Below, one piece after another: positions 1-49,019 of a DNA stretch of 49,019 bases. The translations under genes were made by a program, and so were the position numbers. The stretch spans positions 1 to 49,019 of the forward strand of contig JAINCR010000037.1 of the NCBI GenBank assembly GCA_036574215.1, given 5' to 3'. How positions within the stretch are numbered: position 1 is the stretch's first letter; each line of letters opens with the position of its first letter. Source of the stretch: Caldisericaceae bacterium (lineage in GTDB: Bacteria; Caldisericota; Caldisericia; Caldisericales; Caldisericaceae). The notes beneath the pieces were generated by a model. The model had not been told where the DNA came from. It did no database searches and worked only from the letters and a program-made list of their open reading frames with translations.

Positions 1-2
1 TG

Positions 3-353
3 GAAATGCCTGTTGGCGATGAGGAGGAGAGTAGGCTTGAGAACTTCATTGAAGATAATAGACACATGACTCCGGAAGGAGAAAGCCTTAATCAATACTA
101 TAAAGAGCAGATTGAAAAAGTCCTTGATAAACTTACTCCCAGAGAAAAAGAAATCCTAAAATACCGAATGGGACTCGATGGTGAATATCCTCATACATTG
201 GAAGAAGTAGGAACAATATTCGGTGTAACCCGAGAAAGGATTAGACAAGTTGAGGCAAAAGCCAAAAGGAAACTACAACAGTATATAAGGGAATTAGAAA
301 GCGAAGAGGGCGTGCTTAACTATTCTGAGGAAAATTTAGAAGATGATGAATAG
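3..353 (+). CDS. rpoD: Principal sigma-70 factor, C-terminal part (truncated by window edge)
   Basis: This is the 3' end of a primary sigma factor; the reading frame is open from the first bases, so the gene begins upstream of the window. The fragment starts with the region 3/4 linker pattern (MPVGDEEES, then LENFIEDN), typical of RpoD/SigA just before region 4. Region 4 follows: LTPREKEILKYRMGLDG, then the -35-reading helix-turn-helix (TLEEVGTIFGVTRERIRQVEAKAKRKL). The exact RERIRQVE motif is diagnostic of group 1/2 sigma factors. The acidic tail after region 4 is slightly long. It ends 10 bases before the convergent pepT gene. Whether it is the primary or a group 2 factor cannot be decided without the N-terminus. 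Confidence 0.93.
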   Translation, partial: EMPVGDEEESRLENFIEDNRHMTPEGESLNQYYKEQIEKVLDKLTPREKEILKYRMGLDGEYPHTLEEVGTIFGVTRERIRQVEAKAKRKLQQYIRELESEEGVLNYSEENLEDDE

Positions 354-363
354 TTAGTAGTGT

Positions 364-1584
364 TTAGTTTTCTACAATCAATCTTATAATTTGTTTAATA
401 ACATCTCTTGACTTTTCCATTGCTTGAACTGAAGCAAACTCATAAACACTGTGGTAATTGGAACCACCCGAGAAAATATTTGGGGTAGGTATCCCCATGT
501 ATGTAAGGCGAGCTCCATCGGTTCCACCTCTTATTGGTCTCGTTTTAAACTCTACCTCAACTTTTTCAAATGCTTTCTTTGTAATTTCTAAAATTTCTGG
601 GTGCTTTTCAATAACTTCTCTCATGTTATAATACTGGTCATGTAGATCAATTTTTATTGTTCCTTCGCCGTACTTATCATTTATAAAGTTTGCGATATTT
701 TCTGCAAGTATCTTTCTTCTTGCAAATCTATTTCTATCATGGTCTCTTATGATTGCTTTAATCTTAGTTTTTTCAACACTTCCTTCTATTTCGTAAAAAT
801 GAAAGAATCCCTCGTAATTTGTTGTAGCCTCAGGACTTTCTAACTGTGGGAAAAGTGAAATCACTTCCGTTGCGATTTTTATTGAATTTTTCATTGCGTT
901 TTTTGCACTCCCTGGATGTGTATTAATACCATTTATTGTGTATTTTAGAGAAGCTGCATTAAAGTTTTCAAACTCAAAAACTCCCAATCCTTCACCATCT
1001 AAAGTAAAAGCAAAATTAGGTTTAAAACGTTCAAGATCAATTTTGTCTACCCCTCTTCCAATTTCTTCATCTGGGGTAAAACAAATGTAAATATCCCCAT
1101 GCTTAACATTAGAATGTAGCACTTCGTCTATGGCTTCAATAATCTCTACAACCCCTGCTTTATCATCTGCTCCAAGTAAGGTTTTTCCATTTGTTACTAT
1201 AAGGTCGTGACCTATGTATTCCTTTAAATGAGGAAATTTAGTGGGCGATAAAATAATGTGTTCTTCTTCGTTTAGTTCTATATCTTCTCCATTATAGTTG
1301 CGAATAATTTTAGGTGATATTGATTCTGAAGAGACTTCTGGCGATGTATCTAAATGTGCAAGAAAACCAACAGATGGAAAATCTCCTTGCACATTTTTCG
1401 GAATAAGCGCATATACATATCCAAACTCGCTTACGTAAGGATTTAATCCAATTTCTTTAAGATCGGAAGCAACCATGTTAGCTAAAATTAGTTGATTGCT
1501 AGTGCTAGGGAAAGTTTCAGAATCTTCCTTAGATTGAGTGTTTACTTTTACATACTTAATGAATCTTTCAACCATTTTCTCCAT
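364..1584 (-). CDS. pepT: Peptidase T (tripeptide aminopeptidase)
   Basis: Cytoplasmic di-zinc M20B exopeptidase that removes the N-terminal residue of tripeptides. At 406 residues it is full length. Visible metal and catalytic residues are His77 and Asp79 in AHLDTSPEV, the bridging Asp in LLGADDKAG (140-141), the glutamate pair in TPDEEIGRG (173-174), Asp196 in TLDGEG, and a C-terminal His in GGSNYHSVYEF. The PepT signature DEEIGRGVD separates it from PepV or DapE relatives. The start ATG follows a GAGGTG ribosome binding site. It is transcribed divergently from the nucleoside phosphorylase gene and converges on the sigma factor gene with no terminator visible between them. Confidence 0.95.
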   Translation of the reverse strand: MEKMVERFIKYVKVNTQSKEDSETFPSTSNQLILANMVASDLKEIGLNPYVSEFGYVYALIPKNVQGDFPSVGFLAHLDTSPEVSSESISPKIIRNYNGEDIELNEEEHIILSPTKFPHLKEYIGHDLIVTNGKTLLGADDKAGVVEIIEAIDEVLHSNVKHGDIYICFTPDEEIGRGVDKIDLERFKPNFAFTLDGEGLGVFEFENFNAASLKYTINGINTHPGSAKNAMKNSIKIATEVISLFPQLESPEATTNYEGFFHFYEIEGSVEKTKIKAIIRDHDRNRFARRKILAENIANFINDKYGEGTIKIDLHDQYYNMREVIEKHPEILEITKKAFEKVEVEFKTRPIRGGTDGARLTYMGIPTPNIFSGGSNYHSVYEFASVQAMEKSRDVIKQIIRLIVEN

Positions 1585-1593
1585 TTTTTCACC

Positions 1594-1623
1594 TCTACAA
1601 AATTATAGCAAATGTCTTATAAT
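1594..1623 (+). promoter_or_regulatory. Promoter of the phosphorylase-psuG group
   Basis: TATAAT at 1618-1623 with a weak -35 match (TCTACA, 1594-1599; 18-base spacer). The ribosome binding site CAGGAGGT lies downstream before the ATG at 1656. It overlaps the pepT promoter on the other strand, so the two may compete. Confidence 0.5.
1602..1610 (-). promoter_or_regulatory. Extended -10 promoter of pepT
   Basis: On the minus strand the bases read TTTGCTATAAT, an extended -10 (TGC followed by TATAAT at 1607 to 1602), just upstream of the GAGGTG ribosome binding site and the ATG at 1584. It lies back to back with the promoter of the phosphorylase gene, so the two transcripts start within a few tens of bases of each other. 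Confidence 0.55.
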
Positions 1624-1655
1624 ATATTATTACGATTTTTACAGGAGGTATAAAA

Positions 1656-2384
1656 ATGCAATTCCATATTAAATGTGAAGAAAAAGATATTGCACCTTAT
1701 GTATTGTTGGTTGGTAATCCCGAACGAGCAGAAAAAATTTCCAAAATGTTAGATGAAGTAAAATTAGTAAATAAATATAGACTACTCTATGTTTATACTG
1801 GATTTTATAAAGGAAAAAGCCTCACTGTTGCAACAACTGGAATGGGTGCACCATCAACTGCCATTGTTCTTGAGGAGTTGATAAACTTGGGTGGAAAAGT
1901 TTTCATTAGAGTTGGCTCCGCAGGTGGAATAGACCCTAAGTTAAATGTTGGAGACATAGTAATTGCAACAGCAAGCATTAGAGATGATGGAACAACTCCT
2001 AATTATCTTAGACCAACTTTTCCTGCAGTTTCTGATTTTGATTTGACGATGAAGATGCTTACGGTAGCAAGACAAATTAGAAATAACATTAGTTACGGGG
2101 TAGTTATTTCGGAAGATGCTTTCTATATTCCATATTCTGAAGAGGAGATTAAAAAATTTGTCAATGCTAATGTTAAAGCTATAGAAATGGAAAGCGGTTG
2201 CGTTTTTATTGTTTCGCAGTATAGAGGTGTAAAAGCTGCTGCAATATTTGCTTTAGATGGGAATGTAACTCTTAAAACCATAAAACCAGCAGGGCATGAA
2301 ACACTCTTTGCTGGAGCAGAAAACGATTCCATTAAGATTGCTCTTGAGACTCTTTATGCTTACTCAGAAGAAGGTAAACTATGA
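1656..2384 (+). CDS. Uridine/purine nucleoside phosphorylase family protein
   Basis: Member of the PNP/UDP phosphorylase family (NP-I fold), which cleaves nucleosides with phosphate to give base plus (deoxy)ribose 1-phosphate. Seen in the sequence: the phosphate-binding VGNPERAEK (about 19-27), the GMGAPSTAIV strand, FIRVGSAGGI and AIEMESGCVF, where the Glu-Met-Glu contacts ribose. The 242-residue length fits trimeric/hexameric bacterial enzymes of the UDP/DeoD branch. Its 3' end overlaps psuG by 4 bases (ATGA), so the two are translationally coupled. Because psuG releases uracil, a uridine phosphorylase role is attractive, but base specificity cannot be read reliably here. A strong GGAGG site precedes the ATG. 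Confidence 0.88.
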   Translation: MQFHIKCEEKDIAPYVLLVGNPERAEKISKMLDEVKLVNKYRLLYVYTGFYKGKSLTVATTGMGAPSTAIVLEELINLGGKVFIRVGSAGGIDPKLNVGDIVIATASIRDDGTTPNYLRPTFPAVSDFDLTMKMLTVARQIRNNISYGVVISEDAFYIPYSEEEIKKFVNANVKAIEMESGCVFIVSQYRGVKAAAIFALDGNVTLKTIKPAGHETLFAGAENDSIKIALETLYAYSEEGKL

Positions 2385-3283
2385 GAGTTAGAGAAGATAT
2401 TTCAGAAGCAATTTCACATAATAGACCAGTAGTTGCCTTAGAAAGCACCATTATTACTCATGGTATGCCCTATCCTGAAAATGTTAAAACGGCAATTGAA
2501 GTTGAAAATGTAGTAAGAGAAAATGGAGGAGTTCCTGCAACAATCGGTATTTTTGATGGGAATGTAATCATCGGCTTAACGCATGAAGAAATTGAACTCC
2601 TTGCCAAAAGCAAACAGGTCGTTAAAATCTCTACAAGAGAAATACCTTTAGCTATTGCAAAAAGACTTTCTGGGGGAACTACTGTTTCTGCTACTTCTTT
2701 TCTTGCAGAACTTGCAAAAATAAAAGTTTTTGTAACAGGTGGCTTAGGCGGTGTTCATAGAGAAGTCTTCGAGAATTTTGATATTTCAAGGGATTTAGAG
2801 GAACTTGCAGTTCGTAACATTGTTATTGTATCAAGTGGCGTAAAATCAATTCTTGACGTTCAAAAAACATTTGAGTATCTGGAAACAAAAGGCATTCTTG
2901 TGGTAGGATACAAGACAAATGAATTTCCTACTTTTTACAGTAGATCAAGTGGATTTGAAATACCTGAGGTTGATGAAAAAATAGTTTCGCATATCTTTAA
3001 GGAGAAACTAAAATTAGGTATGCAAGGAGCAGTATTAGTTGCAAATCCTATACCACAAGAGTATGAAATCCCTTTTAAAACAATGGAAAAATGGATTGAA
3101 GAAGCACTTTCAGAATTAAAAAAGAATAATATCCATGGGAAACAAGTAACACCTTTCTTGCTTTCGAGAATCCATGAAATCAGTCATGGAGAATCACTAG
3201 AGGCAAATATTGCATTAATAAAAAATAATGCAAAAGTTGGGACACTTATTGCAAAAGAGTTAGTGAATAATGGATTGGACTAA
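2381..3283 (+). CDS. psuG: Pseudouridine-5'-phosphate glycosidase
   Basis: Reversibly splits pseudouridine 5'-phosphate into uracil and ribose 5-phosphate; this is C-C glycosidic bond cleavage through a lysine adduct with the ring-opened sugar. Family signatures are intact: VALESTIITHGMPYPENV with the catalytic-site Glu21, VFVTGGLGGVHR (about 117-127), and SSGVKSILD with Lys155 at the Schiff-base lysine position. At 300 residues it is full length. The usual partner kinase PsuK is not adjacent; the neighbours are a nucleoside phosphorylase (4-base overlap) and a methyltransferase (14-base overlap). The group looks like salvage of RNA-derived uridine and pseudouridine. Confidence 0.93.
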   Translation: MRVREDISEAISHNRPVVALESTIITHGMPYPENVKTAIEVENVVRENGGVPATIGIFDGNVIIGLTHEEIELLAKSKQVVKISTREIPLAIAKRLSGGTTVSATSFLAELAKIKVFVTGGLGGVHREVFENFDISRDLEELAVRNIVIVSSGVKSILDVQKTFEYLETKGILVVGYKTNEFPTFYSRSSGFEIPEVDEKIVSHIFKEKLKLGMQGAVLVANPIPQEYEIPFKTMEKWIEEALSELKKNNIHGKQVTPFLLSRIHEISHGESLEANIALIKNNAKVGTLIAKELVNNGLD

Positions 3284-4007
3284 AGAATACTTCGATGACT
3301 TATATTTAAAGTATTTCCTGCTTAACCAAGATAAAGAAAGGACAAGAAAACAGGCTGAGTTTATTCAAAAATTCTTTAATGTTCAAGATTATCTACTTGA
3401 TGCCGGCTGTGGAATAGGAAGACATTCAATTGAATTAGGTAGATTGGGGTTTAATATTTTAGGGATTGATTTTAATGAAAATTACATTAAATTGGCAAAA
3501 GAGAATGCTTTAAAGGAAAACGTTTTGAATGTTGATTTTATTACAATGGATTTAAGAGAACTCAACTTTAACGATAAATTTGATGGTATTGTGAGTTTGT
3601 GGTCATCCTTTGGGTATTTTGATGATGATACAAATGATTTAATTCTAAAAAAATTTTTTACTGCTCTAAAAAGAAACGGAAAGCTGATCATTGACGTAGA
3701 AAATAAAGATTACATTCTAAAATTCTTTATTAGGGAAACCTTTAAAGAAAAGGAAGATAACATATTTATACTCGAAAGAAGAAAGTATAATCCAGTAACT
3801 TCAGTTGTTTCAACACACCGATTTATTATTGGACCAAACTTTAGAAAAGATTACCTAAGACATATAAGGATATATTCACTTTCAGAACTAATTTACATAT
3901 TGAAAAATAATGGTTTTTCAAATTTCCAATATTTTAGTGATTTTGAAGGCAAACCATTTAATATCGATTCAGATAGAATTATTCTCATTGGTGAGAAGAA
4001 GTCTTGA
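3270..4007 (+). CDS. Class I SAM-dependent methyltransferase
   Basis: Rossmann-fold methyltransferase of 245 residues. Motif I is clear (LLDAGCGIGRHSIELGRLG, about 41-59), followed by the acidic end of strand 2 (GIDFNENYIKLAKENA) and a DFITMDLREL motif. The central FDGIVSLWSSFGYFDD block resembles small-molecule methyltransferases of the Methyltransf_25/11 type. The substrate is unknown. It overlaps psuG by 14 bases, so it is probably the last gene of that operon. No terminator is visible before the Rrf2 promoter. Confidence 0.82.
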   Translation: MDWTKEYFDDLYLKYFLLNQDKERTRKQAEFIQKFFNVQDYLLDAGCGIGRHSIELGRLGFNILGIDFNENYIKLAKENALKENVLNVDFITMDLRELNFNDKFDGIVSLWSSFGYFDDDTNDLILKKFFTALKRNGKLIIDVENKDYILKFFIRETFKEKEDNIFILERRKYNPVTSVVSTHRFIIGPNFRKDYLRHIRIYSLSELIYILKNNGFSNFQYFSDFEGKPFNIDSDRIILIGEKKS

Positions 4008-4050
4008 TTTTTTTAGTTTATTTTGTATACTATTACTAGTAAGGTAATAT
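4004..4050 (+). promoter_or_regulatory. Promoter with overlapping imperfect palindrome upstream of the Rrf2 gene
   Basis: TTGATT (4004-4009), 16 bases, then TATACT (4026-4031) forms a good sigma-70 promoter. A 26-base imperfect palindrome (4025-4050) overlaps the -10 and the predicted start; its centre TTACTAGTAA (4033-4042) is perfect and 8 of 13 positions match between the half sites. Rrf2/IscR-type operators are similar-length inverted repeats overlapping the promoter, so autoregulation is a natural inference. Confidence 0.6.
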
Positions 4051-4064
4051 TTTGGAAATAGAAA

Positions 4065-4502
4065 ATGATATTAACGACATTAGAAGACTATGCTATAAAA
4101 GTCCTTCTTTATCTTTCTTTAAAAAAAGGTCATCGGGCTACTGTGCATGAAATTGCACACAATAACAATGTTTCTTTTCCATATATTTTAAGAATTTGTG
4201 CAAAATTACGAGAAAAAGGTATTTTAGTTAGCGAAAAAGGAAGAAACGGTGGCTACCAATTAAGTAAAGACCCTTCAAAGATTACTTTAAAAGATATTAT
4301 AAATGCAGTTAATAGACAAAGTATTGAAATTAAATGCGTGTATAGTAAAAAAGGAGGAAAATGTAAGCCACAGGAATGTATTTCCTTTAATTCATTACTA
4401 TTTTTAAAAAGCGAAATTGACCATTTATTAGAAAATATCACTCTAAAAGATTTAGTTGAAAGGAGAGATTTTTATGCCAATTATTCAGACACAAGTAATT
4501 GA
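4065..4502 (+). CDS. Rrf2-family transcriptional regulator with three cysteines
   Basis: A 145-residue winged-helix regulator beginning with the family hallmark TTLEDYAIKVLLYLS, then the HTH (about 27-50, VHEIAHNNNVSFPYILRICAKL) and the wing KGRNGGYQLS. Three cysteines, Cys91, Cys100 and Cys105, sit at the position where IscR, NsrR and RirA bind an Fe-S cluster; the spacing here is C-X8-C-X4-C, near but not identical to IscR. It overlaps the start of the Mrp ATPase gene by about 29 bases, so regulator and Fe-S carrier are co-expressed. This suggests a cluster-sensing regulator of Fe-S assembly. No isc or suf genes are nearby. The ribosome binding site is weak (GGAAA). Confidence 0.9.
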   Translation: MILTTLEDYAIKVLLYLSLKKGHRATVHEIAHNNNVSFPYILRICAKLREKGILVSEKGRNGGYQLSKDPSKITLKDIINAVNRQSIEIKCVYSKKGGKCKPQECISFNSLLFLKSEIDHLLENITLKDLVERRDFYANYSDTSN

Positions 4503-5487
4503 TGTTCTTAAAACAACTTTTGTTCCTTCCTTAAAGAAATTACTTTTAAATGTTGGTAGTATCGATAGTGTAGAAGTGATAGGAAACAAGGTTAACATTA
4601 CTTTAAGATTGCCAAAACTTGAAGATAGTATAATAGAAGAGCTTAAGGCAGTTATTACAAAAAGAGTTATGCAATTAGGTGCTGAAGTTGTTGATATTGA
4701 TATAGTTTTTAAAAGTTTGCCGAATATTAAAAGAATTATTGCTATTGCTTCTGGAAAAGGGGGCGTTGGAAAATCGACAGTTACGACAAACCTTGCCGTT
4801 TCTTTAGGTCAACTTGGTAATAGAGTTGGAGTTCTTGATGCGGACGTCTACGGTCCAAATATCCCGAAGATGTTTGGTGTAGATTCTTTACCGAAAGTAA
4901 ACGAAAATAAAAAGTTGATTCCAATTGAAAAATTTGGGATAAAACTAATATCTGTTGGTTTACTTCTTGAAAGTAGTGATACGCCAGTAATATGGAGAGG
5001 TCCTCTTGTCACAAAAGCAATTGAACAACTCTATGAAGACGTTGAATGGGGCGAACTTGATTTTCTTTTAATTGATTTACCTCCTGGAACTGGAGATGTT
5101 GCTCTTACCATTGCTCAAAGCTTACCTACAAAATACGGGATTATAGTTACTACTCCACAAGAAGTTTCACTGCTTGATGCTTCAAGGGCGTTAAATATGT
5201 TTAAACAAATGAATATTCAAATTTTAGGTGTTATTGAAAATATGTCGTATTTTGTTTGTCCTCACTGCGGCGCTAAAACAGAAATTTTTGGTGCTGGCGG
5301 AGGAGAAAAACTTGCTTTGAATAGTAACGTTAGTTTTCTAGGGAAAGTTCCATTGGAAACACAAGTAAGGGAAGGTGGAGATTTAGGAATTCCCTCATTA
5401 TTTTTGAAAGGAAACTCAGAGGTAAAGTTAGCCTTTCAAGAAATAGCAAAGAAGCTCATTGAACAATTAACTTTGTTAGAATCTTGA
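4474..5487 (+). CDS. Mrp/NBP35-family Fe-S cluster carrier P-loop ATPase
   Basis: Cytosolic scaffold/carrier that binds and transfers [4Fe-4S] clusters with ATP hydrolysis. An N-terminal MIP18-like (DUF59) domain spans about residues 1-80. It is followed by the deviant Walker A IASGKGGVGKST (about 92-103), LDADVYGPNIPKMFG, the switch IDLPPGTGD, and the dimer-interface cluster motif CPHC (Cys262 and Cys265). I place the start at the ATG at 4474, because AGGAG lies 8 bases upstream; an in-frame TTG at 4456 would put that site inside the gene. It overlaps the cysteine-bearing Rrf2 regulator, consistent with regulation by Fe-S status. Confidence 0.92.
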   Translation: MPIIQTQVIDVLKTTFVPSLKKLLLNVGSIDSVEVIGNKVNITLRLPKLEDSIIEELKAVITKRVMQLGAEVVDIDIVFKSLPNIKRIIAIASGKGGVGKSTVTTNLAVSLGQLGNRVGVLDADVYGPNIPKMFGVDSLPKVNENKKLIPIEKFGIKLISVGLLLESSDTPVIWRGPLVTKAIEQLYEDVEWGELDFLLIDLPPGTGDVALTIAQSLPTKYGIIVTTPQEVSLLDASRALNMFKQMNIQILGVIENMSYFVCPHCGAKTEIFGAGGGEKLALNSNVSFLGKVPLETQVREGGDLGIPSLFLKGNSEVKLAFQEIAKKLIEQLTLLES

Positions 5488-5511
5488 TAATATTTAAAAT
5501 TTTGGTATCCT
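5484..5511 (+). promoter_or_regulatory. Promoter of phoH, near-leaderless
   Basis: TTGATA (5484-5489), 16 bases, TATCCT (5506-5511). Only 9 bases separate the -10 from the ATG at 5521, so the mRNA leader would be about 0-3 bases. No Shine-Dalgarno sequence is present in that gap. Confidence 0.55.
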
Positions 5512-5520
5512 TTATATGTA

Positions 5521-6492
5521 ATGGAAGAAAACTTAAGTGTTGTAGAGCTAACTAATCCTAAGAATTTCTTTAGGATTAGCGGTATTCTTAATGAAAATTT
5601 TAAAGCGATAGAGAAAGAACTTGGAGTGAAAATTTACCTAAGAGATGAGAAAATATTAATAAAAGGAGACAAGGAGAAAGTAAAAGAAGCCGAAAAAATT
5701 ATAGAAGAAATTGAAAAACTTATTAAAGAAAAACAGCCTTTTTCAGTAAGAGACATCGTCTATGCAGCAAAAGTGCATCAGCCTAAATCTTTAAAAGAAC
5801 TTAAAGAGTTGCAAATTATTGAAGATATTAAAGGTAGAGGTATTTCACCACAAACAATTGGCCAGAAGCAATTTGTCGAGAGTGTATTCAAAAAAGATAT
5901 TACAATTGTAATAGGACCCGCAGGCACAGGAAAAACATACTTATCAGTTGCTATTGCGGTAAAATTTTTATTGTTAAATATGGTTGAAAGAATAATTTTA
6001 ACACGACCTGTAGTTGAGGTTGGCGAAAAGATTGGTTATCTTCCTGGTGATATTCAACAAAAAGTTGATCCTTACTTTAGGCCAATTTATGATGCTCTCT
6101 TTGAGTTTTTAGGGCAGGAAAAAACTCAAAGATTATTGAATAATAAAACTATTGAAGTTGCTCCACTTGCCTTTATGAGAGGACGAACTTTAAACGATGC
6201 TTTTATTATACTTGATGAAGCCCAGAATACAACATCATCACAGATGAAGATGTTCCTTACAAGACTTGGCAATGGTTCAAAAATGGTCATAACTGGTGAC
6301 CTTACCCAAAGCGATTTACTTGCCAGTCAAGGCAAAAATGGATTAGAAATAGCTATTGAAGTCCTTCATGATATCAAAGATATCTCAGTTATTTATCTAA
6401 ATAGTTCTGATATTGTAAGGCATAATCTAGTCCAAAGAATTATTGATGCTTATGATAACTATGAAACCAAAAAGGGTAATAGAAAAACTTAA
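5521..6492 (+). CDS. phoH: PhoH-like P-loop ATPase
   Basis: Cytoplasmic ATPase of the PhoH/YlaK family, related to the helicase superfamily 1 core; thought to act in RNA metabolism but poorly defined. A KH-like N-terminal domain (about 15-70) precedes the Walker A GPAGTGKTYLS (132-142); the Walker B/DEAQN motif (AFIILDEAQN) and TGDLTQSDL follow. At 323 residues it is full length. It heads a gene order (phoH, HD-type membrane protein, ybeY, CNNM, cdd) recalling the phoH-yqfF-ybeY-cdd-era block of many bacteria; era lies elsewhere in this window. The start codon lies directly behind a promoter -10 with no ribosome binding site. Confidence 0.93.
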   Translation: MEENLSVVELTNPKNFFRISGILNENFKAIEKELGVKIYLRDEKILIKGDKEKVKEAEKIIEEIEKLIKEKQPFSVRDIVYAAKVHQPKSLKELKELQIIEDIKGRGISPQTIGQKQFVESVFKKDITIVIGPAGTGKTYLSVAIAVKFLLLNMVERIILTRPVVEVGEKIGYLPGDIQQKVDPYFRPIYDALFEFLGQEKTQRLLNNKTIEVAPLAFMRGRTLNDAFIILDEAQNTTSSQMKMFLTRLGNGSKMVITGDLTQSDLLASQGKNGLEIAIEVLHDIKDISVIYLNSSDIVRHNLVQRIIDAYDNYETKKGNRKT

Positions 6493-8515
6493 TTCTCTTT
6501 TCACTCCAAAATTTGAAAAAGAGAATGTTATACTTTTCCTTTTGATTTTCATCTTATTTTTAGTTTTTTCTTTTATTCTTTATTTCCTTTCCATTAGGAA
6601 TCAAGTGAGTATTAAAGTCGGGGAGCAAGCTCCCTATGATATAGTTGCCTCTACTTCATATGTCTATGTTGATCAGGAGAAGACAGAACAGAAAAAGGAA
6701 GAAGTTAAAAAAAGTATTTCTCCTCTCTATACCTTGAATACTAAAACAGAGCTAGAGGTAATTAATAGCATAGAAGATTTCTTTAATAAAGTGATGGGTA
6801 TTACGAGTAGAACAATAAGTCTTGAGGAAAAAGTAATCCAAATAAATGAAACTCTTGAAGTTAGCGATACTTATGCAAAAATACTTGCTAAATTCAACCA
6901 AACGCAGCTGACTAAAATCAAAAATTTCATAATTAATGAACTTAACAATTTTTATAAAATTGGAATAAGAGAAGAAAACATAAAGGATGTGATTTCAGAT
7001 ATCCACAAAGGCACACAGTTTTTAGCCTTTAATGATGATGAGAAAGTAATAACTAATTATGTTGTAAACAGATATATAAAACCTAATTTAGTTATTGATG
7101 TTAATGCAACAAATATGGCAATGGAAGAAGCCTTAAAAAAAACAAAACCAGTTCAGGTAGTAATTCCTGAGGGAAGTAAAATAATAGAAAAGGGCAAAAT
7201 AATAACGGAAGATGATATTAAACTCCTGCAAACTCTTGGACTTTTTAAGAACTTTTCCTTCGTTGATGTATTTATATTAGTTTTACTTTCTTTACTTGAA
7301 TCAACTCTTATATATTTGGCTGTTTCAAAAAAGAAAAAAAAGTTAACAAAACTTATAGAAATTTTTACAATTATTCTACCAATATCATTACTAAGCTTTT
7401 ATCTTTCTCAGATTTCTTTGTATTTGATTCCCTTGCCGCTTGTTGCACTTCTTGTAATCGAGTTTTTTGACATCAAAGAAACAACCTTAATAATACTTTC
7501 TTTTACACTTCTTATTGTAAACAATATAAATGTTTTTAATCTGATACTTTTACTCTACCTTGTTATTTCTATACTGATAGCATTGTTTGAAGAAAAGGAA
7601 AAGAAAATTTCCCAATATTTATTAATTGATCTTTTTGCAAGTCTTTTTGTGTTTTTAGTAGTTTTGCTAATAAATCTTTCGTTTAAAATTGATCTTCAAC
7701 TTGTATTGAATAATGCACTTTATGTTATTTTTATGTTTGCATTAACTGCTCCAGTTGCAATGGTTTTATCTTATGTAATAGAATATATATTTAATGAAGC
7801 GGCATTTTTAAGACTTATTGAGCTTAGCGATTTAAACGCACCACTTTTAAAGGAAATGTCTAATATTGCACCAGGCACTTTTTCCCATTCTCTAATGGTT
7901 GCGGCAATCGCCTCAAAAGCAGCTGAAGAAATAGGTGCTAATTCTTTACTTACGAGAACAGGAGCCTTATACCATGATATTGGTAAGATGCTTTATCCAT
8001 ACTACTTTACAGAAAATCAGGTAAATTTACCTAATATTCACAATACAATCTCACCAAATTTGAGTAAAGTAATTATAATTAATCATGTGAAAGATGGAGT
8101 AGAACTTGGAAAAAGTAATAGACTTCCTGACGATATTATTAATTTCATCAAAACTCACCATGGAACAAGTATAATCTCATATTTTTATCATAAAGCTAAA
8201 GAAACAGATCCTAACGCAAGTGAAGATAGCTTTAGATACCCTGGTCCTAAGCCTGACACAAAAGAAACTGCTATTGTTGCTCTTGCAGATTCAATTGAGG
8301 CAGCTTCAAAAAGTTTAGAAAATGGAGAAATTGATCTTAGATCAATTGAAGAATTAGTGGAAAGGCTTGTAAAAGATAAAGTTGACGATGGCGAACTTTC
8401 AGAATCAACTATAACCTTAAAAGAACTAGAAATTATTAAGCAATCTTTTATTAGGAGTTTATTGTCTCTGTATCACAGAAGAGAGAAATATCCTCAAGAT
8501 GAGCATAAAGGTTGA
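6461..8515 (+). CDS. pgpH: 7TM-HD membrane protein, PgpH-type c-di-AMP phosphodiesterase
   Basis: A polytopic membrane protein of about 684 residues. The order is one N-terminal membrane helix (about 20-45), a large extracytoplasmic 7TMR-HDED domain, about seven membrane helices (roughly 265-440), and a cytoplasmic HDIG domain with FSHSLMVAAIAS, the metal-binding YHDIGKM (about 504-510) and LADSIEAASK. This is the architecture of PgpH (YqfF), which hydrolyses cyclic di-AMP. Its position between phoH and ybeY matches yqfF. The start is uncertain: ATG at 6461 and an upstream ATG at 6443 both lie within phoH and neither has a clear ribosome binding site. c-di-AMP activity is inferred from the architecture. 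Confidence 0.85.
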   Translation: MKPKRVIEKLNSLFTPKFEKENVILFLLIFILFLVFSFILYFLSIRNQVSIKVGEQAPYDIVASTSYVYVDQEKTEQKKEEVKKSISPLYTLNTKTELEVINSIEDFFNKVMGITSRTISLEEKVIQINETLEVSDTYAKILAKFNQTQLTKIKNFIINELNNFYKIGIREENIKDVISDIHKGTQFLAFNDDEKVITNYVVNRYIKPNLVIDVNATNMAMEEALKKTKPVQVVIPEGSKIIEKGKIITEDDIKLLQTLGLFKNFSFVDVFILVLLSLLESTLIYLAVSKKKKKLTKLIEIFTIILPISLLSFYLSQISLYLIPLPLVALLVIEFFDIKETTLIILSFTLLIVNNINVFNLILLLYLVISILIALFEEKEKKISQYLLIDLFASLFVFLVVLLINLSFKIDLQLVLNNALYVIFMFALTAPVAMVLSYVIEYIFNEAAFLRLIELSDLNAPLLKEMSNIAPGTFSHSLMVAAIASKAAEEIGANSLLTRTGALYHDIGKMLYPYYFTENQVNLPNIHNTISPNLSKVIIINHVKDGVELGKSNRLPDDIINFIKTHHGTSIISYFYHKAKETDPNASEDSFRYPGPKPDTKETAIVALADSIEAASKSLENGEIDLRSIEELVERLVKDKVDDGELSESTITLKELEIIKQSFIRSLLSLYHRREKYPQDEHKG

Positions 8516-8966
8516 AATTATTAACAAAACAAGGAAATATTTGATTAATAAGACAAATATAAAAATTCTTATTAAACATGTATTAGGATTCCATCCAATC
8601 AATGGCAAAGTGAAAGTTGACATTGTTTTTGTAGGTAATAAGGAAATCAAAAAGTTGAACTCGCTTTTTAGAAAAATAAATAGAGCAACAAACGTTTTGT
8701 CTTTTGTCTTGGAGTATGAAGAAGATAAAATTTTAGAGGGAGAAATCGTTATTTCATGCGAAAAAGCTAAAGATGAAGCTAAAAAATTAGGAAATAACTT
8801 CAATGACTATGTTGTATTTTTAATTATTCATGGATTGTTGCACATTTTAGGATACGATCATATAGAGGAGAGCGATAGAAAAAAAATGGAAAAACTTGAA
8901 GAGGAAATATTTGATAGTTTTTTATCTAAAACGAAAAGGAGGGTGATTGAGATTTGGACTCGGTGA
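8499..8966 (+). CDS. ybeY: Endoribonuclease YbeY (rRNA maturation factor)
   Basis: Single-strand endoribonuclease acting in 16S rRNA 3'-end processing and ribosome quality control. The zinc site H-X3-H-X5-H is intact (HGLLHILGYDH, His111, His115, His121), preceded by the conserved RATNVLSFV and GEIVIS strands. The 155-residue length is typical. It overlaps the preceding HD-domain gene by 17 bases and the following CNNM gene by 13, so all three are one transcription unit. Confidence 0.95.
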   Translation: MSIKVEIINKTRKYLINKTNIKILIKHVLGFHPINGKVKVDIVFVGNKEIKKLNSLFRKINRATNVLSFVLEYEEDKILEGEIVISCEKAKDEAKKLGNNFNDYVVFLIIHGLLHILGYDHIEESDRKKMEKLEEEIFDSFLSKTKRRVIEIWTR

Positions 8967-10231
8967 GTATTAGCTTTATTATCCTATTAATTTTACTTTT
9001 GATTTCTGCTCTTGTTACCACCCTTGAATCAGCCATGTTTAATGCAAATCTTCATAAATTACAGAGTCTTGCAAAGAAAAACAAAATATTTAACAGGCTT
9101 ATTGAGCACAAAAAAAATCCAGAATCTTTTATAAGTGTGATTGTAATAACTAATAATTTCGTTAATTTCCTCTTTGCTGGTTTAGTTACAAGGATTGCTA
9201 TTCAATATGCAACATTAACAAACTCTTCAACAGACTTGTTTTTACTCATAGGCACATTAGTTTCAACAATTGTAGTAGTTATTTTTGGAGAGACTGTGCC
9301 TAAAAACATCGGAAGTATAATTCCTGAAAAGATACTCCAATTTCTATTTCCTATATTCATTATCCCTTACTATCTATTAAAACCAGTTGCCTTTATACTT
9401 ACAAAGATTGTTCAATTGATTCTCAAGGTTCTTGGTATTGAAAAGAAAGATAGGAAGTATTTTGAATCTGAGGAAGAACTTATGTCAATGATTGAAACTG
9501 TGCAAAAAGAAGGCTTTATAGAAAAAGACGAAGAAAAAATGATACTTTCAATTTTTGAATTTGGAGACACTCTTGTTGAAGAGGTAATGACCCCAAGAGT
9601 AGATGTTGTTGCAATAGATATTGAGTCAAGTTTGGATGAAATACTTGACACAATAACAAAAAGTGGTTATTCAAGATACCCAGTCTATGAAGAGAAGATA
9701 GACAACATTATTGGCATTCTCTACCTAAAAGATATAATGAAACTTTTAGTTAAAAAACAGCAGATTGATATAAGAAAGATTTTAAGGCCTCCATATTTTG
9801 TGCCAGAAACAAAACGATTAGATGAGCTTTTTAAAGAGATGCAAAAAAATAAGATGCACCTTGCAATAGTATTTGATGAATTTGGTGGCTTTGCAGGGAT
9901 AGTAACCATAGAGGATATCCTTGAGGAAATAGTCGGTGAGATTCAAGACGAGCTTGAAGCTGAAGAAAAACCAATCCAAAAAATTGGAGAGAATGCATAT
10001 CTTGTAAGTGGATCGCTTCCAATAAGTGACTTTAATGAAATTTTTTCAACACAGTTAAGTGACGAACAAGCCTCAACTATTAGTGGACTTATTTTAGAAA
10101 CTCTTGGTAGACTGCCAAATCCAGGCGAGGAAATCACCATTGATAAAATAAGATTTATTATTAGTAAGGTAGGAAATAGAAGAATTATACAAATAAAAGC
10201 CATATTTAAGGAAAAGAAAGAAGGTGAGTAA
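8954..10231 (+). CDS. CNNM/CorC (HlyC) family membrane protein with CBS pair
   Basis: A 425-residue membrane protein with three parts: an N-terminal DUF21/CNNM transmembrane domain (about 1-180, ending at helices near VVIFGETVPKNIGSIIP), a CBS pair (about 205-325, starting at VMTPRVDVVAID, with IGILYLKD and FGGFAGIVTIEDILEEIVGEI), and a C-terminal CorC_HlyC domain (about 340-420). Family members are implicated in Mg2+ (or Co2+) efflux with nucleotide sensing by the CBS pair; the old haemolysin name is misleading. The start is TTG at 8954, chosen because AGGAGGGTGA sits 7 bases upstream and no better start is in frame. Confidence 0.92.
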   Translation: MDSVSISFIILLILLLISALVTTLESAMFNANLHKLQSLAKKNKIFNRLIEHKKNPESFISVIVITNNFVNFLFAGLVTRIAIQYATLTNSSTDLFLLIGTLVSTIVVVIFGETVPKNIGSIIPEKILQFLFPIFIIPYYLLKPVAFILTKIVQLILKVLGIEKKDRKYFESEEELMSMIETVQKEGFIEKDEEKMILSIFEFGDTLVEEVMTPRVDVVAIDIESSLDEILDTITKSGYSRYPVYEEKIDNIIGILYLKDIMKLLVKKQQIDIRKILRPPYFVPETKRLDELFKEMQKNKMHLAIVFDEFGGFAGIVTIEDILEEIVGEIQDELEAEEKPIQKIGENAYLVSGSLPISDFNEIFSTQLSDEQASTISGLILETLGRLPNPGEEITIDKIRFIISKVGNRRIIQIKAIFKEKKEGE

Positions 10232-10233
10232 TT

Positions 10234-10635
10234 ATGCAATTAGAGGACCTGATTAAAGAGGCATTTAACGCAATGGATTTTGCTTATGTTCCGTATTCCC
10301 AGTTTAAAGTTGGTGCTGCGCTACTTACAAAAAGCGGTAAGGTTTTTACTGGTTGCAATATAGAAAATTCAAGTTATGGTGCAACAGTGTGTGCAGAACG
10401 TGTGGCAATTTTTAAAGCGGTTTCAAGTGGAGAGAAAGATTTTGATACCATTGTCATTGCAACAAATACAAACGAGCCAAGCCCCCCCTGCGGAATTTGT
10501 AGGCAAGTAATGTCTGAATTTTCAAGCGAACTTAAGATAGTCCTAGTTAATAATAAAGGCAAAATAATTGAGACTAACCTAAAAGAGTTATTGCCTTTAT
10601 CATTTACTAAGGATAATCTCAAAAATGGAGGTTAG
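10234..10635 (+). CDS. cdd: Cytidine deaminase
   Basis: Deaminates cytidine and deoxycytidine to uridine and deoxyuridine for pyrimidine salvage. At 133 residues it is the homotetrameric type. The zinc site is complete: Cys53 and proton-shuttle Glu55 in TVCAERVA, with Cys86 and Cys89 in PPCGICRQ. The ribosome binding site AAGGTGAG overlaps the end of the CNNM gene. Together with the phosphorylase and psuG genes near 2 kb and thymidine kinase near 35 kb, it shows an active pyrimidine salvage network. Confidence 0.96.
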   Translation: MQLEDLIKEAFNAMDFAYVPYSQFKVGAALLTKSGKVFTGCNIENSSYGATVCAERVAIFKAVSSGEKDFDTIVIATNTNEPSPPCGICRQVMSEFSSELKIVLVNNKGKIIETNLKELLPLSFTKDNLKNGG

Positions 10636-10637
10636 AT

Positions 10638-11399
10638 ATGAAAAAAAATTATCTTTTTGCAAATTGGAAGATGAACAAAACCTTAAGTGAAGCAATAAAG
10701 TTCAGTGAGTGCCTGGAACCCAAAATACAGGAAGAAAATCCCACAGTTGCAATATTTCCCTCGTTTCCCTATCTTGGTTATTTAAAAAATGCTCTTTCTA
10801 ACTCTAAGATTTTTGTTGGGGCACAAAATATGTTCTACAAAGAAGAAGGTGCTTTTACTGGTGAAGTTTCACCACTCATGCTAAAAGATTTCGGAATTCG
10901 TTTTGTTCTTATAGGACATTCTGAGAGACGACATATTTTTAAAGAAGATGATGAATTGATAAACAAAAAGGTATTAGCTGCTTTAAATTACGGAATTACT
11001 CCAATACTCTGCGTTGGTGAAACTATTGAAGATAGAGAAAAAGGCCGCACTAAAAAGGTCATAGAAGAGCAAATTAACAAAGGACTTTCTTCGGTTTATG
11101 AAACTAATTTTATAATTGCCTACGAACCAGTTTGGGCAATTGGAACAGGACTAAACGCCTCACCAGAACAAGCCGTAGAAGTGCACATATTCATAAGGGA
11201 TTTATTGTTTGCAAAGTTTCAAGAAAGAGGAAAAGAGGTTTCAATACTCTACGGAGGAAGTATTAAAAAAGAAAACTTCGAAAGCCTTGCGCTTCAACCT
11301 GAAGTTGATGGTGGACTTGTTGGTGGTGCAAGCCTTGACTGTGAGCATTTCAAAAACTTGTTTGATATTTTAAAAAAGGCAAAATCCAATAGTAAATAG
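10638..11399 (+). CDS. tpiA: Triosephosphate isomerase
   Basis: Interconverts dihydroxyacetone phosphate and glyceraldehyde 3-phosphate. All active-site elements are present: Lys11 in ANWKMNK, His94 in GHSERR, Glu163 in AYEPVWAIGTG, and the phosphate-binding LYGGSI and GLVGGASL. At 253 residues it is a standard TIM barrel. Unusually it is not with gap and pgk but sits between cdd and a helicase gene; the stop codon shares one base with the GTG start of the helicase. Confidence 0.97.
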   Translation: MKKNYLFANWKMNKTLSEAIKFSECLEPKIQEENPTVAIFPSFPYLGYLKNALSNSKIFVGAQNMFYKEEGAFTGEVSPLMLKDFGIRFVLIGHSERRHIFKEDDELINKKVLAALNYGITPILCVGETIEDREKGRTKKVIEEQINKGLSSVYETNFIIAYEPVWAIGTGLNASPEQAVEVHIFIRDLLFAKFQERGKEVSILYGGSIKKENFESLALQPEVDGGLVGGASLDCEHFKNLFDILKKAKSNSK

Positions 11400-13639
11400 T
11401 GTTAGATAAAGTTTTACTAAATCTAAAAACAAGTGAAAATTATTCAGGGCAAATTGTAAAGGCCTTTTATTTGCAAAGTGAATCTTATGAAAAATTTCCA
11501 TTGCCGGATTCCCTCAGTTTTGCATTAAAAGAAAAATTAGTAAAGGATGGCATTAATTATCTTTATAGACACCAGATAGAGAGTTTTAACCTACTACAGG
11601 ATGGGTATAATGTTGTAATAACTTCTTCAACTGCTTCAGGAAAAACACTTGCCTTTAATATCCCAATTTTAGATACCCTATTTAGAAATAAAAATGCAAC
11701 AGCTCTATATCTATATCCAACTAAAGCGCTTGCTCACGACCAATTTGAAAAGCTTGAAAAACTTGTTGACTTTACCATTGGCACTTATGATGGTGATGTA
11801 GCGAGAGATGAAAAAGCAGCCCTAAGAAGAAAAAGTAGGATTATTTTTGCAAATCCTGATATTTTACATGTGGGGATCTTACCTAACCATATCCAATGGG
11901 ACAGATTTTTTTCGAACCTAAAATACGTGGTAATTGATGAAGCTCATTTTTATTCAGGAGTGTTAGGCTCCCATTTTGCAATGATTATGAGAAGATTAAG
12001 GAGAGTGCTCTCAAATTACGGTAGTTTTCCGCAATTCGTCATTTCATCTGCAACATTAGAAAATCCTGAGGAATTTTCATTTAGGCTCATAGGTGAAAGG
12101 TTTAAATTAGTAGATGGTCCTAAGAATCCACAAGCAAAAAAGTTAATAATTATTTTTAATCCAAAACTCATTGATAAAGAATTAAACATTAGAAAAAACA
12201 TAATAAAAGAAGCCGTGTGGGTTACTAAAACGTTACTTGAAAGTGGAAACCATGTGATTGTTTTTGAAAAGTCCCGTAAAGGAGTTGAACTTCTCTATAA
12301 ATATCTAAAAGATGAGGTAAATGACGAATACGCTATTTCACCTTATAGGGCGGGATATTCAAAAGAACAAAGGCGAAAAATAGAAAGAGGCGTAAAAAAT
12401 GGTGAAATAAAATGCATAATTGCAACGAATGCCCTTGAACTTGGTATAGATATAGGAGAACTTGATGCAACTGTCATCGTGGGATATCCTGGAAAACTTT
12501 CAAGCCTTTTTCAACAATCGAATCGGTCAGGAAGGAATAAAGATTCAGTAACTGTTTTTATTACAAGCAGCAACCCACTTGATCAATATTTTACAAAAGA
12601 TCCAGATTATTTAGTTAACAAAAAATTTGATAGTATAAATATAAATTTAGATAACCCGTATATTTTAAAACCGCATCTTTTATGTGCCGCATATGAAGTT
12701 CCGATAAAGGAAAATCTTGACTCAGATTATTTTGGAAATTATTTGCAAACTTACTTAAAAGAGCTTTACGATTCAGGAGAACTGGTTAAAAGAAATGATA
12801 AGTATTTTGCAAATAGTAAATACTCCATTGCAGATAAGGTAAATATACGTGGTGTTGGAGAAGAAAACATTAAACTCATAGACTTAGACTCAAATAAAGA
12901 AATTGAAAAGATGTCACTTAAAAGAGCATTAGAAGAAGTTTTTCCAAATGCTGTCTATATGCATATGGGAGAAACATACGTTTCTAAAAAATTAGATGTT
13001 GAAAATAAAGTTGTGCTTCTTCAAAAGGAAAAGGTTGATTATTATACTGATTCTTTGGCTATTGAAAATATTTGGGTTAGAAGAGTTTTGAAACATAAGA
13101 AAGAGACGAATCTTGATATATACTTTGGAGAGGTAGTGGTAAACGAAATTATAAGAGGATTTGTAATGAAAGAGTTTTTTACTGATAAAAAAATTGGAAC
13201 AGAACCATTAGAGCTTCCCTCAATAGACTTTGTAACGAAGGCAGCTTGGTTTATTATTCCTAACGAAATTGTAAATGAAGTAAAGCTTATTGATGATTTA
13301 CTTGGATCAATACATGCGATGGAACATTCACTTGTTTCCATGATGCCCTTAATTGTGCAATGTGATAGAAATGATGTGGGTGGTGTTTCTCATCCAAAAC
13401 ATCCAGACACTGAAGGCACAACAATATTCTTATATGATGGGATAGAAGGTGGAATTGGAATTACTGAAAAAGCCTACGATAAAATGTTCGATTTATTAAA
13501 TGCTGCGTACAAAAGTGTATCTTCTTGTCCTTGCAAGGATGGTTGTCCATCGTGTATATTTTCGCCAAAGTGCGGTAACGAAAATAAACCTTTGAGTAAA
13601 AGCGGTGCTATACTTCTTTTAAGGAAAATCTTGAAATGA
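11399..13639 (+). CDS. MrfA-like DEAD/DEAH-box helicase with C-terminal cysteine (DUF1998) domain
   Basis: Superfamily 2 helicase of 746 residues. The Walker A variant STASGKT is at 77-83, the DEAH box (VVIDEAHFYSG) near 178-188, SSATLENP follows as motif III, and the second RecA domain carries TNALELGIDIGELDATVIVGYPG and QQSNRSGRN (motif VI). The C-terminal part has a DUF1998-type four-cysteine cluster (CPC, CPSC, then CGNE; about 708-728). This matches MrfA/YprA, a 3'-5' DNA helicase implicated in repair of DNA crosslinks. The start is GTG, overlapping the tpiA stop by one base. A repair role is inferred from the family. Confidence 0.9.
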   Translation: MLDKVLLNLKTSENYSGQIVKAFYLQSESYEKFPLPDSLSFALKEKLVKDGINYLYRHQIESFNLLQDGYNVVITSSTASGKTLAFNIPILDTLFRNKNATALYLYPTKALAHDQFEKLEKLVDFTIGTYDGDVARDEKAALRRKSRIIFANPDILHVGILPNHIQWDRFFSNLKYVVIDEAHFYSGVLGSHFAMIMRRLRRVLSNYGSFPQFVISSATLENPEEFSFRLIGERFKLVDGPKNPQAKKLIIIFNPKLIDKELNIRKNIIKEAVWVTKTLLESGNHVIVFEKSRKGVELLYKYLKDEVNDEYAISPYRAGYSKEQRRKIERGVKNGEIKCIIATNALELGIDIGELDATVIVGYPGKLSSLFQQSNRSGRNKDSVTVFITSSNPLDQYFTKDPDYLVNKKFDSININLDNPYILKPHLLCAAYEVPIKENLDSDYFGNYLQTYLKELYDSGELVKRNDKYFANSKYSIADKVNIRGVGEENIKLIDLDSNKEIEKMSLKRALEEVFPNAVYMHMGETYVSKKLDVENKVVLLQKEKVDYYTDSLAIENIWVRRVLKHKKETNLDIYFGEVVVNEIIRGFVMKEFFTDKKIGTEPLELPSIDFVTKAAWFIIPNEIVNEVKLIDDLLGSIHAMEHSLVSMMPLIVQCDRNDVGGVSHPKHPDTEGTTIFLYDGIEGGIGITEKAYDKMFDLLNAAYKSVSSCPCKDGCPSCIFSPKCGNENKPLSKSGAILLLRKILK

Positions 13640-14211
13640 AAAAAGTTGCTTCAGTAATTGCAATGCTTTTAATTATCTTACTTCTCCCCCTATATTTCAT
13701 CTTATTACTGAATAGGCCAATTTTTGCAGTCTTATATAATCTACTTAAATTAGGAGAGTTATCAAACTTAGGTATAACCTCCTACTTAGAAACTGTAAAT
13801 ACGATTGTTAAATACTTTTTTAATTTTCAAAAATACCTTTCGCTACAAGATTTAACTAAAATTGAAATTTACCATATGTTTGATGTCAAAAACCTTTTCT
13901 TGTTAGGACTTTTGGTTTTAGTAGTTTCTTTTGTAGTATTCTTACTTTTCAGGAACTCCTTAGATATAACAACAAGAAAAAAAATTGTTTTTACTTTTTT
14001 TATAGGGATTTCTGTTGTCTCATTTTTTGGACTTCTCAACTTTGATCTACTATTTACACTCTTCCACAAGATGCTCTTCAGGAACAACTACTGGCTTTTA
14101 GATCCAAATACCCTTCTTATAAAACTTTTTCCTGAACAGGTATTCATGTCGCTTGGAATTTTATGGATTATCCTTTCTCTTTTATTTAGTGTATTGTTAA
14201 TGATTATTTAG
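13636..14211 (+). CDS. DUF1461 (TIGR01906-type) integral membrane protein
   Basis: A 191-residue protein with about four or five hydrophobic segments: an N-terminal helix (about 5-25), then segments near 88-108, 114-135 and 170-191. The extracytoplasmic part has EIYHMFDVKNLF, matching the conserved HxxDVK motif I associate with DUF1461/TIGR01906, and LFTLFHKMLFRNNYWLLDP before the last helix. Function is unknown. It overlaps the helicase stop by 4 bases (ATGA) and its end overlaps the convergent folE2 gene by 15 bases. Confidence 0.7.
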   Translation: MKKVASVIAMLLIILLLPLYFILLLNRPIFAVLYNLLKLGELSNLGITSYLETVNTIVKYFFNFQKYLSLQDLTKIEIYHMFDVKNLFLLGLLVLVVSFVVFLLFRNSLDITTRKKIVFTFFIGISVVSFFGLLNFDLLFTLFHKMLFRNNYWLLDPNTLLIKLFPEQVFMSLGILWIILSLLFSVLLMII

Positions 14212-14979
14212 AGTTTTATCCTTATGGTAATAGGCATAAGCGTTGTGGTTGTGAATACTTTCAAAACTTAATACCTCTATTTCGTAATAGTTAACTCTTG
14301 TGTCGGAATCTAACGCTATTGCAACATCTCGGACAACGTCTTCTACAAATTTTGGGGTATTATAAGCCTTTTCAGTAATGTATTTTTCATCTTCTCTTTT
14401 TAGCAATGCAAAAAGTGGTGCGCTTGCTGCATTTTCAGCAATGGAAACGATATCCTCAATCCACACGATTTTGTTCATTTTTGTTCTAATAGTAACTATT
14501 GCCCTTTGGTTATGAGCTCCATAATCAGAAATCTCTTTTGAACATGGGCAAAGTAAATGAACTGGCGTTTTAACCTCCAAGGTAAAATCAAATTTATCTT
14601 CTAAACTAGCAATAAAGGCACAATTGTATTCCATGAAACTTTCATTTTGAGAAACTGGAGATTTTTTAAGTATAAAGTATGGAAACCTTACATTTATATG
14701 TGCTATTTGGGCATTTAAACTTGTCTTAATATCTTTAAGTATCTCCTCAAGTGTGTTTAAAGACATGTTTGTTCTGTGTTTATTGAGAACTTCTATAAAG
14801 CGACTCATATGAGTGCCTCTATAGTCTTTGGGAAGGTCTACAAAAAGGTCTATCTCCGAAACGGTGTGTTGAAAACCATTTTCTTTATCTAACACTCTTA
14901 TAGGATATCGAATTTTTGAAACTCCAACCTTTTCTAACGGTATATTTCTAAAATCTTTTTCACTTTGCACGTCTCTCAT
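14197..14979 (-). CDS. folE2: GTP cyclohydrolase FolE2 (type IB)
   Basis: Converts GTP to 7,8-dihydroneopterin triphosphate, the shared precursor of folate and of 7-deazaguanine nucleosides such as queuosine. Family hallmarks are present: RGTHMSRF (His57) and the metal/catalytic block LLCPCSKEISDYGAHNQRA with Cys144 and His156 at the expected 12-residue spacing. At 260 residues it is full length. FolE2 enzymes can use metals other than zinc. It is coupled to queD by a 4-base overlap, so in this operon its product likely feeds QueD directly. The 3' end overlaps the DUF1461 gene on the other strand. Confidence 0.95.
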   Translation of the reverse strand: MRDVQSEKDFRNIPLEKVGVSKIRYPIRVLDKENGFQHTVSEIDLFVDLPKDYRGTHMSRFIEVLNKHRTNMSLNTLEEILKDIKTSLNAQIAHINVRFPYFILKKSPVSQNESFMEYNCAFIASLEDKFDFTLEVKTPVHLLCPCSKEISDYGAHNQRAIVTIRTKMNKIVWIEDIVSIAENAASAPLFALLKREDEKYITEKAYNTPKFVEDVVRDVAIALDSDTRVNYYEIEVLSFESIHNHNAYAYYHKDKTLNNH

Positions 14980-15329
14980 CTTATAGTCACCCTGTTATTA
15001 TGTCCCTCATAAAGAGTCACTTCGTTAATTTTACAACCTATTTTCGAGAATTCTTCATCTAACTTATCGAAGATCCACTTAGCAATAATTTCTGTAGTTG
15101 GATTGATAAATAAATTGTTCAAATCTTGATGGTCCAATTTCTTTAAGATTTCTTCTTCAACAATTTTTTTTATGAGCGCAAAGTCAATCACCATTCCATC
15201 ATCCTTAAGATCTCCTGTTATGGTAACAGTTAACTTATAGGTGTGTCCATGTAGATTTTCACATTTGCCTTTATAGTCTATAACTCTATGGGCTGCATCG
15301 AAATAGAAATCTCTTGATAATAAGAACAT
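14976..15329 (-). CDS. queD: 6-carboxy-5,6,7,8-tetrahydropterin synthase QueD
   Basis: Second step of preQ0/queuosine synthesis: dihydroneopterin triphosphate to 6-carboxytetrahydropterin. The 117-residue protein shows the zinc histidines His14, His27 and His29 (FDAAHRV, NLHGHTY), catalytic Cys23, the Asp66-His67 pair (LDHQDLN) and a C-terminal glutamate (TLYEG). The start is ATG 15329, 5 bases after GGAGG; a longer in-frame extension would run into tRNA-Ser and is rejected. The ribosome binding site begins at the last base of the tRNA CCA, so the mRNA 5' end probably comes from tRNA processing. folE2 follows with a 4-base overlap. Confidence 0.94.
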   Translation of the reverse strand: MFLLSRDFYFDAAHRVIDYKGKCENLHGHTYKLTVTITGDLKDDGMVIDFALIKKIVEEEILKKLDHQDLNNLFINPTTEIIAKWIFDKLDEEFSKIGCKINEVTLYEGHNNRVTIR

Positions 15330-15339
15330 AATGTCCTCC

Positions 15340-15430
15340 TGGCGGAGAGGGTGGGATTTGAACCCACGGCAGGCGTTTAACCCGCACACGCTCTCCAGGC
15401 GTGCACCTTAAGCCGCTCGGTCACCTCTCC
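15340..15430 (-). tRNA. tRNA-Ser (anticodon GGA), CCA encoded
   Basis: A 91-nt type II tRNA on the minus strand. The 7-bp acceptor stem pairs GGAGAGG with CCTCTCC, followed by discriminator G and genomic CCA (15342 to 15340). The anticodon stem CACGC/GCGTG encloses CTGGAGA, giving anticodon GGA, which reads UCC and UCU. A long variable arm (GCGGGTTAAACGCCTGC region) and the T loop GGTTCAAATCC fit serine. The queD ribosome binding site begins at the CCA end. Confidence 0.97.
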
Positions 15431-15439
15431 ACTTTAAAA

Positions 15440-15467
15440 ATAATAGCATATTTTCAATAAAAATCAA
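15440..15467 (-). promoter_or_regulatory. Promoter of tRNA-Ser/queD/folE2
   Basis: On the minus strand, TTGATT (15467 to 15462), a 16-base spacer ending in TGC, and TATTAT (15445 to 15440): a -35 plus extended -10. The -10 lies 10 bases before the mature tRNA 5' end. No other promoter is visible before queD. Confidence 0.7.
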
Positions 15468-15470
15468 TAT

Positions 15471-16679
15471 TTAAAGTAGCACTATGCACCAAAAAATTAT
15501 AAAAACCGTTAGTATCAAAAAAACAGGAAGCATTTTTTTGTAAAAAATGTAAAAGGAAGCCTTAAAGTATTCAACACTCAAAGAAAGGCAGAGGTGAGTT
15601 GGAGTAAAAAGAAGCGCAGTCCAAACTCCATAGTAAGCTATAAGTAGATTACTTGAAATTATGGTACCATTTGTTTTAAGAAGTGGCATTAAAAGCGGAT
15701 AAGTTATTCCAATCGATGCAGATGAAACACCTGTTAGAAAACCTATTGAAAGTGGTAAGAAAAAAAGTATAAGAGCTTGAGGCACATTAAGAAGTGTTAG
15801 CTCGTTATATACGCTTTGTGCAAATCTCGTGTAATTTATGATTTCTCTTAAAAGAAAAATTGAGAATATTAAGAGAACGTATTCCAAGATTTTTTTGTAT
15901 ATAAATGATTTTACAAGAGTTTTAAAGTTTATCTTTTTAAGGAGAATTACATACACAAGCCCTACAAATAGTGCAATAAAACTCGGCAGCTCTTTAAAGA
16001 TTAGAATAAAGGCAAATATAACAATAATTGGTGAAAAAATTTTTAAAAGCGATAAAAGTATCTTGACGTTAATCTTTTCAATATCATTACTAGAATTATT
16101 AATATGTGGAGTGATAACGACAATACCGCTAATAAGCATGCCAAAACTTACTATCCATTGGACTTTAAGAACATCAATAATGGAAACTCCTAACGTAGAA
16201 ACACCAAGCAAAAATTCTGGGTATAGTGGTGAAATGGGTTCCCAAACATGTCTGAACCAGAAGTTAAGAAGTGCTTTTTCCTCGTCTTTTATGGATAAAT
16301 CCCTTGCTCCATCTCCTACCATTGGGGCAGAAACAAGCGCACCACCTGGCATTGGAATAAGGCCTATTGTCATAGGTAATAAAGGTATAAAAGCCTTTGC
16401 CGGGAGTATCTTTTTAAAATTTTCAGTGATTTCATCTAAAAAGTGAGAAGCTTTAAGTAGCTCACCCAAGTAGGTAACTATGATAATTACTAAAATCATG
16501 TTTATTGTATCAATCTGTGAGATTGTTTCTAAAATAAGTCTTGGAAATTGATTTATAATACCTTTGAATACCGCAACAAAAATTGAAGCTATAAAAACTG
16601 ATATAGCGACACTAATCTTAAATCTTATTAGAAACGCAATTAAAACAATAACACCTAAAAGTAATAATAAATTATTCAT
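15471..16679 (-). CDS. DUF401 family integral membrane permease
   Basis: A 402-residue, very hydrophobic protein with roughly 10-12 membrane segments. The block MTIGLIPMPGGALVSAPMVGDGARD is characteristic of the DUF401 group in the ion-transporter (citrate/gluconate-like) superfamily, and a second half-repeat with TGVSSASIGITYPLLMPLL suggests the usual inverted-repeat design. The substrate is unknown. The gene starts only 6 bases after its -10 with no ribosome binding site, so the message is predicted leaderless. It is transcribed divergently from nurA and ends near the tRNA-Ser promoter. Confidence 0.82.
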   Translation of the reverse strand: MNNLLLLLGVIVLIAFLIRFKISVAISVFIASIFVAVFKGIINQFPRLILETISQIDTINMILVIIIVTYLGELLKASHFLDEITENFKKILPAKAFIPLLPMTIGLIPMPGGALVSAPMVGDGARDLSIKDEEKALLNFWFRHVWEPISPLYPEFLLGVSTLGVSIIDVLKVQWIVSFGMLISGIVVITPHINNSSNDIEKINVKILLSLLKIFSPIIVIFAFILIFKELPSFIALFVGLVYVILLKKINFKTLVKSFIYKKILEYVLLIFSIFLLREIINYTRFAQSVYNELTLLNVPQALILFFLPLSIGFLTGVSSASIGITYPLLMPLLKTNGTIISSNLLIAYYGVWTALLFTPTHLCLSLSVEYFKASFYIFYKKMLPVFLILTVFIIFWCIVLL

Positions 16680-16685
16680 CTAAAA

Positions 16686-16714
16686 ATTATACTGATAATA
16701 AAAGGAAAATCCAA
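16686..16714 (-). promoter_or_regulatory. Promoter of the DUF401 gene, leaderless
   Basis: Minus strand TTGGAT (16714 to 16709), 17 bases, TATAAT (16691 to 16686), then only TTTTAG before the ATG at 16679. The predicted transcription start coincides with the start codon. Confidence 0.6.
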
Positions 16715-16764
16715 AGATTTCGTTATATTTAAAGAGTTTCTAAAATTTAATATTTTCATATTTT

Positions 16765-16773
16765 TGCTAAAAT
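16765..16773 (+). promoter_or_regulatory. Extended -10 promoter of nurA, leaderless
   Basis: TTTGC then TAAAAT (16768-16773), an extended -10 with no clear -35; only five bases (AAAGT) separate it from the ATG at 16779. No ribosome binding site can fit in that gap. Confidence 0.6.
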
Positions 16774-16778
16774 AAAGT

Positions 16779-17858
16779 ATGAAATTCAGTAACGAAGACT
16801 ACAAATCTTTTGAAAAATTTAGCCAATATTTTAACGAAATTTTAGAAGAAATCGAAAAAGTTATAATTTTTTTAAAAGAAACTTTAAACAAGGTAGACCA
16901 TTTTCCTAAAGAAATGAACCATACTTCCTATGCAGAATTTATAGGAAACTTCAAACAAAAGCCCATTAATCGTAAAACCCCCCTAGATTATTCAATTCTT
17001 GCAGTGGATGGTTCTAATTTTCCTGTAAATGAGGAGATTTACCTTCCTTTCTTTGGGATAAGCGTAGCTTCTGTTTTCGAAAAGTTTGGTGAAAAACCAA
17101 CATTTGATAGAACTTCAAAATTCAAACTATTTTATAAACCACAGGAGATATTTTCAGAAGATGGTAAACTATTAACAAAAGAGGAAATTAATATAAAAAT
17201 GTTGTTAGAAGAAAGTAAATTTCTAAGCAAAAAGCTTGAAGACTATAAGCCTCACTATGCTCTATTTGATGGTTCCTTAATTTTATGGGGATTAATGAGT
17301 CCTTTAAAATACGATCCTAACAATGTTGTTGAATTTGAAAAATTTATCCTTAAAGCAAAATCGCTACACATACCTATTGCAGGAATCATTAGTGGTTCAA
17401 GGTCTAAAGAAATTATCAATACACTATCACTTTATCTAAAAGAGAATAATTTCGAGAAATTTGTCAAATACCGCAGTTTAATAAATTCAATTTTTGATAT
17501 TCAACTCATGGATAAAGTTTTAGAAAATAATTCAATATCAAGCCTTTTTAAGGTAAATAAATACTTACTTAAAAACTACAGTGAAAATATATACTTCTTT
17601 TTTCTCAAAACAGAATACGAAGTTTTAAGAGTAGAAATTCCAGAATTTGTAATAGACGAAATAGACAGACTATCAACAATCGTTTTGGACCAAGTTAAAA
17701 AAGGGGCAGGTTATCCTGTAATTTTACAACTTGCCCATCAAGAAGCAGTTATTAATGACGAAATAAAAGCTTTTATCAACAACCTGATTTTTAAAAATTA
17801 TAAAGATAAAAATATTTTTAATCAAAAGCTCCTATCAAAACTTAGGAAGAGAATTTAA
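16779..17858 (+). CDS. nurA: NurA-domain 5'-3' nuclease
   Basis: NurA is a manganese-dependent nuclease that in archaea works with the HerA translocase in DNA end resection; bacterial homologues exist. The 359-residue protein has the RNase H-like metal residues in the expected order: Asp77 in ILAVDGSN, Asp164 in ALFDGSLILW, and a C-terminal His in LQLAHQEAVIND (about 319). IAGIISGSRSKEI and the late VLRVEIPEF strand also fit. HerA is not adjacent; flanking genes are DUF401 (divergent) and ispG (convergent, 2-base gap). The start at 16779 follows an extended -10 directly, so the message appears leaderless. Confidence 0.85.
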   Translation: MKFSNEDYKSFEKFSQYFNEILEEIEKVIIFLKETLNKVDHFPKEMNHTSYAEFIGNFKQKPINRKTPLDYSILAVDGSNFPVNEEIYLPFFGISVASVFEKFGEKPTFDRTSKFKLFYKPQEIFSEDGKLLTKEEINIKMLLEESKFLSKKLEDYKPHYALFDGSLILWGLMSPLKYDPNNVVEFEKFILKAKSLHIPIAGIISGSRSKEIINTLSLYLKENNFEKFVKYRSLINSIFDIQLMDKVLENNSISSLFKVNKYLLKNYSENIYFFFLKTEYEVLRVEIPEFVIDEIDRLSTIVLDQVKKGAGYPVILQLAHQEAVINDEIKAFINNLIFKNYKDKNIFNQKLLSKLRKRI

Positions 17859-17860
17859 AA

Positions 17861-18898
17861 TTACGAATTCAATATTTCTTCTACCTCTTTTTTTAATACA
17901 GGATAAATTTCTTCTCCTATTAGTGTTTTAACAATTTCTCCCTTTTTAAATAGCACCCCTGAGTTCTTTCCGCAAGCAACACCAATGTCTGCATCCTTTG
18001 CTTCACCAGGGCCATTTACCACACAACCCATCACTGCAACATTAATAGGTTTTTTTGCTTTGATAAAGTCTTTCTGAAGTTTTCTTACTATTTCTTCTAT
18101 ATCTACCTCAGCTCTTCCACACATAGGACAAGAAATTATGTTTAAACCAAAGTTTCTCAACTTTAGAGTTTTTAATATACCGAACCCAGCAATTACCTCT
18201 TCAACTGGATCACCAGTTATTGAAATCCTAAGTGTATCTCCAATACCTTCGTGGAGAAGAATCCCTACGCCCACACTGCTTTTAATAAGCGATTCTCTTA
18301 GGGGGCCAGCTTCTGTTACACCAAGGTGAATGGGGTAAACAAACATTTCATCAATTTTTCTATTTACTTCAATAGTAAGTAATGGGTCAGAAGTTTTTGC
18401 TGATATTACTATATCATCAAAATCAACAGCGTGCAATATATCAATTTCCTTTTTAACGCTTTTAACAAGAGCCTCCACAATATTCTTTGGTCTATTTCTA
18501 AATGAACCTAGATTTGAACCCACTCTTATAGGAATACCACGTTCTTTACACGATGTTGCAATCTTTTTAATCCACTCTTCATTTATTATGTTAGAAGGAT
18601 TTAGCCTAATTTTGTCTGCTCCATTTTCTATGGACAACAATGCAAGTTGCGGATCAAAATGAATATCTGCAACAAGAGGAATATGAATCATTTTCTTTAT
18701 TTCTTTTAATTTTAAAGCTGCTTCTCTGTCTTTTACAGCAACTCGAACAATTTCACAACCGTAATCCTCAAGTAAAAGAATTTGCTCAACTGTAGATTTT
18801 ACATCTCTTGTGTCTGTTTTTGTCATTGATTGCACATATATTGGGTTATTACCCCCTATAGTGAGGTCTCCTATTCTAACTAATTTTTTGTTTCTCAT
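17861..18898 (-). CDS. ispG: 4-hydroxy-3-methylbut-2-en-1-yl diphosphate synthase IspG
   Basis: [4Fe-4S] enzyme of the MEP pathway, converting MEcPP to HMBPP. Cluster ligands Cys257, Cys260 (CPMCGRAE) and Cys292, plus Glu299 (GCVVNGPGEA), are all present, and the TIM-barrel N-terminal part has IRLNPSNI (about 97-104) and RVGSNLGS. At 345 residues it is the short bacterial form without the plant/Chlamydia insertion. It overlaps rseP by 4 bases and is the last gene of the rpsB operon, with dxr two genes upstream. The 3' end converges on nurA with only two bases between. Confidence 0.97.
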   Translation of the reverse strand: MRNKKLVRIGDLTIGGNNPIYVQSMTKTDTRDVKSTVEQILLLEDYGCEIVRVAVKDREAALKLKEIKKMIHIPLVADIHFDPQLALLSIENGADKIRLNPSNIINEEWIKKIATSCKERGIPIRVGSNLGSFRNRPKNIVEALVKSVKKEIDILHAVDFDDIVISAKTSDPLLTIEVNRKIDEMFVYPIHLGVTEAGPLRESLIKSSVGVGILLHEGIGDTLRISITGDPVEEVIAGFGILKTLKLRNFGLNIISCPMCGRAEVDIEEIVRKLQKDFIKAKKPINVAVMGCVVNGPGEAKDADIGVACGKNSGVLFKKGEIVKTLIGEEIYPVLKKEVEEILNS

Positions 18899-19914
18899 TT
18901 GTTGAATAGCTTCAAAATATCATTAATACTAACAATGAACATTAATCCGAGAATTATCATTAAAGCAATACTTTGAATTCTTGATGTTTTTTCTGCAGGG
19001 ATTCTTTTCCGAGTTATCGCTTCAAAAATAATTAAAACAAGCCAGCTTCCGTCAAGTGGGGGAACAGGTAGTAAATTTGTAAAGGCTAAAGCTATACTTA
19101 TATAGGCAACAAAAAACAAAAGACTTAGAAAACCACCAGAAGCTGCAGTGCCAGTCATTGCAATAATGCCTATTGGACCCGACACCGAAGATATTCCTAC
19201 ACGTGTAAAGAGTTGGGGAATGAATTTAAACATTAAAAAAAGGCTTTCGAATGCCCATTTAAAGGCTTCTATAATTGACCTATAAACGGGGTACTTTTCT
19301 CCTCTAGGAGAAATACCAATCATCCACTTTTGTTGCGTGCTTTCAAATTTTGGAGCAATAGAGAAAGTTAATTTATTTCCGTTTCTCTCAATTACAAATG
19401 TAGCAGTTCTATCTTTATTTTGTTGAACTTTTTGAACTAATTCTTCCCAACTGTCAATACTAACTCCATTAATTTCTAAAATTTTATCTCCTTGCTTCAA
19501 CCCCGCAATTTCTGCAGGACTTCCTTGCACTACGGAAGCAATGGTCGTTGTCGGTGAAAGTGGATTTCCAAATGTTGCAAATACTAGAGAGAAAATAAGT
19601 ATTGCAACGATGATATTCATCAATGGTCCTGCACTTATTGTAAAAATTTTTTGCAAGGCACTCCTGTTGTAGAATCCATCTTCTGCGTCAAAATTATCTT
19701 CCATTCCTTTTATTTTTACGTATCCCAGGATGGGTAAGACGCCAATCTTAAACACCATACCATCTTTAAATTTTTTGCTAAAAATAGTCTTACCGAAGCC
19801 AATTGCAAATTCCTCAACGGGAATTTTTGATAAGCGCGCAGCAACAAAGTGACCGAATTCGTGAGCTAAAGCAAGGAATGAAATAATTAAAATACCATAT
19901 ATTACGGTTAACAT
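18895..19914 (-). CDS. rseP: Site-2 membrane zinc metalloprotease, RseP/RasP family
   Basis: Intramembrane M50 protease that cleaves anti-sigma factors or remnant signal peptides within the membrane. HEFGH (His18, Glu19, His22) lies in the first membrane helix, the second metal motif NLLPVPPLDGS near 283-293, and one PDZ domain at about 125-195 (VVQGSPAEIAGLKQGDKILEING). The 339-residue length and single PDZ fit the smaller Gram-positive/thermophile type. It sits between dxr and ispG, a common place for this gene. The ribosome binding site AGAGGTGAT precedes the ATG. Confidence 0.95.
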   Translation of the reverse strand: MLTVIYGILIISFLALAHEFGHFVAARLSKIPVEEFAIGFGKTIFSKKFKDGMVFKIGVLPILGYVKIKGMEDNFDAEDGFYNRSALQKIFTISAGPLMNIIVAILIFSLVFATFGNPLSPTTTIASVVQGSPAEIAGLKQGDKILEINGVSIDSWEELVQKVQQNKDRTATFVIERNGNKLTFSIAPKFESTQQKWMIGISPRGEKYPVYRSIIEAFKWAFESLFLMFKFIPQLFTRVGISSVSGPIGIIAMTGTAASGGFLSLLFFVAYISIALAFTNLLPVPPLDGSWLVLIIFEAITRKRIPAEKTSRIQSIALMIILGLMFIVSINDILKLFNK

Positions 19915-19921
19915 TTTTTTA

Positions 19922-21052
19922 TCACCTCTTATACCTCAGATATTCTTTCGCTTTCTCAATATCTTTGTAGTATTCATCAATAACATCTTCAATTGAATTT
20001 AGTTTTCTAAATTCAACTCTATTCATTAATTCTATATAAAATTTCTCAATCTCAAAAAACGATATTTTTTGTAGAAGAAATGACTCTACTAAAATCTCAT
20101 CGAAGGCAACAATCGCTGGTAGATAACTACCTCCTAACATTGCGTAGTTCAAAAGAAAATCGAAAAGCGGAAATAATTCTCTATCAATTTCAAAGAAAGT
20201 CAGGTTTTTAATTGATAAGAAATCAAGTTCTTTAAAATTATTGTTCTGCCTTACTGGATGTGTTAAAGCGTATTGAATATGGAAATCCATCTCTCTTTCG
20301 CTAATAACTGCTTTTAGTTGCTTATCAATAAATTCGACAATTGCATGAATGATACTTTCTCTATGAATGATCGATGTTATGTTTTTGTATGGAATATTAA
20401 ACAGAAAATGAGTTTCTATAATTTCGAAAGCTTTGTTAACAAGATTAGCAGAATCAACCGAAATTTTTTTTCCCATTTGCCAATTGGGGTGTTTCAAAAC
20501 CTCAGAAATAGTAACATTTGAAAGTTCTTCTTTGTTTCTTCCAAAGAAAGGTCCTCCAGAAGCAGTAACATAGATTTTTTTGATGCTTTTTCGGTCCTCT
20601 CCAAGAAGAGCTTGGTATATTGCTGAAGTTTCTGAATCAATCGGTAAAACCTTGTTATCTAATTCATATCCATCAAAGAGTAGTTCTCCTCCTGCTATAA
20701 TGCTCTCTTTATTTGCTATTCCTATTTTTATGTTGTTATCCATACAAGTGCTAATAGCCTTTAGTGAAGTAATATGAGATGCAAGAAAAAGCACAATATT
20801 AGGTTTAGCTTCCAAAATTATCTTATCAAGATCTTCTATTTGGTATTTTTTAAAATCCCCAACCTTTAATTTTTCTAAGACATCGGAACTTGCTAAGACA
20901 AAGTTTGCCTTGGTTTTTTCAACCTGTTCATTTAAAAGCTCGTAGTTTTTGAAGCCACTTATGCCTACAATATTATAACCAAGAGATATTGCAATATCTA
21001 CGGCTTTTCTTCCTAACGTGCCAGTTGAACCTACAATAAAAACTCTCTTCAA
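19922..21052 (-). CDS. dxr: 1-deoxy-D-xylulose 5-phosphate reductoisomerase
   Basis: Committed step of the MEP pathway: DXP to MEP with NADPH and a divalent metal. The Rossmann motif GSTGTLGRKAVDIA is at 8-21, the metal-binding region LPIDSETSAIYQAL near 135-150, ASGGPFFGR in the middle, and HPNWQMGKKISVDSANLVNKAFEIIE is the family signature. At 376 residues it is full length. It starts at TTG, directly after the uppS stop and behind GGTGGGG. The operon also holds ispG, so two MEP steps are co-expressed with the undecaprenyl synthase that uses their products. Confidence 0.96.
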   Translation of the reverse strand: MKRVFIVGSTGTLGRKAVDIAISLGYNIVGISGFKNYELLNEQVEKTKANFVLASSDVLEKLKVGDFKKYQIEDLDKIILEAKPNIVLFLASHITSLKAISTCMDNNIKIGIANKESIIAGGELLFDGYELDNKVLPIDSETSAIYQALLGEDRKSIKKIYVTASGGPFFGRNKEELSNVTISEVLKHPNWQMGKKISVDSANLVNKAFEIIETHFLFNIPYKNITSIIHRESIIHAIVEFIDKQLKAVISEREMDFHIQYALTHPVRQNNNFKELDFLSIKNLTFFEIDRELFPLFDFLLNYAMLGGSYLPAIVAFDEILVESFLLQKISFFEIEKFYIELMNRVEFRKLNSIEDVIDEYYKDIEKAKEYLRYKR

Positions 21053-21742
21053 TTATACCCCACCGAATCTTCTTTCTCTTTTATTAAATTCAGTAATTAT
21101 TTCAAGAAATTCTTCTTTTGTGAAATCAGGCCAAAGGGTTTTTGTAAAAAATAGCTCAGAGTAAGCAGCTTGATAAAGTAAAAAATTACTTAGCCGCATT
21201 TCCCCGCTTGTCCTTATTATAAGGTCAGGATCTGGAAGATCTTTTGTAAACAAAAAGTTCTTAAAACTCTCCTCAGTAATTTCCATATCAGTTGATTTTG
21301 CTTTCTTTGCTGCTTCGACTATTTCAAGGCGAGCACCGTAATTTATTGCAAGAGTTAAAGTTAATTTTTCACCATTTTCTGTATCTTTTATAGCATAATC
21401 TATAGCTTTTCTTAAAAAAATTGGTAACTGGTTTAAATTTCCTATAACATTCAACCTAATTGAGTTTGTTTTAAGTTCTGGAATGTATTCTTTTACAGAA
21501 TTAGCAAATAATTCAAATAAAAAGTTTATTTCCTCTTCTCCTCTTTTCCAGTTTTCTGTAGAAAAGGTAAAAAGAGTAAGAAATTTGATTCCGATCTTAA
21601 GAGAAGCTTCTACAATTTCTTTTACGACCTTTACGCCAACTCTGTGTCCTTCAATACGTTTAAGTCCTTTATTTTTTGCCCATCTTCCGTTCCCATCCAT
21701 TATGATTGCAACATGAACAGGAACGGAAGAAAACTCAACCAT
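21053..21742 (-). CDS. uppS: Undecaprenyl diphosphate synthase (cis-prenyltransferase)
   Basis: Builds the C55 lipid carrier for peptidoglycan from farnesyl diphosphate and IPP. The active-site start VAIIMDGNGRWAK (Asp16) and RIEGHRVGV, TLFTFSTENWKR, and the C-terminal signature DLIIRTSGEMRLSNFLLYQAAYSEL are present. At 229 residues it is slightly short but complete. It overlaps the frr stop by one base (TAATG). In many bacteria cdsA follows uppS; here it is absent and dxr follows directly. The lipid-carrier recycling enzyme UppP is encoded near 47.7 kb. Confidence 0.96.
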   Translation of the reverse strand: MVEFSSVPVHVAIIMDGNGRWAKNKGLKRIEGHRVGVKVVKEIVEASLKIGIKFLTLFTFSTENWKRGEEEINFLFELFANSVKEYIPELKTNSIRLNVIGNLNQLPIFLRKAIDYAIKDTENGEKLTLTLAINYGARLEIVEAAKKAKSTDMEITEESFKNFLFTKDLPDPDLIIRTSGEMRLSNFLLYQAAYSELFFTKTLWPDFTKEEFLEIITEFNKRERRFGGV

Positions 21743-22311
21743 TAAATTTCTAAGATCTCCTTTTCCTTTTTCTCTAATCTTTCATCAATTAACTTTATGT
21801 ATTTCTCAGTAAGCTGCTGAATTTTTTCTTGCATTCTAAACTTATCGTCTTCTGAAATTTCTTTATTCTTCTCAAGCGTCTTTACTTTTTCAATTTCATC
21901 CCTTCGGATTGCTCTTATCTCTTCTCTAAATTCTTCAGCAAGCTTTTTTACCTGTACTACAAATTTTTGCCTTTCTTCTTCAGTTAATTTTGGAAAAGGA
22001 AGAACAATAACACTTCCGTCGTTTTGAGGTGTAACACCAAGGTTAGCTTTTAGAATCGCCCTCTCAATTTCTTTCAAAAGAGACTTATCCCACGGCTCAA
22101 CGGATAAAACTCTTGGCTTTGGCGAAGAGATAGTTGCAACTTGCTTCAAGGGCATTAGAGTTCCATAAGCTTCTACTTTAACAGGGTCTAAAATTTCGGG
22201 TGTAATTCGTGTAACCATAATCTTTGCAAACTCTTTTTCCATTACCTCAAGAGCCTTCTTCATCTTTTCTTCTACTTCTTTATAAATGTTTTTCTCTACC
22301 TCAAAATTCAT
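21742..22311 (-). CDS. frr: Ribosome recycling factor
   Basis: Splits post-termination ribosomes with EF-G. Recognised by VTRITPEILDPVKVEAYGTLMPLKQVATIS, LSVEPWDKSLLKEIERAI, NDGSVIVLPFPKLTEERR-like and the charged three-helix bundle C-terminus (EEFREEIRAIRRDEIEKVK). The start is ATG 22311, seven bases after AGGAGG; the in-frame TTG two codons upstream abuts that site and is less likely. The resulting 189 residues match the family length of about 185. Flanked by pyrH and uppS in the common order. Confidence 0.96.
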   Translation of the reverse strand: MNFEVEKNIYKEVEEKMKKALEVMEKEFAKIMVTRITPEILDPVKVEAYGTLMPLKQVATISSPKPRVLSVEPWDKSLLKEIERAILKANLGVTPQNDGSVIVLPFPKLTEEERQKFVVQVKKLAEEFREEIRAIRRDEIEKVKTLEKNKEISEDDKFRMQEKIQQLTEKYIKLIDERLEKKEKEILEI

Positions 22312-22313
22312 AA

Positions 22314-23033
22314 TCAATCCTCCTTAATTATTGTCCCTACTTTACCTTCTAGTACGGCTTTCAAAAGCATATTTTCCCCTTTTATGCTGAAAAGTATGAT
22401 AGGAAGTTTAAAATCTCTACATAAAGAAACTGCAGTTGCATCCATTACCTTCAAATCTTTCAACAAGAATTCTGTATAAGTAATCGTCTCATACCTAATA
22501 GCATTTGCATTTTTCATTGGATCATCTGAATAAATTGCATCAACTTTAGTTGCTTTAAATAGTGCATCTGCTTTTAGTTCTAATGCTCTAAGGGCTGCTG
22601 TTGTATCAGTAGTGAAAAATGGGAGGCCAGTTCCTCCTGCAAATATTATTATACGTTTCTTTAAGAAATGAGCCTGGGCCTTTGCAAGGATATATGGTTC
22701 TGCTACTTCTGGGATAGTGAATGACGACATAACTCTTGCATCAACACCGAGTTTTAACAAGGAGTTTTGGATAGCAAGAGCGTTAATGATCGTTGCAAGC
22801 ATTCCCATATAATCGCCAGTTGCTCTGTCTATACCAAGTTTTTCTGCCTCTGCTCCTCTTAAGATATTTCCACCACCTATTACAATACCAACTTCTATTC
22901 CAGACAAAAAAAGCTCTTTAATTTGGAATGCAAGATTGTTCAAAGTAGAGTTACTTATACCTTTTCCGTCTTCATCCTCTAAAGCTTCACCACTTAGTTT
23001 GAGAATTATCCTTTTATATGGTTGCAAGATCAA
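22314..23033 (-). CDS. pyrH: UMP kinase
   Basis: Phosphorylates UMP to UDP; amino acid kinase family, hexameric and regulated by GTP and UTP. Seen: [11 protein letters not shown] near the N-terminus, [13 protein letters not shown] (about 47-59), the UMP-binding [16 protein letters not shown], and [21 protein letters not shown] (nucleotide site). At 239 residues it is full length. The start is TTG at 23033, sharing TTGA with the tsf stop, with GGTAGGTG upstream. It sits between tsf and frr in the classic order. Confidence 0.96.
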
Positions 23034-23617
23034 GCACCTACCTTAAACCTAACAAATCTTCTTACGGTAATATTTTCACCAAATTTTGCGATGTACTCTT
23101 TAATCAGGTCTTCAATTGTTTTACTCTCATCTTTTAAATACTCCTGCTCAAGCAAACAGCGCTCTTTAAAGAAGTTTTCAATTTTGCCTTCTATAATTTT
23201 TTCGATAACATTTGCAGGTTTTCCTTCTTCTTCGAGCTGTTTTCTATAAATTTCTTTTTCTTTTTCAATCACTTCTTGTGGAACATCTTCTCTTGAGACA
23301 AATTCAGGAGAAGATGCGGCAATTTGAAGAGCGATATCATCTGCCAACTGTTTAAACTCTTCAGTTCTTGCAACAAAATCAGTTTCACTATTAACTTCAA
23401 CCAACACACCAAGCTGTGCACCTGGATGGATATAACTAACTATTATTCCTTCATTGGTTATCCTGCCAGATTTCTTAACCGCTTTTGCAAGACCTTTTAC
23501 TCTTAAAATTTCAATAGCCTTCTCAATATCTTGATTTGATTCTTCAAGTGCCTTCTTGCAATCGGCAATACCGGCTCCTGTTCTTGCTCTAAGTTCTTTA
23601 ATTAAATCTATACTCAT
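23030..23617 (-). CDS. tsf: Elongation factor Ts
   Basis: Nucleotide exchange factor for EF-Tu. The N-terminal UBA-like domain [21 protein letters not shown] and the core motif [18 protein letters not shown] are clear. The protein is only 195 residues, close to the short Thermus-type EF-Ts and much shorter than the roughly 280-residue enterobacterial form; most of the second core subdomain is missing. This reads as a lineage trait rather than truncation, because the end [17 protein letters not shown] is the normal C-terminus. A GAGAGGTGA site precedes the ATG. Confidence 0.96.
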
Positions 23618-23629
23618 AATATCACCTCT

Positions 23630-24409
23630 CTATCCTTTATAATCTTCATAATCTTCAAAATTGAAGTCTTCATCTACCATAACTTCTTCCTGGGGTTGTT
23701 CTTCAACAATTTCTTCACGATCGACTTTACCTTCTCTACCTTCAATCACTGCATTTGCAACAATCGAAGTTAAAAGTCTCAAAGACCTAATTGCATCGTC
23801 GTTTCCAGGGATGCAATAGTCAACATCTTCTGGATTAGAATTTGTATCGCAAATTCCAATTACAGGAATTCTTATTTTTTTAGCTTCTAATATGGCACTT
23901 CTCTCCTTATGGGTATCGGTTACAAAAATTGCCCAAGGTAAGGTAACCATATCTTTTACACCTTCATAGAGTTTTCTTAACTTTGCAAGTTCTCTTTCAA
24001 GTTTAACTCTTTCCTTTACAGAGATTGTTGAAAGGTAACCTTCAGATTCCATTGTTTCAAGTTCCTTCAACCTATTAATACTTCTCCTTACCGTTTGAAA
24101 GTTAGTAAGCAAACCACCAACCCATCGTTCATTTACATAGAACATGCCACATCTTTCTGCTTCTTCTTTTACAATGTCCTGAGCTGCTTTTTTTGTGCCG
24201 ACAAAGACAATTTTACCGCCTTCTTTTGAAATGTTGACTACAAAATTGTAAGCCTCTTCAATTTTTTTAGCTGTAAGTCTTAGATCAAAAATGTGGATAC
24301 CGTTTCTTTTTGTAAAAATGTACTCTTTCATTCTAGGATCCCAGCGTTTCACCTGATGTCCGAAATGAACACCAGCCTCTAGTAATTCTTTCATTGTAAC
24401 AACACTCAT
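23630..24409 (-). CDS. rpsB: Ribosomal protein S2
   Basis: 30S subunit protein S2, 259 residues. It begins VTMKELLEAGVHFGHQ, with the S2 signatures KRWDPRMKEYIF and NERWVGGLLTNFQT, then PWAIFVTDTHKERSAI and IPVIGICDTNSNPE. The start ATG 24409 is preceded by GGGAGG at 8 bases; an open frame running 43 codons further upstream is the untranslated leader, as it crosses the ribosome binding site and promoter. The acidic tail is long. First gene of the rpsB-tsf-pyrH-frr-uppS-dxr-rseP-ispG operon. Confidence 0.96.
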   Translation of the reverse strand: MSVVTMKELLEAGVHFGHQVKRWDPRMKEYIFTKRNGIHIFDLRLTAKKIEEAYNFVVNISKEGGKIVFVGTKKAAQDIVKEEAERCGMFYVNERWVGGLLTNFQTVRRSINRLKELETMESEGYLSTISVKERVKLERELAKLRKLYEGVKDMVTLPWAIFVTDTHKERSAILEAKKIRIPVIGICDTNSNPEDVDYCIPGNDDAIRSLRLLTSIVANAVIEGREGKVDREEIVEEQPQEEVMVDEDFNFEDYEDYKG

Positions 24410-24510
24410 TCTAAAACCTCCCAATTTAGTTTTTTCCTCCCATCCTTCTACTTCTGGAGGCAAGTTGCGTCTTGCACTTTCCAGAAATTCAGATGGTGTG
24501 TATTCACTAC

Positions 24511-24538
24511 ATTTTATGAATTTATTCAAAAAAATCAA
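24511..24538 (-). promoter_or_regulatory. Promoter of the rpsB operon
   Basis: Minus strand TTGATT (24538 to 24533), 16 bases, TAAAAT (24516 to 24511). The predicted start near 24504 leaves a leader of about 95 bases before the rpsB ATG, the longest leader in this window and a plausible place for S2 feedback control. Confidence 0.65.
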
Positions 24539-24838
24539 GGTTTATGATTATTACATTGAACTTTTTTTAATTAAAATAATACATTTGAGTTCTAAGAATT
24601 TTAAAACTATTTTAGTTTATCTACATTTTTTAAGCAATAGTTACCTATTGCTTAAAAATAAAAACTTGAAAGCGTTTAGAACTAAAAATTGCAAGGACGT
24701 TTCATACTGAAAATGACTAACTTATTCAAGAAGAAAAACTCGCCCATATAGAAACTTACAGAAATTATGCTTTTAAAACAACAGATGAGGAACTTTTAAA
24801 AATCTCACATAAATTTATAAATCGGAGGATGTATAAAT
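24539..24838. other. AT-rich spacer between rpsB promoter and HTH gene
   Basis: No complete gene is seen here. The stretch holds a 14-bp perfect inverted repeat (24627-24658) and a start-less frame with protein-like composition running 24721-24882 into the next gene. An 81-codon open frame at 24465-24710 crosses the rpsB leader and the hairpin and has no ribosome binding site, so I do not call it. Confidence 0.5.
24627..24658. repeat. Perfect 14-bp inverted repeat, not a terminator
   Basis: TTTTTAAGCAATAG, loop TTAC, CTATTGCTTAAAAA. On both strands the T run lies before the stem and the A run after it, the reverse of an intrinsic terminator. It could be an operator, a cruciform-forming element or the relic end of a small mobile element. 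Confidence 0.7.
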
Positions 24839-24882
24839 ATGCAAAAGAGGAATATAGAAGAAATCAAGCAAAGTGCAATTAG
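24721..24882 (+). pseudogene. Start-less protein-like frame, possible gene remnant
   Basis: A 53-codon open frame bounded by TAA at 24718 and TAG at 24880, with no ATG, GTG or TTG near its beginning. The peptide includes EEKLAHIETYRNYAF and TDEELLKISHKFINRRMYKY, amphipathic and charged like a real helical protein, and it overlaps the HTH gene in another frame. It could be a decayed small gene or chance; I do not recognise a family. Confidence 0.25.
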
Positions 24883-25129
24883 TAAATTAAAAGACGATGA
24901 TTATAACATCATCTACGAGATATACTTTAAGCATACTTCTATTCATAAACTATCAAGAAAGCTTGGCATCTCAAAGCTTGCGGTAAGATATAGAAAGCAA
25001 AGGGCACTAAGAAATTTAAAAAGTATTATTTTAATACAACAATTGCAAAGAAAGAAAGTCATAACTTTCAAAATAAAAAGAAGAAAGAAACTCAAGCAAA
25101 AACTTGCAAAATATTTATATTTTATATAA
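24839..25129 (+). CDS. Small sigma-70 region 4-like helix-turn-helix protein
   Basis: A 96-residue very basic protein. Residues about 13-60 (SKLKDDDYNIIYEIYFKHTS, then HKLSRKLGISKLAVRYRKQRALRNLK) align by eye with sigma factor region 4, the -35-recognition HTH, but sigma regions 2 and 3 are absent. Similar short proteins with YRKQRAL occur in conjugative and phage-like elements of Firmicutes. The C-terminal third is a lysine/arginine-rich tail (KIKRRKKLKQKLAKYL). A CGGAGGATG site lies 5 to 7 bases before the ATG. It opens the accessory stretch and hints at mobile-element ancestry; a DNA-binding role is inferred. Confidence 0.7.
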   Translation: MQKRNIEEIKQSAISKLKDDDYNIIYEIYFKHTSIHKLSRKLGISKLAVRYRKQRALRNLKSIILIQQLQRKKVITFKIKRRKKLKQKLAKYLYFI

Positions 25130-25205
25130 AATCATTATTTGAATATTTATGTATTTAAGACGAGTTTCTCATAATTAGAAACTCAAGAGTTGTGGAAAGT
25201 TAACT

Positions 25206-25940
25206 ATGTTTCCAAAGGAGATGAGCTATAGAAATACCTACATTTTCGGAGTAGTGTATGCTCTTTGCTTTTTAATCTCTGCTGCAGTAATAAATTACTT
25301 TACCTGGTCTCCTGGACCCACTGAGGCTAATTCAAAACTTTTTATTTTTGCTATTATTTTCTGGACGTTACAATACTTGCCAATATTTATATTTACGAAA
25401 TATGCTGATTGGAAAATAAAAGATTTTGGATATGTTCTGAATTACAAAGTTCTTGCATTCACTGCCTTTGTAGTTGTAATAAGTATGCTTACTGCTATCT
25501 TCAACATGCATAATCTATACGTTAATTATATTAATGTCAAAAGTTTTATAAATGTATTAGTAGAGACATATGCAAGAACAGGTGAAGAAGTGTTTACCCG
25601 TGGCTTTTTATACGAACTGATTTTTAGGTTATTCAAAAATAAAAAAAGACCATGGCTGTGGGCTATCTTGATTTCAAGTATTTGTTTTGCAATCGTTCAT
25701 ACACAGACTTTTCTTCCTGAAAGTGGAACAAGAATGATAGATGTATTTGAAGCAGCTTTATTACTCTCACTCATAAGATATTGGACAGGATCCATTCTTC
25801 CTGGGATTGTAATCCATATTGCAATAGAATTAAGAAATCTTTCTGGTGTGATTGGTGCGATTTTTGGTATTTTATTCTATTATCTATTTGTTTTCTTAGC
25901 TTATAAAAAAGGTGAAGATGTAATTGAGAAAAGAGCTTAA
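25206..25940 (+). CDS. CPBP-family intramembrane glutamic endopeptidase
   Basis: A 244-residue membrane protein with about seven hydrophobic segments and the CPBP/ABI (Rce1-like) motifs in order: the EExxxR motif (Glu127, Glu128, Arg132, in TGEEVFTRGF), FAIVHT (His165), and a late HIAIE (His204). Such proteases act inside the membrane in prenyl-protein processing, bacteriocin self-immunity or unknown roles. The ribosome binding site is weak (GGAAAG); a second in-frame ATG at 25221 has AAAGGAG too close to it. No bacteriocin gene is recognisable nearby. Confidence 0.85.
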   Translation: MFPKEMSYRNTYIFGVVYALCFLISAAVINYFTWSPGPTEANSKLFIFAIIFWTLQYLPIFIFTKYADWKIKDFGYVLNYKVLAFTAFVVVISMLTAIFNMHNLYVNYINVKSFINVLVETYARTGEEVFTRGFLYELIFRLFKNKKRPWLWAILISSICFAIVHTQTFLPESGTRMIDVFEAALLLSLIRYWTGSILPGIVIHIAIELRNLSGVIGAIFGILFYYLFVFLAYKKGEDVIEKRA

Positions 25941-26309
25941 TATAATTTCTACTTGTGACAGAGTAAATTTTTCTTGAAAACAATCAGAAAAGAATTACAA
26001 ATTTGAAAATATTTAAGAGTAATATTTCATTTTGATGAAAATGACCTTTTCAAAAAGGAAATCCTACCCATACGAAACCTACATAAGCAGACTTCTATTC
26101 TCAACAAAAATGCTTGTTATCTCTCACTCAGCAGTAAGAGACCAAAAGAATAAAGCCCTTAAGTAATTAAAGAAAATGATCTTGCTTCTCAAGTTTTACG
26201 CTCTCAACCCGAACAAGAAGAGAGTTAAACAAGCAAAGAGGTCAATGTTTTAATCTAAACAAGTTAAGAGAAATGTTCTTCATTCACTATTAAAATTCGA
26301 AAATTAGAA
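25941..26309. other. Gene-poor spacer with short orphan frames
   Basis: About 370 bases with no gene of recognisable family. It contains a 43-codon frame (26035-26166), a 25-codon ATG frame (about 26176-26254) with a basic end (NPNKKRVKQAKRSM), and a short CCTTTT/AAAAGG hairpin near 26044. Base use is less AT-biased than in typical spacers, suggesting old coding DNA. Confidence 0.45.
26035..26166 (+). other. Orphan 43-codon open frame
   Basis: ATG at 26035 to TAA at 26166; the peptide contains FSKRKSYPYETYISRLLFS and SHSAVRDQKNKALK. No ribosome binding site is seen and no family is recognised. It may be the remnant of a displaced gene or a small protein; the evidence is only the unusually protein-like composition. 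Confidence 0.2.
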
Positions 26310-26315
26310 TATAAT
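26310..26315 (+). promoter_or_regulatory. -10 element upstream of the DUF5655 gene
   Basis: TATAAT at 26310-26315, about 20 bases before the ATG at 26336; a strong AAGGAGG site lies between. No convincing -35 is visible. Confidence 0.4.
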
Positions 26316-26335
26316 TTCCTTAAGGAGGTAATGCA

Positions 26336-27253
26336 ATGGACATTTATTCGATAAAAGATGGAAATTTAACTCATATAGAAGAAGTTGATTTTAAACTGGA
26401 AAAGGACATTCAGAAAATATGTGATGATAATCTCAAAGAATTGTTTGGCTTGGAATTTGTGAAAGCTCAGTTTACAATCCAAAATTTTAGAATTGATACT
26501 CTTGCATTTGACGAGAAGGCAAAGGCGTTTGTTGTAATTGAATATAAAAAGGACGAGAACTTTAGTGTTATAGACCAGGGATACGCATACCTATCTTTGG
26601 TGCTTAATAATAAGGCTGAGTGTGTCCTTGTATACAATGAGAGTAAGAAAAAGCCAATTAAAAAGGATGATGTGGATTGGACACAAACAAGAGTAGTGTT
26701 TATTGCTCCGTCATTTACAACATATCAGATACAATCAATAAACTTTAAGGATTTGCCGATAGAATTATGGGAAATAAAGAAGTATGCAAATGAAACAATA
26801 AGTATTGAGCAAATACAATCGTTTGGAGCAAGTGAATCAATAAAAACACTTACCAATAAAAGCAAAACTTTTGCTAACGTTAGTAAAGAGATTAAAGTTT
26901 ATACTGAAGATGACCATTTGTTATACGTTCCAGATGAGATAAAAGAGCTTTACGAAAAGTTTAAGGCATCTGTGCTATCAATTGGCAGCGATATCAAAAT
27001 CAAGCCGAAAAAGAAATACATAGCATTTGTTAGTAAATCAAATTTTACGGATGTAGAGATCCACAAGAAAGAATTAAAAGTTTATTTGAATCTTAAAAAA
27101 GGTGAGTTATATGACCCAAAGGGTTTAGCAAGGGACATTTCTGAGGTTGGCCATTGGGGAAATGGAGATTATCAATTAAAAATCAGTAGCGATGAGGAGA
27201 TGGATTACATTCTCTCATTAGTTAAACAGTCCTACAAGAAAAATTCTGTCTAA
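26336..27253 (+). CDS. PD-(D/E)XK nuclease-like protein with C-terminal DUF5655
   Basis: A 305-residue protein in two parts. The N-terminal half has a PD-(D/E)XK-type core: Glu22 in the first helix (KLEKDIQ), Asp54 in FRIDTLAFD, and Glu69-Tyr70-Lys71 in VVIEYKK, followed by QGYAYLSLVL. The C-terminal part (about 205-302, VPDEIKELYEKFKASVLS, then GELYDPKGLARDI and VGHWGNGDYQLKI) is DUF5655. Proteins of this type are scattered in bacteria and archaea, with DNA cleavage or defence suspected but not shown. It has a strong ribosome binding site and its own -10, so it looks like a stand-alone unit. Confidence 0.8.
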   Translation: MDIYSIKDGNLTHIEEVDFKLEKDIQKICDDNLKELFGLEFVKAQFTIQNFRIDTLAFDEKAKAFVVIEYKKDENFSVIDQGYAYLSLVLNNKAECVLVYNESKKKPIKKDDVDWTQTRVVFIAPSFTTYQIQSINFKDLPIELWEIKKYANETISIEQIQSFGASESIKTLTNKSKTFANVSKEIKVYTEDDHLLYVPDEIKELYEKFKASVLSIGSDIKIKPKKKYIAFVSKSNFTDVEIHKKELKVYLNLKKGELYDPKGLARDISEVGHWGNGDYQLKISSDEEMDYILSLVKQSYKKNSV

Positions 27254-27292
27254 AGATGAAAAATTTTTGGGTAGTGTTGAGTTTTTATTAAA

Positions 27293-27307
27293 ATTGCTTT
27301 TAGCAAT
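27293..27307 (+). terminator. Weak hairpin after the DUF5655 gene
   Basis: ATTGCT, loop TTT, AGCAAT, followed by CTTTCT. Only a 6-bp stem with a short, interrupted T run; it may be a weak terminator for the gene ending at 27253. Confidence 0.3.
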
Positions 27308-27348
27308 CTTTCTATAGCAATGTATCATAAGATTTAGGTGGTTTTATC

Positions 27349-27435
27349 ATGATTCAAGTAAAAGATTATGTAAGAGAGAGATTAGACTACAAATTTAGAA
27401 TAATAAAATTGATATGCAGGTTTACGCTTCTTTGA
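27349..27435 (+). other. Orphan 28-codon frame with ribosome binding site
   Basis: ATG at 27349, eight bases after AGGTGG, to TGA at 27435. The peptide (MIQVKDYVRERLDYKFRII, then KLICRFTLL) is basic and amphipathic. No family is recognised. It could be a true small protein or the surviving 5' end of a lost gene. Confidence 0.25.
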
Positions 27436-27480
27436 ACTAAACAATTGCAAGATCATTTTTCTTTTACCTTACTTACATGG

Positions 27481-27514
27481 CTAAAAACAAAACCTCCTAC
27501 CATTTGGTAGGAGG
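27481..27514 (-). terminator. Intrinsic terminator, minus strand
   Basis: A 10-bp GC-containing perfect stem (27514 to 27493) with a 2-base formal loop, followed on the minus strand by TTTTGTTTTT (27492 to 27483). This is the clearest intrinsic terminator in the window. It would end the candidate small RNA or any read-through from moeA. Confidence 0.75.
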
Positions 27515-27561
27515 CGAGAGTAAAAAGAAAGTAAATGAGAGAGAAAAGAAAGGAGATGTGC
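27481..27561 (-). ncRNA. Candidate C/U-rich small RNA with intrinsic terminator
   Basis: Minus strand: TATAAT at 27573 to 27568 predicts a start near 27561. The transcript of about 80 nt begins GCACATCTCCTTTC, continues as an almost pure C/U tract, and ends in a 10-bp perfect stem (CCTCCTACCA, loop AA, TGGTAGGAGG) followed by TTTTGTTTTT. The single-stranded part is complementary to Shine-Dalgarno-type sequence (AAAGGAGAT). No open frame of note is inside. Predicted from the sequence only. Confidence 0.45.
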
Positions 27562-27567
27562 AAGTAT

Positions 27568-27576
27568 ATTATACTC
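27568..27576 (-). promoter_or_regulatory. -10 element of the candidate small RNA
   Basis: Minus strand TTGAG followed by TATAAT (27573 to 27568) and then ATAC. No good -35 at the expected distance (ATACGG), so promoter strength is uncertain. Confidence 0.4.
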
Positions 27577-27612
27577 AATTTTGCAATATACCGTATTTAA
27601 TTAAAAGTCTTA

Positions 27613-27920
27613 GTTAAAAAGCCCTGATTTTTTGTTTGAAATCTTGTAACACAACTTAATAAAGAAAAGGATTTAATTAAACATATCTTCTTAATTTTTG
27701 AATATATCTTAGTTAATGAAAACTGCTTTGAAAAGGTCCTAAATTTTTATTTTGCAACGTAACTTTACGAATAAAAACCTCATTTGAAAAAGCCCACTTT
27801 CATAATTTTGCAATAAAAAGCTTTTTTAAATTTCGAGGAAATAGAGACGAATGAAACTTTTTTAAAATAAAAACCTTTTTAGAATAAAAACCTCTCTTAG
27901 AATGAAAAAACCTTTTTTTA
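27613..27920. repeat. AT-rich tract of degenerate direct repeats
   Basis: Recurring words in the same direction: AATAAAAACCT at about 27770, 27867 and 27884, a variant GAATGAAAAAACCT at about 27900, and a longer unit TTTGAAAA(A/G)G(T/C)CC followed about 16 bases later by ATTTTGCAA at about 27726 and 27784. Spacing is irregular (roughly 17-58 bases), so this is not a CRISPR array. Confidence 0.45.
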
Positions 27921-27965
27921 ATTCTCCAACAATTTTATTATCCTATACGCTATCAGTATTACTTC

Positions 27966-28299
27966 TTAACTTTTAATGCATTCAAATGGTCTTAAATTAC
28001 CCTTGCCATCGCCTTTAATAATTCCAAGTTGTTTTAATGTTTTTACTTCATTTATGTATTTATAACCTTCTCCAATATCAAAAAAAGGCTCGCCATTTCT
28101 TAAAGCATCAAGCAATTGAATGTAAGGAAAATTTTTGCGAGGACACTTAGTTGATTTGCCTTACCCATAGTATCAAATATGACATCGTTATGACTAAAAA
28201 TATTGTTTAAGTATATAAAAATGAGATATGATGTTGCTGGATAGAGTTTAGTCTTCTTAACTACTTACTAAATCTAATAGATTGCCCTGATACTTTAGA
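27966..28299 (-). pseudogene. Frameshifted C-terminal remnant of an unknown gene
   Basis: On the minus strand, three consecutive reading-frame pieces join into one plausible protein end: LKYQGNLLDLVSS (28299 to about 28255, then stop), KKTKLYPATSYLIFIY through DVIFDTMGKANQLSVLAK (28264 to about 28135), then FPYIQLLDALRNGEPFFDIG through LKQLGIIKGDGKGNLRPFEC to a TAA at 27966. The second shift falls in an A/T run near 28127-28136. The last piece looks like a winged-helix tail. I do not recognise the family, and no start or ribosome binding site survives. It abuts the moeA stop. Confidence 0.5.
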
Positions 28300-28303
28300 G
28301 TTA

Positions 28304-29530
28304 TTAATCAAAGAAATAAAATTCAACGATTGAATTTGCAGTAATTCCCTCAAATTGGGAAGGGATTATAAAATATCCCTGGGCTTCCTTTATTGCAAAG
28401 GAAAATGAAGAGTCAGCAAGTATTGGCTCTATAAAATTTTTATTATCTTTACTGACTAATTTTCCTAAGATAAACTCATCTCTTCCTTTTCTTGAGTTAA
28501 CATCTTCTGAAAGTATGCCGTAGATTTTTCTTTTTTCGTAGTTAAAACCAAGTTTTTTGTAGATAAGTTCCTTTACCACTAAAGAGTAAATAAGAAATGT
28601 TGCAAGAGGATTGCCTGATAATCCAATAACTAATTTATTTGAAATGCTTGCAAAAATGGTAGGTTTACCAGGCGAAACGTTGATCCCGTGGATTAACACT
28701 CCTGGGTTACCTAACTCATTAATTGTTTTAACTGTAAAATCTAACTCACCTTTACTTGTTCCACCAGTCATTAAAACGATATCATTTTGGTCCAAAGCAG
28801 TTTTTAAAACTTTTTTAATCTTTGCTTCAGAATCTTCAATTATTCCGTAATTAGTCGGATTAAAACCATCTTTTATAAGAAGTGAATGAAGGGTTATGTT
28901 ATTAAAATCGTATATCTTGCCAATTGGTAATGGATATACTTCAGTTAGTTCACTTCCAGTTGAAAAAAAACCAACTTTTACTTTTTTGTAAACAGGGATC
29001 ATTCTATTGCCAGTTGTATTAAGAATGCCAGAAACTTTGGGTGTAATTCTTTCACCCTTTTTTAAAATTAAAGTATTGGATTTTATTTCCTCACCTTCGT
29101 TAAAAATATTTTCTCCTTCGGTTACTGTTTTATAAACAAAGAGCGTATCATTTACTAATTCAGTATTCTCAATCATAACAACTGCATCCGCATTTAAAGG
29201 AACAGCGCCACCAGTTGGAACATACACAGCAGAATTCGGATAAGTCAAATCAATTGGGTTTGAACCTATTTCAATTTTGCCCAAAAGTTTAAGCATCACA
29301 GGGTTTTCAGCACTTGCTCCTTTTACCTCGTTATGTCTCACGGCATACCCGTCAACAAGTGATTTTTTAAATGGAGGAAGGGGAATTTTAGCATAAATAT
29401 CCTCTGAAGTGAAATACCCTAAAGATTCAAAAACTGGAAGTGTAGTTTTTTCAATAGGGATTTCAAAATAGTTTAATATGTTTTCTTCAATGTAAGTTAA
29501 AGATATAACTCTTAAAAACTTCTCGCCCAT
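28304..29530 (-). CDS. moeA: Molybdopterin molybdenumtransferase MoeA
   Basis: Inserts molybdate (or tungstate) into adenylylated molybdopterin to form the molybdenum cofactor. The 408-residue protein has the N-terminal LPPFKKSLVDGYAVR (about 49-63, matching the family's DGYA motif), GEIEIGS-like strands, the MPT-binding LMTGGTSKGELDFT, and SGNPLATFLIY with a C-terminal beta domain. No other cofactor genes (moaA, mogA, mobA) are in the window. It overlaps etfA by 19 bases and is the last gene of a long operon. Its placement behind ETF genes suggests a redox system using a Mo/W enzyme encoded elsewhere. Confidence 0.92.
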   Translation of the reverse strand: MGEKFLRVISLTYIEENILNYFEIPIEKTTLPVFESLGYFTSEDIYAKIPLPPFKKSLVDGYAVRHNEVKGASAENPVMLKLLGKIEIGSNPIDLTYPNSAVYVPTGGAVPLNADAVVMIENTELVNDTLFVYKTVTEGENIFNEGEEIKSNTLILKKGERITPKVSGILNTTGNRMIPVYKKVKVGFFSTGSELTEVYPLPIGKIYDFNNITLHSLLIKDGFNPTNYGIIEDSEAKIKKVLKTALDQNDIVLMTGGTSKGELDFTVKTINELGNPGVLIHGINVSPGKPTIFASISNKLVIGLSGNPLATFLIYSLVVKELIYKKLGFNYEKRKIYGILSEDVNSRKGRDEFILGKLVSKDNKNFIEPILADSSFSFAIKEAQGYFIIPSQFEGITANSIVEFYFFD

Positions 29531-30384
29531 TGGAGTAGTTGTCCTATAACATCTTCAACACGTTCATTTATACAAAGAGTTGCATAATTGAATATAGGGG
29601 CAGAACTGTCAGAATTAATCGCAATAATATTTTTGGCGTTAATACCTTCTAAGTGTTGAATTGCACCAGATATACCAAAAGCAATATAAACATTTGTTTT
29701 TATCTTTATACCTGTATCCCCTATAAACTTGTCTCTACCTATATAACCTAAATCGGCAACCGGTCTTGTGCCACTAAGTGGAGCTCCTAAAAATGTTGCA
29801 AACTCTTTAACAAAAGGTAATACTTCTTTACGAACCCCTAAACCAATACCTACTACAATTTTTGCATCTATATGATCAGAAAAATTTTTTCTACTTCTAT
29901 TCACTAATGTAGTAACCATTGAAGGATTTTGATTATCTAATTCTTCAAAATTAACAACTTCTTTTGCGCTATAATCAAATTTGTTTTTTGAACTACTGCG
30001 GAAGTCAAAAACAAATACAGATGGCTTTGTCTTTGTAAGAATTTTAAGCCCCATGTCCCCCCAACTATAGACAATCCCTTTAATGTTTTGGCCGATTTCA
30101 AAACCCTTAGTATGTGAAACTATTGAAAGAGCAAAATGATTTGCAAAGAATGTAGCAACTTCTCTTGGAAGCACTTCATTAGTAAAAATTAGAGCATCGA
30201 ATGATAAAATATTTGGAATCTTACTAAGAAATAGAAATCCTTCAAATGCGGTATAAATATCTTTTTGAGGGACATAATGCGCATTTGAGTCTTTTTTAAA
30301 GGATGCAACTAAAACTCCATTAAAATAGTTCTTTATTAAACTTAAATCGACCTCCTTCTCATCAATTACAACAAGTGCTTTCAA
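29512..30384 (-). CDS. etfA: Electron transfer flavoprotein alpha subunit
   Basis: FAD-binding subunit of ETF, which passes electrons from acyl-CoA or other dehydrogenases. The C-terminal FAD domain is clear: APLSGTRPVADLGYIGRDKFIGDTG (about 198-222), VYIAFGISGAIQHLEG and IIAINSDSSAPIFNYA. At 290 residues it is shorter than most EtfA (about 310-330) through a compact N-terminal domain. The start is TTG at 30384, chosen because AGGAGG sits 7 bases upstream. It overlaps etfB and moeA. No fixC/fixX or acyl-CoA dehydrogenase gene is nearby, so the partner is unknown. Confidence 0.93.
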   Translation of the reverse strand: MKALVVIDEKEVDLSLIKNYFNGVLVASFKKDSNAHYVPQKDIYTAFEGFLFLSKIPNILSFDALIFTNEVLPREVATFFANHFALSIVSHTKGFEIGQNIKGIVYSWGDMGLKILTKTKPSVFVFDFRSSSKNKFDYSAKEVVNFEELDNQNPSMVTTLVNRSRKNFSDHIDAKIVVGIGLGVRKEVLPFVKEFATFLGAPLSGTRPVADLGYIGRDKFIGDTGIKIKTNVYIAFGISGAIQHLEGINAKNIIAINSDSSAPIFNYATLCINERVEDVIGQLLQWARSF

Positions 30385-31151
30385 ATTAGTTCCTCCTTGG
30401 TTAAGAAATTGATTATTGTAAGATGGCCGTTCTCTTTTATAAGGTTTTTTGCACCACTTTTTACTTCATAACTAAATACTTCCTCAACTAAAGTTTTAGA
30501 ACCATTTAAACCCAAGAGTTGCTCATCTATTCCTAAGTCCCCGTTTGAATAAATTTCAACATCTTTTTTCCCATTAAAGATATAATAGAGATTTGACAAG
30601 GCAATTTTATCGTATTTGGGTGAGAATGATAGAAATAATCTACCCATCCCAATAAATTCATCTATAAAACCGTTATTTTCTCTAAATATTGAGATGGAAC
30701 CATCTTCAATGTAATTAAAATCAAATACATGCGAAAAGTATGGAATATTAAGAAACTTTGCAATACTTCCGCCTAAAAGGGCAGTATTGCCATCAACAGA
30801 ATAATCGGATGCAAAAACAAGGTCAAAATCATTAACAAATTTTTGAATACCTTTCGAAAGAACAACTGAAGTGGCATAAACATCGGAATTTGCAAAGAGT
30901 TTATCTGAAAGAAGTATTGCTCTATCTACCCCAAAATCAAAAACCTTCTTATATGTTTGTGCAACGCTTTCCGGTCCCATAGAAATTGTGGTTACGGTAG
31001 CGTTATTTTTTTCTTTTAAGAATATTGCAGCTCCAATCGACAAAAGATCATTAGGATTTATTATTGTTTCCTTAGACCTTATAATACGTTTCTGTGCTAT
31101 GTCAAATTCAATACGTTTCGGAACTATCTTAACAAGGACTGCAATTTTCAT
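30381..31151 (-). CDS. etfB: Electron transfer flavoprotein beta subunit
   Basis: AMP- or FAD-binding subunit of ETF; 256 residues. It begins MKIAVLVKIVPK and has IINPNDLLSIGAAIFLKE, VTTISMGPESV, and the family block LVFASDYSVDGNTALLGGSIAKFLNIPY. Whether it binds a second FAD, as bifurcating ETFs do, cannot be judged by eye. It overlaps fmt by 23 bases and has GGAG before the ATG. The arrangement fmt-etfB-etfA-moeA is unusual. Confidence 0.92.
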   Translation of the reverse strand: MKIAVLVKIVPKRIEFDIAQKRIIRSKETIINPNDLLSIGAAIFLKEKNNATVTTISMGPESVAQTYKKVFDFGVDRAILLSDKLFANSDVYATSVVLSKGIQKFVNDFDLVFASDYSVDGNTALLGGSIAKFLNIPYFSHVFDFNYIEDGSISIFRENNGFIDEFIGMGRLFLSFSPKYDKIALSNLYYIFNGKKDVEIYSNGDLGIDEQLLGLNGSKTLVEEVFSYEVKSGAKNLIKENGHLTIINFLTKEELI

Positions 31152-32058
31152 TTAGAATTTCTCCTTCTTTTAATTTATAACCATTAATAAAATCTTTTGA
31201 AGGGACTCTTTTTTTACCTTCAAGTTGTACTTCCAAAACCTTTACAGCACCAACCCCACAGCTAACGACAAAAAAATCTTTTTCTATTTTAACGATTTTC
31301 CCTGGGGTTTCAAAATGTTCGAAATTTAAAATTGGCTCTGTTTTGAAAATTTTTAATATTTTATTTCTAAATTTTGCATAGGCTCCGATTCTTGTAAACG
31401 CCCTTACCTTGTTATGAACAGACAGAGCAACTAAATTAAAATCAATTATCTCCTCTTCTTTTTTAATTTTGTTTGCTTTGGTTGCTTGACCTGATTGAGG
31501 GATGGGGATACACCTACTTTCCGAACAACATTTAAGAGCGTCTTTTAAAAGTGTAATCCCAATATCGTAGACCTTTCTTAAAAACGAAAAATAATCATCG
31601 AATAGAGTTACTTTAAATTTTTCCTTAAAGATTATGCTACCTGCATCTAATTGGTTGCTTATCTTAATGATTGTTACAGCAGATTCCTCAACTCCATCTA
31701 AAAGTTGCCTCTCGATAGGACTTGCTCCTCTATAGAGAGGAAGATCTGACGGATGGATATTTAAAGGACAATGAACGTTGTTTATAATTTCATCTGGGAT
31801 AATTTTTCCAAAAGCAAAGACAACAATTGCATCAAGATTGTAAGAGAGGATTTTTTGGTTAATTTCATTAGAGAATTTTTCGACTTCAATTACATCAATT
31901 TGTTTACTGTTAGCGAATGTTTTTAAGGGATTATCAGTTTTTTTACTTCCACGACCTTTTACCCTCGGTGGAAGGGTTACAATTAAAACTACTTCATTTA
32001 ATATTGCTTCTAAAAACGGTATTGAAATTTCACTTCCACTAAAAAAAGCATATCTCAT
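31129..32058 (-). CDS. fmt: Methionyl-tRNA formyltransferase
   Basis: Formylates initiator Met-tRNA with 10-formyl-THF. Catalytic residues Asn100, His102 and Asp138 are present (LNIHPSDLPLYRGASPI; NQLDAGSII), and the C-terminal OB-like domain follows from about 200. At 309 residues it is typical. It overlaps def by 4 bases (ATGA), so formylation and deformylation are co-expressed, and the first gene of this operon (a cyclohydrolase-type enzyme) lies in the same one-carbon pathway. Confidence 0.96.
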   Translation of the reverse strand: MRYAFFSGSEISIPFLEAILNEVVLIVTLPPRVKGRGSKKTDNPLKTFANSKQIDVIEVEKFSNEINQKILSYNLDAIVVFAFGKIIPDEIINNVHCPLNIHPSDLPLYRGASPIERQLLDGVEESAVTIIKISNQLDAGSIIFKEKFKVTLFDDYFSFLRKVYDIGITLLKDALKCCSESRCIPIPQSGQATKANKIKKEEEIIDFNLVALSVHNKVRAFTRIGAYAKFRNKILKIFKTEPILNFEHFETPGKIVKIEKDFFVVSCGVGAVKVLEVQLEGKKRVPSKDFINGYKLKEGEILNENCSPC

Positions 32059-32564
32059 AAATTCTGGTATTTTCTTAAAAGTTCTTCTGGCAATTCATAC
32101 CCTTCTTCGACTTCAAGTACTTCGATGTCGTCAATATAATCAGTAAAAATAACACCTTTTAAATGGTCTATTTCATGCTGAAAAACCCGAGCTTTTAAAC
32201 CTGTTATTTCTTCTTCACGTTTTTTCCCATTGAGGTCAAAATACCTAACAAAAATCTTAGATGGCCTTTCAACAACACCATACACATGCGGAACAGACAA
32301 ACATCCTTCTTCTTCTTTTTCTTTTTCGCCTTTTTTCTCTAATATTTCAGGATTAATAACTACACCACTATCATCATCAATCTCGTAAATAAAAAATGAT
32401 TGTAGAATCCCAACCTGAGTTGCAGCAAGACCAATGCCCTTAGGTGTATTATTTCTCATTGTTTTAAACATATCATCTACAATACTCAGTAATTTTTTAT
32501 CAACGTTTGTTACTTTGTTTGCTTTTTTCCTTAATACAGGATGTCCGTAAATATAAATTTTCAT
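32055..32564 (-). CDS. def: Peptide deformylase
   Basis: Removes the N-formyl group from nascent proteins; ferrous or zinc metalloenzyme. All three motifs are intact: GIGLAATQ (43-50), EGCLSVP with metal ligand Cys88 (86-92), and HEIDH with His130, Glu131 and His134. The 169-residue length is standard. A GGAG site precedes the ATG; it overlaps tsaC upstream and fmt downstream by 4 bases each. Confidence 0.97.
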   Translation of the reverse strand: MKIYIYGHPVLRKKANKVTNVDKKLLSIVDDMFKTMRNNTPKGIGLAATQVGILQSFFIYEIDDDSGVVINPEILEKKGEKEKEEEGCLSVPHVYGVVERPSKIFVRYFDLNGKKREEEITGLKARVFQHEIDHLKGVIFTDYIDDIEVLEVEEGYELPEELLRKYQNL

Positions 32565-33136
32565 ATTTTAACCGCTCCTTCTCTAATTATAGCAGGTTTA
32601 TGAGATGTTGCATCAACTATTGTGGAAGAAATATCTAGCATCTCAATTTCGTGTTCAAATTCAACGAAAAAAACTTTTTTATCAAAACTTTTCAAAACAT
32701 CTTCTTTCGTTTTTAGTGGAAGTTCGTTAGAGAAATTTGCACTCGTATTCAATAAAGGAATTTCTATATACGCAAGAAATTCAATTAAATCTGGATAATT
32801 AGGAATCCTTACTCCAATGGTTTCACCTAACTCAAGCGGCGTTGTGTATAATTTCTTTTGTGAATTAAATATAAGTGTAAGTGAACCAGGGAAAAACTTT
32901 TTCATTAGCTTTAAGGCATATTGAGGGATTAAGCAAGCATACTCGTAGATCTGTTCAAAAGAATACGCAAGTAAGTAAATTGGTTTATCGTAAAGACGTT
33001 TTTTTAGATCAAATAAACTTTTAACAGCCTTTTTACTAAGTCCATTTACTCCAACTCCCATGACTGTATCAGTTTTAAATGCTATTATTCCATCTTTAAG
33101 CAGAAATTCTTTTGCCTTTTTAAAATCTTCCTTCAT
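32561..33136 (-). CDS. tsaC: L-threonylcarbamoyladenylate synthase (TsaC/Sua5 family)
   Basis: Makes threonylcarbamoyl-AMP for t6A at position 37 of ANN-reading tRNAs. The YrdC-like fold shows GIIAFKTDTVMGVGVNG near the N-terminus, KRLYDKPIYLLA, FFPGSLTLIF, and the late IPLLNTSANFSNELP and STIVDATSHKPAIIREGAV. The 191-residue protein is the single-domain form without the Sua5 extension. It overlaps prmC by 17 bases; the prfA-prmC-tsaC neighbourhood is common in bacteria. Confidence 0.94.
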   Translation of the reverse strand: MKEDFKKAKEFLLKDGIIAFKTDTVMGVGVNGLSKKAVKSLFDLKKRLYDKPIYLLAYSFEQIYEYACLIPQYALKLMKKFFPGSLTLIFNSQKKLYTTPLELGETIGVRIPNYPDLIEFLAYIEIPLLNTSANFSNELPLKTKEDVLKSFDKKVFFVEFEHEIEMLDISSTIVDATSHKPAIIREGAVKI

Positions 33137-33950
33137 ATTTTACTCCAAAAACAAACCTCTCAAATCCACCTAAATCTTTAAAAACTTCGATATTGGTAAA
33201 AAACTTCTCCATTTCCTTAAGCACTGCATCTAATATTTCAGGGTCAATTTCAAAAATTACAAAACCGCCTTTTTTAAGCATTACATATGATTTTTCAATG
33301 AGTTTAGGGTAGAATTTAAATCCGTTTTCACCGCCATCTAGTGCTATGTGTGGTTCATACGGCAGGTTTTTAAGATTTCCAGTTTTAACATAAGGTGGAT
33401 TTGAAAGAATGAAATCAAAATGATCATTGAATTTTAATTCTTTAAAGTCAGCCTTGAAAATATTAAGTCTGTTAATAACGCCATGCTTTATTGCGTTCAT
33501 CCTTGTTATTTCGATTGCTTTATCCAAAACATCGACAGCTACGGAAGAAATAGACTCTTTAAAATAGAGAATAGAAATTGCAATAACTCCTGAACCACTC
33601 CCTATATCAAGAAAAACACTATTATCTTTTGCTTGCTCTAAGGCAATTTCAACAAGGGTTTCTGTTTCTTGTCTTGGGATAAGCACTCCTTCGTCTATGT
33701 AAAAATTAAGACCCATAAACTCTCTGTTCTTTAAGATATAGGGAAGGGGGTATCTTTGTTTCCTTTTTTGGATAATTTCGCTTAAAAAACTTATTTGGGT
33801 TTTATCCAGAACCTCTTCCTCTTTTCTATACACATCTTCCTTTGAAGTATTTAAAACATAACTCATAATTAAAAGTGATTCAAGAGCATACGAATCAGAA
33901 ACTTCTTTAAGACTATTTGAACAATAAAGAAGTGCCTCCGAAACTTTCAT
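33120..33950 (-). CDS. prmC: Release factor glutamine methyltransferase PrmC
   Basis: N5-methylates the glutamine of the GGQ motif in release factors. SAM motif I is FLDIGSGSGVIAIS (113-126), the catalytic NPPY at 184-187 in ILSNPPYVKTGNL, and an N-terminal helical RF-binding domain covers about 1-75 with LPYILKNREFMG at its end. At 276 residues it is full length. It overlaps its substrate gene prfA by one base (TAATG), giving coupled expression. Confidence 0.96.
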   Translation of the reverse strand: MKVSEALLYCSNSLKEVSDSYALESLLIMSYVLNTSKEDVYRKEEEVLDKTQISFLSEIIQKRKQRYPLPYILKNREFMGLNFYIDEGVLIPRQETETLVEIALEQAKDNSVFLDIGSGSGVIAISILYFKESISSVAVDVLDKAIEITRMNAIKHGVINRLNIFKADFKELKFNDHFDFILSNPPYVKTGNLKNLPYEPHIALDGGENGFKFYPKLIEKSYVMLKKGGFVIFEIDPEILDAVLKEMEKFFTNIEVFKDLGGFERFVFGVKYEGRF

Positions 33951-35023
33951 TACTCTTTACCAAAATACTCCTCTAACAATTGGTTCTTTTCGTTCTCCAT
34001 AAGAGCGTTGATTAGCTCATTTAGATTCCCTTCCATAATCTCCTCAAGATTGTAAAGTGACAAGTTTATTCTGTGGTCAGTAACTCTTCCTTGCGGAAAG
34101 TTATAGGTTCTAATCCTCTCGTTTCTATTTCCACGGCCAATTTGGGCTCTTCTTGCACTTGTGATTTCTTCTTCCTTCTTTTGCTCGTATAGATCAAGTA
34201 ACCTTGCTCTTAATATCCTCATTGCCTTGAGTTTATTCTGCAGTTGAGACCTTTCATCTTGACAAGTTACAATAATCCCTGTGGGTTTATGCAAAATTCT
34301 AATTGCTGTTGCTACCTTCTGCACATTCTGGCCACCGTGACCGCTTGCATGGTAAATATCAATTCTTAAATCATCTGGATTGATCTCAACTTCAACTTCG
34401 TCTCCTTCAGGTAGAACGGAAACTGTAGCAGTAGAAGTATGTATTCTTCCTGATGCTTCTGTTTCGGGAACTCGCTGCACCCTGTGCACACCACTCTCGT
34501 ATTTTAGGTATTTGTAGACTTCTTTTCCTGAAATTGAAAATATCACCTCTTTAAGTCCACCAAGATCTGTCTCATGAGAATCTAATATTTCGGTTTTAAA
34601 ACCCATTATATCAGCATAACCAAGATACATCTTGAAAAGGTCTTTAGCAAAGAGCGCAGCTTCTTCGCCTCCAACACCGGCTCGTATTTCCATAATTATA
34701 TTTTTACCTTCATAAGGGTCTTTTGGAATTAAGAGTAGTTTAATTTTGTTTAAAATTTCTTTCTTTTCATATTGCAACTTTTCAATTTCCTCTTCGGTAA
34801 GTTCTCTAAGGCTTTCATCTTCAGCATTTAAAAGTTCTTGTAAGTCTTCAAGTTCTTTTTCAACTTTTTTATACTCAAGATATGTATTAACGATTGGTTC
34901 AAGTTCTTTATATTCAATTGAATATTTTTTAAAAAGATCTTGGTTTGCTATTACCGAAGAGTCGGAGAGTAGTTTTGAAAGTTCATCGTATCTTTCAATT
35001 GTCTTTTCTAACTTATCTATCAT
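33950..35023 (-). CDS. prfA: Peptide chain release factor 1
   Basis: Terminates translation at UAA and UAG. The GGQ loop ([12 protein letters not shown]) lies near residues 226-237, the stop-codon anticodon motif region is [17 protein letters not shown], with PETEASG consistent with RF1 rather than RF2. There is no internal frameshift, another RF1 trait. The start is ATG 35023, preceded by AAGGGTGG; a GTG three codons upstream falls inside that site. The gene overlaps tdk by 11 bases. Confidence 0.95.
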
Positions 35024-35597
35024 TCTTACCACCCTTTACATAGTGATGGAGTTTGCATCTTGCTTCATAAGTTTCACTAGCACCAATCATAACTACAGGG
35101 TCATTATATGAAGCAGGTTCACCATTAATTAGCCTTTGCGTCATTGTTGCATCTTCTCCACACACAGTGCAAATGGCATGAAGTTTAATCACTTCATCTG
35201 CAATTGCCATCATAAACGGCATTTGACCAAAAGGCTCTCCTCTAAAATCCATATCAAGCCCTGCAACTACAACCCTTATACCTTCCTTTGCAAGTTTTCT
35301 TAACACATCTATAATCTCATTATCAAAAAACTGTGCTTCATCAATGCCAACAACATCGGTATCTTTATCAATTTGATCTAATATTTCTTTAGATCTTGAA
35401 ATAGGAATTGCTTCGATTTTGTCTCCAGCATGTGAAACAACTTCTACAATAGAATACCTTGTATCAATAGAGGGTTTAAACACTTTTACTTTTTGCTTTG
35501 CAATTTTTGCTCTTTTAAGCCTTCTAATAAGTTCCTCGCTTTTGCCCGAAAACATGCACCCGGTGATTACTTCTATTTTGCCAATTTTATTTTTCAT
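35013..35597 (-). CDS. tdk: Thymidine kinase (type II)
   Basis: Phosphorylates thymidine and deoxyuridine. The P-loop [12 protein letters not shown] is at 12-23, the Walker B-like [10 protein letters not shown] follows, then [18 protein letters not shown]; the structural zinc site comprises CTVCG (about 143-147) and a later Cys-His (ARCKLHHY). The 194-residue length is typical of the tetrameric bacterial enzyme. Its start overlaps rho by 11 bases. With cdd and the phosphorylase it forms the window's pyrimidine salvage set. Confidence 0.96.
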
Positions 35598-36972
35598 CGA
35601 CCACTATACTCCTTAAAAGTTCTTCATTTGATTTTGTTTGTTTTAACATTTCAAAGAGTCTTTCCAATGCTTCAGCTGGCTCAAGAGAACTAATAAATCT
35701 TCTGAGGGTAAGAATTTTTTGATATTCATCACCTTTATACAACAACTCTTCTCTACGTGTTCCTGATTTTTTAATATCGATTGCAGGGAAAATTCTTTCT
35801 TCTGCAAGTTCTCTATCAAGGACAATTTCCATATTTCCTGTGCCTTTGAACTCTTCATATATAACTTGGTCAAGTTTTGATCCTGTATCAATCAAAGCAG
35901 TTGCAAGAATTGTAAGGCTTCCTCCGTTCAATATGTTTCTTGCTGCTCCAAGGAATTTCTTTGGTCCTCTTATCGCCTGTGGGTCTAATCCTCCTGAAAG
36001 AGTCTTACCACTTGAAGTGCTCAACAGGTTGTATGCTCTCGTTAATCTTGTAATACCATCAAGTAGAATCATTACATCCTTACCAACTTCAACGAGTCTT
36101 TTAGCCTTCTCAAGAGCCAATTCAACAACTCTAATATGGTTTTCTGGTGGTTGATCAAAAGTAGAGCTTACAACTTCGGCTACGACGCTATTTTTCATAT
36201 CTGTTACTTCCTCTGGTCGCTCATCTATGAGAAGAATCATCAAATAAATTTCAGGATGGTTTTTCACAACACTTTTTGCGATTTCCTTCATTAGTGTAGT
36301 CTTGCCAGCTTTTGGTGCTGAAACAATTAAACCTCTCTGTCCTTTTCCCAAAGGAGCAATCAAATCAACTACACGTAAGGCAAGGTTTCCGTTAGGTGTC
36401 TCAAGGACAATTCTCTCTGTTGGATAGTAAGGGGTTAAATTTTCAAAAAGAGGCCTTTTGAAAAACCCACTAACTTTTATGCCGTTAATCGTATCAATAT
36501 TAACAAGTGCCGGATATCTTTCTCCTTCTTTTTGTGGTTTTTGAACTGGTCCAGAGACAACATCTCCAGTCCTTAAACCAAATTTTCTTATTAGAGGCGG
36601 TGCAACGTAAATATCAGTAAATGCTGGAAAATAGTTAGCTCTTAAGAAACCGTAGCCATCAGGATGTGCTTCAAAAAGTCCTTTAAAGTAGAGTTGATTA
36701 CCAGTTTCTTTCTTTGGTTGTTCTGAAGTGCTTGTATCATAAATCGATTTTTCCAATGTCTCTTTTTCTACAACACGGTCTTCTTTCTCTTTTACTGTAG
36801 ATTCGTTGTAATCGCTTCCCTTTTTAGAAATTAATTCAAAAATTGCTTGCACAAGTTCGTCTTTTTTATAGTGAGAGTAATTTTTAAGTTTCACAATCTG
36901 GGCAACTTTATATAGTTCCCTTGCAGTCATTGCTTTTAAGTCTTCAACAGTCAACCTATAAATTTCTTCCAT
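35587..36972 (-). CDS. rho: Transcription termination factor Rho
   Basis: Hexameric RNA-dependent ATPase that ends transcription. The Rho_N helical domain (about 4-48) and a charged linker (about 50-90) precede the cold-shock-like RNA-binding domain ([21 protein letters not shown]), then Walker [10 protein letters not shown] (218-226) and Walker [12 protein letters not shown]. The Q-loop/R-loop region [10 protein letters not shown](N)GGS is intact. At 461 residues it is slightly long because of the linker. It has a GGAGGAAT site. Relevant to the window: neighbouring convergent genes lack intrinsic terminators. Confidence 0.96.
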
Positions 36973-36976
36973 TTTT

Positions 36977-37603
36977 TTATTCCTCCGAAAGTTTTAATTT
37001 AGCATCGAATTTATTCTTTAAATCGTTTATTAAGTTATCAAACTCTTTTTTGGTTGATTCTAATTTTGAGAAAGTAGATTTTACAAAATCTCTATCTTTG
37101 ATTAATTTCAGGTTAATTAGAACAACAGAACGTGCTCCACTCATTGCGGTATCGAAAAGACTTATGGCTGTAAAAAAATCGGATGCAATCGAATCTATGC
37201 AAACATTACTTGTTTCGGCAATTAAGTTAGAGGATTCATACAATTTTTCTATAAGACTAAAAGGAACAGTTGTAGCCTCTTTTAAGGCTTCTTCAATTGC
37301 GTTTCTCCTTAGTTGTTTTTCTTCATCTGTTTGTTTTGGTAACTTATACGCAGCCATAACTCTATCAAAAGATTCTGCATCTAAGGTTGCATTTTCAAGA
37401 GAAAAGTTAATGTATTCATCAACAATATTTATAAGTTTATTTATTTTCCCATCGGAATTTTTCTTGTAGCTTACCGAAAGGACCATTTTCAAAAGTGCAA
37501 ATCCCATAGCAGAAGTAATAGAAGATGCAGCTCCACCACCTGGAGTTGGATCCGAAGAAGATAATTTAGCTAAAAAATCTTTAAGGGTCAAATTCGAATA
37601 CAT
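36977..37603 (-). CDS. Cyclodeaminase/cyclohydrolase family protein (FchA-like)
   Basis: A 208-residue helical protein of the FTCD_C family, which includes formiminotetrahydrofolate cyclodeaminase and the stand-alone methenyltetrahydrofolate cyclohydrolase FchA. The N-terminal signature LSSSDPTPGGGAASSITSAMGFALLKMV (about 11-38) is diagnostic. Without a formiminotransferase domain or histidine-degradation genes nearby, the FchA role (one-carbon pool, near fmt) is likelier. It heads the rho-tdk-prfA operon, four bases before rho, behind a consensus promoter and a GAGGTGA site. Confidence 0.88.
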   Translation of the reverse strand: MYSNLTLKDFLAKLSSSDPTPGGGAASSITSAMGFALLKMVLSVSYKKNSDGKINKLINIVDEYINFSLENATLDAESFDRVMAAYKLPKQTDEEKQLRRNAIEEALKEATTVPFSLIEKLYESSNLIAETSNVCIDSIASDFFTAISLFDTAMSGARSVVLINLKLIKDRDFVKSTFSKLESTKKEFDNLINDLKNKFDAKLKLSEE

Positions 37604-37669
37604 AATTCACCTCTCTTATATTAAACGATAAAACAAGAATTTAAAACGAGTTTGAACATTACCAAATAT

Positions 37670-37697
37670 ATAATATACATTTTTATCTTTATGTCAA
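37670..37697 (-). promoter_or_regulatory. Consensus sigma-70 promoter of the cyclohydrolase-rho-moeA operon
   Basis: Minus strand TTGACA (37697 to 37692), 16 bases, TATTAT (37675 to 37670). The perfect -35 is the best in the window. It gives a leader of about 60 bases before the first ATG at 37603 and would drive eleven genes. Confidence 0.75.
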
Positions 37698-37780
37698 GTA
37701 ATCAAAATCTTTTTTATAAATTTGTTTTAAAAACTTACCAAAGTTGCAAAACGAACTTTTCATAAAGAATCTAAAATGTG

Positions 37781-37786
37781 TATAAT
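37781..37786 (+). promoter_or_regulatory. -10 of tilS, near-leaderless
   Basis: TATAAT at 37781-37786 with the tilS ATG at 37799, so the leader is about 6 bases; GAGAAATGG offers no proper ribosome binding site. The upstream -35 is poor. Confidence 0.55.
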
Positions 37787-37798
37787 GCTTTTAGAGAA

Positions 37799-39145
37799 AT
37801 GGAAGAATTATTTGAGAAGGTTAAAAAAACTATTCTAAACTTTAAACTTATTGAAAAAAGAGATAGAGTTCTTATTGCAGTCTCAGGTGGAATCGATTCT
37901 ATGGTTCTTACTACAATACTTTACTCGCTAAAAGACGATTTTGATATCCAAATTGGCATAGGGACATTCAACCACCACATTAGAGATGAAAGTAATTTAG
38001 AAGTAGAAATGGTTTGTTCGTATGCAAAAACCCTTAAAATACCTTGCTATAAAGGTGAAGGAAACGTAATGCAATACAGGGAAGCCTATAAAAAAACACT
38101 TGAAGAGGCTGCAAGAGATTTGAGATTTCAGTTTCTAAAAGAAATAAAAGAAAAATACAATTACAATAAAATTGCGCTTGCGCATAATTTAAATGATTTT
38201 GTAGAAACATTCCTTATGCACTTATTTAAGGGGAGCGGCACAAAGGGACTCACAAGTCTTCTAAGAAACGAGAATGGAATAATACACCCTCTTGTTGAAG
38301 TTAAAAGAAGTGAAATTGAAGCATTTGCAAAGAAATATAATTTACCTTATTGTGTTGATTTAACAAATTTTGATCTTTCATATGAAAGGAATAGCATTAG
38401 ATTCACACTTAGTCCATTAATTTCTTCGCTTTATCCAAATTTTGAAAACCATATACTAAATACTGCTGAGATTCTTCTTGAAGAAAATGATTTTCTTGAA
38501 AATATTGCTCAAATAGATCTGAATGCAATAAAAGTTAATAAAGATGAGTATTCTTTAAATTTGTTTAATCTCCTTCCCCTTGCTAATAAAAGAAGGATAC
38601 TATTTAAATTGTTAGATCCATTCGGGAGTTTTGAAAAAATAGAAAGCCTTATTGATTTTCTTTCAAATGAAAAGTTGCGTAAGATAAATATTGCAAATAA
38701 CCTTTTCCTCATAAAAAACGGTAAAACATTCTTCTTAACACAAAAAACTCCTTTTACAATAGATAAAATTTACACTCTTGAAATTCCCTCTACAATTTTT
38801 ATTGAGGAGACAAATCTTAAAATAGAGGCACTCTTTGTAGAAAAAACTGAAATAGACTACTCAAAAAAAGATGTAGTATACTTTGACTTCGATCTTTTAA
38901 ATTTTCCGCTTTTTCTTAGATTTAGACAAGAAGGAGACTTTGTTGAAATGGATTTTGGAACAAAGAAACTCCAAGATATTTTTGTTGATAAAAAAATAAA
39001 ATCAAATTTAAGACACAAAACCCCACTTTTAATTGATAGTAAAGGAAGTATTCTTTGGGTTGTGGGGATAGTAAGAAGTAAACACGCAAAGGTAAGTGAA
39101 AGCACAAGAAAAGTCCTTGCTCTTAAAGCTATAGCATCAAGTTAA
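37799..39145 (+). CDS. tilS: tRNA(Ile)-lysidine synthase
   Basis: Modifies C34 of the CAU-anticodon tRNA-Ile to lysidine so that it reads AUA, a codon used heavily in this AT-rich genome. The PP-loop IAVSGGIDSMVLTT is at about 26-39, followed by HHIRDESNLE, HNLNDFVETFLMHLFKGSGTKGLTSL and a C-terminal TilS domain from about 350 (RFRQEGDFVEM). I place the start at ATG 37799; a GTG seven codons upstream would overlap the -10 TATAAT. That gives 448 residues. hpt follows in the common tilS-hpt-ftsH order. Confidence 0.95.
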   Translation: MEELFEKVKKTILNFKLIEKRDRVLIAVSGGIDSMVLTTILYSLKDDFDIQIGIGTFNHHIRDESNLEVEMVCSYAKTLKIPCYKGEGNVMQYREAYKKTLEEAARDLRFQFLKEIKEKYNYNKIALAHNLNDFVETFLMHLFKGSGTKGLTSLLRNENGIIHPLVEVKRSEIEAFAKKYNLPYCVDLTNFDLSYERNSIRFTLSPLISSLYPNFENHILNTAEILLEENDFLENIAQIDLNAIKVNKDEYSLNLFNLLPLANKRRILFKLLDPFGSFEKIESLIDFLSNEKLRKINIANNLFLIKNGKTFFLTQKTPFTIDKIYTLEIPSTIFIEETNLKIEALFVEKTEIDYSKKDVVYFDFDLLNFPLFLRFRQEGDFVEMDFGTKKLQDIFVDKKIKSNLRHKTPLLIDSKGSILWVVGIVRSKHAKVSESTRKVLALKAIASS

Positions 39146-39151
39146 AATTTC

Positions 39152-39160
39152 TGCTATAAT
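39152..39160 (+). promoter_or_regulatory. Extended -10 promoter of hpt, leaderless
   Basis: CTGC then TATAAT (39155-39160), a perfect extended -10 lying at the end of tilS; the hpt ATG is at 39167, six bases later, so the transcript is predicted to start at or next to the ATG. Confidence 0.65.
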
Positions 39161-39166
39161 GTTTCT

Positions 39167-39718
39167 ATGCACGAGGATATTGAAGAAATTTTAATAACCC
39201 AAGAACAAATCAAAAAAAGAGTAGAAGTGCTTGGAAAACAGATTTCAGAAGAATACAAGGATAAATTTCCTCTCCTTGTATGTATACTGAGAGGGGCCTT
39301 TGTTTTCTTAGCAGATTTAGTTAGAGAAATTAACATTCCCTTATCCGTTGACTTTATGGCTATCTCAAGCTATGGAGGAAAGACAGAATCAAGTGGACAG
39401 GTTAAAATTCTTAAAGATTTAGATACTCCAATTGAAGGTCGCCATGTGCTTATTATAGAAGATATTGTTGATACAGGTCTTACCATGGACTCTGTGATTC
39501 GGCTACTAAAAACAAGAAAACCAAAGAGTATTAAAATTTGCACACTGCTTGACAAAATAGAAAGAAGAATTATCAATGTAAAAGTAGATTATTATGGCTT
39601 TAGAATTCCAAATAGCTTCGTAGTTGGTTATGGCCTTGATTACGAAGAAAAATATAGAAATTTACCATACATAGGTATCTTAAAAGAAAAAGTTTACAAG
39701 GGAGGTTTAAACGATTAA
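39167..39718 (+). CDS. hpt: Hypoxanthine phosphoribosyltransferase
   Basis: Purine salvage: hypoxanthine (and probably guanine) plus PRPP to the nucleotide. The PRPP-binding motif VLIIEDIVDTGLTM (about 92-105) is intact, with SSYGG in the flexible loop and DYYGFRIPNSFVVGYGLDYEE containing the base-binding aspartate. At 183 residues it is typical. It follows tilS with its own extended -10 promoter and overlaps ftsH by one base (TAATG), so ftsH may be driven from both. Confidence 0.95.
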   Translation: MHEDIEEILITQEQIKKRVEVLGKQISEEYKDKFPLLVCILRGAFVFLADLVREINIPLSVDFMAISSYGGKTESSGQVKILKDLDTPIEGRHVLIIEDIVDTGLTMDSVIRLLKTRKPKSIKICTLLDKIERRIINVKVDYYGFRIPNSFVVGYGLDYEEKYRNLPYIGILKEKVYKGGLND

Positions 39719-41583
39719 TGACACCGAATAAAAATTCTAAAAACTTTATAGTAAGAGAACTGATAGGTTGGATTATTTTAATAGGAGTTCTTTTTTTAAG
39801 TTCTAAGTTCCTTTTTAGCAACAGTGCAAATCAGGTTCAGACAATTCCATATTCGCAGTTTATTAATTATGTAGAGGAAAAACAAATAAATAATGTTGTT
39901 ATCAAAGTCCAAGATAATTATGTAACTTTAGTGACTGGAGTCTTATCAGATGGACAAATGGTGCAGGCACAACCACTACCATTCCCTACAACACTTGAAG
40001 TTGAGCTTCGAAAAAATGGAATTAATTTTAAAGTAGAACAGAGTAGTTCCACTTTTTGGAATTTGGTTTTAAACATTGTCCCATGGATCATTATGATTTT
40101 TATCTGGTGGTTTTTGATGCAAAGGATGTTGGGTGGTGCATCAGGATCAAATCAAGCATTCAGTTTTGGCAAAAGTAAAGCAAAGTTATTCCTTGAGAAT
40201 AGACCTCAAATTACATTTAAAGATGTAGCAGGTGCAGATGAGGTTAAAGAAGAGGTTAAAGAAATTATTGAATTTTTAAAAAACCCACTCAAGTTTTCGA
40301 AATTTGGAGCAAAAATTCCCAAAGGGGTTTTGCTTGTTGGTCCTCCAGGTTGTGGAAAAACACTTATTGCTAAGGCGATTGCTGGTGAAGCAGGAGTTCC
40401 ATTCTTTTCTGTTTCAGGTTCTGAATTTGTTGAAATGTTTGTTGGTGTTGGAGCTTCCAGAGTAAGAGATCTATTTGATCAAGCAAGAAAATTTGCTCCA
40501 TGTATAGTTTTTATTGATGAAATTGATGCGGTTGGAAGATACAGAGGTGCGGGTATCGGTGGCGGACATGATGAAAGAGAGCAAACATTAAACCAACTTC
40601 TTGTTGAGATGGATGGTTTTGATCCTCATACAGGAATTATAATTGTAGCAGCTACGAACAGACCTGATATTCTTGACCCTGCACTCTTAAGGCCAGGAAG
40701 ATTCGATAGAAGAATCGTTGTTGGTTTACCTGATACAAAGGAAAGAGAAGAAATCCTTAAACTACATGCAAAAGGAAAACCTCTTTCAAATGATGTTAAT
40801 TTAACTGCAATTGCTCAGCAATCAGCAGGTTTTACCGGTGCAGATCTTGAAAACCTTTTGAATGAAGCTGCACTTTTAGCCGTAAGAAAAGGTTCTGAAA
40901 AAATTACACAAAAGGAAATCGAAGAGGCAATTGATAAAATTATCGCTGGTCCAGAAAAGAAATCCTTGGTATTATCAGATGAAGAAAAAGAAATTGTTTG
41001 CTATCATGAAACTGGGCACGCGATTGTCACTACTGCACTACCCTCAGGAGACGTAGTTCACAGGATTTCTGTAGTTTCAAGAGGGCTTGCTTTAGGGTAC
41101 AATGTTCAATTACCAGAAAAAGATAAATATTTACAGAAAAAGAGTGAACTAATAAATAAAATAGCTGCACTATTAGGTGGTAGAGCAGCGGAGGAAATTT
41201 TCATTGGAGAAGTTTCAACTGGGGCTGCAAACGACCTTGAGAGAGCAACAGATATTGCAAGAAAAATGGTTAGAGCATTTGGAATGTCAGAGAAGCTTGG
41301 TCCTATAACCTTTGGAAAGCAGCAGGAATTGATTTTCCTTGGGAAAGAACTTGGGGAAGAAAGAAACTACAGTGAAAAAACGGCAGACCTAATAGATGCT
41401 GAAGTAAAACATTTTGTTGAATACGCATATGATAAAGCAAAAAAGTTTATTGAAATCAATAGAAATCTTGTTGAAGAAATAGTTTCTGCTTTAAAGATAA
41501 AAGAAACTCTCCAAGGGGATGAACTCAAAAACTACCTCTCAAGAGTTAAAAGAGAAGAACAGATTAATACTGAGAGCATTTAA
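39718..41583 (+). CDS. ftsH: ATP-dependent zinc metalloprotease FtsH
   Basis: Membrane-anchored AAA+ protease that degrades misfolded and regulatory proteins. Two membrane helices (about 14-33 and 115-135) flank a small extracytoplasmic domain. The AAA domain has Walker A GPPGCGKT (208-215), [10 protein letters not shown], and the second region of homology with [15 protein letters not shown]. The zinc site HETGH (His430, Glu431, His434) and a later [14 protein letters not shown] follow. At 621 residues it is full length. A GGGAGG site lies about 12 bases before the ATG, longer than usual; coupling to hpt probably helps. Confidence 0.96.
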
Positions 41584-42241
41584 AAAACTCTCTAAAAGCT
41601 TCGGTAAACAAAATTGGTGGCCAGCTGATACTCCTTTTGAGGTAATTGTTGGGGCAATACTTACTCAGCAAACTTCTTGGAAAAACGTTGAAAAGGCAAT
41701 TGAAAAACTGAAAAAAGAGAATTTACTTGAGGCAAATAAACTTTTTAAAGTTGATGCAGAAAATTTAAAGACCTTTATAAAAGAAGTCGGTTTTTATAAT
41801 GTAAAAGCACTAAGATTAAAGGCTTTTCTTAACTACTTCAATGAATTTTACGACTTGGATTTAGAAAAAATGAAAAAAAGAGATCTTATAGATTTAAGAA
41901 ACGAACTTCTAAAAGTTAATGGTATCGGAAGAGAAACTGCAGATTCTATTCTTCTCTATGCACTCGATAAACCTATATTCGTTGTAGATGCCTATACAAA
42001 AAGATTTTCGTATAGATTTGGTATAATTGAAAATACTAATTTAGCATACGATAAAATAAGGGAAATATTTGAAAACGCTTTAAAAGAAAATTCTTTGGAA
42101 AGCACTTTGGAAAATAACAAAGAGATGCATGCTTTAATTGTAGAGCTATCAAAGAGGTATTGTAAAAAAGTATCAAATTGTAGTGCTTGTGTTTTGAATA
42201 AAGAATGTCCAAAGAAAGGAAGTGTATATGAGTTTAGTTAA
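41519..42241 (+). CDS. HhH-GPD base-excision DNA glycosylase, MagIII-like, with Fe-S motif
   Basis: A 240-residue endonuclease III superfamily member. Key features are WWPADTPFEVIVGAILTQQTSW (33-54), the HhH motif VNGIGRETADS (133-143), catalytic Asp157 in FVVDAYTKRF, and a C-terminal four-cysteine cluster with spacing C-X5-C-X2-C-X5-C (215, 221, 224, 230). The Nth lyase lysine is replaced by Glu139, as in MagIII-type 3-methyladenine glycosylases, so it is predicted monofunctional. The start is uncertain: ATG 41519 lies 65 bases inside ftsH, and no good alternative is visible. Confidence 0.87.
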   Translation: MNSKTTSQELKEKNRLILRAFKKLSKSFGKQNWWPADTPFEVIVGAILTQQTSWKNVEKAIEKLKKENLLEANKLFKVDAENLKTFIKEVGFYNVKALRLKAFLNYFNEFYDLDLEKMKKRDLIDLRNELLKVNGIGRETADSILLYALDKPIFVVDAYTKRFSYRFGIIENTNLAYDKIREIFENALKENSLESTLENNKEMHALIVELSKRYCKKVSNCSACVLNKECPKKGSVYEFS

Positions 42242-43319
42242 AGTAGTAGAAGTAAATAGTTATAAAAAAGAGATTATTGAGAACGGTTTATTAGAATTGT
42301 TGAACTTTACCGACTTAAAAACGTTAAAAATTAATACAGTCAGTGTAGTCTTTGATTTCCCTCCACCGGATGCATCAGTCTTATTAGCTCTAAATAACAT
42401 TCTTAAAGATAACGGAGTAAATAAAGTCATTTTTGGAGCATCAAATTTTAATAGCGATGCTTTTCAAGAAATTTATAAGAAACTTTTGGATCATGGAATA
42501 GAACTCCATAATTTTAGAGATGAGCCTTATATTGAGTTTGAAATTGGAAATATAACTAAACAGAACGATCACATAAGAGGATACCCTCTACTTTACCCTG
42601 AAAAGGCAAAGGAAGAAAAAGTTTTAAGCAGAGTTAATCTAGGTAAACCTCGAACTTTTAAAAAAGTTCTTTTGCCTTACAATATTGCAGAGTCAGATTA
42701 CGTAATCCCAGTTATTAAATTAAAGGATTCTCCTATTTCAAAAATCGGTGGTTTTGTTAACGCCCTTCTCTACTTTATACCAACAAACCTTAGAAGCAAT
42801 GTTTTTATTAAGGCTCTTTCTGGACAGTTTGAAGATTCACTATTAGATATTTTTAGCGCATTTAAAAGTAAGGTGTTATTTGGTATTGTAGATGGTATTC
42901 AAGGCGAACTTACAGGAAGTGAGCTTGACAAATTTAATGTATTAATGGCCTCTTCTGATTTACTTTCTTTAGATGCAGTTATTTCTGTTATTATTGGATT
43001 CCGTTCTTCAGAAATTACTACAAATAAACTTGGTTCATTATACGATCTCGGGGACGGGCTTCTAAAAGATATTGTTATTGATGGAGTTGATTTTGAAAAG
43101 ATAAGAAAAGAACTTGTAAACAGATTAAAATTTTCAAATGCATTTAAGAAAAACAGAGTCCCCAAAATTGTTAAAAACGATGATACAATCTCATCAATTG
43201 AGACTCTTTGTCCAACAGGAGCAATTTATAAAGACAAATCAGGGTATTCAATAGACAAATTTAAGTGTATAAAATGCAATTTCTGTGTTGAAATAGCTCA
43301 AAAGTATTTCAATTTTTAA
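42228..43319 (+). CDS. DUF362 domain protein with C-terminal ferredoxin-like cysteines
   Basis: A 363-residue protein. DUF362 spans about 20-290, recognised by SVVFDFPPPDASVLLALNNILKDNG, YVIPVIKLKDSPISKIGGFVNALL and VDGIQGELTGSE. The C-terminus carries a ferredoxin-type cluster site (CPTGAI, then CIKCNFCVEIAQKY). These proteins are thought to be iron-sulfur or electron-transfer proteins of unsettled function. The start is ATG 42228, 7 bases after AAAGGA; a GTG two codons earlier is less well spaced. It overlaps the glycosylase gene by 14 bases and converges on the permease gene with one base between. Confidence 0.85.
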   Translation: MSLVKVVEVNSYKKEIIENGLLELLNFTDLKTLKINTVSVVFDFPPPDASVLLALNNILKDNGVNKVIFGASNFNSDAFQEIYKKLLDHGIELHNFRDEPYIEFEIGNITKQNDHIRGYPLLYPEKAKEEKVLSRVNLGKPRTFKKVLLPYNIAESDYVIPVIKLKDSPISKIGGFVNALLYFIPTNLRSNVFIKALSGQFEDSLLDIFSAFKSKVLFGIVDGIQGELTGSELDKFNVLMASSDLLSLDAVISVIIGFRSSEITTNKLGSLYDLGDGLLKDIVIDGVDFEKIRKELVNRLKFSNAFKKNRVPKIVKNDDTISSIETLCPTGAIYKDKSGYSIDKFKCIKCNFCVEIAQKYFNF

Positions 43320-43320
43320 A

Positions 43321-44595
43321 TTAATGATAGAAGACCAAAAAGAAAATACCTGCTAAGATTAATTCAACTATCGTTATTGGAGCAACCTTAGTAATGTAGT
43401 CCTTCCATGTAACTTCAATGCCAGCACTTTTAAGGATAGAAAGTCCAACAACGTTTGCGGAAGCACCAATCGGGGTCATACTACCTCCCACATCGGTTCC
43501 AAACGCTGTGATTAATGCCATACTCACAACACTCAAAGATACTTTACTCGCAAGTGATTTAATTAAAGGAACCATTGAAGCAGCAAAAGGCACGTTGTCT
43601 ATAAAAGCGGATAAAAATGAGGAGGAAAAAAGCAAAACAACCTTTGTTAAAATAATACTTCCTTTGGTAAATTTAATAACTGCGCCTGCAAGTATGTGAA
43701 TTACACCCGTCACTTCAAGGGACCCTACAATAACAAATAAAGTGATAAAGAAAATAAGAACTTCCCAATCTATGTTTTCCCAAATATCTTCCACTCTATG
43801 CCCATTTAAAAAAAGTAATAGAGCTGCACCTATAATACCTACATTTCCAACTGGAATGCCAAATTTGTTATGTGTAAAAAGAAGAACCACTACAAGAGCA
43901 AAAACAATTATTCCAGTTAAGAACATGTAATAATCTTTTATCTGTTTAGATGGTTCTAAGTTATTGATATACTCGGCATCAAGAACTTTTGCTTTTTTTA
44001 ATCTGCTCATGTTTACAAAAGTAAATAGAAAACCATTGAGAATAAGTAATAGAAATACAAGTGGAGTTAGATTTGCTAAAAATTGTGCAAGAGAAATACC
44101 AAGACCTGTCCCAATAATTATATTTGGCGGATCGCCCATCAAGGTTGAGGAACCACCAAGATTTGATGCCGTTATTTGTGAAAGCACAAAAGGGACTGGA
44201 TCCGTATCAAGTTTTTCAGAAATACTGATTGACAAAGTCGCCATAAAAAGCATAACTGAAATGCTATCCATAAAAGCAGCTAAAATGCCTGTAAAAAATG
44301 AAAGAGAAAAGAATATTAAAAATGGATTCCCTCTTGTCATCTTAACTATGTAAGTGCTTACGAAGTCAAAAAACCCACCCTTAACAAGAACATGCACAAT
44401 TATAAACATGCCGAGAATTAAACCCATTGCATCCCAGTTAACCAACGACACAACTTGAGTTTCTTTAACAATTCCTAAGATAAAAAGTAGAACTGCCCCA
44501 CTTAAAGTAATTATCGTGCGTGGCAATAGTTCTCCAATTATAACAGCATAAACCAAAACAAAAATAATACTTGCAATTATTGCATAGTTTGACAT
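43321..44595 (-). CDS. ArsB/NhaD-family ion permease
   Basis: Ion transporter superfamily membrane protein with about 11-12 helices. Conserved loops are DSISVMLFMATLS (about 115-127), ASNLGGSSTLMGDPPNIIIGTGLG, DNVPFAASMVPLI and GTDVGGSMTPIGASANVVGLSI, the two pseudo-symmetric hairpins of the ArsB/P-protein/NhaD group. Substrate (arsenite, Na+/H+ or an organic anion) is not determinable; no ars genes are nearby. The start ATG 44595 follows GGAGG at 5 bases, four codons after an in-frame ATG that overlaps the site. A universal stress protein gene lies just upstream on the same strand. Confidence 0.9.
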   Translation of the reverse strand: MSNYAIIASIIFVLVYAVIIGELLPRTIITLSGAVLLFILGIVKETQVVSLVNWDAMGLILGMFIIVHVLVKGGFFDFVSTYIVKMTRGNPFLIFFSLSFFTGILAAFMDSISVMLFMATLSISISEKLDTDPVPFVLSQITASNLGGSSTLMGDPPNIIIGTGLGISLAQFLANLTPLVFLLLILNGFLFTFVNMSRLKKAKVLDAEYINNLEPSKQIKDYYMFLTGIIVFALVVVLLFTHNKFGIPVGNVGIIGAALLLFLNGHRVEDIWENIDWEVLIFFITLFVIVGSLEVTGVIHILAGAVIKFTKGSIILTKVVLLFSSSFLSAFIDNVPFAASMVPLIKSLASKVSLSVVSMALITAFGTDVGGSMTPIGASANVVGLSILKSAGIEVTWKDYITKVAPITIVELILAGIFFLVFYH

Positions 44596-44610
44596 ATTTG
44601 CCTCCATATA

Positions 44611-45411
44611 CTAGTCGCAAATAAGTAATAATGGCTTTGGTAAAAAGGCGATAAGAATTTTAAGTGTCGGGTCTAATGAAAATGTTTTGAATATTGTTCT
44701 CATCTTATAAGTTGGTCTTGGGCTGCCTCTTGAACCAATGATTATATCGTTAAACTCTGATCTTTTCAGTATAGAATTTATTTCACTTTCTTCTGAAAAT
44801 TCTATTTTAGGTGTAATATTATATGTCTTTAAGATGTCTTTTGCCTTTTCAGCAATGCGATCTTTTGGCTCGCGAAGAATAAGAACCTCAACCTCAGATT
44901 TCCAATAAGAAGCAAGTTTACCTGTTTCTTCTGTTGCAATTTCAGAATATTTACTTCCAGAAGTTGGATGTAAAATTTTTTCAGGCTTTTTTAATTCAAG
45001 ATTTTCGCTTAAAAGCAGAACAGGTATGCGAGAGTTAACAAGAAGATTGTAAGTAGTTGACCCAATTTTAATTTTATTAACACTTTTCCCAGCATGGGTC
45101 TCAAGAACAATTAAATCTACTGATTTTCTCTTAGCATAACTTAACAGAACAGATACAGGATCACCTACAAGAATCTCAGACTGAAATTTAGCATTTTTAC
45201 TTTCAAGGAAAAGTTCAATTTTATTTAGAGATTCTTCACTTAAATTTTTCATTTCATTTAAAACGGTTTTCGAATAATAATTTGCAAAATAACCAAGATT
45301 TATAACACTAAGAAGGTAAAGCGTTGCATCTTCAAAAAGAGTATGCACATACTCTACAACTTTCTCCATAATTTTTGAGTTATCTATTAAAATGAGGATT
45401 TTTTCTTCCAT
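44611..45411 (-). CDS. Universal stress protein with two UspA-like domains
   Basis: A 266-residue protein: UspA-like domain 1 at about 1-140 (start EEKILILIDNSK, later GDPVSVLLSYAKRKSVDLIVLETHAG and VNKIKIGSTTYNLLVNSRIPVLLLSE), and a more divergent domain 2 at about 150-260 (SEFNDIIIGSRGSPRPTYKM). The ATP-binding G-X2-G-X9-G(S/T) pattern is only partly kept in domain 1 (GKSVNKIKIGSTT). It precedes the permease gene with a 15-base gap, so it may regulate that transporter, as stress proteins often accompany permeases. A GGAGG site and an extended -10 lie upstream. Confidence 0.82.
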   Translation of the reverse strand: MEEKILILIDNSKIMEKVVEYVHTLFEDATLYLLSVINLGYFANYYSKTVLNEMKNLSEESLNKIELFLESKNAKFQSEILVGDPVSVLLSYAKRKSVDLIVLETHAGKSVNKIKIGSTTYNLLVNSRIPVLLLSENLELKKPEKILHPTSGSKYSEIATEETGKLASYWKSEVEVLILREPKDRIAEKAKDILKTYNITPKIEFSEESEINSILKRSEFNDIIIGSRGSPRPTYKMRTIFKTFSLDPTLKILIAFLPKPLLLICD

Positions 45412-45447
45412 TCTTTTTCCTCCTTTAAAAATTTTTCTTACATACCT

Positions 45448-45456
45448 ATTATATCA
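45448..45456 (-). promoter_or_regulatory. Extended -10 promoter of the stress protein/permease pair
   Basis: Minus strand TTTGATATAAT (TGA then TATAAT, 45453 to 45448) upstream of a GGAGG site and the ATG at 45411. It diverges from the era promoter at 45493-45501. Confidence 0.6.
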
Positions 45457-45492
45457 AAAAATACAGAAAGAATTAGGGATTTAAAAATTATA

Positions 45493-45501
45493 TGGTATAA
45501 T
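45493..45501 (+). promoter_or_regulatory. Extended -10 promoter of era
   Basis: TATGG then TATAAT (45496-45501), an extended -10 with no clear -35; AAAGGAG precedes the ATG at 45536. Unlike the leaderless promoters, it has a leader of about 28 bases. Confidence 0.6.
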
Positions 45502-45535
45502 ACTTTAAAAGAACAATAAATAAAAGGAGAAGTTG

Positions 45536-46420
45536 ATGAAAAGCGGTATTGTCACAATTTTAGGAAGGCCTAATGTAGGTAAATCTACACTTGTAAATTA
45601 CATAGTCCAAAAGAAGATATCTATTACTACTCCAAAACCGCAAACGACACGTTTTAGGATACTAGGAGTAAGAAACTTAAACGAAGCTCAAATAGTTTTT
45701 GTAGATACTCCAGGGTTTCATATTGCAAGAAATGCACTAAATAAATACATGATAACTCTTGCCCTTAAGAGTATTGAGGGTGCAGATTTAATTTACCTTA
45801 TGGTAGAAGTAAATGATTACATAGGAGATGAGTACAGCACACTATTTAAATATTTAGAAAAGGCTTCTATTGAAACTTTTTTGGTAATAAATAAAATTGA
45901 TCTATATACTACTGAAGAAATTACAAAAACAGAAGATGAATTTACAAAAGCCTTTCCATTTAAAGAAGTGTTTAAAATTTCTGCTTTAACAGGAAAAAAT
46001 GTTGATGATCTTGTTAAAAAAACTGTTGAACATCTAAAAGAAGGAATGCCACTTTTCCCTGAAGGCGAGGTAACGAATATCCCTTTCAGTTTGCAGGTAG
46101 CTGAACTAATAAGAGAAAAACTCTATCTATTCTTAAAACAAGAGCTCCCTTACGAAACTTCTGTAGTAGTTGAAGAAGTCCTAGAAAGAAAAGATAGCCT
46201 AATCTATATTAAGGCAATTATATATGTTGCTAAAAATTCGCAAAAAGCCATTGTAATTGGTGCAAATGGTTCAATGATTAAAAAAATTGGGACTGCTACA
46301 AGACTTGAATTACAGGAAATACTAAAAAAGGAAGTTTTTCTTGATATTCAAGTAAAAGTTGAGGAAGATTGGCCAAAATTAGAGAATAAATTAAAAAGGC
46401 TTGGTTACATCGTAGAATAA
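45536..46420 (+). CDS. era: GTPase Era
   Basis: Essential GTPase for 30S ribosome assembly that binds the 16S rRNA 3' end. G1 ILGRPNVGKST is at about 8-18, G3 FVDTPGFH, G4 NKID, and a C-terminal KH domain with AIVIGANGSMIKKIGTATRLELQEIL. The ATG 45536 follows AAAGGAG; a TTG one codon upstream is less likely. At 294 residues it is typical. ybeY, another rRNA-maturation gene, is often linked to era but here lies some 37 kb away. The RidA-family gene follows 26 bases downstream. Confidence 0.97.
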   Translation: MKSGIVTILGRPNVGKSTLVNYIVQKKISITTPKPQTTRFRILGVRNLNEAQIVFVDTPGFHIARNALNKYMITLALKSIEGADLIYLMVEVNDYIGDEYSTLFKYLEKASIETFLVINKIDLYTTEEITKTEDEFTKAFPFKEVFKISALTGKNVDDLVKKTVEHLKEGMPLFPEGEVTNIPFSLQVAELIREKLYLFLKQELPYETSVVVEEVLERKDSLIYIKAIIYVAKNSQKAIVIGANGSMIKKIGTATRLELQEILKKEVFLDIQVKVEEDWPKLENKLKRLGYIVE

Positions 46421-46446
46421 TTTAAAATAAAGGAGGTTCGCAAAAA

Positions 46447-46905
46447 ATGGCAATCGAAGAGAATCTTAAATCAATGGGACTTGAATTACCAAAGTCCCAA
46501 AAAGCTTTAGGGAGTTATGTTCCATGTGTTATCACTTCTCAAAATTTACTCTTCTTCTCTGGGATCATTCCAGTTGAAAACGGTGTTGTAATGCAAGGCA
46601 AATTTGGTAGAGAATTAAATTTAAATGATGCAAAAAATGCCTCTAAATTAATAGTTCTTTCCTTGCTTGCAAATGTAAAAGAAGCAATCAGTGAGTTTTC
46701 AAAAATTAAAAGGTTTGTAAAAATCGAAGGTTACGTTAACTCAACCGAAGATTTTATAGATCAACCAAAAGTAATGAACGAAGTATCAAATTTAATTGTT
46801 GCAATATTCGGAGAAAAAGGAAAACATTCTCGTATTGCAGTTTCAACTAATTCTCTTCCTATGGGAGCTTGTTTAGAAGTTTCAGGAGTGATAGAATTAG
46901 AATGA
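46447..46905 (+). CDS. RidA/YjgF family protein
   Basis: A 152-residue protein of the RidA superfamily, whose best-known members hydrolyse reactive enamine/imine intermediates. It starts with a typical NLKSMGLELP and contains LLFFSGIIPVENG, VKIEGYVNSTEDF and HSRIAVSTNSLPMGACLEVSGVIE. The arginine in HSRIAVS lies near the RidA substrate-binding arginine, but the flanking sequence resembles the less characterised YjgH/XcYjgH-like subgroup, so imine deaminase activity is not certain. It has a GGAGG site 10 bases before the ATG. Its 3' end overlaps the convergent stress protein gene by 9 bases. Confidence 0.88.
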   Translation: MAIEENLKSMGLELPKSQKALGSYVPCVITSQNLLFFSGIIPVENGVVMQGKFGRELNLNDAKNASKLIVLSLLANVKEAISEFSKIKRFVKIEGYVNSTEDFIDQPKVMNEVSNLIVAIFGEKGKHSRIAVSTNSLPMGACLEVSGVIELE

Positions 46906-47316
46906 TGGTATAACAAGCACAGGAATTTTAGAAAGCCTTATAATATTTTGAACTGTGCTTCCAATAAGGCTTGGCGTATAGCCTGCTCCTGTTGAAGAAA
47001 CTACTATTAAATTAGCTTTTTCTTCTTCTGCTACAGCCGTAATAACCTTAGAGGGAATGCCGAATTCTACTCTGATATAAACCTTTAAGCCACTTTTCTC
47101 AAGTATTTCTTTTATGCCATTAAGCCTATCGTAACTACCCTTTTTATACTCTTCCAACTCAATTTTTGATAAAGGTCTCGTAGTAAGTTCCTCATACTCA
47201 AGAACATTTACAAGAACGACTTCCTTTGCACCAAATTCCATAAGTTTCTCTACATACGAAACTGCCATCTCACTAAATTTTGAGAAATCAAACGGAAAAA
47301 TAATTTTCTCAAACAT
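46897..47316 (-). CDS. Universal stress protein, single UspA domain
   Basis: A 139-residue UspA domain protein. It begins MFEKIIFPFDFSKFSEMAVSY and ends with the ATP-binding motif VVSSTGAGYTPSLIGSTVQNIIRLSKIPVLVI, in which the G-X2-G-X9-GS pattern is close to consensus (GAGYTPSLIGST). ATP binding is therefore likelier than in the two-domain protein near 45 kb. The start is ATG 47316 after GAGGTGGG; a longer frame begins inside uppP and is rejected. It follows uppP after 8 bases, so the two are co-transcribed. Confidence 0.88.
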   Translation of the reverse strand: MFEKIIFPFDFSKFSEMAVSYVEKLMEFGAKEVVLVNVLEYEELTTRPLSKIELEEYKKGSYDRLNGIKEILEKSGLKVYIRVEFGIPSKVITAVAEEEKANLIVVSSTGAGYTPSLIGSTVQNIIRLSKIPVLVIPSF

Positions 47317-47324
47317 AACCCACC

Positions 47325-48128
47325 TCACTTTGTAAATATTATACCTATTAGTCCTATTATCACACAATAAACAGCAAAGGTGTAAAAACTTGTCTTTTTA
47401 ATAATAGGAAAGAAAATCTTTAAAGCAATAAGCCCAGAAATAAAAGAAACAACGATACCAACAAGCAATTCAGTTGGCGTAAATATTGAAAAATCCGCTT
47501 TTACTAATTCAAGTAAAGCAGCTCCTGCAATTACAGGGATAGAAAGTAAAAAAGAAAACCTTGAAGATTCCTCTTTATTTACTGAAGAAACAATACCACC
47601 AGTAATTGTTGTCCCAGACCTTGAAACACCTGGAAGAAGTGCAATAACCTGAAAAATGCCTACAATAATAGCATCCTTTAATGTCATATTTTGTATGCTT
47701 TTATTTGCCTTTTTAGCTAAATAACTTGCTAAAAACAGAAATGCTGCTGTTATAAAAAAAAGGTAAGAAACAGTTCTTGGGGAATAAAATAAAAGGTCGA
47801 CTTTGTCTGCAAAAAGAAAACCTACAATTCCTGCAGGAATTGTTGCAACAACAATTAAGATAAAAAGATTAAGATAATACTTACCTTCTTCGGATTTATC
47901 TTTTTTGTAAAATGAAAATATTCCTTTTAAAATGCCTTTTAAATCGTTCCAAAAATAAATTAATACCGCTAAAAGTGTTCCTACATGAAGACCCATTGTA
48001 AACGCTAAATTTGGTATAGGAATTCTTAAAAGTGCCGGCAAAAGCACCAGATGGCCAGAAGAACTAATGGGTAAGAATTCGGTTGCTCCTTGCACAACTC
48101 CTAAAAAAACTACTTCCAAAAAGTTCAT
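47325..48128 (-). CDS. uppP: Undecaprenyl-diphosphatase UppP (BacA)
   Basis: Integral membrane phosphatase that recycles undecaprenyl pyrophosphate for cell wall synthesis and gives bacitracin resistance. The two conserved blocks are QGATEFLPISSSGHLVLLPALL (about 14-35, catalytic Glu and Ser) and LLPGVSRSGTTITGG (about 164-178). At 267 residues with about eight membrane helices it is full length. A GGGAGGT site precedes the ATG. It complements uppS at 21 kb, closing the lipid carrier cycle within this window. Confidence 0.96.
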   Translation of the reverse strand: MNFLEVVFLGVVQGATEFLPISSSGHLVLLPALLRIPIPNLAFTMGLHVGTLLAVLIYFWNDLKGILKGIFSFYKKDKSEEGKYYLNLFILIVVATIPAGIVGFLFADKVDLLFYSPRTVSYLFFITAAFLFLASYLAKKANKSIQNMTLKDAIIVGIFQVIALLPGVSRSGTTITGGIVSSVNKEESSRFSFLLSIPVIAGAALLELVKADFSIFTPTELLVGIVVSFISGLIALKIFFPIIKKTSFYTFAVYCVIIGLIGIIFTK

Positions 48129-48151
48129 TCATACCTCCCTTAACTAAAATA

Positions 48152-48157
48152 ATTATA
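48152..48157 (-). promoter_or_regulatory. -10 of uppP
   Basis: Minus strand TATAAT (48157 to 48152), about 24 bases before the ATG at 48128, with a GGGAGG site between. The -35 is weak. Confidence 0.45.
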
Positions 48158-48184
48158 CAGGGACTTTCAAAAAACTAAAATTTT

Positions 48185-48190
48185 TATACA
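48185..48190 (+). promoter_or_regulatory. -10 of the DJ-1/PfpI gene
   Basis: TATACA at 48185-48190 followed by AAAGGAGGTG and the ATG at 48210. It diverges from the uppP promoter. No convincing -35. Confidence 0.35.
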
Positions 48191-48209
48191 ATTTAAAAGG
48201 AGGTGAAGG

Positions 48210-48716
48210 ATGAAAAAAATTGCAGTTTTAATTGAAGACAATTTTAACGAATTCGAACTTATTTACCCTTATTTTAGGCTTAAAGAAGAAAACTTTGAAT
48301 CAGTCCTTGTTGGTCCCCAAGATAAAGTTTATCATTCTAAAGTTGGATTAGAAATGAAAGCAGAAAAATCAATAGATTCAATCAATTTTGAAGAATTTGA
48401 TGGGGTAATCATTCCAGGTGGATATGCACCAGATCTTCTCAGAAGAAATGAAAAAATTCTTAAATTTGTTAAGGTAATGTTTGATTCTAACAAGTTAGTT
48501 GCAGCAATTTGTCATGCAGGGTGGGTGCTAATCTCAGCAAAAGTAATTAATGGGGTAAGAATGACTTGTTTTTATTCAATTAAAGATGATGTTATCAATG
48601 CAGGGGCTAAATATGTTGATGAAAGCGTTGTAGTTGATAACAATCTCATAACTTCAAGAATGCCTTCCGATTTACCAAATTTTATGAAAGAAGTTATCAA
48701 ATTTCTTAAAGGTTAA
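48210..48716 (+). CDS. DJ-1/PfpI family protein (class I glutamine amidotransferase-like)
   Basis: A 168-residue protein of the DJ-1/PfpI superfamily. The nucleophile elbow is AAICHAGW with Cys101 followed by His102, and the acidic partner lies early ([12 protein letters not shown], near Glu17). [14 protein letters not shown] (about 67-80) is the family glycine motif. Members include proteases, glyoxalase III and protein or nucleotide deglycases; the CHAGW form is that of the PfpI branch. A strong AAAGGAGGTG site precedes the ATG. The macro-domain gene starts 3 bases after its stop, so the two are probably co-expressed. Confidence 0.9.
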
Positions 48717-48718
48717 AA

Positions 48719-49019
48719 ATGGAAAAGTATGTAAGGACTATTAACAACACAAAAATTTCCGTTGTAGAAGGTGATATTACCGAGGAAGATACTGAAGCAA
48801 TAGTTAATGCAGCAAACTCGTATTTGTCTCATGGAGGTGGCGTAGCGCTTGCAATTGTTAAAAAAGGAGGAAATGAAATTCAGTTAGAGAGCAATGAAAT
48901 TGTTAAAAGAAATGGACCTCTTAAGGTAGGAGAAGCAGTTCTTACAAAAGGCTATAAGTTAAAAGCAAGATACGTAATCCATGTTGTTGGACCACAATGG
49001 GGAGAAGGAGATGAAGAAA
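48719..49019 (+). CDS. Macro-domain protein (ADP-ribose binding), 3' truncated by window edge
   Basis: N-terminal 100 codons of a macro domain, which binds or hydrolyses ADP-ribose derivatives such as O-acetyl-ADP-ribose or protein-linked ADP-ribose. Seen: [39 protein letters not shown] (about 13-50), with the Asn-Ala-Ala-Asn and Gly-Gly-Gly-Val ADP-ribose loops, and [25 protein letters not shown]. The window ends before the second phosphate-binding loop. It follows the DJ-1/PfpI gene directly. The subclass (MacroD-like or Af1521-like) cannot be fixed from the fragment. Confidence 0.93.

Follow-up and report, generated by a model that had tools for sequence, protein, structure and literature searches.

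In a bacterium of the Caldisericaceae, probably a thermophile, a real, strong, and unusual terminator signal is found between two genes. Read along the minus strand of the window (the whole 49,019-nt stretch analyzed here) from 27573 to 27481, the element presents a TATAAT hexamer, a 45-nt pyrimidine tract, a 10-bp hairpin, and a U-rich tail, in that order (Table 1). The explanation that we favor, and to which we give an even chance, is that the element works as a transcription stop, the terminator being strong and Rho-independent and its pyrimidine leader unstructured. The first-pass annotation had instead read the same stretch as a candidate small RNA that blocks Shine-Dalgarno (SD) sequences; a C/U-rich small RNA could well have this layout, but the independent tests at hand did not support such a regulator.

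As a terminator, the element would work on polymerase arriving from the genes of the moeA run, or on polymerase initiating weakly within the non-coding stretch, and the hairpin would halt it before antisense entry into the convergent PDC-S18 gene. Both the stop of polymerase at the hairpin and the position of the RNA start are points that we infer, and the pyrimidine tract would most simply serve to keep the hairpin clear of competing pairings.

Table 1. The minus-strand element and its neighbors, in coordinates of the window.
Feature	Position	Strand	Basis
TATAAT hexamer, no matching -35; weak promoter evidence	27568..27573	-	hexamer search, promoter scan
Pyrimidine tract, 40/45 C/U, predicted unpaired; contains a 12-mer resembling the 16S tail at 11/12 positions	27516..27560	-	composition count, fold
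Intrinsic terminator hairpin, 10 pairs, 4-nt loop	27492..27515	-	terminator scan, fold
U-rich tail of terminator	27482..27491	-	terminator scan, sequence
moeA, which closes the minus-strand run aimed at the terminator	28304..29530	-	ORF list, Pfam
DUF5655 protein, candidate defense gene PDC-S18, convergent neighbor	26336..27253	+	Pfam, PADLOC
49-aa S-layer homology (SLH) relic, upstream on the same strand	27966..28115	-	Pfam SLH 3.4e-6

Anatomy of the Element

A G-C-rich stem-loop with a U run directly after it, the mark of an intrinsic terminator, is found at 27515-27482; six of the ten pairs of the hairpin are G-C, and its predicted stability is -17.9 kcal/mol. The fold of the 89-nt element has a z-score of -3.87 against 200 shuffles. 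At 65 °C, a growth temperature of Caldisericum, the hairpin retains a computed -10 kcal/mol. To judge how rare such a structure is, the window and ten further stretches of the same genome (227,348 of 1,308,601 bases) were taken as background, in which 10 strict terminator-like sites were counted on both strands; the hairpin at 27515-27492 is the most stable among them, in keeping with the earlier description of a strong intrinsic terminator, the best in the window. Eight Markov-1 copies of this DNA yielded 1, 1, 2, 3, 2, 0, 0, and 0 strict sites, so the observed number exceeds chance and strict sites are real in this genome, while looser terminator patterns gave no excess (4, 7, and 5 observed vs. 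7.0, 9.1, and 7.2 in shuffles). Between 24914 and 38270, the hairpin is the only minus-strand terminator-like site among those listed.

The almost pure C/U single-stranded stretch that had been claimed is likewise present, as 40 of the 45 bases from 27560 to 27516 are pyrimidines and the tract is predicted to be 98% unpaired within an 83-nt RNA; the SD-like sequence AAAGGAGAT occurs on the opposite (plus) strand as described. Ahead of the other nine strict terminators, pyrimidines number only 14-24 of 45, making this the sole such tract. Across the 227 kb, 45-mers in which 41 or more bases are of one class, purine or pyrimidine, occur at two places, namely the element and 32304-32348 (the latter within a coding frame), and 20 Markov copies of the window contain none. 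The tract is statistically odd. A search of viral contigs returned no match to a 24-mer of the tract and a single match to the hairpin pattern, which is an ordinary-looking terminator in one contig.

Two further claims of the first-pass annotation stand in part. That no protein frame explains the element is correct in substance, although a 41-aa frame on the minus strand, which reads through the terminator, and a 46-aa frame on the plus strand do cross it; both were set aside as candidate small proteins, neither matching Pfam. The element does have its own TATAAT (first base 27573), about 7 nt ahead of the tract, but the hexamer is weak as a promoter: no -35 scores, and the site is missing from the output of a promoter scan that needs both -35 and -10 hexamers. 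Each strand of the window holds 39 copies of TATAAT (78 in total), and the probability of meeting one in 40 nt of random sequence with the same base composition is about 0.044. A promoter at 27573 is possible.

Gene Surroundings and the Lineage-Specific Insert

The minus-strand moeA and the plus-strand gene at 26336-27253 converge on the element, and six adjacent minus-strand ORFs (33136-28304) are all aimed at it, with the hairpin lying about 790 bases past the moeA stop. The DNA between the two genes is AT-rich and non-coding apart from the SLH relic, and no minus-strand frame is open across it; degenerate AATAAAAACCT-like short repeats are found in the part upstream of the element (27770-27922). 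The SLH relic has distant relatives at G001:C4 and G000:C59. The window aligns to genomes G002 and G004 up to about 24550 and again from about 28360, whereas the interval holding the element does not, except for pieces of the defense gene on other G002 contigs; the element therefore lies within a lineage-specific insert between rpsB and moeA. In G002 and G004, different genes come after moeA; we take them to be a regulator-like ORF in convergent orientation and a RecA/KaiC-like ATPase. The same insert carries, at 24839-25940 on the plus strand, a 96-aa protein resembling sigma-70 region 4 and a protease of the CPBP type.

The convergent neighbor matches the PADLOC PDC-S18 model at 2e-131. A copy 84% identical is present in G011, which belongs to another genus, and two pieces occur in G002, whereas the gene was not found in G001, G003, or G004 (G001 and G003 being incomplete). 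On this distribution, the gene has probably moved horizontally and is a candidate for a mobile phage-defense gene. A tie between the element and the defense gene was considered and rejected, as neither the G011 copy nor the two G002 pieces have the element downstream. Purine- or pyrimidine-rich 45-mers (41/45 and 39/45) do lie near the G011 and G002 defense genes, in repeats or in probable coding sequence as judged by eye. Downstream of the PDC-S18 homologue in G011 (locus L037, 2700-3100), a short repeat around 'CCTGAAATGAATTCAGGATGACAA' also recurs several times.

Competing Explanations

The terminator reading is favored by the reality of strict sites in this genome, by the hairpin being the only listed minus-strand site downstream of moeA, by the orientation of the genes, and by a like site (G000:C46:27957-27984) that ends an ordinary gene. 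Against it, some 790 bases beyond the moeA stop are far for that gene's own terminator, a tract of 40/45 as opposed to 14-24 is more extreme than a plain terminator needs, TATAAT is placed where the start of an 80-nt RNA would want one, and the tract is only 46% unpaired in a modelled 823-nt run-through RNA. A free-standing small RNA, about 80 nt long, that starts a few bases past TATAAT and uses its tract to pair with SD regions and lower translation as RsaI and LhrC do, strikes us as rather unlikely. Such an RNA would expose almost the whole tract, a 12-mer of the tract shares 11 of 12 positions with the 16S tail, TATAAT lies about 7 nt ahead of the tract, and predicted energies show stronger pairing of the tract with start regions than with gene interiors (medians of -13.7 vs. 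-9.4 kcal/mol; 208 crude gene models in 227 of 1309 kb). Ten shuffled tracts, however, bind the same start regions equally well (medians of -13.4 to -15.05 kcal/mol), so this pairing is what any C/U-rich RNA shows with purine-rich start regions; target prediction against 5' start regions, a check that the first-pass annotation had put forward, thus ranks the tract no better than shuffles of like composition. The small RNA is further disfavored by the missing -35, by the 11/12 matches to the 12-mer occurring 8 times in 454,696 strand-bases, by there being no second near-match in the genome to the 22-mer complement as an extended target (at most 3 mismatches), by predicted tract-SD pairing weakening to about -5 kcal/mol at 65 °C, and by the lack of a homologue in 60 relatives. 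Hfq was not found in five genomes of the genus, in a search whose control was positive in 5 of 14 known genomes; this absence is not decisive because LhrC acts without Hfq (PMC4132741). Among the part of the literature naming Caldisericum that was judged by title, no paper is about small RNAs. A possible RNA antisense to a small ORF on the plus strand, with the SD AAAGGAG, was rejected, there being no start codon at a usable distance.

The element may otherwise be what is left at the 3' end of a gene that decayed while its terminator persisted, an origin that we hold to be unlikely: the SLH relic, 450 bases upstream of the element and likewise on the minus strand, is surrounded by stops in each of the three frames, and the differing moeA neighbors in G002 and G004 indicate a rearranged interval, but the relic is only weakly like other SLH hits of the genus (46-49% over 27-38 aa), no parent gene with the same terminator was found, and relics should lose their hairpins, yet this hairpin is the strongest seen. 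Far less probable is a double terminator, in which the tract would be a loading site for Rho and the hairpin a second stop; Rho is encoded in the window (36475-36684, minus strand; PF07497, 2.7e-24), and the tract is C/U-rich with one G in 48 nt, but nine other 48-mers in the 227 kb score at least as high by a crude YC-minus-G count. The boldest proposal is a lineage-specific, Hfq-independent small RNA that would copy the anti-SD tail and compete with the 30S subunit at purine-rich starts, carried in an insert with a mobile phage-defense candidate in a probably deep-branching thermophile; such an independent invention of the RsaI/LhrC design appears quite improbable. If the RNA exists, C/U-rich SD-blocking small RNAs would extend well beyond Firmicutes, to a distant lineage in which no Hfq was detected. 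If the element is only a terminator, it would be a strong stop signal, as well as a warning that any pyrimidine tract resembles an anti-SD RNA in AT-rich genomes with purine-rich starts.

Conservation and Comparison With Known Systems

Conservation outside the strain, on which the first-pass annotation had beforehand staked its small RNA, was not seen: no homologue was found in four other species of the genus. A DNA search of 61 genomes (that of the strain itself and 60 relatives, four of them of the same genus) returned the strain's own copy as the only real one, the other matches being short pyrimidine or AT stretches; seven of these were viewed in their sequence context. A covariance search for the stem and C/U tract, also suggested at the outset, found no homologue in the 60 relatives with a single-sequence model (two nested rows of one DNA sequence, and hence weak) and with two congeners only 55-56% complete; weak hits arose in 10 of the 60 (E 0.02-1). 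Of the 15 listed places, the query aside, 13 were examined in context, and most were dismissed as coding-looking or as having no hairpin. L143 lies inside a long ORF (presumably DNA-ligase-like); a plain terminator accounts for L152, and gene terminators of the C46 type for L144 and L153.

Comparison with Rfam gave no family reaching its cut-off at the element, and the nearest under permissive settings, RsaOG (RF01775; 22.0 and 18.2 bits vs. a cut-off of 50, E 0.65-0.9), scores at chance level. RsaOG is the RsaI of Staphylococcus aureus, both names mapping to Teg24 (PMC2873960). The two share a pyrimidine-rich unpaired stretch right before a terminator hairpin with CAAAUG at the loop, but the element does not form the 5' stem-loop that RsaOG has, and the lineages are unrelated. 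Listeria LhrC similarly has a CU-rich, G-poor single-stranded stretch before its terminator, and it differs in that it carries UCCC at three sites, exists in five copies, and is conserved across Listeria (PMC4132741); the element has no UCCC, one copy, and no conservation found. The UCCC motif, which marks SD-binding small RNAs of low-GC bacteria (PMC4132741), is absent from the 83-nt sequence. Of the traits of UCCC-type small RNAs (the RsaE, LhrC, SprD, and FsrA kind), neither UCCC nor conservation within the genus (a trait not universal for small RNAs) is thus seen here. Staphylococcus IsrR is alike in its C-rich unpaired regions aimed at SD sequences, its AT-rich genome, and its terminator, and unlike in its three stem-loops, Fur boxes, and genus-wide conservation (PMC9410917).

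Closer parallels are offered by ordinary terminators of the genus. The best covariance hit in the strain's own genome after the query itself (G000:C46:27957-27984, plus strand, L111; E 0.06) has the CCTCCT/AGGAGGTTTT stem of the element, located 29 bases past a stop codon and after a short pyrimidine run, and its counterpart at G001:C18:4769, the two being the top hits in the genus other than the query, has the same CCTCCT/AGGAGG stem; this stem type therefore also serves gene ends in the genus. Both sites resemble the element in stem, U tail, and preceding pyrimidine run, but they stand directly after a gene, whereas about 790 bases devoid of intact genes come before the element, whose tract is much longer. 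The gene ahead of the strong terminator at G000:C46:27957-27984 encodes a 257-aa protein that contains two long repeats, nearly identical to each other.
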